Shown here: piece after piece, positions 1-36,919 of the stretch
Layout of the letters: the number at the start of each line of letters is the position of its first letter
Numbering within the stretch: the stretch's first letter is position 1
Assembly (NCBI GenBank): GCA_012519115.1
Contig: JAAYQW010000014.1
Location: forward strand, 1 to 36,919
Origin: Spirochaetales bacterium
GTDB taxonomy: Bacteria; Spirochaetota; Spirochaetia; Sphaerochaetales; Sphaerochaetaceae
Direction of reading: 5' to 3'
Length of the DNA stretch: 36,919 nucleotides
The notes under the pieces: model-generated
The model's database searches: none
Told to the model about the DNA's origin: nothing
The model's input: only the letters and a program-made list of their open reading frames with translations
Translations under genes and position numbers: made by a program

Positions 1-92
1 AAAATAGGCCACCGAATAAATAAGCAAAAACGAGGAGGCTTTCTCATTTGCTGATGTAGTTAGTGAATTTGAGATAGGTCTGACAGAGATTC

Positions 93-120
93 AGCCGGAG
101 GCGCTTGATCGCCCCCGGCT
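93..120 (+). terminator. rho-independent terminator of an off-window gene
   Basis: An 11-bp stem (93-103 with 110-120, one mismatch) closes a 6-base loop, CTTGAT. A pyrimidine-rich tail, TCTCTCTATTT, follows. No gene ends inside the window before it, so it presumably terminates a gene lying left of base 1. Bases 1-203 otherwise show no convincing coding region. Confidence 0.6.
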
Positions 121-203
121 TCTCTCTATTTGCTCATATCTGATTGGTTTCCTGATGACCTTGCCCGCTGCTTTCGGGTACACTTGGGGTAAGGAAGGTC
201 TTT

Positions 204-1133
204 ATGTGGGAACGAATCTTGCCGGCATTGCCGCTTCTGCTGCTGTTTCTTCTGGGGTATCTGCTTCGGAAGATCTCATTCTTTGACGAAGGCGGCCTCA
301 AGGCGTTGAAGCGGGTCGTCAGCGATCTGGCGCTGCCTGCGCTGTTGTTCGGAGCGTTCCGGTCGCTTGAGTTCAACCGGTCCTATCTGATCCTCATCGC
401 CGCGATCTTTCTGGTGTGCGTCATCATGCTCATCATCGCCAAGCCGCTGGGGGCGATCATCAAGGTGAAGAACCAAGCGTTCCCGTTCATGTTGGGCGGC
501 TTCGAGATGGGGATGCTCGGCTATGCGCTCTTCACCTCCTTCTACGGTGAGGCCCATCTGGGGAAAATGGCTCTTGTCGATCTGGGGCAGGTTCTCTTCG
601 TGTTCACCGTCCTCATGACCCTGCTAATCCGTCACAAGGGACAGCATTTCGATCTCGGAACGCTCGTGCTTCGAATCATCACCTCGCCGGTGATGATCGC
701 GATCATCCTGGGCCTGCTGGCAAACGCGCGGATTCTCGTGCTGAGATCGAATGCGTTTACCCGCCAGCTCGACGAAGTGTTGGATATTCTCGCATCGCTC
801 ACGATGCCCCTGATCGCCCTCTCCATCGGCTATGGAATCCGCATCACCAAGGAGAGCCTCGGCAGCGCCCTGAAGACGATCGTCGCCCGCAAGGTCGTCT
901 TGATCATTTTTGCGGTTGTGATCAACCTCCTGATCGTCCGCCTTGCCCTGAAGATGGATCGGATCTACGAGATGGCTGTGCTTCTCATGTTCCTGATGCC
1001 GTCTCCGTTCATCGTCTCGATCTACATCGATGACAAGAAGAAAAACCTCGTCGACTATGTGGATACGACCCTCAGTCTTGATAGCGTCATCTCGATATTT
1101 GCCGTGATGGGGGCGGTGCTGCTTTTGGGCTGA
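204..1133 (+). CDS. AEC-family (auxin efflux carrier/malate permease-like) transporter
   Basis: This 309-residue protein is almost entirely hydrophobic, with about ten predicted membrane segments separated by short polar loops, which fits the AEC family in layout and length. The N-terminal segment, a leucine-rich helix followed by a 'GYLLRK' turn, and the 'ALPALLFGAF' motif near residue 45 are typical of the family. Members move organic anions or related metabolites across the inner membrane; the substrate cannot be read from sequence. The ATG at 204 has an AAGGAAGG ribosome site at a normal distance. The gene stands alone, closed by a strong terminator at 1156-1185, and the next gene has its own promoter. 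Confidence 0.85.
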   Translation: MWERILPALPLLLLFLLGYLLRKISFFDEGGLKALKRVVSDLALPALLFGAFRSLEFNRSYLILIAAIFLVCVIMLIIAKPLGAIIKVKNQAFPFMLGGFEMGMLGYALFTSFYGEAHLGKMALVDLGQVLFVFTVLMTLLIRHKGQHFDLGTLVLRIITSPVMIAIILGLLANARILVLRSNAFTRQLDEVLDILASLTMPLIALSIGYGIRITKESLGSALKTIVARKVVLIIFAVVINLLIVRLALKMDRIYEMAVLLMFLMPSPFIVSIYIDDKKKNLVDYVDTTLSLDSVISIFAVMGAVLLLG

Positions 1134-1155
1134 TCCGATCCTCCTTTTCTTCTTG

Positions 1156-1185
1156 ACGCCAGGTTCGATTCCTGGCGTTTTTTTT
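1156..1185 (+). terminator. rho-independent terminator of the AEC transporter gene
   Basis: A perfect 8-bp stem, ACGCCAGG (1156-1163) with CCTGGCGT (1171-1178), has a 7-base loop and is followed directly by eight T residues. This is a textbook intrinsic terminator 22 bases after the stop codon. Confidence 0.92.
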
Positions 1186-1208
1186 CACATTCTACAGGGA
1201 TGAAGCAA

Positions 1209-1237
1209 TTGACATATCTAATAGATATATTTATTGT
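1209..1237 (+). promoter_or_regulatory. promoter of the hydrolase-PadR-CPBP operon with an embedded palindromic operator
   Basis: A perfect -35 box TTGACA (1209-1214) is followed 17 bases later by TATTGT (1232-1237) as -10. The spacer holds the perfect inverted repeat ATATCT-AAT-AGATAT (1214-1228). A repressor bound there would block polymerase. A PadR-family regulator is the second gene of the operon, so autoregulation through this site is the simple inference. Binding itself is not shown by sequence. Confidence 0.6.
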
Positions 1238-1269
1238 TTGCTCAAGATTTTTTTCAAGGAGCTTGGATC

Positions 1270-2316
1270 ATGATGATGACTGAAAAAATAGAACAGGTAT
1301 TACAGAAGAGCGCAAAGAAAAACAAGACGCTTCAGTTTGCCATGCATCTGCCGGAATCCGGGACAAGGTATTCCTTCTCGAGCACGAAGCCCGATCAGCG
1401 CTTCCACAGCGCGAGCGTCGGCAAGCTCATGACGGGCACGCTGACCTTCATGGCGATCGAGCAGGGAAAGCTGTCTCTCGATGCCAAGGTTGCCGGCATC
1501 CTGAAAAAAGGGATGCTGGACAAGCTGTTCGTCTTTGAGAATGTGGACTATCAGGGGGAGGTTATGATCCGGCATCTGCTCGGGCACACCTCCGGAGTGA
1601 ACGATTACTTCGGAAGCAAAGCATTTGACGGATCTTCATTCACCGAGGATATGATCAGGAATCCCGACACGTTCTGGACGCCGAATACGATGCTCGATTA
1701 TACGCGGGAGAAACAAAAGGCGCTTTCCAGGCCGGGTGAGAAGTTCTTCTACTCCGATACCGGGTATGTCCTGCTTGGACTGATCATCGAGGAGGTCTTC
1801 AAGATGCCGTTTTATCAGGCGCTCGAGACATATTTCTTCGAACCAGCCGGCATGAAGCATACCCACCTGTGCTTCTACAGCGAAGGCTTCGATCAGAAGG
1901 CGTTGGGGCCGACCTACATCAACGGCGTCGATGTGCATCTGTTCAGGAGTCTCAGCGCCGATTTCTCCGGGGGCGGACTCTCGACCACGACGGAGGATCT
2001 CTTGAAGTTCCTTGATGCGCTGCAGAACGGGAAGTTCATCAGCCAATCCTCGCTTGACCGGGCAGCGGGCTTCACCCATCGCTATCGACAGGGGCTCCAC
2101 TACGGACTTGGGATGATGCAGATCCACTTCGAGGAGTTCTTCTTCATGCTTAAAAACCTTCCGAGAGTGCAGGGTCATCTCGGGGTGACGGGAGTCCATG
2201 CCTGGTACGATCCGAAGAGCAAGGGGATGTTCGTCCTGAATGTCGGCAACACCAAGGATATGGCTTCGAGTTTCAGACTGCTGATAAAGATCCTGCAGAT
2301 CGTCTACCGGGGATGA
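1270..2316 (+). CDS. serine hydrolase, class C beta-lactamase/D-aminopeptidase fold
   Basis: This 348-residue protein has the three signatures of the serine beta-lactamase/penicillin-binding fold. They are S-V-G-K (Ser49 to Lys52, the nucleophile SxxK), Y-S-D (161-163, the YxN/YxD motif) and H-L-G (303-305, in place of KTG). Such enzymes cleave beta-lactams, D-amino acid peptides or small esters; the true substrate is open. I see no clear signal peptide or lipobox, so the enzyme may be cytoplasmic. The frame is open from 1234, but I chose the ATG at 1270 because AAGGAG sits seven bases before it. It begins an operon with a PadR regulator (13-base gap) and a CPBP protein, transcribed from the promoter at 1209-1237. 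Confidence 0.85.
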   Translation: MMMTEKIEQVLQKSAKKNKTLQFAMHLPESGTRYSFSSTKPDQRFHSASVGKLMTGTLTFMAIEQGKLSLDAKVAGILKKGMLDKLFVFENVDYQGEVMIRHLLGHTSGVNDYFGSKAFDGSSFTEDMIRNPDTFWTPNTMLDYTREKQKALSRPGEKFFYSDTGYVLLGLIIEEVFKMPFYQALETYFFEPAGMKHTHLCFYSEGFDQKALGPTYINGVDVHLFRSLSADFSGGGLSTTTEDLLKFLDALQNGKFISQSSLDRAAGFTHRYRQGLHYGLGMMQIHFEEFFFMLKNLPRVQGHLGVTGVHAWYDPKSKGMFVLNVGNTKDMASSFRLLIKILQIVYRG

Positions 2317-2328
2317 AAGGAGGGTGTC

Positions 2329-2847
2329 GTGTCGACGAAATTCGCCTTGTTGGGCCTTTTGAACAAGCAGAAGATGAACGCCTATGAGCTGGTGAAGTTC
2401 GCCAATGAATCGATCGGGTTCTTCTGGAATGAATCGTACAGCAACGTCCACCGGACGTTGAACCTTCTTGCCGAAGAGAACCTCATCGAAAAGCTGCCGG
2501 AGAAGGGGAGCAGAAACAAGAACATCTATGCGATCAACGATCGGGGGCGGCAGGCGCTGTCCGAGTGGCTGTCGAATCATCAGCATACGACGATCTACCG
2601 GGATGAGCTCCTGCTCAAGCTCTTTGTCAGCAGCCGGGAAGACTATCCGGCTCTCTTGGTCGACCTTAAAAATGTTCTTGAGGAATTGGAAATGCAAAGG
2701 CAGGTGTATGCCGGATTGCAGGAGCTTCTTTCGACGAGGGTGGACAATCTCTCATTCGACCTCGTGTTGGAGTATGGAATCGTACAAAACGAGGTAACGA
2801 TCGAGTGGCTTAAAAAAACGATAGAAACCATTGAGGAAATCATATGA
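2329..2847 (+). CDS. PadR-family transcriptional regulator
   Basis: The 172-residue protein starts with a PadR-type winged helix: 'ALLGLLNKQKMNAYEL', then a wing containing 'YSNVHRTLNLLAEENLIEK' and 'YAINDRGRQALSEWL' (about residues 5-80). A helical, dimer-forming C-terminal half (about 90-172) follows, as in PadR proteins that sense phenolics, drugs or envelope stress. Translation begins at GTG 2329 with a strong AAAGGAGGG site just upstream. The stop overlaps the ATG of the next gene (ATGA), so the two are translationally coupled. It probably represses its own operon through the palindrome at 1214-1228 (inference). The inducer is unknown. Confidence 0.88.
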   Translation: MSTKFALLGLLNKQKMNAYELVKFANESIGFFWNESYSNVHRTLNLLAEENLIEKLPEKGSRNKNIYAINDRGRQALSEWLSNHQHTTIYRDELLLKLFVSSREDYPALLVDLKNVLEELEMQRQVYAGLQELLSTRVDNLSFDLVLEYGIVQNEVTIEWLKKTIETIEEII

Positions 2848-3560
2848 AAAAAGCAGCAACCCATGTAGGTATCACCATCGTTGTGGTGGGATTGATGATT
2901 GCAAGCATCATCTATCTGATGAGCAATTCGCTGTTCACCGTTACCTGGTTCGGAACGAACTATCTCAATCGGGTATTCTCGTATCAGGTGACCACCCTTG
3001 CCTTGAGCTTGGTGATCATCCTGGTCATCGCCTTGTTGACTCGCTTCCAGTCGCTTCGGCTGTTGTCCGTCACGAGGATCGATGGCGAGGTTCTACCCGA
3101 ACCCTGGATCGGGATCTCAAACAAGAACAAGGACACCTGGAAGACGTTGGGGCGGAACATGGCCATCGTCATCTCGGTCGTGACGGCGATAGCGATCTAT
3201 TTTCAGGTGTACCGCAACGGGGTGATTCAGACCCTTACCCTTGGAAGCTTCCTGCTGATTCTTGTATATGCTCTTACCAACAGTTTCGTTGAAGAGGTAA
3301 CCTTTCGACACACCTTTGCAAGCATCGTCGAGTACCACAACCTCAATCCGTATCTTTCAAAAGCATTGTCAGCCCTTATCTTCGGAGGTGTCCATTATCT
3401 GGGTACACCCGGAAAGATACCCGGGGTGTTGTTGGCGGGGTTTCTCGGCTGGTTCCTTTCGAAAAGCATCCATGAGACCAAAGGATTCTTCTGGGCCTGG
3501 CTGATCCATTTCCTTCAGGATGTGATCATCATGACGGCGTTGTTCCTGACTTTGCCGTAA
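2844..3560 (+). CDS. CPBP-family intramembrane metalloprotease (Abi/CAAX type)
   Basis: This 238-residue membrane protein carries the CPBP glutamate motif E150-E151-x3-R155, followed by a second motif with His184 ('FGGVHYLG') and a third with H222 and D226 ('HFLQD'). These are the putative metal ligands and catalytic residues of CAAX-protease-like intramembrane peptidases. There are about six hydrophobic segments. In bacteria such proteins act in bacteriocin immunity, maturation of secreted peptides or envelope stress. It is the last gene of the hydrolase-PadR operon and overlaps the regulator by four bases. Its stop lies only three bases from the stop of the convergent LacI gene, with no terminator visible between them. 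Confidence 0.85.
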   Translation: MKKAATHVGITIVVVGLMIASIIYLMSNSLFTVTWFGTNYLNRVFSYQVTTLALSLVIILVIALLTRFQSLRLLSVTRIDGEVLPEPWIGISNKNKDTWKTLGRNMAIVISVVTAIAIYFQVYRNGVIQTLTLGSFLLILVYALTNSFVEEVTFRHTFASIVEYHNLNPYLSKALSALIFGGVHYLGTPGKIPGVLLAGFLGWFLSKSIHETKGFFWAWLIHFLQDVIIMTALFLTLP

Positions 3561-3563
3561 AGG

Positions 3564-4586
3564 TTATAAGTGATGGGCAAACGGCTTTCCACCATTGAAG
3601 TCAAGAACCTTGATCTCGGGGCGGAGCATCACCACTTGGGGAAAATCGCTCATGTCGCCGCTAAGTCGTTTTAGAAGAATCTGGGCTGTTTCGATACCGA
3701 TTTCTTCCATCCGCTGCGCCGCTGCATAGCGGGCGTAGCGAAGGAGCGGTGCATAGCTCAAGTAGTCGAAGGTGCCAAAGACCAGGTTGCTGCGGATGGG
3801 GGATGGGATATTTTGAAGGGCATATGTGGTACAGCCGATATGGAGCGAGTCGTTTGCGATGATATATGCATTGGGCGGATTTTTTAGAGCGAACGCTTTT
3901 TTGAGCTGCTCGTATCCGTCGCTTTGCAGCATCAGGCCTTCGGTAAAGATGAACGCTTCATCAATTTCAAGCCCTAATTCCTTCATTCCTTCGATATAGC
4001 CGAGGTATCGCTCTTTTGCAGTGAAGAACGTCAAATCTCCTCCGATGAATCCGATTCTGGTGTGCCCTTCGGAGACGAGACCTTTGAGAACCTCTTTGAT
4101 TCCGTAACGGTTGTCTGAAATGACGGTATCCGTCTCGATTCCATCAACTTTTCGGTCAAGGACGACGATCGGGGTATTCTTAAGCGCTTTGTTCTTAAAA
4201 TGACCGCCTTCGAAGCCTGAGGGCATCACGACTAGCCCATCAACGTTTCGTTCGATCAAGGTTTGCAGATTGAGCTTCTCCTGCTCAACCGAGCCGGATG
4301 ATGAAGCGACGATGATTGAATAACCGTTTTCAGCAAGGACTCGACCGATCGCCTCAACCACTTCCATGAAATAGAAGTTTGAGAACTCCGGAGCGAGGAT
4401 TCCGATACTTCGAGTTGAACGGACTTTTAACGACCGGGCAACTTCATTCCGCTGGTAACCGAGTTCATCTACCGCAGCCTTGACTCGGGCACGAGTTTCC
4501 TCATTCACGCAAGGAGAGTTGTTAAGTACACGTGAAACGGTGGCGATTGATACACCCGCTTTTGTTGCCACATCCTTTATAGTCAC
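3564..4586 (-). CDS. LacI-family transcriptional regulator
   Basis: The 340-residue protein begins with a canonical LacI helix-turn-helix and hinge ('IKDVATKAGVSIATVSRVLN', residues 3-22). A periplasmic-binding-protein-like sensor domain follows to the C-terminus ('RSIGILAPEFSNFYFMEVV', from about residue 59). It starts at GTG 4586, with AAGGTGG six bases upstream. It lies immediately downstream of a sugar ABC importer on the same strand and probably controls it. The likely operator is the perfect palindrome at 8417-8430 upstream of the importer's first gene. The ligand is presumably the imported sugar or a derivative, which the sequence does not identify. Confidence 0.9.
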   Translation of the reverse strand: MTIKDVATKAGVSIATVSRVLNNSPCVNEETRARVKAAVDELGYQRNEVARSLKVRSTRSIGILAPEFSNFYFMEVVEAIGRVLAENGYSIIVASSSGSVEQEKLNLQTLIERNVDGLVVMPSGFEGGHFKNKALKNTPIVVLDRKVDGIETDTVISDNRYGIKEVLKGLVSEGHTRIGFIGGDLTFFTAKERYLGYIEGMKELGLEIDEAFIFTEGLMLQSDGYEQLKKAFALKNPPNAYIIANDSLHIGCTTYALQNIPSPIRSNLVFGTFDYLSYAPLLRYARYAAAQRMEEIGIETAQILLKRLSGDMSDFPQVVMLRPEIKVLDFNGGKPFAHHL

Positions 4587-4616
4587 CGAATTCCACCTTT
4601 TTTTGATTGATAGAAA

Positions 4617-4645
4617 GGGGCCACACAGCAGCGGCCGGTGACCCC
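4617..4645 (-). terminator. possible attenuating hairpin between binding-protein gene and LacI gene
   Basis: An 8-bp arm pair (4617-4624 with 4638-4645, one mismatch) encloses a GC-rich loop. Read on the minus strand it is followed by TTTCTATC. It could stabilise the upstream mRNA or partly terminate before the regulator. The T-tract is weak, so a full terminator is unlikely. Confidence 0.3.
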
Positions 4646-4675
4646 CGAATAGCTTACCTGACGATATCCCAAGAC

Positions 4676-5764
4676 TTAGTCGTAGAGCAAGCCCTTGATA
4701 TCAGCATCGTCCATGTTTGCATGGTTCCAGAACTTCGCACCGGTGTCGATGTCGGCAACTTTCTCACCCTTGTAGGCTTTGTACGCAAGTTCAACAGCCC
4801 TGTATCCGATCATATACGGATCCTGAGTGATCGCACCGAGCATATACTGTTGGCGAACAGCGTTCTTCTGAGCTTCACCGGCGTCAAATCCGACGACTAC
4901 GACGTCGCGCAATGCGGCATTGCTCTTCAATGCGGCACCGTCATTGGTCGCTGCCAGGAGACCCTTGATCGTTGCCTCGTTGGAGCAGAAGATTCCGAGC
5001 ACGTTGTGGCTGGTTACTTTGTTGAGCACTGCCTGTGCGCTGTTGGTGGCATCGGTCATCGCCGCGGAAGCGGGAACGATCATTTCAATGAATACGCGGC
5101 GACCCTTGGTGGGGGAGTCGGCTGCGATGTAAGCGGTGTTTCCGATCACTGCGATATCATCTCGTGAGAGCGAGCTGTCATTGGCAATGAGCTGGACCAT
5201 GCGGTCTCGGAATCCTTTACCTCGAGAAAGGAGGGACTCGCCGCTGGCATCCTGGTTCATGACGACAATTGTTACCGGCTTGGCGACACTTGATTTTTCG
5301 ATGCGATCCTTGATGACGGCGAACATCTTCTCGGCGGCAAGACCTGCTGCCTCGTAGTTGTTCGTCTGTGCGGTTGCCCAAACCGACCCCTCCGGCGCCT
5401 CGGGAACTCCGGAGTCGAATCCGATTACCGGGATGCCCTTGGAGCGTGTTTCCTGCAATTGGTCGAGAACGCTGCTGGTGTTCAATGCGGCAAGCGCGAT
5501 TGCCACCGGGTTCTTTGCCATTGCGTTGTTGAGCATCTCAACCTGAATCTGGACATCACTTTCAGAGGGGGGTCCCTCAAAGGTGATATCTACGTTGAAA
5601 TCTTTAGCAGCTGCGTTAGCGCCAAGCTTTACCTGTTGCCAGAAGTCGTGTTGCTCACCTTTTGAGACAACGGCGATGTACGGCTTCTTCTCAGCAGCCG
5701 CCTGTGCGAACAGAACCGAGCCAAGCACAACCAGAGCCAAAATAAGGACTAAGGTTTTCTTCAT
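4676..5764 (-). CDS. sugar-binding periplasmic protein of a ribose/galactose-type ABC importer
   Basis: This 362-residue protein has a type I signal peptide (MKK, a hydrophobic run and an 'AQAAAEK' cleavage region, no lipobox cysteine). A type I periplasmic-binding domain follows (PBP1, ribose/xylose-binding RbsB-like: 'YIAVVSKGEQHDFWQQVKLGA'). A PBP1-style segment 'VIGFDSGVPE' lies in the N-lobe and 'VVVGFDAGEAQ' in the C-lobe. I start it at ATG 5764 because an AGGAGG site sits six bases upstream; the frame is open to 5788. It is the third gene of an ATPase-permease-binding protein-LacI cluster. The ligand is a sugar or sugar-like molecule, not identified further. Confidence 0.9.
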   Translation of the reverse strand: MKKTLVLILALVVLGSVLFAQAAAEKKPYIAVVSKGEQHDFWQQVKLGANAAAKDFNVDITFEGPPSESDVQIQVEMLNNAMAKNPVAIALAALNTSSVLDQLQETRSKGIPVIGFDSGVPEAPEGSVWATAQTNNYEAAGLAAEKMFAVIKDRIEKSSVAKPVTIVVMNQDASGESLLSRGKGFRDRMVQLIANDSSLSRDDIAVIGNTAYIAADSPTKGRRVFIEMIVPASAAMTDATNSAQAVLNKVTSHNVLGIFCSNEATIKGLLAATNDGAALKSNAALRDVVVVGFDAGEAQKNAVRQQYMLGAITQDPYMIGYRAVELAYKAYKGEKVADIDTGAKFWNHANMDDADIKGLLYD

Positions 5765-5816
5765 AAGATTCCTCCTATTTTCTCCCATTCCATACGGAGT
5801 GGGGATTTACCATTAT

Positions 5817-6842
5817 TTATTCTTTTGAATCGATCACCGGAAGCTTCACTTCTGTAGCTTTCTTCGTTCGATACATATCCAACATCACCGCACCGAGAAC
5901 AACGACACCGGTGAAGAACGTCTGATATTGACTCTGCAGGTCCATCGAGGGAAGGCCGGCTCGAAGAACACTCATGATGTATACCCCGATCATCGTGCCC
6001 AAAATCGATCCCGAACCTCCGGAGAGGCTTGTTCCTCCAATGACCGTACCGGCAATCGCGTAGAGTTCAAAGCCCTGGCCTTGGGCGGGCATGACGGTGG
6101 TGTACACGGCGGCGAACGCGATTCCACCGACGCCGGCAAGAAATCCGCTGACGATATAGGCCACCAGCTCCCATTTCTGGACGTCGACTCCGCTTAAGCG
6201 GGCGGCTTCTTTGTTGGATCCTACTGCGAAAATATAACGACCCATCTTTGTTTTCGTAAGGATGATATAGGCGATGAATGCCGTGCCGAAGAGAACCAAT
6301 GCACCGGTGGGGAAGGAGACATTGTTCTTTCCGATATACTTGAAGATCGTCTTGAACCAAGAGTCCGGGGCGCCTCGAGCCGGGAACGTGGCGCTTCGCA
6401 CATTGGAGACGATCGAACCTATTCCCAGACTCATCATCATCGTACCCATGGTCGCGATGAACGGCGGAAGGTGAAGACGACTTACCAAGAGGCCGTTAAG
6501 AGCTCCAAAGAGGGTTGAAACGACGAGAATCAACAAAAGACTCAGCCACATCGGCCATCCCCACGTCTTATACGCCGTACCGCCGATAATCGCTGCGGCC
6601 ATCATGATCGTTCCGCAGGAAAGGTCGATTCCTCCGGTGATGATGACGAACGTCACACCGATGGCGATAAAGCCGATATAGTACGAGGAGTCGAGGATAT
6701 TCACCAAGGTTGTGTAGGAAAAGAAGTTACGGCCAAAGATGGCAAAGAATCCGTAAACGATTACCAAAGCAAGCGGAGCAAGGAGCTTTTGCATATTTAC
6801 TCCCTTCTTTTCCACGAGCTCTCCATGTTTCAAAGACTTCAT
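5817..6842 (-). CDS. ABC importer permease, RbsC/XylH-type
   Basis: A 341-residue membrane protein of the branched-chain amino acid/ribose permease family (BPD_transp_2), with about eight to ten hydrophobic segments. Diagnostic stretches include 'IGFIAIGVTFVIITGGIDLS' near residues 56-75, and 'GSNKEAARLSGVDV' in the cytoplasmic loop that contacts the ATPase. ATG 6842 has AGGAG nine bases upstream. An alternative ATG at 6794 (GGGAG upstream) would remove a polar 16-residue leader, so the start is not settled. It lies between the ATPase gene (17-base gap) and the binding-protein gene. Confidence 0.9.
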   Translation of the reverse strand: MKSLKHGELVEKKGVNMQKLLAPLALVIVYGFFAIFGRNFFSYTTLVNILDSSYYIGFIAIGVTFVIITGGIDLSCGTIMMAAAIIGGTAYKTWGWPMWLSLLLILVVSTLFGALNGLLVSRLHLPPFIATMGTMMMSLGIGSIVSNVRSATFPARGAPDSWFKTIFKYIGKNNVSFPTGALVLFGTAFIAYIILTKTKMGRYIFAVGSNKEAARLSGVDVQKWELVAYIVSGFLAGVGGIAFAAVYTTVMPAQGQGFELYAIAGTVIGGTSLSGGSGSILGTMIGVYIMSVLRAGLPSMDLQSQYQTFFTGVVVLGAVMLDMYRTKKATEVKLPVIDSKE

Positions 6843-6859
6843 ACGACGATACTCCTCTC

Positions 6860-8356
6860 TCAGTGTTGGGTTGCAAGGGCCATGATTCGTTCCTGGCTTG
6901 CATCTTCAATATCTAGAATCCCGGTTAATTTGCCTTCACACATCACAGCAACCCGGTCACTCATCCGCAGAATTTCGTTCAGCTCGCTGCTGACCATGAT
7001 GATCGCTTTACCTTCTTTGGCAAGCTCATTCATCAGTTGGTAGATTTCACTCTTCGCTCCGACATCGATTCCCCGAGTCGGCTCATCAAAAATCAAAATC
7101 GAACTGTTTTTGATCAACCACTTGACGATAACCACTTTCTGCTGGTTTCCCCCCGAGAGGTTTTTAACCAGCTGATCGAGGCTCGGAGTCCGGACTTCAA
7201 GCCTATCGACATACTCCCGGCTGATATCTTCAAGCTCTTTTTGAGGTATGAACAGCTTGGGGCATAGCTCCCCGTAGGAAGCCATCACCGAGTTTTCCGC
7301 AACGCTGAGGCCGATCGCCAATCCGTAGCGCTTGCGGTCTTCGCTGAGATAGCCGATTCCATATTTCACAGCATCGATCGGTGAATTGATCTGAACTTTT
7401 TCACCATTGATCCAAATATTTCCAACGGAGCGGTCCGCACCATATAGAGCACGCATCGTTTCAGTCCGTCCGGCACCCATCAAGCCGGCAAAGCCGAGAA
7501 TCTCTCCCTTTCGAACATTAAAACTTACATCCTGGACGAGTCTGCCTGCATGAAGGTTCCTGACTTCCAAGGCGATCGGCGCACCTTTCGGAACAGTGGA
7601 TTTGAGTTTCGGTTTTTCGTAAACGACACGACCGACCATCATGCTGATCATCTCTTCCTTGGAAAGCTTGTCGGTATCTTTCGTTCCGACGAGCTCGCCA
7701 TCGCGAAGGACCGTCACCCGGTCGGTGATGATTCCGATCTCATCAAGGCGGTGTGAGATGTAGATCATGCTGACTCCCTTGGAAGCGAGATCGCGCATGA
7801 TTACAAAAAGATCTTCAATTTCATTGTCGGTCAGGGCGGCCGTAGGCTCATCGAGGATGAGGACTTTCAAGTTGTGGCTTACAGCTTTGGCGATTTCAAC
7901 CATCTGCTGTTTTCCAACGGTCAGGTCCCGGACCCTCGTGGTCGGATTGATGTCCATGTTAAGGTGTTTAAGAAGTTCACTGGTGCGTTGGTTTTGCGCT
8001 TTTTCATCCAACAGCCAGGAACTTCCCTTCTTGGTGGATTCACGACCGATGAATATGTTCTGGGCGACAGTGAGGTGCTCCATCATATTCAACTCCTGGT
8101 GAATAATCCCGATTCCCGCATCCAATGCATCTTTCGGATCCTGTGGATCAAACTGCTCGCCCAAGTAGGTGATTTCTCCACTATCTTTTGGGATGATTCC
8201 GGTGATGGCTTTCACCAATGTGGACTTTCCTGCACCGTTCTCTCCGACAAGACCATGAATTTCTCCTTCACGAAGATCGAAATCAACTTCTTTAAGGGCG
8301 TGAACACCGCTGAAGCGTTTGTCTATTTTCTTCATTGACAGCACTACGTTTTTCAC
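6860..8356 (-). CDS. ABC importer ATPase with two nucleotide-binding domains, RbsA/MglA-type
   Basis: This 498-residue protein has two tandem ATPase domains, as usual for ribose and galactose importers. The first has a complete Walker A (G38-ENGAGKS-45), Walker B 'LILDEP' and a divergent signature 'TVGKQQ'. The second has the degenerate Walker A 'GLMGAGRTE' typical of RbsA and an intact 'LSGGNQQKV' signature. I prefer GTG 8356, because AAGGAG lies seven bases before it; the frame extends to 8389. It is the first gene of the importer cluster, and the operator at 8417-8430 is about 60 bases upstream. Confidence 0.92.
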   Translation of the reverse strand: MKNVVLSMKKIDKRFSGVHALKEVDFDLREGEIHGLVGENGAGKSTLVKAITGIIPKDSGEITYLGEQFDPQDPKDALDAGIGIIHQELNMMEHLTVAQNIFIGRESTKKGSSWLLDEKAQNQRTSELLKHLNMDINPTTRVRDLTVGKQQMVEIAKAVSHNLKVLILDEPTAALTDNEIEDLFVIMRDLASKGVSMIYISHRLDEIGIITDRVTVLRDGELVGTKDTDKLSKEEMISMMVGRVVYEKPKLKSTVPKGAPIALEVRNLHAGRLVQDVSFNVRKGEILGFAGLMGAGRTETMRALYGADRSVGNIWINGEKVQINSPIDAVKYGIGYLSEDRKRYGLAIGLSVAENSVMASYGELCPKLFIPQKELEDISREYVDRLEVRTPSLDQLVKNLSGGNQQKVVIVKWLIKNSSILIFDEPTRGIDVGAKSEIYQLMNELAKEGKAIIMVSSELNEILRMSDRVAVMCEGKLTGILDIEDASQERIMALATQH

Positions 8357-8402
8357 ACTGCTACTCCTTGTTCGTATGTATGTTCCCATGAGAGTTTGCA
8401 GT

Positions 8403-8430
8403 TGTCAAGGAAAATTTGTAAACGTTTACA
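8403..8430 (-). promoter_or_regulatory. LacI/cre-type operator and -35 element upstream of the importer ATPase gene
   Basis: TGTAAACGTTTACA (8417-8430) is a perfect 14-bp palindrome with the central CG typical of LacI-family operators, and it fits the Gram-positive cre consensus TGWAANCGNTNWCA. A perfect minus-strand TTGACA (8408-8403) lies just downstream. The matching -10 is poor, so the exact promoter is uncertain. The LacI protein of this cluster is the obvious candidate ligand. The rest of 8390-8607 shows no gene. Confidence 0.65.
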
Positions 8431-8607
8431 TAAAAGTCTTCGATGTCATGACAAAACGCAGGCATAACCATTATGACTTGATTATATTCATTCTTTTCAT
8501 AGATCCTGGTCACCAGTCCGGATTGCCGTTATGAACAGAATTGCTCTTCAATGTTGGTTGGAAAGGAAAAGCTGTATTGAAAGATAACGGATTGAACGGC
8601 CTCTCCG

Positions 8608-9423
8608 TTACTCTTCTTCCTTGGGGATAAGGCCTTTTTTATATTCAAGAGGGGTGAGATCGAAGCACGACTTGAAGATTTTGATGAAATAGCGGTAGTC
8701 TCGGTAGCCGACCAAAGAGGCTACCTCTTGGACTTGAATATCTTTCTGTTGAAGCAGTTCGGCCGCGATCCGCATCCGATACAGGGTCACATATTCCAAG
8801 AATGTATACCCGGTCTTTTCCTTGAACAAACTTGAAAGCGTCCGTTCGCTGATACCCAGCGCTCCGGCGAAATCTCCAAGGGAAATCGCTTGGTTATACC
8901 GTTCTTCAATGAGATTGAGCGCTGATTCGATATATTGATCGCGATAATCGATGGGTTTGCTTCGTTGAATGGGAGAGAAGAATTTGATTTGCTCCCGGAG
9001 TTGCTCCAGTTCAAAAAACTCTTTTTGACTCTTTTTCCGATCTTGCAGATCCTTGACGGTCCTTTGTAAAATTTCAAAAAACTTGGCTGGATCGATCGGC
9101 TTGAGGATGTATCCCTTGACGCCAAGTTCAAGGGCTTGCTGGGCATATTCAAATTCCGCGTGTCCGCTGATGATGATAAACTCGGTATCAGCAAGCTTCT
9201 CGACAAGAGCTTTGATCATTTCAAGCCCATCCATCCCGGGCATGGCGATATCGGTTACGATGAGGTCTGGCTGCAAGCGAAGAGCAAGAGCATAGCCATC
9301 GCTTCCATTATCCGCTTCCCCGATCACTTTAGCGTTTATCCTATCCCATGCGGTTGTGAGAATCAGTCCTTTTCTCAGTACATCTTCATCCTCTACAACA
9401 AGTACTTTCAACCATTGGTCCAT
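8608..9423 (-). CDS. response regulator, receiver plus AraC-type DNA-binding domain (YesN-like)
   Basis: The 271-residue protein has an N-terminal receiver domain with the acidic pair E11/D12, the phospho-acceptor D58 in 'PDLIVTDIAMPGMDG' and the conserved K108 ('YILKPIDP'). An AraC/XylS helix-turn-helix pair occupies about residues 165-271, ending 'VGYRDYRYFIKIFKSCFDLTPLEYKKG'. It is the last gene of a six-gene operon and overlaps the sensor kinase by 16 bases. YesN-type regulators usually activate carbohydrate-uptake operons. Likely targets are its own operon and the divergent importer, whose leader holds repeated TTAACA elements (inference). Confidence 0.92.
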   Translation of the reverse strand: MDQWLKVLVVEDEDVLRKGLILTTAWDRINAKVIGEADNGSDGYALALRLQPDLIVTDIAMPGMDGLEMIKALVEKLADTEFIIISGHAEFEYAQQALELGVKGYILKPIDPAKFFEILQRTVKDLQDRKKSQKEFFELEQLREQIKFFSPIQRSKPIDYRDQYIESALNLIEERYNQAISLGDFAGALGISERTLSSLFKEKTGYTFLEYVTLYRMRIAAELLQQKDIQVQEVASLVGYRDYRYFIKIFKSCFDLTPLEYKKGLIPKEEE

Positions 9424-11174
9424 AACATTTCATCCTTTGGAATCACCAAGATAATCGTTGTACCCTTCATTGGCGCTGAATCAATCCTGATGTGAGCCTT
9501 TCCATGGTAATAGAGCTCCAATCGTCGCACAATGTTTTGGACGCCGGTTCCTTCATTCATCGCATTGGGAATTTTGTGAATCGTTATCAGTTCTTTTGCA
9601 GCATCTTCATTCATCCCGACTCCGTCGTCGATGAACGTGAAAGAGGCGGCATCGCCTTCATCCTTTCCGAGAATAGTCAACATGCCGGCACCCTGTTTTC
9701 GTTCCAACCCATGCATCACGGCGTTTTCTACCAGCGGCTGAAGAAGGAAGCGAGGAATGGGGAGTTTCTCCAGAGAGGAATCAATGGCAATCGTACAATT
9801 GAGCCGGTTGCCTAGTCGACGCTTTTGTATAGCGAGATAGTGTTTTATTATTTGGAGTTCTTCTTCAATCCGAATGACCCCTTCACTGAGATCGAGGGTG
9901 GAGCGCATCAGGTATCCAAGATCGATGATCGTATCGGTCGCCAGCTCGTTTTCACCAAGCATGATGTACCATTTGATAAGTTCAAGGCTATTGAAAATGA
10001 AGTGTGGTTTTGTTTGAGCCTGCAATGATTTGAGCATGGCGACCCGCAAGCTTTCCTCTTTTTGCTTATTTGTTTCAATCAGTGCATGCATATCTACCGC
10101 CAATTGATTGGCGATCGATCCGAGAATCCCAAATTCATCCTTGGATTCAATCGATGTCCGAGCACTGAAGTCTCCTTCACTTACCCGCTGCAAACATCTG
10201 ACGACCTCCATCAACGGTTCCGATGCGTTCCTTGAAGAAGTAAGGGCAAGAATGATTGAAAGGAGCACCATGCTGCTGGTGAGAATGACGGAAATCCATT
10301 TGACGAAGTTCAGGATCTCATTGATCTGATGCAACGGGTACAAGGAGACAAGGAAAAATCGGTTCCCGTTCTCTTCGTGAATCGTATACAGGCGGGATTT
10401 GTTTTGAAAAGTCGAAGGGACCGTGGATAACAGCTCGTTTCTGATGACTTCGCGGTCACCATGATCGAACTCTCCGTTCATCGCGTGAACCTGAATTCGG
10501 TAAGGATCGAAAAGCCCGAGGTAGGGATATTCCTGGATGGAGAGCTTTTCCATGATTTCCTGTAGGTGGCTTACATAGAGATCAAGAACGATGAGACCCG
10601 AAAAGCCGGGTTTTTCAGTGTACAACCCAATACTGAGAACTCGATGTCTTGAATCGGAAGGCGAGTGGAAATATAAAATCGGAGCATCGGGACGCTCCTT
10701 TGCCCGATGCCATATCCCCCATGTCAAATAATTGATGTCCGTATAGTCTGGGGGTATTTCACTTGAGCTTAAGATTGGTTCTCCATCGGAGCGAATAACG
10801 TGAATTCCCGGTTTATGTTTCCAGTTGGTCAACAACAAAAAGAGTGAATTCAACACGGCAGGTTCATCAAACGATTCGGTGAAGAGCGGGCGGAAATTGA
10901 TATCGCTTGAAACCGCTTCGACGATGAGAATCGCCCCATCGATCAATTGTTTCGTTTGACCGAGAGCCAGCGAGGCTTGACTTTCAAGATTGGAACGGGT
11001 CCGTTCCATTAAAATCGTTTTTGTCAGATAGTAGGCGAATGGTCCGACCAGCAGCAGGGGAACGACTGCGATAAGGAGATAGGATACGAGCAGCTTCCTG
11101 AAGAACGTATGGTTGCGAAGCTTAAAAGAGAACCGATCCAATCGTTGTATCAACCGCTTCTTTATACCATTCAT
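9408..11174 (-). CDS. membrane sensor histidine kinase, YesM/LytS-type
   Basis: From the ATG at 11174 the protein has 588 residues. A membrane helix (about 27-50) is followed by a large extracytoplasmic sensor domain (about 51-289). A second helix (290-313), a HAMP linker (about 314-366) and a His_kinase domain follow, with phospho-His391 in 'LQAQTKPHFIFNSLEL'. The HATPase domain has N484 ('LVENAVMHG'), 'DDGVGM' and 'GTGVQNIVRRLELYY'. The frame is open to 11306, but the extra N-terminus lacks family character. The chosen start has only a weak GGGA site and lies inside the end of the phosphatase gene (53-base overlap), suggesting translational coupling. It presumably senses an extracellular ligand or the loaded binding protein. 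Confidence 0.9.
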   Translation of the reverse strand: MNGIKKRLIQRLDRFSFKLRNHTFFRKLLVSYLLIAVVPLLLVGPFAYYLTKTILMERTRSNLESQASLALGQTKQLIDGAILIVEAVSSDINFRPLFTESFDEPAVLNSLFLLLTNWKHKPGIHVIRSDGEPILSSSEIPPDYTDINYLTWGIWHRAKERPDAPILYFHSPSDSRHRVLSIGLYTEKPGFSGLIVLDLYVSHLQEIMEKLSIQEYPYLGLFDPYRIQVHAMNGEFDHGDREVIRNELLSTVPSTFQNKSRLYTIHEENGNRFFLVSLYPLHQINEILNFVKWISVILTSSMVLLSIILALTSSRNASEPLMEVVRCLQRVSEGDFSARTSIESKDEFGILGSIANQLAVDMHALIETNKQKEESLRVAMLKSLQAQTKPHFIFNSLELIKWYIMLGENELATDTIIDLGYLMRSTLDLSEGVIRIEEELQIIKHYLAIQKRRLGNRLNCTIAIDSSLEKLPIPRFLLQPLVENAVMHGLERKQGAGMLTILGKDEGDAASFTFIDDGVGMNEDAAKELITIHKIPNAMNEGTGVQNIVRRLELYYHGKAHIRIDSAPMKGTTIILVIPKDEMLWTNG

Positions 11175-11913
11175 ACAATATCCCGTTTGCAGCGATAATA
11201 CTGTGTTGAGGGTGTTCCGTGCCATCCAAAGAGCTGCTTCTTCCACCGGCTTCTTTGAGAATAACCAATCCGGCGGCGATGTCGTAGTAGCCGACATGCA
11301 GTTCAATCATCCCCTCAATTCGACCGCTTGCCAGATAACAAAGGTGGAGAGCGGCCGAACCGAATTCGCGTATTTCTTCTGTATGATTGCATATATATCG
11401 ATACAATAAAAGGTAGGTTTCAAAATCCTCCAGGTTTCGCTGCGGTGAAGGGCATACCGTGATGCTGTTTTGTGGGTCGGCAACCGTGGAGCATCGGACA
11501 GGCAATCCATTGCAGTAGGAACCGCGGCCTTCGGCCGCCCAGAAGAGTTCATTCCGGTTCGGATCGTACACGACTCCGATGATCGGCTTTCCCTCCTCAA
11601 CCTCATATGCTATTGAAATCGCATAGGAGGGAATGGCGTGGACAAAGTTGCTGGTTCCGTCGATCGGATCTATAATCCATCGACCCGTTCCTCCATAAGA
11701 TATGAGGCCTTCTTCTTCACCTAAAAAATCATCGCTTGGTAGTTTCGAGTTGATGTGGTTTCTGATGATTCGTTCACTTTCCTTATCGTAGATTGTCACC
11801 ACATCACTCTTTCCCTTGGATGAAAAAGAGCGATCGGATTGGGGAATCGAAAGAAGATATGAGCCGGCAAGCTTCGCAGCCTCTTTAGCCACCGCCAAGC
11901 GGGTGAGAATCAT
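11122..11913 (-). CDS. inositol monophosphatase-family phosphatase
   Basis: This 263-residue protein has the metal-dependent phosphatase signatures of the IMPase/FIG superfamily. These are the acidic loop G-E-E (65-67), 'WIIDPIDGTSNFVH' with D82 and D85, and the C-terminal 'YYDIAAGLVILKEAGG' with D211. Family members dephosphorylate inositol-1-phosphate, fructose-1,6-bisphosphate, PAP or other small phosphates using Mg2+. No signal peptide is visible, so it acts in the cytoplasm. The ATG overlaps the permease stop by four bases, and the kinase gene begins inside its 3' end. Being locked between an importer and its sensor, it probably dephosphorylates the imported compound or its first product (inference). 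Confidence 0.9.
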   Translation of the reverse strand: MILTRLAVAKEAAKLAGSYLLSIPQSDRSFSSKGKSDVVTIYDKESERIIRNHINSKLPSDDFLGEEEGLISYGGTGRWIIDPIDGTSNFVHAIPSYAISIAYEVEEGKPIIGVVYDPNRNELFWAAEGRGSYCNGLPVRCSTVADPQNSITVCPSPQRNLEDFETYLLLYRYICNHTEEIREFGSAALHLCYLASGRIEGMIELHVGYYDIAAGLVILKEAGGRSSSLDGTEHPQHSIIAANGILYEWYKEAVDTTIGSVLF

Positions 11914-13580
11914 ATGACGCTTCCTTTTCCCTTTGTGAGTCGGTTGAAAAGGAACAAGGAAAGCACCGTCGCAAGCGTTAAAATACTTGCGAGAGCGGCC
12001 GCGGTTCCATACCCATCCTTGATGATTTCCGTGTAAATCGCCACGCTGATCGTCCCCGTTCTTCCTGAATAAAGGATCATCGTGGAGCTGAGTTCGTTGA
12101 TGGTTGATATCCAGCTCAGGATACCGCCACTGATTACCCCCGGGAGCATAAGAACCGCAGTGATTTTGAAGAATGTCTTAAGCGGTGGCACGCCGAGGTT
12201 GATCGATGCTTCCTCGCTGGACAGATCGAGCTGGTAAAGAATCCCGGTGCTCGACCGAATGATGTACGGTATCTTTCGAATCGTATAGGAGATGATGAGG
12301 ATCGAGGCTGTACCTGCGAGCATAAAAGGCGGCTTATTGAAAGCCATAATCAAAATGATGCCGATTACCGAGCCTGGAATTACATATGGGCTCATCAGGA
12401 TGAAGTCCAGAACGGCGGTCAGATTCGACTTCCTGCGGACAATCACATAGGAGGTGAATATTCCGATGATGATCATGAACACCATCGCAATCGTTGAATA
12501 GAGGAATGTCCGGGTGATGTTCGCACTAAGCTTATACCAGACATCCGTATAACTCTTGACACTGAAGGCAGGAACGAAAATAGGCCCCTGGGTTTTGATA
12601 AAGGATGTTACCAAGGTCGTAATCTGAGGTGATAGGGCAATGATGGCGATCAGATAGGAGAGGGTCGTCAAAATAATGAATGGTCCGGTTTTTAATTTCT
12701 TGATCGGCGGAGGATTCAAACCGCTCATCGAATATGAGCGCCGGCCGATTGTGAATCGTTGAAGCAACAGAACGGAAAGAGTGCAAATGATGATGATGAC
12801 GCTCATTGCGCTTGCCATGACCGCATCACCGCCCAGTTCACCCATATACTCTTCATAGACGAGAACCGGCAGGACTTTATATCCTTCACCGATCAACAAT
12901 GGAGTACCGAGGTCCGCCATTGAAGTCATGAAGACGATGACCGCCCCGGCAGTGATTGTCGGAAGAATCAGTGGAAACGTTACCGTCAACAGTTTTTTGA
13001 CTCCGCTCACTCCAAGATTTTCCGCCGCTTCTTCCAAGGAGTTGTCAAAGGACTGAAGAGCTCCTTGGACGTACATGTAGACAAAAGGAAAGAGTTTGAG
13101 GGTAAAAACAAGAAGCAATCCACGGAACCCGTAGATTGTAGGGATTTCGATGTTGATTAATCGCAGGAGATTTGTAATGAATCCATTCCGCCCCAAGAGA
13201 ACAATCCAAGAATATGCCCCGATAAATGGTGGGGAAAGGAGTGAAATGACCACCATGGCGTTCAAAATCTTTTTTCCGGGAATATTGTATCGGGCGACGA
13301 TAAAACCGAAAGGTACACCGAGCAGAACAGCGAATAACGTTGTCAACGAAGAGACCGCGAAGCTATGCTTCAAGGTTCTATAATAGTAGGGGAGCCGAAA
13401 GAAGTCCTTATACGCGGCAAGTGAAAATATCCGATCCTCACTTCCTTGGAAAGAGCGGGCAATCATCCCAAAAAGAGGGTATAGCAGGAAGAGGATCGCC
13501 AACGCGAAGATGGTGATGATTACGATCCCCCAGAATCCGATTCTATTTACAATTCTGGTCCATGCGCTTTGATCGTTCAT
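11910..13580 (-). CDS. fused two-domain ABC importer permease (FbpB/AfuB-type)
   Basis: The 556-residue protein contains two copies of the six-helix permease unit of type I importers. Each has an EAA loop: 'LEEAAENLGVSGVKKLLTVT' in the first half and 'SEEASINLGVPPLKTFFKIT' in the second. Fused permeases of this form belong to the ferric/thiamine/sugar-phosphate/phosphonate transporter group (FbpB, ThiP, AfuB). It overlaps the ATPase gene upstream and the phosphatase gene downstream by four bases each. Together with the binding protein (14713-15726) and ATPase (13577-14641) it makes a complete importer. The partner phosphatase argues for a phosphorylated organic substrate over iron. Confidence 0.9.
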   Translation of the reverse strand: MNDQSAWTRIVNRIGFWGIVIITIFALAILFLLYPLFGMIARSFQGSEDRIFSLAAYKDFFRLPYYYRTLKHSFAVSSLTTLFAVLLGVPFGFIVARYNIPGKKILNAMVVISLLSPPFIGAYSWIVLLGRNGFITNLLRLINIEIPTIYGFRGLLLVFTLKLFPFVYMYVQGALQSFDNSLEEAAENLGVSGVKKLLTVTFPLILPTITAGAVIVFMTSMADLGTPLLIGEGYKVLPVLVYEEYMGELGGDAVMASAMSVIIIICTLSVLLLQRFTIGRRSYSMSGLNPPPIKKLKTGPFIILTTLSYLIAIIALSPQITTLVTSFIKTQGPIFVPAFSVKSYTDVWYKLSANITRTFLYSTIAMVFMIIIGIFTSYVIVRRKSNLTAVLDFILMSPYVIPGSVIGIILIMAFNKPPFMLAGTASILIISYTIRKIPYIIRSSTGILYQLDLSSEEASINLGVPPLKTFFKITAVLMLPGVISGGILSWISTINELSSTMILYSGRTGTISVAIYTEIIKDGYGTAAALASILTLATVLSLFLFNRLTKGKGSVI

Positions 13581-14641
13581 ATCAGACTCTCCTTCGTCGA
13601 AAGGTCAAAAAGATTCACCTTTTCAGCATCAAACGTCACATACACCTGATCACCCGCGCTCTTGATCGTTCCCCCTTCCTTCAGATATTCATTGACCTGG
13701 ATCGTTTCACCACTTTCAAGCAATACCTCATAATTGATGAAATCACCCAAGAACGTAGCAAAATTGATGGTCGCTTTAAGCCCTTCGTTCTCTTCCAATG
13801 ACAAAAAGCTTTCTTCAGGACGAACGGCAAGAATCGCTTGTCCGTGATAGGGATGTTTCAAGGCTGCCGGAAATGAGTAGGAGCCAAGCAGAACCTTTGA
13901 ATCCTTGATCGTTACATCGATGAAACTGCTGGTACCGATAAAATCGGCGACAAAGGTGTTGGATGGCCGGGTATAGATTTCAAGAGGAGTTCCGAGCTGT
14001 TGAATCGTGCCGAGATTCATCACGGCGATCCTGTCGCTGATCGCCAGCGCTTCCTCCTGATCGTGGGTAACGTAGACGGTCGTGATATTAAGGTTTTTTT
14101 GGATCTTTTTGATTACCGACCGCATTTCGACGCGAAGTTTAGCATCGAGGTTTGAAAGCGGTTCATCCATAAGAAGAACTTCAGGCTGAATCACGATGGC
14201 ACGAGCAAGCGCGATCCGTTGTTGCTGACCACCGGAGAGTTGAGAGGGCTGGCGATTCTTGTATTCGCTCATTCGCACCAGATCGAGCACTTCTCCAACC
14301 TTTTGGTCAATCGCCTTAGCGGAGAATTTTCGAGCCTTCAGTCCATAGGCGATATTGTCATATACCGAAAGGTGGGGGAAAATTGCATAGTTCTGGAACA
14401 CCATCCCGGTATTCCGCTGATGGGCGGGGATCTTGTTGATTACCCGTTTCCCAAAGGCGATTTGTCCTGCTTCAATGGTATTAAAACCGGCAATCATTCG
14501 TAGCAAAGTGGTTTTCCCGCATCCGGAAGGTCCAAGAAGGGTGAAAAATTCACCGGATTGAATATCGAGCGTCACGCCGTCGATTGCAGTGAAATCCCCA
14601 TATTTCTTTACTACATCATTGATTGAGAGTGGTTGACTCAT
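13577..14641 (-). CDS. ABC importer ATPase (FbpC/PotA/AfuC-type)
   Basis: A 354-residue ATPase with Walker A G37-PSGCGKT-44, signature L135-SGGQQQ, Walker B ending D159-E160 ('VLLMDEPLSNLD') and the H-loop 'VYVTHDQEEAL'. A C-terminal TOBE-like extension of about 110 residues ('ILAVRPEESFLS') is typical of the polyamine/iron/sugar-phosphate and maltose-type ATPases. The binding-protein gene is 71 bases upstream, with a hairpin between them, and the gene overlaps the fused permease gene. The divergent MalFG importer has no ATPase of its own, so this one could serve both; that is only a hypothesis. Confidence 0.92.
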   Translation of the reverse strand: MSQPLSINDVVKKYGDFTAIDGVTLDIQSGEFFTLLGPSGCGKTTLLRMIAGFNTIEAGQIAFGKRVINKIPAHQRNTGMVFQNYAIFPHLSVYDNIAYGLKARKFSAKAIDQKVGEVLDLVRMSEYKNRQPSQLSGGQQQRIALARAIVIQPEVLLMDEPLSNLDAKLRVEMRSVIKKIQKNLNITTVYVTHDQEEALAISDRIAVMNLGTIQQLGTPLEIYTRPSNTFVADFIGTSSFIDVTIKDSKVLLGSYSFPAALKHPYHGQAILAVRPEESFLSLEENEGLKATINFATFLGDFINYEVLLESGETIQVNEYLKEGGTIKSAGDQVYVTFDAEKVNLFDLSTKESLI

Positions 14642-14671
14642 ACATGGGCTCCTTTCGAGGTATGGAGAATG

Positions 14672-14700
14672 CTTCCCAGCTCAGAAAGAGAGCTGGGAAG
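14672..14700 (-). other. intercistronic stem-loop between binding-protein and ATPase genes
   Basis: A perfect 11-bp inverted repeat, CTTCCCAGCTC (14672-14682) and GAGCTGGGAAG (14690-14700), has a 7-base loop and no T-tract on the minus strand. It lies between the first two genes of the six-gene operon. Such hairpins commonly protect the upstream binding-protein mRNA from exonucleases, so binding protein is made in excess. It is more likely a stabiliser or partial attenuator than a terminator. Confidence 0.7.
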
Positions 14701-14712
14701 AGTGATGCTGCC

Positions 14713-15726
14713 TTATTTCCCAATGATAAGGTCTTTCCATTTGTTCAAGAGACGATCCTTGTTTTCACCGATCCAGACAGTATCCCAGTAGAAATCACCC
14801 AATTTCTCATTGGGAGTCATATACGCTGGAAGTTGGATATCGGTTCGAACCGCTCGGCGATGCACGTCACCGAGTTTGGATTGAACGTCTGCGCTTAAGA
14901 TGAAGTCAACGAATTTCTTCGCGTTTTCAGTGTTCTTTCCGTTTTTGATGATTGCAATCGGGCTTGGAACCTTTGAAGAGCCTTCTACAGGATAGACGAC
15001 TTTCAGGTTGGCACCGGAGTGCGCATATCGTAAGGCGCCTTCCTCGTAGGCGATTCCGACAAGGTATTCACCATCGGCGGGTCCCTTGAATCCAAGAGTT
15101 GACGATCCGACGACTTTTCTTTCAAGGTTGTCGACAAAGTCGGACATATACTTCCAGCCCTTCTCATTGTCTCCTCCCATCGTGAAAAGCTGAATGACCA
15201 ATGCCATGAAAGCGGATCCGCTTCTGACCGGGTCAGCATGGGCAATGCGGCCTTTGAAGATCGGATTGAGCAAATCTCCCCAGCCTTTGGGTGCGTCCTT
15301 CTCTGAAACGAGTTTCGGATTGTACACGATGACCATCGGATCGATGGACGTTCCATGCCAGCGGTTTCCCGGATCTCGGGTTTCAGCCAGAACCTGGTTC
15401 ATATGCGCGTGCTCATACGGTTCGAGCAGGTCAATGATGACTTGGTATGAATCGGAACCACCGCCCCAAAGCAAATCGCCGAGAGGGTTGTCTTTTTCAG
15501 CTCTGATGCGGGCGACCAATTCTCCGGTAGGAGCACCGACCAGGTTCACCTTGATTCCCGTACGGTCTTGGAACTCCTTGATCAATGGATCCGTCCAGTC
15601 TGCACTATGGGAATAGTAAAGCGTCACTTCATTGCTTTGACTTTTTGCTTCAGCCTGTGCAGCGGCAAAAAGACCAAATGATGCGACCAATGTCAAAATT
15701 GTGACAAAGACTAGTACTTTTTTCAT
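14713..15726 (-). CDS. periplasmic solute-binding protein, FbpA/AfuA-type
   Basis: The 337-residue protein has a type I signal peptide (MKK, a hydrophobic core and cleavage near 'AAAQAEAK', no lipobox) and a type II binding-protein fold. The phosphate- or anion-binding style segment 'ADPVRSGSAF' lies at about residues 166-175. The group includes ferric-binding FbpA, the sugar-phosphate binder AfuA and 2-aminoethylphosphonate binders. I do not see the adjacent tyrosine pair that binds iron in FbpA at the matching region ('VGIAYEEGALRYAHSG'), which argues against iron. AAGGAG lies eight bases before the ATG. It heads the six-gene operon that includes a phosphatase and a two-component system. 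Confidence 0.88.
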   Translation of the reverse strand: MKKVLVFVTILTLVASFGLFAAAQAEAKSQSNEVTLYYSHSADWTDPLIKEFQDRTGIKVNLVGAPTGELVARIRAEKDNPLGDLLWGGGSDSYQVIIDLLEPYEHAHMNQVLAETRDPGNRWHGTSIDPMVIVYNPKLVSEKDAPKGWGDLLNPIFKGRIAHADPVRSGSAFMALVIQLFTMGGDNEKGWKYMSDFVDNLERKVVGSSTLGFKGPADGEYLVGIAYEEGALRYAHSGANLKVVYPVEGSSKVPSPIAIIKNGKNTENAKKFVDFILSADVQSKLGDVHRRAVRTDIQLPAYMTPNEKLGDFYWDTVWIGENKDRLLNKWKDLIIGK

Positions 15727-15770
15727 CGCTTTTTCTCCTTTTTATTGTATTGCGAAACGAATCTAACTTA

Positions 15771-15799
15771 ATTCTAGGACATGACTTACCCCCGAACAA
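15771..15799 (-). promoter_or_regulatory. promoter of the six-gene importer/phosphatase/sensor operon
   Basis: On the minus strand TTGTTC (15799-15794) and TAGAAT (15776-15771) are separated by exactly 17 bases. The -10 matches consensus at five of six positions; the -35 is weak, as expected for a promoter needing an activator such as the YesN-like regulator encoded at the operon's end. Transcription would start about 40 bases before the binding-protein ATG. Confidence 0.5.
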
Positions 15800-16035
15800 G
15801 GAGACAAAACAGCAAAGTTGTGGAGAGATTTGCACAAATTTGGGGTTTAGATACATGCTGAATTTTGAGGATTTTTGAACCTTTTCTCATAGATGTATTA
15901 TTTTGTAAATTGTTTATGCTTAAAATATTGTTGAATACTTTCAGGTTGCCTTCCAAAGCAGAATGGTTGACTGAAATCCGCGAGAAAAGATGAACTGTTC
16001 CTTTTGTCATTACGATTTCCAGCGGTTTATTTTTA

Positions 16036-16082
16036 TTGACAAATGGAAATATATGGCTAACAATCAAATGAAAACGGTTACA
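16036..16082 (+). promoter_or_regulatory. promoter with cre/LacI-type operator for the MalEFG-type importer
   Basis: TTGACA (16036-16041) and AACAAT (16059-16064) lie 17 bases apart. TGAAAACGGTTACA (16069-16082) follows at the expected start site. It fits the cre consensus TGWAANCGNTNWCA, and each half differs by one base from the half-site of the perfect operator at 8417-8430. A LacI-family repressor bound here would block initiation. Confidence 0.5.
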
Positions 16083-16083
16083 T

Positions 16084-16130
16084 TTAACATGGATTTAACA
16101 TTTGCTACGGAACTTAACATGGATTTAACA
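16084..16130 (+). repeat. two direct repeats built from four TTAACA half-sites
   Basis: TTAACATGGATTTAACA occurs at 16084-16100 and again at 16114-16130, 30 bases apart. Each copy contains two TTAACA hexamers 11 bases apart, so four hexamers lie on one face of the helix with roughly helical phasing. Tandem direct half-sites of this kind are typical of AraC-type or response-regulator binding. They lie downstream of the TTGACA promoter, so they either act in the leader or serve a further promoter not recognised here. Confidence 0.6.
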
Positions 16131-16147
16131 ATCAAGGAGGTTATGAA

Positions 16148-16181
16148 GGGCAGGCTTTTATGATGTTCAGATAAGCCGCCC
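16148..16181 (+). other. leader hairpin upstream of the sugar-binding-protein gene
   Basis: GGGC-A-GGCTT (16148-16157) pairs with AAGCC-GCCC (16173-16181), giving nine base pairs with one bulged A and a 15-base loop. A strong AAGGAGG lies just before it, two bases from an ATG that opens a six-codon frame (16143-16163). The element could be a leader attenuator or an mRNA 5' stabiliser. No poly-T run follows. Confidence 0.4.
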
Positions 16182-16251
16182 TTGCATTTCCGGCAGAATC
16201 ATAGGAAAAAGCCGAAATACTTTTAAGATCATTTATACGTAGGAGGTTAGT

Positions 16252-17556
16252 ATGAATCTTAAGAAAGTAATTCTTTTGATTGCGGTTGCAGCATTGCTTG
16301 GCACATCCATTTTTGCAGCTGGTGCTAAAGAAGATGTTAGCAAACCGAAGGAGGTTACGCTCACGATCTATGCCCGAGCGTATACGTTTGCTCAAGATGC
16401 GCCGTGGGTATATGCAAAGGCAGAACTGCAGAGAAGGCATCCCGACATCAACTTTACCTTCATTGAAGAAGGATTTGGATGGGCGGATATGCGGACAAAA
16501 TTCTTAACAAGTGCTGCTGGAGGTTCCCCGCCGGATGTCATGATGACAGATATCATCTGGCTTGGCGAGTTCGTCGACAGCGGATTGCTTGTCGATGTAA
16601 CAGATCGGGTAGCCAAGTGGGATGAATGGGATGATGTGGTCGATGCGTATAAAGATGCCACATACTGGAATGGCAGGGTCTATGGCACATGGCTTAATAC
16701 CGACGTCCGAGTTCTGGTCTGGAACAAGGATTTGTTCCGTGCTGCAGGACTTGATCCTGAAAAGCCCCCGAAAGACTGGAATGAATTGCATCGCATGGCG
16801 ATGCAGGCTACCAACGCCCCGCACTACTATGGATTCGGATTTCCTGGGACTCTTGAAGACGAGAGTGTAATGAAGTTCTATGCGAACTTGTACAGCAATG
16901 GTGGTCAGATTTTAACGGATGACAACAAGAAAGCGGCATTCAATTCCCCAGAGGGTGTTGAAGCGATGAGTGCTTTGATTGATTTGATTAAAGCAGGAGC
17001 AACACCGACATCTATCGTAAGCGGAAAGGCGAGTGATATCGATAATGGTGTTTTCCAAGGCAAGTTTGCAATGGCCTCGATGACTAAAGCATACGGTTTG
17101 GCCCGAGACTTGATCCCCGGAATAACCCCCGAAGAGTACAAGAACCGATTTGGCCTTGCTCCGATTCCTCATGCTCCCGGTGGAGTTCCCGCGACTATGA
17201 GTGGTGGCTATTTGCTGACTGTTCCGACGGGATCGAAACATCAAGATCTAGCATGGGAATTGATTACGATTGCGGCAGGAGCGGAAAACCAGTTTAAGTA
17301 TACTGCGGCGAGAGGATATGTACCGACCTTCAAATCCTTGATGGCCCGCGGCGCTGATTATGTAGAGGTCGACCCGTTCTTCTCAGTAATTCTTGATGCC
17401 CTTCCATCTGCATTCTTCCGTCCCTCGATTCCTGAGTGGACTGAAATCTCCGCTGAAGTGCAAAACGTAATGCAGGCATTGATCTTAGGTCGAATGGATG
17501 TAAAAGAGGCACTTGATCTCGCAGCTAAGAATGTTGATAAGATCCTCTCCGAGTAA
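16252..17556 (+). CDS. carbohydrate-binding periplasmic protein, family 1 (MalE/UgpB-type)
   Basis: The 434-residue protein has a type I signal peptide ending about 'FAAGAKED' with no lipobox. A family 1 extracellular solute-binding domain follows ('GGSPPDVMMTDIIWLGEFVD', 'GTWLNTDVRVLVWNKDLF', 'GKFAMASMTKAYG'), the usual form for oligosaccharide and glycerol-phosphate importers. An AGGAGG site precedes ATG 16252. It is the first gene of a four-gene operon with two permeases and a HAD-domain protein. The aromatic-rich binding cleft suggests a sugar, but the ligand cannot be named from sequence. Confidence 0.92.
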   Translation: MNLKKVILLIAVAALLGTSIFAAGAKEDVSKPKEVTLTIYARAYTFAQDAPWVYAKAELQRRHPDINFTFIEEGFGWADMRTKFLTSAAGGSPPDVMMTDIIWLGEFVDSGLLVDVTDRVAKWDEWDDVVDAYKDATYWNGRVYGTWLNTDVRVLVWNKDLFRAAGLDPEKPPKDWNELHRMAMQATNAPHYYGFGFPGTLEDESVMKFYANLYSNGGQILTDDNKKAAFNSPEGVEAMSALIDLIKAGATPTSIVSGKASDIDNGVFQGKFAMASMTKAYGLARDLIPGITPEEYKNRFGLAPIPHAPGGVPATMSGGYLLTVPTGSKHQDLAWELITIAAGAENQFKYTAARGYVPTFKSLMARGADYVEVDPFFSVILDALPSAFFRPSIPEWTEISAEVQNVMQALILGRMDVKEALDLAAKNVDKILSE

Positions 17557-17575
17557 TGTGCAATCATACGATTTA

Positions 17576-17600
17576 CTCCCTCTCCCACTGGGGGAGGGAG
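17576..17600 (+). other. intercistronic stem-loop between binding-protein and permease genes
   Basis: CTCCCTCTCCC (17576-17586) pairs with GGGGGAGGGAG (17590-17600): eleven pairs including one T-G wobble, with a three-base loop. No T-run follows, so it is not a terminator. It parallels the hairpin at 14672-14700 in the divergent operon and probably stabilises the binding-protein mRNA. The only strong SD-like sequence nearby sits in its 3' arm and is too far from the permease ATG. Confidence 0.65.
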
Positions 17601-17624
17601 GATATGTAAAAAAAGAAACCGTAT

Positions 17625-18533
17625 ATGAATCTCAATAAAAACCAAAAGGAAACAATTAGAGGATACCTGTTTGTAGCTCCGGTACTTTTATTACTGTTCC
17701 TTTTTTCTCTTTATCCTCTTTTTAAAACAATATATTTCAGTTTTTTTGATATCCGTTTAGCTTCAATGAATCGTAAAGTGTTTGCCGGATGGAAAAACTA
17801 TCGACTCTTGTTCACAAGAGTGAATCCGAGCTTTTTTTCTCAAATCTTGCCGGCCACGGTGTATTACGTCGTCGGATCTGTAGCCGGGCAAATTGGATTT
17901 GGATTTTTGCTTGCGATTCTCGTTCAACAAAAGTTTGTGAAAGGAAGAGAAGCAATACGGGCAATCATCATTTTACCCTGGGTCGTCAGCGGTATCATCA
18001 TCGCAATTTCCTGGCGTTTCATGTATGAGCCTCGTTTAGGAGTTCTGAATTATCTTTTGGCGAGCATGGGGGTCGGCAATCCGCCTACCTGGCTGAATGA
18101 TGAACGTTTGGTGATGGGCTGTCTGGTTGTTGCCAATATTTGGCACGGCATGGCGTTCAGTTTCATTATCCAGACCTCCGGTCTGCATTCAATCAGTGAT
18201 GAAGTGATGGAAGCAGCCTTGGTCGACGGAGCAAATGGATTTCAGAGATTGACTTTGATCATCATTCCCCTGGTGCGTCAATTTCTTGTTTTGAACCTTA
18301 TTCTCACGAGCATGGCGACAATCAACTCATTTGATTTGATTTTTGCAATGACAAACGGAGGCCCCATGTTCAAGACAGAGGTAATATCCGTTCAAATGTA
18401 TCACAGAGCTTTCGGGTTTGGCCGACTTGGAGAGGGTTCGGCGATCGCGACCATTATTTTGCTGATGAATTTGATTTTGACAATATTTTATATGCGTATG
18501 AACAAAAACCAATCCGAAGGAGGTGACGGATGA
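17625..18533 (+). CDS. sugar ABC importer permease, MalF/UgpA-type
   Basis: A 302-residue six-helix membrane protein with the EAA loop 'EEVMEAALVDGANGFQRLTL' near residues 190-209 that docks on the ATPase. The N-terminus ('RGYLFVAPVLLLLFLFSLYP') is typical of MalF-type permeases without the long periplasmic loop. It overlaps the second permease by four bases. No strong ribosome site is close to ATG 17625, so its translation is expected to be weaker than that of the binding protein. Confidence 0.92.
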   Translation: MNLNKNQKETIRGYLFVAPVLLLLFLFSLYPLFKTIYFSFFDIRLASMNRKVFAGWKNYRLLFTRVNPSFFSQILPATVYYVVGSVAGQIGFGFLLAILVQQKFVKGREAIRAIIILPWVVSGIIIAISWRFMYEPRLGVLNYLLASMGVGNPPTWLNDERLVMGCLVVANIWHGMAFSFIIQTSGLHSISDEVMEAALVDGANGFQRLTLIIIPLVRQFLVLNLILTSMATINSFDLIFAMTNGGPMFKTEVISVQMYHRAFGFGRLGEGSAIATIILLMNLILTIFYMRMNKNQSEGGDG

Positions 18534-19366
18534 GATCTAAACGTTCCCTGCTCCTCAAGGTTATTACATACGCAATTATTTTGATGTGGATCATATTTAC
18601 CATTGGTCCTCTGTATTGGCTTTTGAGTTCGACCTTCAAACCGAGTTCTGAAGCAATCGGCTATCCGCCAACTCTTTTTCCGAAAAACCCGACACTTCAG
18701 AACTTTAAGAATCTGTTTACGGCAAGCCGTTTTAATTTTTATTCCTACGGTCACAGTTTTATCATCGGATGCGGAGCAATGTTCATCAGTTTGCTGGTCG
18801 CCATGTTTGCCGGATATGGATTGTCCCGAGTGCACTTCAAAGGAAAGCAAATTGTGATGACGACGATACTGTTGTTCCAGATGGTCCCTATCCTGGCTAC
18901 GCTGATTCCTTTGTATCAAACCTTTTCACGATATGGTCTTTACAACACTCATTTGGGATTGATGCTGATTTATGCTACTCAAACGGCGCCAATGAACACA
19001 TGGCTTCTTAAAGGGTATTTTGATACCATCCCATATTCAATTGAAGAAGCTGCACAAATCGATGGATTATCCCGTCTTGCAACACTTTACAGGATTGCGC
19101 TTCCGATTGCCGCGCCTGGGTTATCGGCTTCGACGATATTCGCTTTCTTCAAAGCATGGAATGAGTATATGGTCGCTTTGACCATGACGAGCACTGTCCG
19201 TCCCTATACGGTTGAGCTTTATCGATTCATTGGAGAGCAGGGCGATGTGGACTGGAGTCTTTTAGGCACGGCTGCGCTTATTGCAGTTTTGCCCGTTTTT
19301 ATTCTATTCTCCTTCTTCCAAAAGTATTTTATCATTGGCATGTCCGGAGGGGCGATTAAATCATGA
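18530..19366 (+). CDS. sugar ABC importer permease, MalG/UgpE-type
   Basis: A 278-residue six-helix membrane protein with the MalG-type EAA loop 'IEEAAQIDGLSRLATLYRIA' at about residues 171-190. The C-terminus ends 'YFIIGMSGGAIKS', the normal ending for this family. GGAGG lies just before the ATG, within the end of the preceding permease gene. It overlaps the next gene by four bases. The operon has no ATPase gene, so the importer must use an ATPase encoded elsewhere. Confidence 0.92.
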   Translation: MRSKRSLLLKVITYAIILMWIIFTIGPLYWLLSSTFKPSSEAIGYPPTLFPKNPTLQNFKNLFTASRFNFYSYGHSFIIGCGAMFISLLVAMFAGYGLSRVHFKGKQIVMTTILLFQMVPILATLIPLYQTFSRYGLYNTHLGLMLIYATQTAPMNTWLLKGYFDTIPYSIEEAAQIDGLSRLATLYRIALPIAAPGLSASTIFAFFKAWNEYMVALTMTSTVRPYTVELYRFIGEQGDVDWSLLGTAALIAVLPVFILFSFFQKYFIIGMSGGAIKS

Positions 19367-20799
19367 TAAACCCTTATGCCATCTCTGCCATCATGAATCT
19401 AGGTCAAAAGAACCTTGATCATCCCGTCGTACTGAAAATGAACGGGTGTAGTTCTCAAGCAAACATATTTAAGCAAGCTTTTTGGGAACACATCATAAAT
19501 CTTAAGATCGGTACGTTAGCCGACAACAGTGGCGATGAAGACCCGTTATTCATATCCATTGATGACGGATTGGCTGTAACGCTCCTCTATCGGGGAACAC
19601 GATATGGAATCGCAAAGCGTGCGAAAAACCAGAACGAAGCTCGGACGTTTTTATATGCTCATGAAGACGGAGGGTTTTATGAACGACACAACGCCCCGGG
19701 ATTCCACTCGATCCATATAACAAAGGGAGATGGATATCCGGCATTTGCAGCGGGAGTTGCATTGGGAGTACTAGCTGAGCACAGCGCCATTGAGACATTG
19801 CACATTGCAACCCTTCTTGCCGGCGTAATTCTCGATCAGCAAAAGCTTACGTATTCCAATGCACTGGCATTGGCCAATAGCTGCAACCTTCGTTATAACA
19901 GTGAACTTGCGGGTAATGTCGATCAAGCGAACTACATCCCGAACACAGACATTGAAGTCATCAATCAAGAAGCACTGCAGCGAGCAAAAGGATATCCCAA
20001 AGTTGCGATTTTTGATTTGGATGGGACGATCTCGACTCTAAGGGTAGGGTGGGATGATGTTATGCATCAGCGCATGGTTGAGTTCATAGCCGGAGATCGA
20101 TTAGCTACATTGCCTTCGCATCAGCTCTTCGAACTGAATGAACAGGTAGGACAAGTCATTGAACACACTACCGGAGTTCAAACAGTGGTCCAGATGGAAG
20201 AGATGTATCGATTGCTCCAAAAGTACGATTTCGTACCGAAAGATCGGCGCAAAACCCCCGCTCAATATAAAGACATATACGCACAGGAAATTAGAGATCG
20301 TGTCGCTAAGCGTTTTGATCGGTTCAAGAGAGGAATTCTCAATCTTGACGATTTGACAATGAAGGGTGCTATTGCTTTTATAACCCATCTGAGAAGCAAT
20401 GGAACAACCGTGTACCTTGCAAGCGGTACCGACGATAAAGACGTCAAGCATGAAACAAATATGCTCGGATACGCAACGCTGTTCAATGGTGGAATATATG
20501 GTTCAGTAGGCGATTTGGAGAATGATCCAAAATCATTAGTGATGAGACTTGCAAAAAAACAGGTAGGCTCAGACAGTTCTTTCGGTGAAGTTGTCGTGTT
20601 TGGAGATGGACCTGTTGAAATCCGGGAGGCAAAAAAAGCCGGATTCCTGAGTGTCGGAATCGTCAGCGACGAGCGCCAGAGATTTGGCATCAACAAAGCA
20701 AAGCGAGAACGGCTTATTCTTGCGGGAAGCGATCTGTTGATGCCGGACTATTCCTGGTCATCCGACTTAGCCGGAGCGTTAGGGTGGGAAACTCATTAA
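19363..20799 (+). CDS. two-domain protein: uncharacterised N-terminal domain plus HAD phosphatase
   Basis: The C-terminal part (about 211-478) is a HAD hydrolase of the C1-cap type: motif I D218-x-D220-G-T ('VAIFDLDGTIS'), motif II S354 ('LASGTDD'), a motif III lysine near 'KSLVMRLAKK', and motif IV G-D415-G-P-x-E. All are intact. The first 205 residues I do not recognise firmly. Residues 95-175 resemble the C-terminal part of PfkB/HldE sugar kinases ('EDGGFYERH', then 'AFAAGVALGVL' and a following helix). The GAGD catalytic motif is absent: 'KGDGYPAF' stands in its place. The gene overlaps the permease by four bases, so it probably acts on the imported sugar or its phosphate. Confidence 0.75.
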   Translation: MINPYAISAIMNLGQKNLDHPVVLKMNGCSSQANIFKQAFWEHIINLKIGTLADNSGDEDPLFISIDDGLAVTLLYRGTRYGIAKRAKNQNEARTFLYAHEDGGFYERHNAPGFHSIHITKGDGYPAFAAGVALGVLAEHSAIETLHIATLLAGVILDQQKLTYSNALALANSCNLRYNSELAGNVDQANYIPNTDIEVINQEALQRAKGYPKVAIFDLDGTISTLRVGWDDVMHQRMVEFIAGDRLATLPSHQLFELNEQVGQVIEHTTGVQTVVQMEEMYRLLQKYDFVPKDRRKTPAQYKDIYAQEIRDRVAKRFDRFKRGILNLDDLTMKGAIAFITHLRSNGTTVYLASGTDDKDVKHETNMLGYATLFNGGIYGSVGDLENDPKSLVMRLAKKQVGSDSSFGEVVVFGDGPVEIREAKKAGFLSVGIVSDERQRFGINKAKRERLILAGSDLLMPDYSWSSDLAGALGWETH

Positions 20800-20820
20800 C
20801 AATCTGAAGCATCGTATGTA

Positions 20821-21555
20821 TCACCAGACACCCATCAGGATTCGATAGCGAACTTTTTTCTGATACTCGCAATACCCTTCAAGATGATTCGACAGGTAGA
20901 CATCTTCCAGATGTGTCCGAATGATGAGGATGATGCAGATGACGATTGAAGTGAGCAGAACGAAGAGCGTTTGAAAGAAGAGGGGGAAAGAAAGAGAGTT
21001 TAGGATCGCCGCAGCATAGGTTGGATGGCGAACCAATGCATATGGACCTTGGGAGATGACTTGATGTTCCACCTCTTGATGAACGGTGATGCGCGGATAG
21101 AGAAACGGATTGCTCACCAATGCCCACGTAGCGATACAAGCGGAAATGAGGGAAGGGAATATGCCGATAAGAAGAAAAGACGATCGATAGGAGGTCTTCG
21201 CTTCAAGCCCGGCAACCAGAAAAATGCCGATGAATTGCAGAAGGTAATAGAGTGAAAGCACGACCGTATCGCTTCGTGGGGATGAGAGGGTCTTCTCTTC
21301 CCGACTGCTCAACGCTCTTGGGTTGCGAATCAACAGGTAGATTATCGAACCTGCGCCGGTGAGGATGCTCAAACCAAAAAAGAGAAGGTGATTGGGTTCA
21401 TAGTGAAACCCGCTCCCTAGACCGAAGAGAAGGATTCCGGCGATTCGTTGAAGAATGATCTTGGCGCTTTGATGAAATGCTTTCGTCATACCTAAATCAA
21501 GATACCACGGAACATCCAACGAAAGAAGTGCATAGTTGATCAGAGGAATCTTCAA
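20821..21555 (-). CDS. membrane methyltransferase of the ICMT/NnrU-like family
   Basis: A 244-residue membrane protein with several hydrophobic helices and the C-terminal signature of isoprenylcysteine methyltransferase-like enzymes: 'VISQGPYALVRHPTYAAAIL' at about 168-187, then a conserved Glu and an 'EGYCEYQKKVRYR' ending. Bacterial members methylate small lipophilic or thiol substrates using SAM; the substrate is unknown. The long form starts with TTG and has no good ribosome site. ATG 21489 is an alternative that removes 22 residues. It converges on the HAD fusion gene, with a 21-base gap and no visible terminator. Confidence 0.8.
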   Translation of the reverse strand: MKIPLINYALLSLDVPWYLDLGMTKAFHQSAKIILQRIAGILLFGLGSGFHYEPNHLLFFGLSILTGAGSIIYLLIRNPRALSSREEKTLSSPRSDTVVLSLYYLLQFIGIFLVAGLEAKTSYRSSFLLIGIFPSLISACIATWALVSNPFLYPRITVHQEVEHQVISQGPYALVRHPTYAAAILNSLSFPLFFQTLFVLLTSIVICIILIIRTHLEDVYLSNHLEGYCEYQKKVRYRILMGVW

Positions 21556-21628
21556 TAACGGTTAACCATGGAAGTAGATGAGAACACCATGATGGCGTAT
21601 ACTGATACTACACTGATTGGAGGATGCC

Positions 21629-22348
21629 ATGAAACGCCTTCTTTTGCTTCTCATGCTTCTCTTGCTACTCGCGACAGCGCTCTCTGCCGCTACGGGAAAT
21701 CTTCTTTTGGATGCTGTGGTATTTGGTCTCGATGTCGCGACAAAAGCCGGCAAAGGCAAAGTGGAGGTGACGTTCCCCGATGAAGAGGAGGCGATCTCCA
21801 TCCGTAGAGTCAGTCTGAAAAAGATGAGAACAACCTTTGAAGAACACGACTTCCTGGTTCTTGACTACGAACAGCGGTTGGAGATCTATAATCGGTTGAG
21901 CGTTCCCGTAGCCTGGCCGATCGCAAAAAATGTCATAATCGGGTTCGGCAAGGGTTCGAAGCTGCAGCGCGATACGATTGGATCCATTACCGGAATCGTT
22001 ATGGACAGCGCAAGCACGGTCGCGGTAGGCACCGGATTGACGCTTATCATCTTCGATGCGATTCTCGTCGGCATCCTCGGAGGTGAGGAGAACATCGAGT
22101 ATGATGAACTGAAGACAACCGCTGAGAATCTCCTCTTCGGTGGACTCATCGGGTTGGGAGTGAGCAGAGTCGTTCAAGGAATTATGCCTACCGTGTATGG
22201 TCTGCGCTACAACAAAGTTCTGCGTACCGGGCTCGGGCTTGCGAAAGATAAAAGCGATGCCCTCAGTCCTTCTCTTGGATTTGCTCCGATTCCGACACGC
22301 GACGGACGGCTGCAGTGGCAGATCGCCGCCCGGATTCCTCTGCAGTGA
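21629..22348 (+). CDS. P13-porin-like outer-membrane protein, tandem copy 1
   Basis: The 239-residue protein has a strong leucine-rich signal peptide (cleavage about 'ALSAATG'). The mature part has a polar start, 'YNRLSVPVAWPIAKNVIIGF', a 'GKGSKLQRDTIGSITGIVMD' motif, two or three hydrophobic segments and 'GVSRVVQGIMPTVYGLRYNK'. The layout recalls the P13 porin family described in Borrelia and found in other spirochaetes; I base this on pattern, not a search. The start is ATG 21629, preceded by TTGGAGG; an upstream in-frame ATG lies inside the ribosome site. A close paralogue follows in tandem, sharing an 18-residue C-terminus. Confidence 0.65.
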   Translation: MKRLLLLLMLLLLLATALSAATGNLLLDAVVFGLDVATKAGKGKVEVTFPDEEEAISIRRVSLKKMRTTFEEHDFLVLDYEQRLEIYNRLSVPVAWPIAKNVIIGFGKGSKLQRDTIGSITGIVMDSASTVAVGTGLTLIIFDAILVGILGGEENIEYDELKTTAENLLFGGLIGLGVSRVVQGIMPTVYGLRYNKVLRTGLGLAKDKSDALSPSLGFAPIPTRDGRLQWQIAARIPLQ

Positions 22349-22373
22349 AGTAGATAAGAAGATTGCAATGGCG

Positions 22374-22379
22374 TATACT
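22374..22379 (+). promoter_or_regulatory. -10 element duplicated in front of both P13-like genes
   Basis: ATGGCGTATACTG occurs about 30 bases before each P13-like start: TATACT at 21598-21603 for copy 1 and at 22374-22379 for copy 2. A GAAGTAGAT stretch lies just upstream in both. TATACT is a good -10; no good -35 is visible in either copy. Confidence 0.4.
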
Positions 22380-22404
22380 GCCGACAAATCCATCGGAGGT
22401 CGCC

Positions 22405-23109
22405 ATGAAACGCCTTGTCTTGTTGATTATCCCTCTTGTATTGTTCACCTCGACCCTCCTCGCCGTCGGAGAACTGCTGTTCGATGTTGCTATCGTGGGT
22501 TTCGATATCATGGTGACCGCTGGGAAAGGTCCGGTGACGGTCACCCTCGAGGAGGAAAAGGGACCGATCACGATCGGCGGAACCGGAATCAAGCCGATGA
22601 GAAGAACCTTCGAGGAGCATGATTTTTCGATCCTCGGATACGAGGAACGACTTAAGATCTACAATCGCCTGAGCGTGCCCATCGTCTGGCCGATCGTGAA
22701 GAACATCACAATCGGGTTCGGCAACGGTTCGGTTCTCCAGTACGATTCGATGGGAGCGCTCACCGGGGCCGTCTTGGACGGAGCGAGCGCGATCACGCTG
22801 AGCGTCGGACTGGGGATCTTCATCGGCCTCATCAGCGTCCATCCGGACACCTTTTCCGACCATCTCCCGCTCTTTTCAGTCGGCGTGGACCTGATGGTCG
22901 CCGGCATGATCGGGTTCGGAGCGAGCCGGATTATCCAAGGCATCATACCGGCAGTCTATGGCCTGAAGTACAACAAGGTCCTCAGGGAGGGGCTCGGCCT
23001 TGAGAAAGACCGGAGCGACGCCCTTCGGCCCGCTCTCGGGTTCGCTCCGCTTCCCACCCGCGATGGCCGGCTTCAGTGGCAGATCGCCGCCCGGATTCCC
23101 CTACAGTGA
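22405..23109 (+). CDS. P13-porin-like outer-membrane protein, tandem copy 2
   Basis: This 234-residue paralogue of the preceding gene has the same plan: a signal peptide ('MKRLVLLIIPLVLFTSTLLA'), then 'FEEHDFSILGYEERLKIYNR', 'PIVKNITIGFGNGSVLQYDS' and the shared C-terminus 'PTRDGRLQWQIAARIPLQ'. The middle (about 135-165) differs most: copy 1 has 'GGEENIEYDELKTTAENLL' where this copy has 'SVHPDTFSDHLPLF'. ATG 22405 is chosen because CGGAGG precedes it at normal distance. The upstream 45 bases also resemble those of copy 1, so the duplication took the promoter along. The stop overlaps the end of a dnaE remnant on the other strand by nine bases. Confidence 0.65.
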   Translation: MKRLVLLIIPLVLFTSTLLAVGELLFDVAIVGFDIMVTAGKGPVTVTLEEEKGPITIGGTGIKPMRRTFEEHDFSILGYEERLKIYNRLSVPIVWPIVKNITIGFGNGSVLQYDSMGALTGAVLDGASAITLSVGLGIFIGLISVHPDTFSDHLPLFSVGVDLMVAGMIGFGASRIIQGIIPAVYGLKYNKVLREGLGLEKDRSDALRPALGFAPLPTRDGRLQWQIAARIPLQ

Positions 23110-23541
23110 GGAAAGACGATCGACTTCAACGGTAAGCGCTCCCTCATCGCTCTCGACCACGCCCTGGACAACGAGAGGAAGACGGCTGACCGGAAGCCGT
23201 TCATATCGCCGATAAATCTCAGGAAAGAGCACCGTCTCAATATAATGCCGTCTCATCTTCAAAAGAGAGAAGAACGCCATCACCTCCCGTGCTGTGGTGA
23301 AGACGGTCTTCATCGTGATCGGATAGCCGATAAGGGTTACCTATCCGGTGACGTAACGGGGAAGCTCCTTCGCCTGAATCCGTTTGATTCGATCCAGAAA
23401 AGAGGCATAATAGAGGATAAGTGGATGGGCATTTCGAAGAAAACCCAGAGCTTCGGTGTTTGTTGGTGTATGTAGGCGAACTGAGTACTTTGAGGCATTC
23501 TTCCGGGTAAAAGGGTCCGACCCATTCAGGATACACTTCAC
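23101..23541 (-). pseudogene. dnaE: decayed C-terminal fragment of DNA polymerase III alpha (DnaE-type)
   Basis: Read on the minus strand, the frame gives 'EALGFLRNAHPLILY', then 'ELPRYVTG', an in-frame TAG at 23340-23338, then 'VTLIGYPITMKTVFTTARE'. Next comes a short shift: the DnaE motif 'FSFEDETALY' is read in another frame at about 23237-23265. The original frame then returns with 'IETVLFPEIYRRYERL' and 'LPLVVQGVVESDEGALTVEV', ending at 23101. This is the order of the OB-fold end of bacterial DnaE/DnaE2 proteins. The stop, the paired frameshifts and the missing N-terminal 80-90 percent make it a pseudogene. It overlaps the end of the P13-like gene by nine bases. Confidence 0.75.
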
Positions 23542-23631
23542 AAAAGTATACGTTTATTAAGTAGGCAAGAGTTGTTGTCAATCCTTTGCATCTCATTCAT
23601 ACTGACGACTGATGGAAGGATTTGTGCGCGG

Positions 23632-24417
23632 GTGCTTGGGAATTTTTTTTGCGATCTCGACGGGACGATTCTTCCCCATGGACAAAAGACCGTCGATCGT
23701 GCGTTTTTCGATCTGGTCCATCGTGCCCGGGATACAGGATATTGCTTCTGCATCTCAAGCGGCAGATACCACCAGTCATTATTGTCCTTTTTCAAAGATG
23801 TGGAGGATGATCTCATTTTCTCCACCTCGAATGGCTGTCGGATCCTCTATAAAGGAACCGATTTGATCGCGCCTCATCGACTGGAATACTCGATGGTCCA
23901 AGCGGTTCTTGCCGATTTTGCAAGGTGGGATGTCATTCCCCTTCTTTCCACGCTGGACGGATTCTACGTCCACGCCGATCATCACGATCATCCCCGGGTG
24001 GCCGCCCTTTTGGAGCAGGATTACACTCGACTGTATGAAGATCCTTCGGAGATTCCGGACACGACGCTTCAGATGACCGCGCTTTGCCGCGGCAACCGTG
24101 ACGAGCTGCTCGTCGAAGCGAAAGAACGATACGCTCCGGACCACCATGTCGTCGCCTCCGGTGTTCAGCTGTTCGATATCTGTTCAACCAGCAAAGGAGA
24201 GTCGCTGAGGAAAATCCGCTCTCTCTTGAACGTTCGGGAAAAAGACAGCTGGGCGTTCGGTGATGATGAAAACGATCTTTCGATGCTCCGTTCAGCCGGA
24301 AGGGGATATCTGATGAAAAATGCGGCGTCCCATCTCCACAATCAGGGATTTGAGATCGTCGATGACCTTATTCAGGTCATCGAGACCATTATCACAACAC
24401 ACCGATTTCAGCTCTAA
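23632..24417 (+). CDS. HAD-superfamily phosphatase, Cof/YbiV type
   Basis: The protein carries all HAD type IIB signatures in order: 'CDLDGTIL' (motif I), 'CISSGRYHQ' (motif II), 'STSKGESLRKI' (motif III lysine) and 'AFGDDENDLSML' (motif IV). A C2-type cap lies between motifs II and III. Such enzymes dephosphorylate sugar phosphates, nucleotides or flavin precursors in the cytoplasm. The start is uncertain. The frame is open from 23572, but motif I would then sit unusually deep; GTG 23632 (261 residues) puts it near the N-terminus as in the family, with GGAAGGA about 12 bases upstream. It is flanked by decayed gene fragments on both sides. Confidence 0.82.
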   Translation: MLGNFFCDLDGTILPHGQKTVDRAFFDLVHRARDTGYCFCISSGRYHQSLLSFFKDVEDDLIFSTSNGCRILYKGTDLIAPHRLEYSMVQAVLADFARWDVIPLLSTLDGFYVHADHHDHPRVAALLEQDYTRLYEDPSEIPDTTLQMTALCRGNRDELLVEAKERYAPDHHVVASGVQLFDICSTSKGESLRKIRSLLNVREKDSWAFGDDENDLSMLRSAGRGYLMKNAASHLHNQGFEIVDDLIQVIETIITTHRFQL

Positions 24418-24440
24418 CCGATGGAGCGATCCCTCCCCAG

Positions 24441-24560
24441 ACATTTTTTCTTGTTGTTCTTCCGATGCTCGCTTTGGCCATGTTGTCGATCATCATCTTC
24501 GAATCTCTTCACCCAAACTACATCATCGAAGGAGTCGTTGCCGGAGCGGTGAAAAGTTGA
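24441..24560 (+). pseudogene. possible remnant of a MalG-type sugar permease C-terminus
   Basis: A frame of 39 codons before TGA 24558-24560 reads 'FFLVVLPMLALAML', a hydrophobic run, then 'NYIIEGVVAGAVKS' and stop. An ending of the form (G)AVK(G/S)-stop after a hydrophobic helix is characteristic of MalG-type permeases, like the 'GMSGGAIKS' end of the intact gene at 18530. No start, ribosome site or upstream permease sequence is present; the frame begins inside the end of the HAD gene. The spacing between helix and tail is longer than usual, so the call is tentative. Confidence 0.35.
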
Positions 24561-24590
24561 GTCTTATCCAGAAAAGAAATGGCAAGGAAA

Positions 24591-24776
24591 TCACCGGTTT
24601 TCCACCTCTTCTTCACTTATGAGGTTTTTTTTCCGCTTGGTTCGAACAGCATCGGTCAGGAGGTATTCGATCTGGCCGTTGATCGATCTGAACTCGTCTT
24701 CGGACCAACGGGCGAGCTCTTTCCACAGCTCGCCGTTGAGTCTCAGCAACACCTGTTTCCGTTCTTGTTCTTTCAT
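24591..24776 (-). CDS. small ribbon-helix-helix (Arc-like) protein linked to SPFH protein
   Basis: A protein of 61 residues from ATG 24776 (or 62 from GTG 24779). It has a beta strand 'KQVLLRLNGELWKEL', then 'WSEDEFRSINGQIEYLLTDAV', the pattern of Arc/MetJ ribbon-helix-helix DNA-binding proteins, and a charged tail. The start directly follows the stop of the SPFH gene (TAG-TG-ATG), so the two are coupled. Small RHH proteins next to SPFH/band-7 genes recur in other bacteria, to my knowledge, and may regulate the pair. Its DNA target is unknown. Confidence 0.75.
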   Translation of the reverse strand: MKEQERKQVLLRLNGELWKELARWSEDEFRSINGQIEYLLTDAVRTKRKKNLISEEEVENR

Positions 24777-24778
24777 CA

Positions 24779-25786
24779 CTAGTAAATCGAACCCGTATTG
24801 ACAACCGGTTGGGTGTCCCGATTGGATGAAAGAACGACCATGAGGTTGCTGACCATCGAAGCCTTCCGTTCTTCATCGAGATCGACGACGCCTTTCGCAT
24901 TGAGCTGTTCCAATGCCATTTCCACCATTCCGACTGCACCTTCGACGATCTTCTTCCGGGCGGCGATGATCGCTGTGGCTTGCTGACGCTGGAGCATCGC
25001 AGCTGCGATCTCCGGTGCATAGGAGAGGTGGGTGATTCGCGCCTCAATGATTTCCAATCCGGCGATTTTGACTTTTTCCTGAAGCTCCTTCTTCAAATCA
25101 TCGGCAACCTCGTTTGCCGACCCGCGAAGAGATTTTTCATCATCTTCGCTGTCATAAGGATAGCGTCTTACCGCATCACGGAGCGCGGCATCGGTCTGAA
25201 TCGAAAGATATTCGACGTAGTTGTCAACCTGGAAGACCGCTTTTGCCGTATCGATCACCCGCCAGATCACCACGACGCCGATGATGATCGGATTTCCCAG
25301 ACTGTCGTTGATTTTCTGCTTGTCGTTGTTCAGCGTCATCGCCTTGAGACTGATCTTCTTCTTAGGCATCTGGAAGTTGACGTTCATTCCCTGAGCTGAT
25401 ACTACAATTTGTTCTTTTTTCTTCTCTTTTACCGCTCCGGTCGAAGGATTGATTCCTGAAGTGGGGTTGAACCCGGCACAGAACGGATTGACAAAGAAAA
25501 ATCCATCTTGCTTGAGGGTTCCGTAATACTTCCCGAAGAGGGTAAGGACGAGCGCTTCGTTCTTCGTCAGCACTTTCAAGCCCACATACAAAATCGGACC
25601 GATGATGAACGCATAGAGTCCGCTTATGACCGACAGTACTATCGACAACCAATCGGAATACGCAGACACCACCACTATTGATGCGATGAACACCCCGATA
25701 GCGATCAAAATCGCGAAGGTATTCCCTATGAGGACGGCCAGTCCGCTTTTCGGGTTTTGAATGATTCTCTCTTCTGTCATTGTCAT
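24779..25786 (-). CDS. SPFH/band-7 domain membrane protein
   Basis: The 335-residue protein has two N-terminal hydrophobic segments (about 20-43 and 46-70). An SPFH/band-7 domain follows ('[24 protein letters not shown]', then '[21 protein letters not shown]' and '[14 protein letters not shown]'). A coiled-coil-like helical region rich in Ala, Gln and Glu ('[20 protein letters not shown]') precedes the C-terminus. Such proteins oligomerise and organise membrane microdomains or protect against envelope stress. GGAGA lies before ATG 25786. A plausible minus-strand promoter is TTGCAT (25841-25836) with TAGCAT (25818-25813), 17 bases apart. It forms an operon with the RHH gene. Confidence 0.9.
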
Positions 25787-25812
25787 GCAGAGTCTCCTTG
25801 TCTGATATCATT

Positions 25813-25841
25813 ATGCTATCACATTGATAAATCATATGCAA
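25813..25841 (-). promoter_or_regulatory. promoter of the SPFH-RHH operon
   Basis: TTGCAT (25841-25836) and TAGCAT (25818-25813) are separated by 17 bases on the minus strand. Each matches consensus at four of six positions. The start would fall about 20 bases before the SPFH ATG. Confidence 0.4.
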
Positions 25842-25862
25842 GAAGCAAGACCCCTAAAAACC

Positions 25863-25890
25863 AAAAAACGGTACAACCTCTCGGCTGCAC
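25863..25890 (-). terminator. rho-independent terminator of the superoxide dismutase gene
   Basis: On the minus strand GTGCAGCC pairs with GGTTGTAC (eight pairs, two of them G-U) around a GAGA tetraloop. CGTTTTTT follows at once. It lies 25 bases after the sod stop codon and is a strong intrinsic terminator. Confidence 0.85.
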
Positions 25891-25914
25891 TGTTTCATCG
25901 AACGTTGATAGCAC

Positions 25915-26529
25915 TTATTTCTTGGCTTTCTCGTAATTCTTGGCCACCTCATCCCAGTTGATCACGTTGAAGAACGCCTTTACGTACTCGCCTCGCAGAT
26001 TTTTGTACTTGAGGTAATAGGCATGCTCCCATACGTCGATCCCGAGAATCGGAGTGTAGCCTTTTCCTTCCATCAGCGGGTTGTCCTGATTGGGGGTGGA
26101 GGAGAGCAGAAGCTTCCCGTCCTTGTCGGCGCTGAGCCACGCCCAGCCGGAACCGAACTGACCGAGAGCAAGCGCGCTCAACTTGTCCTTGAAGTCGGCG
26201 AAACTCCCGAATTCGCTCTTCAGCAAATTCCCGAACGCCCCGGAGGGATCTTCGCCGCCGGACGGGGTGATCGTGGAAAAGTAGAGATTGTGGTTATAGT
26301 ACCCACCGCCGTTGTTTCGGATCGTCTGACGCAATGCGGGATCGGAAATGGCATCCAAAGAGGACAACAGGGATGTGATATCCTTATCCGTTCCGGCCTT
26401 CGCCACCGCATCGTTCAAATTATTCGTATATCCGGCATGGTGCTTGGTATAGTGCGTCTTCATCGTGAGCGCATCGATGTGCGGCTCCATCGCGTCATAG
26501 GAATAGGGCAATGTATATCGTATGAACAT
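25915..26529 (-). CDS. sodA: superoxide dismutase, Fe/Mn family, Mn-type features
   Basis: The 204-residue protein has the four metal ligands of the Fe/Mn superoxide dismutases: H26, H80 ('YYNHNLYF'), D165 and H169 ('DVWEHAYYL'). It removes superoxide in the cytoplasm. Manganese-type markers are the 'NNGGGYYNH' stretch (Gly-Gly in place of the iron-type Ala-Ala-Gln) and Q148 in 'TPNQDNPLM'; iron or cambialistic use is not excluded. ATG 26529 is chosen over 26535 because GGAGG lies seven bases before it. The gene stands alone with its own terminator. A superoxide dismutase suggests the organism meets oxygen even if it ferments. Confidence 0.95.
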   Translation of the reverse strand: MFIRYTLPYSYDAMEPHIDALTMKTHYTKHHAGYTNNLNDAVAKAGTDKDITSLLSSLDAISDPALRQTIRNNGGGYYNHNLYFSTITPSGGEDPSGAFGNLLKSEFGSFADFKDKLSALALGQFGSGWAWLSADKDGKLLLSSTPNQDNPLMEGKGYTPILGIDVWEHAYYLKYKNLRGEYVKAFFNVINWDEVAKNYEKAKK

Positions 26530-26673
26530 GATCATACCTCCATAAAGGGTTGCAATAAGTTGCTTTAGGCTAACATTAGCTGAAGATACTCAAGGACCGC
26601 TTATGAGGCAAGTGTCCAGACCGTATACATCGAGAATATTCAGTGTTTGTTCCAGAAGGAGAACAGGAGACTC

Positions 26674-27498
26674 TCAGGCGAGTCGGTTGATATGTTTCAG
26701 GATACGGAGAGTCTTCTTGGTCAGGGCGGATGAAGGTCCGTACGTCCGTCGGGCGAGGGAGTACGCCCAACCGTAGATCTGCCGGGCATCGTCCTTCTGA
26801 CCGATCATGTAGTAACAGCGGGCCAGATGCACGGTGAGCCCGATTTTCTCCGCATCGGTGGCGAATGTGCGGTCTTGTTCCATATACGCCCGGACGACGA
26901 CATAGTGTTCGCTTGCTTCCTTGAAGCGGCGGAGCTTTTCCAAGCAGCAGGCGAGTGCGACTCGCAGCAATACGGTTCGCTCATCGGCGATTCCGAAGTG
27001 CTGATTCGCGATATCGTAGAGGTGCCTGCGATAGCGCAGTTCTTCATGGTAATTGCCTTTGGTGAAGAGAATGTCGGCATGAAGGCTGAGGGTATCGACA
27101 TAAAGCTCCCACGGGTAGTCGTCCCGCTCACCGATCGCCATCCGGAGAACCCAATCACACACCTCCTGAGCTTCTTTGATCTGCCCATCCTGCAGATATG
27201 CCCGACCGAGAGCGATATATGCTTTGTAGCTTTCATGGTTTTCTTTGCCAAGCAGGTGAACGTGGGCCTGATAAGACGTCTCGGCGGCTTCGATCTGGTT
27301 GGGCGTATCGCCGGCGTTCTCATACGCCCCGAGGAGCAGATCGTTGATCACCAGATAGCGCTCATGGAGCGGGCCATATTCATTGAATGAATTGATCCGT
27401 TTCTCCTCCAGCTCGGCGATGCGCTGCTGAGCCTTGGCAAACGCGATCGGGTCATCAAGGCCTTTCGTGATCAGGACTTTCTTCAAGTAGTTCTCCAT
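26674..27498 (-). CDS. tetratricopeptide-repeat protein
   Basis: A 274-residue, all-helical, soluble protein without signal peptide. It shows several degenerate TPR units, for example 'ESYKAYIALGRAYLQDGQIKEAQEV', 'ADILFTKGNYHEELRYRRHL', 'LACCLEKLRRFKEASEHYVV' and 'HLARCYYMIGQKDDARQIYG' (pattern of Ala/Gly/Tyr positions). Such proteins act as scaffolds for protein contacts; the partner is unknown. There is no good ribosome site. A TATCAT -10-like box lies six bases before the ATG, so translation may be leaderless. It lies 18 bases downstream of the methyltransferase gene on the same strand. Confidence 0.8.
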   Translation of the reverse strand: MENYLKKVLITKGLDDPIAFAKAQQRIAELEEKRINSFNEYGPLHERYLVINDLLLGAYENAGDTPNQIEAAETSYQAHVHLLGKENHESYKAYIALGRAYLQDGQIKEAQEVCDWVLRMAIGERDDYPWELYVDTLSLHADILFTKGNYHEELRYRRHLYDIANQHFGIADERTVLLRVALACCLEKLRRFKEASEHYVVVRAYMEQDRTFATDAEKIGLTVHLARCYYMIGQKDDARQIYGWAYSLARRTYGPSSALTKKTLRILKHINRLA

Positions 27499-27516
27499 AC
27501 CTCTATGATACTCAAG

Positions 27517-28311
27517 CTAAGAGCCGATGGGCAAGCGTTTGGTCGCTCGTACCGCCAAGTACGCATCGGCGATGTAGGAATCAAGCAGTTCGAAGCCGCA
27601 GCGATCCGAATAGACGCCTTCGATGACAAGGTCCGCCGACCCGAGACCACCGAGCAGATCGTCGAGGGTGTGACTGAATTCGAAGGTGTCACCGGTCTCG
27701 ATCATCTTTTGGATCTGTTTCCTGCTCAGGCTCCCCAAGTCGCTGTACGGAAGGGTGTATTTTATTTTCAGCTTGTTTTTGAGAGCCAATCGTTCATCGA
27801 AGAGGTAGAGAACGGGGTTGGCAACACAGGTGAGAAAGACTCCTCCCGGTTTGAGAACTCGAGCGCATCCCCGGTAGAAGGAGCGAACGTCATCGATGAA
27901 CACCGTGGAAGCGGGGTTGAAGACGATGTCAAACGATTCCGCATCAAATTGAGAGAGATCGCGCATATCGCCTTTGATCAGCGTCAGCATCAAGCCCAAC
28001 TGTTCGGAGATTTTTCGATCCTGTTCAAGCTGTTTGCCTGAAAGATCGAGAAGCGTGACCTCGCTGCCCGCCAAGGCGAACAGAATCGCTTGTTGACCGC
28101 CGCCGGAACCGACGGCAAGAACTCGTTTGCCTCTCAGGTCGCCAATCCACGAGGAGGGCATCGGCTTGAACGTGGTAAGACGGATTTCGATTGTTCCCGA
28201 CAATGCCTTTTGCAGCTCCTTCTCGGTCAACCCATCAGTCCAGATGCTCTTTTTATCAACTTCACGGTCCCATGCTCGTTCGTTGTAGTGAATGTATTGG
28301 TTCTTATCCAT
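27517..28311 (-). CDS. class I SAM-dependent methyltransferase
   Basis: From ATG 28311 the protein has 264 residues. Motif I 'VLAVGSGGGQQAILFAL' (about 64-80), an acidic motif II ('VTLLDLSGKQLE'), a 'KGDMRDLSQF' motif and a post-motif 'ARVLKPGGVFLT' define a Rossmann-fold methyltransferase of the UbiE/Methyltransf_11 type. The substrate is a small molecule or is unknown. The start overlaps the stop of thpR by eight bases, so the two genes are coupled. The frame is open to 28338, but GGGAG just before 28311 favours that start. Confidence 0.87.
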   Translation of the reverse strand: MDKNQYIHYNERAWDREVDKKSIWTDGLTEKELQKALSGTIEIRLTTFKPMPSSWIGDLRGKRVLAVGSGGGQQAILFALAGSEVTLLDLSGKQLEQDRKISEQLGLMLTLIKGDMRDLSQFDAESFDIVFNPASTVFIDDVRSFYRGCARVLKPGGVFLTCVANPVLYLFDERLALKNKLKIKYTLPYSDLGSLSRKQIQKMIETGDTFEFSHTLDDLLGGLGSADLVIEGVYSDRCGFELLDSYIADAYLAVRATKRLPIGS

Positions 28312-28828
28312 CGACTCCCAGCTCCTTTTCACAGACAACGGTATACGTCAAAAAATCATGCTCCCGATGGGAGTGAAACAGGGCTAAAGAGGTTGGAGAA
28401 AGTGTCAGAGGTTCGATCATCGGCATGATCGGAATGAGGGTTTGGCGAAAGAGGGTGATATGAGGCCGATATTTTCCCCCTTTGGTGATGAGCTGCCTGG
28501 AGACGAGTTCCTGCTCCAGCATCTGCTGCAGGCCGGTGAGCCGTTCATTGGGTTCGACTTGGAGAAAAAGGGTATTGTTCCGGCGGGAAGCGAAGAGTCC
28601 GAGGCTTTTCATCCTCAAGGTGAGGGAGGGGGGATCAATCCGATCGAGGATCGAATAAAACACGTCCAGGTGCTTTTGTTCCACTTCACCGATGAAGGAG
28701 AGGGTGAGGTGATAGTTTTCCTCGCGAACCGCCTTCCCTTTGATGATATACGGATCGATCGATCCGCTTAAGCGGGCGAGAGCGATTTTATCTTCTTCTG
28801 AAAATGTCAAACCAAAAAAGAGCCGCAT
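28304..28828 (-). CDS. thpR: RNA 2',3'-cyclic phosphodiesterase (2'-5' RNA ligase family)
   Basis: The 174-residue protein begins 'MRLFFGLTFSEEDK', the usual ThpR opening, and has both catalytic HxTx motifs: H40-L-T-L ('NYHLTLSF') and H123-I-T-L ('YRPHITLF'), about 80 residues apart. ThpR opens 2',3'-cyclic phosphates on RNA ends; the reverse 2'-5' ligation is a side activity. ATG 28828 is chosen over 28903 because of that opening. TATACT lies six bases before it and no SD sequence exists, so the mRNA is probably leaderless. It heads a possible operon with the methyltransferase and the TPR protein. Confidence 0.92.
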   Translation of the reverse strand: MRLFFGLTFSEEDKIALARLSGSIDPYIIKGKAVREENYHLTLSFIGEVEQKHLDVFYSILDRIDPPSLTLRMKSLGLFASRRNNTLFLQVEPNERLTGLQQMLEQELVSRQLITKGGKYRPHITLFRQTLIPIMPMIEPLTLSPTSLALFHSHREHDFLTYTVVCEKELGVDG

Positions 28829-28834
28829 ACGCAG

Positions 28835-28840
28835 AGTATA
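28835..28840 (-). promoter_or_regulatory. -10 box placed for a leaderless thpR transcript
   Basis: TATACT (28840-28835) is followed by six bases and then the thpR ATG at 28828. The predicted start of transcription coincides with the start codon. The -35 is weak. Confidence 0.45.
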
Positions 28841-28897
28841 CACAATTATCGATAGAATAAAACTCTCCTGATGTGTATAGTTGGGGAGGAGGCAATA

Positions 28898-30256
28898 ATG
28901 CACATTGTTTTGATAGGGGCCGGAAGTGCCCAGTTCGGTTTAGGATCCTTAGGGGACATCATGCAGAGCGAGCTGCTCGCAGGCTCTTCGATCGCATTGG
29001 TTGATATCGACGAACAAGCACTTTCCCGAGTACATACGATTGCTCAAACCTTCATCGAAGAACATGGATTGAACTTCACCGTTACCGCGACCACCGATCG
29101 GAAAGCCGCCCTCAAAGACGCTGATGCTGTAATCATCTCGATCGAAGTAGGCCAGCGCTTCCCGCTCTGGAAGGAGGATTGGACGCTCCCTCAACAATAC
29201 GGATCTCAGCAGATCTACGGTGAAAACGGCGGACCCGGCGGACTCTTCCATGCCCTCCGGATCACTCCGGTGATCCTCGAGATGTGCGATGATGTGATTG
29301 AAGTCTGTCCGGATGCATGGGTATTCAACTACTCGAACCCGATGACCGCGATCACCACCACCGTCTTGCGAAAATACCCGGATCTGAAGTTTGTCGGCAT
29401 GTGCCATGAAATCGCCTCGTTGGAGCGGTATCTTCCTTCGATTCTCAATACGCCGTTTGAAAACCTTGAGCTCAGAGCGGCCGGGTTGAACCACTTCAGC
29501 GTCCTGCTCAGCGCCCGCTATAAAGACAGCGGCAAGGACGCTTATCCCGATATCCTTGCCAAAGCACCCGCTTTCTTTGAACGTGAACCGGGTTACAGCG
29601 ATATCCTTGCGTATCTCAAGGCGAATCCTCAGGAGCTGCAAACCGAAGGATCGACCAACCGGACTCTTCCACCTGAGATTCGGAGCAAGAAAAGTTGGGC
29701 GGATCGGGGATTGTTCAAAGAAATTCTTGAAACCTACAAGCTCCTTCCGATAACCGTTGATTCACATATCGGCGAGTATATCGCATGGGCACATGAAGTT
29801 GCAGATCATAAGGGCATCAAGGACTTCTTTGAGCTCTATCAGATCATGCTCGGTTTCAAAAAAGCCAAGATCCAGCTCAAAGCCCATGAACGGATCTCCT
29901 TCATCTTGGACGGCATCGTCTCCAACTCCGGATATGAGGAGAGCGCGGTAAATATTCTGAACGATCGGTTGATTCCGGATCTTCCATCCTGGATCGCTGT
30001 CGAAGTTCCCGCTCAGGTGTATGCCAACGGCTTGAGGGGAATCGCGTTTCCCGACTATCCGAAAGGCTTCGGAGCGCTGCTGAGAAACTATACGGGAGTG
30101 TATGACCTGACCGCCGAAGCGGTTTTGCGGAAGAAGAAGGAGTATGCGGTCCAAGCGCTTTTAGCCAGTCCGATCGTTACTCCCGTCAAAGCGGCGGGCG
30201 AGCTGGTCGAATTGATGATTCAACGTCAAGAGAAGTGGCTGGGGTATCTGAAATAA
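28898..30256 (+). CDS. glycoside hydrolase family 4 (NAD-dependent alpha-glycosidase)
   Basis: This 452-residue protein has the GH4 Rossmann start ('MHIVLIGAGSAQFG', NAD binding), the 'NYSNPMT' motif (144-150), C169-H170 ('VGMCHE', metal ligand region) and 'GLNHF' with H199 as second metal ligand. GH4 enzymes cleave alpha- or beta-glycosides, often 6-phosphorylated or galactosides/galacturonides, by an oxidation-elimination path needing NAD+ and Mn2+. The exact substrate is not readable here. GGAGGAGG lies before ATG 28898; the frame is open from 28871. It stands alone and ends in a terminator shared with the tRNA gene. Confidence 0.9.
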   Translation: MHIVLIGAGSAQFGLGSLGDIMQSELLAGSSIALVDIDEQALSRVHTIAQTFIEEHGLNFTVTATTDRKAALKDADAVIISIEVGQRFPLWKEDWTLPQQYGSQQIYGENGGPGGLFHALRITPVILEMCDDVIEVCPDAWVFNYSNPMTAITTTVLRKYPDLKFVGMCHEIASLERYLPSILNTPFENLELRAAGLNHFSVLLSARYKDSGKDAYPDILAKAPAFFEREPGYSDILAYLKANPQELQTEGSTNRTLPPEIRSKKSWADRGLFKEILETYKLLPITVDSHIGEYIAWAHEVADHKGIKDFFELYQIMLGFKKAKIQLKAHERISFILDGIVSNSGYEESAVNILNDRLIPDLPSWIAVEVPAQVYANGLRGIAFPDYPKGFGALLRNYTGVYDLTAEAVLRKKKEYAVQALLASPIVTPVKAAGELVELMIQRQEKWLGYLK

Positions 30257-30267
30257 GAGAAAAGAAG

Positions 30268-30297
30268 AGGCCTCCTCAAACTTCGAGGAAGCCTTTT
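30268..30297. terminator. bidirectional terminator shared by the GH4 gene and the tRNA gene
   Basis: AGGCCTCCTC (30268-30277) pairs with GAGGAAGCCT (30285-30294) with one mismatch and a seven-base loop. TTTT follows on the plus strand, ending the GH4 transcript. On the minus strand the same hairpin, followed by CTTCTTTTC, ends the tRNA transcript. Its plus-strand T-run touches the tRNA 3' end. Confidence 0.75.
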
Positions 30298-30369
30298 AGC
30301 GGCAAAGGGACTCGGACCCCTGACCTAGCGGATATGAGCCGCTTGCTCTACCAACTGAGCTATGCCGCC
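30297..30369 (-). tRNA. tRNA-Met (anticodon CAU)
   Basis: A full 73-base cloverleaf on the minus strand: acceptor GGCGGCA with TGCCGCT, D-arm GCTC/GAGC around AGTTGGTA, anticodon stem AGCGG/CCGCT with loop CTCATAT (anticodon CAU), and T-arm AGGGG/CCCTT with loop TCCGAGT. CCA is not encoded. CAU may be elongator Met, initiator or lysidine-modified Ile. The acceptor end is G1-U72, not the unpaired 1-72 end of initiators, so elongator Met is the first guess. Position 55 is C, which is unusual. A good promoter lies at 30383-30412. Confidence 0.9.
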
Positions 30370-30382
30370 GGACAACGTGCTT

Positions 30383-30412
30383 ACTATAGCTAAACCTCTT
30401 TGCCTCCGTCAA
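30383..30412 (-). promoter_or_regulatory. promoter of the tRNA-CAU gene
   Basis: On the minus strand TTGACG (30412-30407) and TATAGT (30388-30383) lie 18 bases apart, each matching consensus at five of six positions. Transcription would start a few bases before the tRNA 5' end at 30369. Confidence 0.75.
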
Positions 30413-30470
30413 GGGGGTTTGAGGATGAATCGCCTTTGTGGTAGGATAGGGCACTGAAGAGAGGAATGAA

Positions 30471-31307
30471 ATGAAATATAAGACATTCAGCAATGGGGTT
30501 GCCATTCCCGTCGTCGGTTTTGGAACGTGGCAAGTCTCCCCTCAGGAAGCATATGAAAGTGTTCGATCGGCATTGGATGTGGGATACCGGCACATCGACA
30601 CCGCCGCTGCATATGAAAATGAAGCGGAAGTCGGTCAAGCGATCACCGACAGCGGCATCAAGCGCGAAGAACTGTTTGTCACCACCAAGCTGGGGAATAA
30701 GATCCGCGGTTATAAAGAAACGCTCCAAGCGGCAAAGGAATCGATGGAAAAGCTCCAAGTCGAATACCTCGATCTGTACCTCATCCACTGGCCCAATCCC
30801 GCCGCCCATCGTCATTGGTGGAAAGAGGCCAATGCCGAAAGCTGGAAGGCGATGGAAGAGCTCTACCGGAAAGGCGTGATCAAGACGATCGGAATCAGCA
30901 ACTTTGAAGAGCGGCATATCGAAGCGCTTCTTGCGAGTGCACAGGTCATCCCCCACACAAACCAGATTCGGCTCTTTGCCGGCGAGCAGCAACGGGCTCT
31001 GGTCGCCTATTGCCGAAATAAAGGGATGGTCACCGAAGCATACAGCCCGCTCGGGGTAGGGGGAATCCTATCCAACGAGGTGATTTTGCGGATTGCAGGA
31101 GAAACGAATCGCACTTCCGCTCAGGTCGCTCTGCGCTACAACCTCCAAAAGGGTCATGTCGTTCTTCCGAAGAGTGTGCACCGCCGGCGGATGGCGGAAA
31201 ACCTCGATCTCTTCGATTTCGAATTGAGCCAAGAGCAGATGGTCTGCCTTGATGCTCTTCCAAACACGATCAGCGCGACGCGCAACCCGGACGAGGTGCC
31301 CTTCTGA
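30471..31307 (+). CDS. aldo/keto reductase
   Basis: A 278-residue (beta/alpha)8 protein with the AKR catalytic tetrad D43, Y48, K73 and H106 ('HIDTAAAYENE', 'TTKLGN', 'YLIHWPNP') and the NADPH-binding C-terminus 'VVLPKSVHRRRMAENL'. It reduces aldehydes or ketones of small metabolites, of the 2,5-diketogluconate reductase type. AGAGGA lies before ATG 30471. The stop codon overlaps the start of the next gene by one base, so it leads an operon with a membrane protein and a CYTH protein. Confidence 0.93.
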   Translation: MKYKTFSNGVAIPVVGFGTWQVSPQEAYESVRSALDVGYRHIDTAAAYENEAEVGQAITDSGIKREELFVTTKLGNKIRGYKETLQAAKESMEKLQVEYLDLYLIHWPNPAAHRHWWKEANAESWKAMEELYRKGVIKTIGISNFEERHIEALLASAQVIPHTNQIRLFAGEQQRALVAYCRNKGMVTEAYSPLGVGGILSNEVILRIAGETNRTSAQVALRYNLQKGHVVLPKSVHRRRMAENLDLFDFELSQEQMVCLDALPNTISATRNPDEVPF

Positions 31308-32080
31308 TGATCGGCTTTTTCATTAAAAAGGCGTTTTTCGATGGATGGGACAATCTGATATCAATGGTAGTCCATAACCTTGGCTACCTCGTCCTTCTCT
31401 TTGCGTTCTTTGGAGTGCTTTCGCTCGTCCCCTCCAATCTTTTATTCTTTCTCATCATCATCCTCGGTACCGGACTGTTCGCGTTCTATACCGCCGGAGC
31501 TTCTTCCGCTTCCTGGGCGTATGCACACTATCAGCGGCCGGGGTGGAGTGATTTCAAACGGGGAATTCGGATTTCCTGGCGCCACGCTCTGCTCTTTTGG
31601 GTACTCCTGCTGCTCATCGCGACGCTGACGTTCCTGGTGATTCCCTTTTACTTGAGTTTCGAGAACATCGTGGGGACCATCCTGAGCGTCATCCTCTTCT
31701 GGGTAACCCTGCTTCTCATCTTCGCCCAGATGTACTTCTTTCCCTTGTTCTTCGTGATGCAGGGCGACCGTCCGATGAAGACGCTTAAAAAATCATTTCT
31801 GCTTGTCTTGGACAATCCCTTCTTCACGCTGTTCCTGGTTGTCTACCAGACGATCAACATCCTTTTTTCGCTCCTGTTCGCATTGTTGGCACCGGGATTT
31901 ACCGGCATCGGTCTCGCCTGCAGCGTGGCGACGAAGCTGCTTCTCTTCAAATATGATTATTTGGAAGAGAACCCCGAAGCCAATCGAAAAGCGATTCCCT
32001 GGGATGACTTGCTCTATGATGAGCGCGAGGCGGTCGGCCCCAGATCGCTGAAGGGAATGATCTTCCCGTGGAAGGACTGA
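31307..32080 (+). CDS. integral membrane protein of unknown function
   Basis: A 257-residue protein with about six hydrophobic segments (for example about residues 24-60, 90-115, 120-150 and 175-205) and a charged C-terminal tail of roughly 45 residues. The segment 'GTGLFAFYTAGASSASWAYA' and a following loop 'RPGWSDFKRGIRISWRHALLF' recall the YesL/DUF624-like plan, but I do not recognise a named family. It is translationally coupled to the aldo/keto reductase (one-base overlap) and separated by one base from the CYTH gene. No function is proposed. Confidence 0.75.
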   Translation: MIGFFIKKAFFDGWDNLISMVVHNLGYLVLLFAFFGVLSLVPSNLLFFLIIILGTGLFAFYTAGASSASWAYAHYQRPGWSDFKRGIRISWRHALLFWVLLLLIATLTFLVIPFYLSFENIVGTILSVILFWVTLLLIFAQMYFFPLFFVMQGDRPMKTLKKSFLLVLDNPFFTLFLVVYQTINILFSLLFALLAPGFTGIGLACSVATKLLLFKYDYLEENPEANRKAIPWDDLLYDEREAVGPRSLKGMIFPWKD

Positions 32081-32081
32081 G

Positions 32082-32630
32082 ATGACCTTTGAAATGGAAC
32101 TCAAAGCGTGGGTCCGCAACGTCGAGGTGATGAAGCAGCGTCTTGATACGATGGAGGGCTTGCTCTATATAGGTTTTGAAGAAAAAGAGGATCTGTATTT
32201 CGCCCTCGAGCAGGACCCGCTCTTTCGAATCCGCAAGGAAGTGATCAACGAGGAGCGAACCCTTGTAGTCACCCACAAAAAGCGCTCCACCGTTGATGGA
32301 ATCGAAGAGAACATTGAATATGAGTTTTCCGTGGATCCTCTTCAGGAACAAGCGGTTCACTCCTTCGTAACCGCGTTGGGGTACCATGTTGCGAAGCGGA
32401 AATTCAAACGTGGCTGGCGCTATCGGAAAGTTCACACAACCTCCACCCTCGGATTGACGGTTGAACTTGTTCATATTGAAGGACTTGGCTGGTTCATCGA
32501 AGTGGAAGCACAAGCGAATACAAAAGAGGAACGCCATCAAGCCAGAGACGAGCTGATGGCGTTTCTTGCCTCACTGGGAGTTGATTCTTCAGCGATCGAG
32601 CCGAAGCCCTACCTTCAGTTGATCGGGTAA
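32082..32630 (+). CDS. CYTH-domain protein (class IV adenylate cyclase/triphosphate tunnel family)
   Basis: The 182-residue protein opens with the hallmark ExExK motif (E4-M-E6-L-K8) of CYTH/triphosphate tunnel enzymes. Alternating basic and acidic strands follow: 'LFRIRKEVINEERTLVVTHK', 'NIEYEFSV', 'KFKRGWRYRK' and 'WFIEVEAQ'. These line a tunnel that binds triphosphates with two metal ions. Known activities are adenylate cyclase (CyaB) and tripolyphosphatase or thiamine triphosphatase; sequence alone does not choose. It is the last gene of the aldo/keto reductase operon and ends before a terminator hairpin at 32688-32709. Confidence 0.88.
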   Translation: MTFEMELKAWVRNVEVMKQRLDTMEGLLYIGFEEKEDLYFALEQDPLFRIRKEVINEERTLVVTHKKRSTVDGIEENIEYEFSVDPLQEQAVHSFVTALGYHVAKRKFKRGWRYRKVHTTSTLGLTVELVHIEGLGWFIEVEAQANTKEERHQARDELMAFLASLGVDSSAIEPKPYLQLIG

Positions 32631-32687
32631 GAGAAGAACTATAATATCACTCCAAAGCATTTCTTAACATTTTCAGTGCAATAGAGG

Positions 32688-32709
32688 GAATGAGGTAACA
32701 ACCTCATTC
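32688..32709. terminator. hairpin between convergent CYTH and AraC genes
   Basis: A perfect 9-bp stem, GAATGAGGT (32688-32696) with ACCTCATTC (32701-32709), has an AACA loop. It contains the stop codon of the AraC gene (minus-strand TGA at 32706-32704). The following T-tract is weak on both strands, so termination may be partial. Confidence 0.5.
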
Positions 32710-33630
32710 GTTGCTTAAAAAATCGATTCCAATTGGGATGTTTTGCTTAACAATCGTGTAATTGAATTGCAGCGGCGGTAAGTTTATCTGGTCTTTAGTA
32801 TATGTCTCGCGAAAAGTAGTCGGACTCATTCCATAGTACTTTTTAAAAAGATGGTAAAAATGACTAAGATTTTGAAAACCTGAATCCAGAGCAATTGTGA
32901 TAATCGTATCCTCAGTATTAATAATCTCTTTCGTAACATAATCAATTCGCAATTCATTAATGATCTCAGTTGGTGTTTTGTTCAAATATAAGCGACAGGT
33001 TCTAGCCAGATGTTCATAGCTTCTAGTAGAAAGTCGGACCATCGCAGGCAGCCCTTCGGTAAAATTCTCCTTTTTCATCATCTCCAAAACGACCCATCTC
33101 AGCCATTCAGGTATATTAGAATTCTGAATTGCACCAATGAGTGGATAACACATAGTAAATATCTTTAAAAACGAAATTCTGAAAAATGTTTCAGATTGAT
33201 CTTTTAAAATATTCTTGGAGAGAACCAACTGTTCCAAATCCTGTAGAACACATTCGAACTCTCTTTCTGATAAACTGGATTTTGGAGGTAACGAAGACGA
33301 CATGAATTTTTCGAGACTATAGCCTGATCCAAGATAGGAAAATAAAGAATCAATTGTATGTCCATCGATTAAAATATTAATAATGACGAAATCATCAGAC
33401 ATATGTGAATAGCAATGAAAATCATTTGGCCTCATGAAAACCACTGATCCCTTTTTTAGTAACTGAGTTGTGTTGTTTACTATGTGATATGCTTTACCTT
33501 CTTTAACGAGAAACAGCTCGAAATAGTCGTGCGTGTGCATTGCTTGCAGCTGTTCATGTTTTTCAATCAATGCAACATACCGATGAGAAGGATCAGTCGT
33601 AAATTGTTTTAATGTTAGTTTTACAGCCAT
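32704..33630 (-). CDS. AraC-family regulator of the glycyl radical enzyme operon
   Basis: The 308-residue protein has an N-terminal cupin-like sensor ('MHTHDYFELFLVKEGKAYHI' and 'KGSVVFMRPNDFHCYSH', about residues 30-75). The C-terminal pair of AraC helix-turn-helix motifs lies at about 205-300 ('DSGFQNLSHFYHLFKKYYGM' and 'SPTTFRETY'). It is divergent from the glycyl radical enzyme gene, with 118 bases between them, and probably activates that operon when its ligand binds the cupin domain. The gene is AT-rich, like the two downstream genes and unlike the rest of the window, consistent with acquisition as one block. The ligand is unknown. Confidence 0.9.
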   Translation of the reverse strand: MAVKLTLKQFTTDPSHRYVALIEKHEQLQAMHTHDYFELFLVKEGKAYHIVNNTTQLLKKGSVVFMRPNDFHCYSHMSDDFVIINILIDGHTIDSLFSYLGSGYSLEKFMSSSLPPKSSLSEREFECVLQDLEQLVLSKNILKDQSETFFRISFLKIFTMCYPLIGAIQNSNIPEWLRWVVLEMMKKENFTEGLPAMVRLSTRSYEHLARTCRLYLNKTPTEIINELRIDYVTKEIINTEDTIITIALDSGFQNLSHFYHLFKKYYGMSPTTFRETYTKDQINLPPLQFNYTIVKQNIPIGIDFLSNE

Positions 33631-33645
33631 AGGCTAATTTTCTCG

Positions 33646-33730
33646 ATATCATTTTAACACAACAATAATATCAGCACAAGACAAGACTGCACCAAATATT
33701 AAGTGTATAAATATCATAAAATAACAATAA
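33646..33730. repeat. imperfect AT-rich direct repeat in the AraC-glycyl radical enzyme intergenic region
   Basis: ATATCAT followed by an A/T stretch and AACAATAA occurs at 33646-33668 and again at 33711-33730. The second copy lies just before the glycyl radical enzyme ribosome site. It could be a pair of AraC-protein sites, but the region is so AT-rich that chance is a real alternative. Confidence 0.3.
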
Positions 33731-33748
33731 AGATACGGGGGTGATGAT

Positions 33749-35995
33749 GTGAATAATTTTAAAGTAAACAATCCAAGGAAAAATCTTAATTTTGAGATTT
33801 CATTTACGAATGCGTATAGAAATGCAATTAAAAATACAACTCATCCTGCAGAATTAGAGCTTGCATGCATGCGAGCTCAGTATCCTGCAATTTTTCACCC
33901 CATACAGGATGAAGATTTAATCGCCGGAAGAATTCAAATGGGACTTGTTGGCTGGGGAATCCAACATCAGACCGGTGGATTCGGGTTTTATATAAATGAA
34001 CAAGAAGTTGTTAAAGAATTGGAGAAAGGAAATGGTGATGCACAATATCGAGAGGATTTGCATGACATCTTAACCTTCTGGAAAGGCAGAAACACGACAA
34101 CCGTTGTATTGAACAATACCCCTGAATCATTAAAACCTTGGATTTTCACCGATCAGTGGCGTCATTTACCTTTACCCATTTGTCCGATTTTAAGAATGGC
34201 AGGTGCTTACTTGAATTTTCATAAATTAGTAAAAATAGGGCTGCCGGGATTAGAAAAAGAAATAAAACAATTCATGGAAAATGCAGAAGACCGCGTTTTG
34301 TTTGAGAGTATGCTGGGGGTGCTGCAACTTGTTAAAGACTGTGCTTTGTTTTATGCAGAACAAGCACAGGAACAAGCTGTTACCGCCTCTGCAAGCAGAA
34401 AGTCAGAATTAAATAGCATATCCTCTGCTTTGCTGGCAATTAGAGAAAGGGCTCCACAAACCATGTTGGAAGGGCTTCAGCTCGTATGGCTTTACGGCAT
34501 TATGACACCCGCAATTGAATATGGAAGATTGGATGAATATATTGGTGATCTATATGTTCATGATGTTGATAATGGGATCATCACTGAGGATCAGGCCATA
34601 CGCTATGTGGAAAGTTTTTTCCGACTAATCGATCATCTAGATTGTGAAACAGATGGTAGAGTTATTATCGGTGGTTATGGCAGAGAAAACACAGAAAATG
34701 CGGATCGCTTTTGTCCGGTTGCAATTGAAGCTTGTAGAAACGTGAAGGAAGTGCTTCCTCAATTTACTCTTAGATTCAATAAAGATACACCTGAAAATGT
34801 ATGGCGCGATTCATTAAGATGCATCGAGGAAGGTAGAACGTATCCACTATTATACAACGATGATGTCTTGGTTCCTGGAGTAATGAAAGCGTTTGATGTC
34901 AGTCGGGAATTGGCTGAGACTTATGTACCTTTGGGGTGTGGTGAAATCGAGTTTGATCATCATAGTATTGGATCCCCAAACGGATCAATAAATACCCTTA
35001 AAATTTTGGAATTGGTTATGAGAGGAGGATATGAACCAATGACAGATTGGTACATTGGTCCAAGGAACCCCAAATTATCCGAATGCAAAACGTATGAAGA
35101 GTTTTTATCATACTACAAGGCTGCATTGGTTGAATATATTGAAAAACAAGCTGAATTCCAAGTGTATGAATATGATATAACCGGAAAAACTCATCCATTT
35201 ATGATGGTTACTATGCTTTATGATGGAACATTAGAAAAAGGTAAATCAATTTTCAATGGGGGTTGTGCATATCTGGCAGGAACACTTGAATTCTACGGTA
35301 ATGTTAATGCAGCCAATAGCTTGGCTGCAATAAAGAAAACAATCTTTGAAGATAAAACCATAGATGCATATGAGCTTGAAGATGCACTAACCAACAATTT
35401 TGCAGGCAGCGAACGAATACGGAAACTCTTGTTGGATGCTCCAAAATATGGGAATGATGATGATTATGCAGATTCAATTTTTACAAATCTCCATAACTTC
35501 GTGTCAGATACAACAAAAAAACAAGCCAGTCGTGTAGGTCTTAAAAGTTATCTTTCTGTAACAATTAACAATGCTCAAAATACAACTTTAGGTCGATGGG
35601 TCGGAGCCACTCCCGATGGCAGAAAAGCCGGAACACCTATGGCAAATGCCAACAACCCCCATCCTGGAACTGATCGTAGAGGTCTTACGCCTATGATCAA
35701 TTCGATTCTGAAACCAAGACACGACAATCATGCCGGAATGGTCAGCAACTTGCGGTTTACAAGAGAGAACTTCACATCCGCGAGGAATAAAATGCATTCA
35801 CTGATTGAGAACTATTTTGAACGAGGTGGCGCTCACGCAATGATTACCGTTATTGGCAAGGACGATCTGAAGAACGCCTTGGAACGCCCTGAAGAATATA
35901 AAGATTTAATCATTCGAGTTGGTGGTTTTTCAGCTAGATTTGTTGATTTGAACAAAGATGTCCAACAGGAGATTTTTGATCGTGTCACCTATTGA
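33749..35995 (+). CDS. glycyl radical enzyme of unassigned class
   Basis: The 748-residue protein has the two catalytic loops of the pyruvate formate-lyase superfamily. The C-terminal glycyl loop is 'IIRVGGFSARFVDL', with the radical on G726. The active-site cysteine loop is 'YVPLGCGEIEFDHHS', with C397 and E399. Dehydratases such as choline lyase and glycerol dehydratase have GCVE with a proline after; pyruvate formate-lyase has two adjacent cysteines. Here Val is replaced by Gly and no proline follows. Cys plus Glu suggests a radical eliminase or dehydratase on a small polyol, amine or sulfonate (inference). It starts at GTG 33749 after GGGGGTGAT, and works anaerobically with the activase at 35982. 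Confidence 0.93.
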   Translation: MNNFKVNNPRKNLNFEISFTNAYRNAIKNTTHPAELELACMRAQYPAIFHPIQDEDLIAGRIQMGLVGWGIQHQTGGFGFYINEQEVVKELEKGNGDAQYREDLHDILTFWKGRNTTTVVLNNTPESLKPWIFTDQWRHLPLPICPILRMAGAYLNFHKLVKIGLPGLEKEIKQFMENAEDRVLFESMLGVLQLVKDCALFYAEQAQEQAVTASASRKSELNSISSALLAIRERAPQTMLEGLQLVWLYGIMTPAIEYGRLDEYIGDLYVHDVDNGIITEDQAIRYVESFFRLIDHLDCETDGRVIIGGYGRENTENADRFCPVAIEACRNVKEVLPQFTLRFNKDTPENVWRDSLRCIEEGRTYPLLYNDDVLVPGVMKAFDVSRELAETYVPLGCGEIEFDHHSIGSPNGSINTLKILELVMRGGYEPMTDWYIGPRNPKLSECKTYEEFLSYYKAALVEYIEKQAEFQVYEYDITGKTHPFMMVTMLYDGTLEKGKSIFNGGCAYLAGTLEFYGNVNAANSLAAIKKTIFEDKTIDAYELEDALTNNFAGSERIRKLLLDAPKYGNDDDYADSIFTNLHNFVSDTTKKQASRVGLKSYLSVTINNAQNTTLGRWVGATPDGRKAGTPMANANNPHPGTDRRGLTPMINSILKPRHDNHAGMVSNLRFTRENFTSARNKMHSLIENYFERGGAHAMITVIGKDDLKNALERPEEYKDLIIRVGGFSARFVDLNKDVQQEIFDRVTY

Positions 35996-36899
35996 TAGAG
36001 AAAAAGCAATCGTGTTTGATATCCAACGATTTTCGATTCATGATGGTCCAGGAATCAGAACGAGTGTTTTCTTGAAAGGTTGTCCACTGTCATGTGAGTG
36101 GTGCCATAACCCTGAGGCGCAAAACAAAAATCCAAGATTGATGTATAAAAATTCTTTATGTCGAAAATGTGGATTATGTATTTCAGCATGTGAGCAGGGG
36201 GTTCATACTTTTGATGCAAGCGGCAACCATATTGTTAATTTTGACTTTTGTAAAATTTCAGGACAGTGCATCAAAACATGTTGCTATGAAGCGCTAAGTA
36301 TTTCCGGTACTTGGTATTCTGTTGATGAATTGCTTGAAGAGATTAAATCAGATTTTCCTTATTTTAAAATTGGAAATGAAGGAGGTGTTACTTTTACTGG
36401 TGGGGAGCCAATGTTATGGTCTGAGTTCATTGCAGCTTTTGCAGAGATTGCTAAAGATATATCTATTTGTATAGAAACATCCGGATACGCACCGACAAAG
36501 GCTTTTAAAGATGTATTGCCAAAGATTGATATGTTTTTATTTGATTGGAAAATTACCAACAAAGAAAAGCATGTCAAATATTGTGGAGCGTCTAATGAGC
36601 TGATATTAGAGAATTTGAAGTTTTTGCATGAACAGGGTGCCAATATAATATTGAGATTGCCCATAATACCGGGAGTTAATGATGATGATGAGCATTTTTT
36701 AGGAATTGCAAAAATCATGCATGACTTCAATTCAATAATAGCAGCAGAAATATTACCGTATCACAGCATTGGAAAGTCAAAAGTCGAGTGGTTTGGATTA
36801 AAAAATCAAAAGATGTTTTCAGTGCCGACACAAGATCAAAAATTGTTTTGGCTCAAAAGATTAAAAGAATTGGGTGTAAAAAATATTTTACTGACTTGA
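35982..36899 (+). CDS. radical-SAM glycyl radical enzyme activase with ferredoxin-like insert
   Basis: The 305-residue protein has the radical-SAM motif C34-x3-C38-x2-C41 ('GCPLSCEWCHNPE') after the activase opening 'FDIQRFSIHDGPGIRTSVFL'. An insert with two cysteine clusters ('CRKCGLCISACEQG' and 'CIKTCCYEAL') could carry two further iron-sulfur clusters, as in activases of glycerol- and choline-type enzymes. The motif 'TFTGGEPMLW' binds SAM. It puts the radical on G726 of the enzyme upstream. I start it at GTG 35982, with AGGAG ten bases upstream, overlapping the enzyme gene by 14 bases. The in-frame ATG 35958 has no ribosome site. Confidence 0.92.
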   Translation: MSPIDREKAIVFDIQRFSIHDGPGIRTSVFLKGCPLSCEWCHNPEAQNKNPRLMYKNSLCRKCGLCISACEQGVHTFDASGNHIVNFDFCKISGQCIKTCCYEALSISGTWYSVDELLEEIKSDFPYFKIGNEGGVTFTGGEPMLWSEFIAAFAEIAKDISICIETSGYAPTKAFKDVLPKIDMFLFDWKITNKEKHVKYCGASNELILENLKFLHEQGANIILRLPIIPGVNDDDEHFLGIAKIMHDFNSIIAAEILPYHSIGKSKVEWFGLKNQKMFSVPTQDQKLFWLKRLKELGVKNILLT

Positions 36900-36919
36900 G
36901 AACAATACCCTAAAAAAGG

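Follow-up and report, generated by a model that had tools for sequence, protein, structure and literature searches.

A distinct class of glycyl radical enzymes with a GCGE cysteine loop and a probable role in sugar breakdown

What does a glycyl radical enzyme (GRE) act on when its catalytic cysteine lies in a loop that reads G-C-G-E? Known GREs convert small acids, alcohols, amines, sulfonates and hydrocarbons. Anhydrohexitol phosphates also figure among their substrates, according to the portion of PMC12441222 available to us. The question is raised by a 36,919-nucleotide stretch of DNA from a Spirochaetales bacterium (hereafter the window), which makes up all of contig G000:C88 in a draft assembly of 1.70 Mb and 83% completeness. 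Here we present the GREs that carry this loop as a class that is distinct and well delimited by sequence, and propose that the window enzyme probably breaks a sugar bond by a route not yet described. We propose cleavage of a sugar bond because in related bacteria its gene is part of an operon that also encodes an importer for sugars and an enzyme that cuts them.

The locus consists of three genes at the right end of the window, and the positions given for them in the earlier note were confirmed for all three open reading frames, with Pfam and NCBIfam in agreement. An AraC-type regulator with a cupin/AraC_binding domain (32704..33630, minus strand; Pfam HTH_18, HTH_AraC, AraC_binding and Cupin_2) is transcribed divergently from the GRE gene. 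The 118 bases between the two reading frames (33631..33748) are presumed from their position to be the control region of the pair. The GRE gene (33749..35995, plus strand) starts with GTG, preceded by GGGGGTGATGAT, and encodes 748 amino acids that match PF02901 with 321.7 bits and PF01228 with 73.7 bits; profile, BLAST and tree place the protein in the GCGE class. The radical SAM activase gene (35958..36899, plus strand) overlaps the GRE reading frame by 38 bases as called. Its product scores 302 bits on TIGR02494 against a cut-off of 174, matches PF04055 and carries a CPLSCEWC motif together with ferredoxin-type cysteines. Thus the general features of the superfamily are present: a Gly_radical domain, a PFL-like barrel with its catalytic cysteine and an adjoining radical-SAM activase. 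The contig ends 20 bases past the activase (36900..36919), and the assembly holds no genes to the right of 36919. Upstream of the AraC gene and outside the conserved operon, two reading frames appear by eye to encode a GH4-type glycosidase-like protein (28871-30256) and an aldo/keto reductase-like protein (30471-31307). An Rfam scan of the window returned one tRNA (30297-30369, minus strand), and a scan of viral contigs yielded no relative.

Among 80 loci kept, best-segment identity to the window GRE is 70, 59 and 40% in the three closest and at most 31% in all others; the nearest by GRE belong to a Spirochaetaceae metagenome-assembled genome (MAG; L032, 70%) and an Oscillospiraceae MAG (L034, 59%). 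A class profile (A1) built from nine relatives was used to collect further members. It found the class in 6 of 139 genomes of the family and, with more than 500 bits, in 9 of 392 genomes of a phylum sample, where the remaining matches listed reached at most 356 bits. The order of Onthomonas yielded 10 of 295 genomes and the order of a Bacteroidales member 5 of 393, the centre genome being included in both counts. Anaerobes of at least three phyla carry the class, as named Spirochaetaceae, Oscillospiraceae and Bacteroidales records.

The boundary of the class is sharp. When GRE reading frames of at least 500 amino acids were compared on the profile, those with their final 60 residues in common being counted once, 27 distinct proteins scored at least 535 bits and 109 GREs at most 377. 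For each of the 27 members the worst BLAST score within the class exceeded the best score outside it. In a 68-row tree, built by a quick method that supports the split of the class and not its attachment point among other GREs, 29 class rows lie on one side of a single branch (SH-aLRT 100, stem length 1.07); one member, L154, was left out for its missing C-terminus. Solved GREs reach at most 335 bits on the class profile. The earlier note had held that a separate cluster without characterised members would support novelty, and this is the pattern that BLAST, tree and solved structures display.

The loop itself was no chance variant. GCGE occurs in 26 of the 27 members, the remaining one reading GCTE, and in none of 113 outside GREs (the 109 low scorers, E. 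coli YbiW, PflD and PflB, and the 1r8w chain), of which the nearest has GCGD. In the window enzyme it comprises G396-C397-G398-E399 (34934..34945, plus strand). The glycyl radical loop R723-V-G-G726-F (RVGGF; 35915..35929, plus strand) is equally characteristic: of the 26 members whose sequence covers it, 25 read R[VIL]GG, and RVAGY is found in 84 of the 113 outside GREs, at least two of which also have a GG glycyl loop. Novelty had previously been argued from the proline that is missing after the loop, and this argument did not hold. HypD (GCVET), YbiW (GCIET) and PflD (GCVEL) lack it too, and GCVEP occurs in only 25 of the 113. What sets the class apart is Gly398, together with the second Gly of the glycyl loop. 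A further variant among the outside GREs is an ACWE cysteine loop (VAACWEF), seen in six of the 113 (L013, L014, L016, L017, L018 and L020).

Family models agree with this separation. The window GRE matches 12 NCBIfam models and reaches the cut-off of none. On the PFL2/glycerol dehydratase model TIGR01774 it scores 268.6 bits against a curated cut-off of 678.2, and on the equivalogs for CutC, HypD, HpsG/HpfG, HPAD, indoleacetate decarboxylase and PflD-type enzymes 190-250 bits against cut-offs of 1000-1150. Ten outside GREs were run on TIGR01774: eight exceed its cut-off, and the proteins CutC and HypD stay slightly below it at 649-670 bits. Titles and abstract openings of the open-licence papers among the matches listed contain no description of a GCGE class, which apparently, as far as searched, has no characterised member.

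Might the window enzyme nevertheless be a lyase for glycerol, propanediol, choline or hydroxyproline that has diverged? Among solved structures glycerol dehydratase 1r8w is indeed its best relative (232.6 bits), and the two have the catalytic trio in common. C397 and E399 are kept in 30 of 30 aligned members and radical G726 in all 29 with sequence there, C397 aligning with C433 of 1r8w, so that the intact cysteine and glycine reported earlier stand. The substrate pocket is another matter. We take the substrate contacts of glycerol dehydratase to be H164, H281, S282, Y339, D447 and Y640. None of the 30 class members has H164, H281, Y339, D447 or Y640, S282 occurs in six that do not include the window GRE, and the five residues preceding H281 are missing in all 30. 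The stretch D-G-R at residues 302-304 (34652..34660, plus strand) aligns with the glycerol dehydratase pocket stretch 339-341; Asp302 is found in 25 of 30 members and Arg304 in all 30, where other GREs mostly have Asn. Because the trio is conserved while the assumed contacts are mostly gone and Arg304 is gained, the sequences describe a class with standard radical machinery and a new substrate pocket. In addition, no aldehyde dehydrogenase or microcompartment family was found in 60 neighbour proteins scanned singly. Together with the NCBIfam scores and with the BLAST and tree results that set the class apart from the known lyases, this makes a diverged member of one of those groups highly improbable.

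The trio nevertheless says something of the chemistry. Other GREs with a Cys-Glu pair provide the basis for reading it as elimination of a neighbouring C-O (or C-N, C-S) group (PMC6453916 and PMC12441222, in the portions available to us), and by this analogy we infer the same for the GCGE class. Cleavage of a C-O, C-N or C-S bond had been proposed in the earlier note; the pair on which that rested is invariant, and of the three bonds C-O is favoured, given a sugar substrate.

The case for a sugar comes from the gene context of relatives. The window GRE belongs to a subclade with nine other genomes (11 tree rows, support 100), in which operon orthologues were sought by tblastn with the genes of L112 (genome G121) as queries, L112 itself being counted among the nine. 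In 9 of 9 genomes (L112, L114, L115, L116, L117, L032, L131, L132 and L155/L156) the GRE and activase genes have close by them a solute-binding protein and two permeases that form a CUT1-type importer; the contig of L117 breaks off within the second permease, and in L155 the importer (43-49% identity) is placed after a four-gene insert. The binding proteins match solved sugar-binding proteins, with 5iai, probably a pentitol-binding protein, best in 3 of 3 tested. A GH42 glycosidase is present in seven of the nine, the contig of L117 ending first and L032 having none within 12 kb, and the motif WNEPHLEP is present in 5 of 5 GH42 proteins examined. Eight of nine have a divergent AraC gene, whose products are 40-59% identical to that of G121, L032 being cut on that side, which fits the inducible catabolic role that the earlier note had read from the dedicated regulator. 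In the class as a whole, tblastn located an activase in 28 of 30 loci. Genes of the high-GC loci L131, L132, L155 and L156 were called by third-codon GC and tblastn, and some neighbour proteins without a family are probably antisense reading frames.

This importer and GH42 context links the GREs of the subclade strongly to carbohydrate use. It is invisible in the window because it shows only in the relatives, and the window's operon, cut at the contig end, would be expected to continue as it does in them. Against this, the importer's binding protein, sought in the window's own 83%-complete genome, had no match closer than one of 25% identity, on contig C65. Elsewhere in the window, at 17625-19360, lies a permease pair with 27-33% identity to the GRE-operon permeases of relatives, an identity so low that the pair is taken as a separate importer.

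Outside the subclade the link to carbohydrates is weaker. Class loci there have SSF, GH130, GH125, GH3, GH2, ROK, SIS, SASA, apiosidase-like and sulfatase neighbours. We compared 12 such loci, hand-picked as one per close group, with 12 other GREs taken at even steps down the score ranking, leaving out one to a few neighbours of more than 1000 amino acids. Among 61 neighbours of the class loci, GH130 occurs in three and GH125, GH3, GH129 and apiosidase in one each (25 families listed of 62). Among 71 neighbours of the controls, which were not lifestyle-matched, the 25 families listed of 89 include no glycoside hydrolase; they include two aldehyde dehydrogenases, two transaldolase-type proteins, one ROK and one Sugar-bind. 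Neighbourhoods rich in glycoside hydrolases are common in gut anaerobes. Six neighbours at L162 and L163, scanned singly, yielded no clear carbohydrate enzyme; they comprise a clostripain, two ABC exporters, a MatE protein, a metallo-beta-lactamase fold and an NPCBM protein. Since the hydrolase types vary between subclades, no single sugar is indicated.

With moderate confidence, and from sequence context and analogy, we therefore favour the reading that the GRE of this locus is a radical C-O lyase acting on a carbohydrate (sugar, polyol or glycoside) within an AraC-controlled operon that includes an importer and a GH42 glycosidase. The two halves of the proposal have separate roots: the carbohydrate substrate is deduced for the class from gene context, and the C-O lyase chemistry from likeness to other Cys-Glu GREs, C-O being preferred over C-N or C-S because the substrate would be a sugar. 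AraC would sense the substrate or a breakdown product and switch the operon on, yielding GRE and activase and, as in the relatives, a CUT1-type ABC importer and the GH42 glycosidase. The activase would place the radical on G726, from which it would move to C397. The C397 thiyl radical would then abstract hydrogen from a hydroxylated sugar carbon while E399 accepts the hydroxyl proton, and the resulting ketyl radical would expel the neighbouring C-O substituent, be it water, a ring ether or a glycosidic oxygen. Hydrogen would be returned to the product at the end of the cycle.

Opening of a ring ether derived from a sugar has precedent among GREs in E. coli YbiW and PflD (PMC12441222, in the part accessible to us). 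The window enzyme could be imagined as a new anhydrohexitol-phosphate lyase, a YbiW/PflD analogue acting by ring opening on a 1,5-anhydro sugar phosphate, as these two sugar-related enzymes rank with the other solved GREs in their scores on the class profile (306 and 237 bits). We regard this as very unlikely: the subclade operon, as seen in the nine other genomes, carries an ABC importer, which would deliver an unphosphorylated sugar, against the PTS beside pflD; the 60 singly scanned neighbours offered no fructose-6-phosphate aldolase family; and YbiW and PflD are placed elsewhere in the tree.

The window's genome holds a second GRE. It lies at G000:C27:76259-78328, is cut by the contig end and has a GCCS loop without the Glu. 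It is preceded by a Gfo/Idh/MocA oxidoreductase, whose nearest PDB relative is DgpA (87.8 bits), and by an AraC protein 39% identical to that of the window. The GRE and oxidoreductase pair (L031 3982-8329, on G000:C27) recurs on Candidatus Onthomonas avicola contig DVJB01000016.1 (L155-L156; pair at L155 11740-16710) at 59% and 50% identity, the GCCS GRE at 59%. Gene order there runs from the GCGE operon through the GCCS pair and the importer to a second GCGE GRE with a GH42, a lyxose/mannose isomerase-like protein and a PfkB kinase. Of the three GREs on the island two are GCGE and one is GCCS, all of them accompanied by an activase; two Gfo/Idh/MocA proteins and an aldo/keto reductase are encoded there too. 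Of 139 family genomes, the window's own is the one with the GCCS GRE at class-level score, and G077 has a further match of 212 bits; the enzyme is absent from the other five family genomes with a GCGE GRE and present in 1 of 22 other GCGE genomes. These counts rule out a general co-occurrence of GCGE and GCCS GREs, so that the GCCS enzyme is an optional partner and not a part of every GCGE pathway.

Could the substrate be a sugar and the chemistry something else, such as a C-C or C-N break or a skeleton rearrangement with Glu399 in another role? The pocket is rebuilt, so the reaction need not follow the dehydratases, and the Glu-free second GRE in the same genome points the same way. The Cys-Glu pair, however, is present in every member of the class and is common to outside GREs with known dehydratase or lyase roles, and PflB has Ser in place of that Glu. 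We therefore consider such a reaction unlikely and retain radical C-O cleavage as the preferred reading.

Two of the 27 members, in two genomes of one Bacteroidales order, differ at the N-terminus. L033 (9818-12196) and L154 (3-1961, minus strand) start with TRRDFLK and SRRRFLK, respectively, and in both a hydrophobic stretch comes next. The two motifs fit the Tat consensus S/T-R-R-x-F-L-K (PMC3383694, as far as its text was available), and a looser Tat pattern occurs in 1 of 109 other GREs (L068). In both L033 and L154 the activase gene lies directly upstream. A search of family relatives for further tagged members gave 1 of 23 and 1 of 149 genomes, each being the centre genome itself. These sequences suggest that the two proteins are exported, and if the Tat tags are real they would be exported GREs. 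Titles and abstract openings among the matches listed name no exported GRE. We know of no precedent for one.

A bolder reading, which we hold to be quite unlikely, would make the GCGE enzymes radical glycoside lyases, with the GCCS GRE and a 3-dehydrogenase-like oxidoreductase joining in the same route in some hosts and Tat export in some Bacteroidales. The thiyl radical would take the C2 hydrogen of the sugar ring and the ketyl would expel the C1 group, so that the glycosidic or ring C-O bond would be cut without hydrolysis to give an anhydro-ketose. In some Bacteroidales a Tat-exported, activated GRE might thereby bring radical glycan chemistry to the periplasm. On the favoured C-O lyase reading, the class, found in sugar-uptake and glycoside hydrolase loci, would add a radical step to carbohydrate breakdown. 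Since importer, hydrolase and regulator are known, a list of assays for the class is ready.

How does the class compare with known systems? DgpA-type glycoside 3-dehydrogenases of the 3-keto-glycoside route are the best solved relatives of the oxidoreductase beside the GCCS GRE; that route differs in cleaving by beta-elimination, and the parts of the literature accessible among the matches listed name no GRE in it. CutC choline lyase and HypD hydroxyproline dehydratase share the GRE fold family, the Cys-Glu pair and an activase of their own. Their proteins score more than 1200 bits on their own NCBIfam models and more than 500 on each other's, as against 240-243 for the window GRE. The B12-independent glycerol dehydratase (1r8w/1r9d) likewise has the Cys-Glu pair and the radical glycine and is the best solved sequence relative, but it carries GCVEP and RVAGY where the window enzyme has GCGE and RVGGF, and has no sugar operon. 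The E. coli anhydrohexitol-6-phosphate lyases YbiW and PflD resemble the proposed enzyme in the Cys-Glu pair and in C-O cleavage of sugar-derived substrates (the latter from the available part of PMC12441222). They differ in their loops, GCIET and GCVEL with RVAGY, and in that pflD adjoins a PTS, whereas the GCGE subclade is served by an ABC importer.
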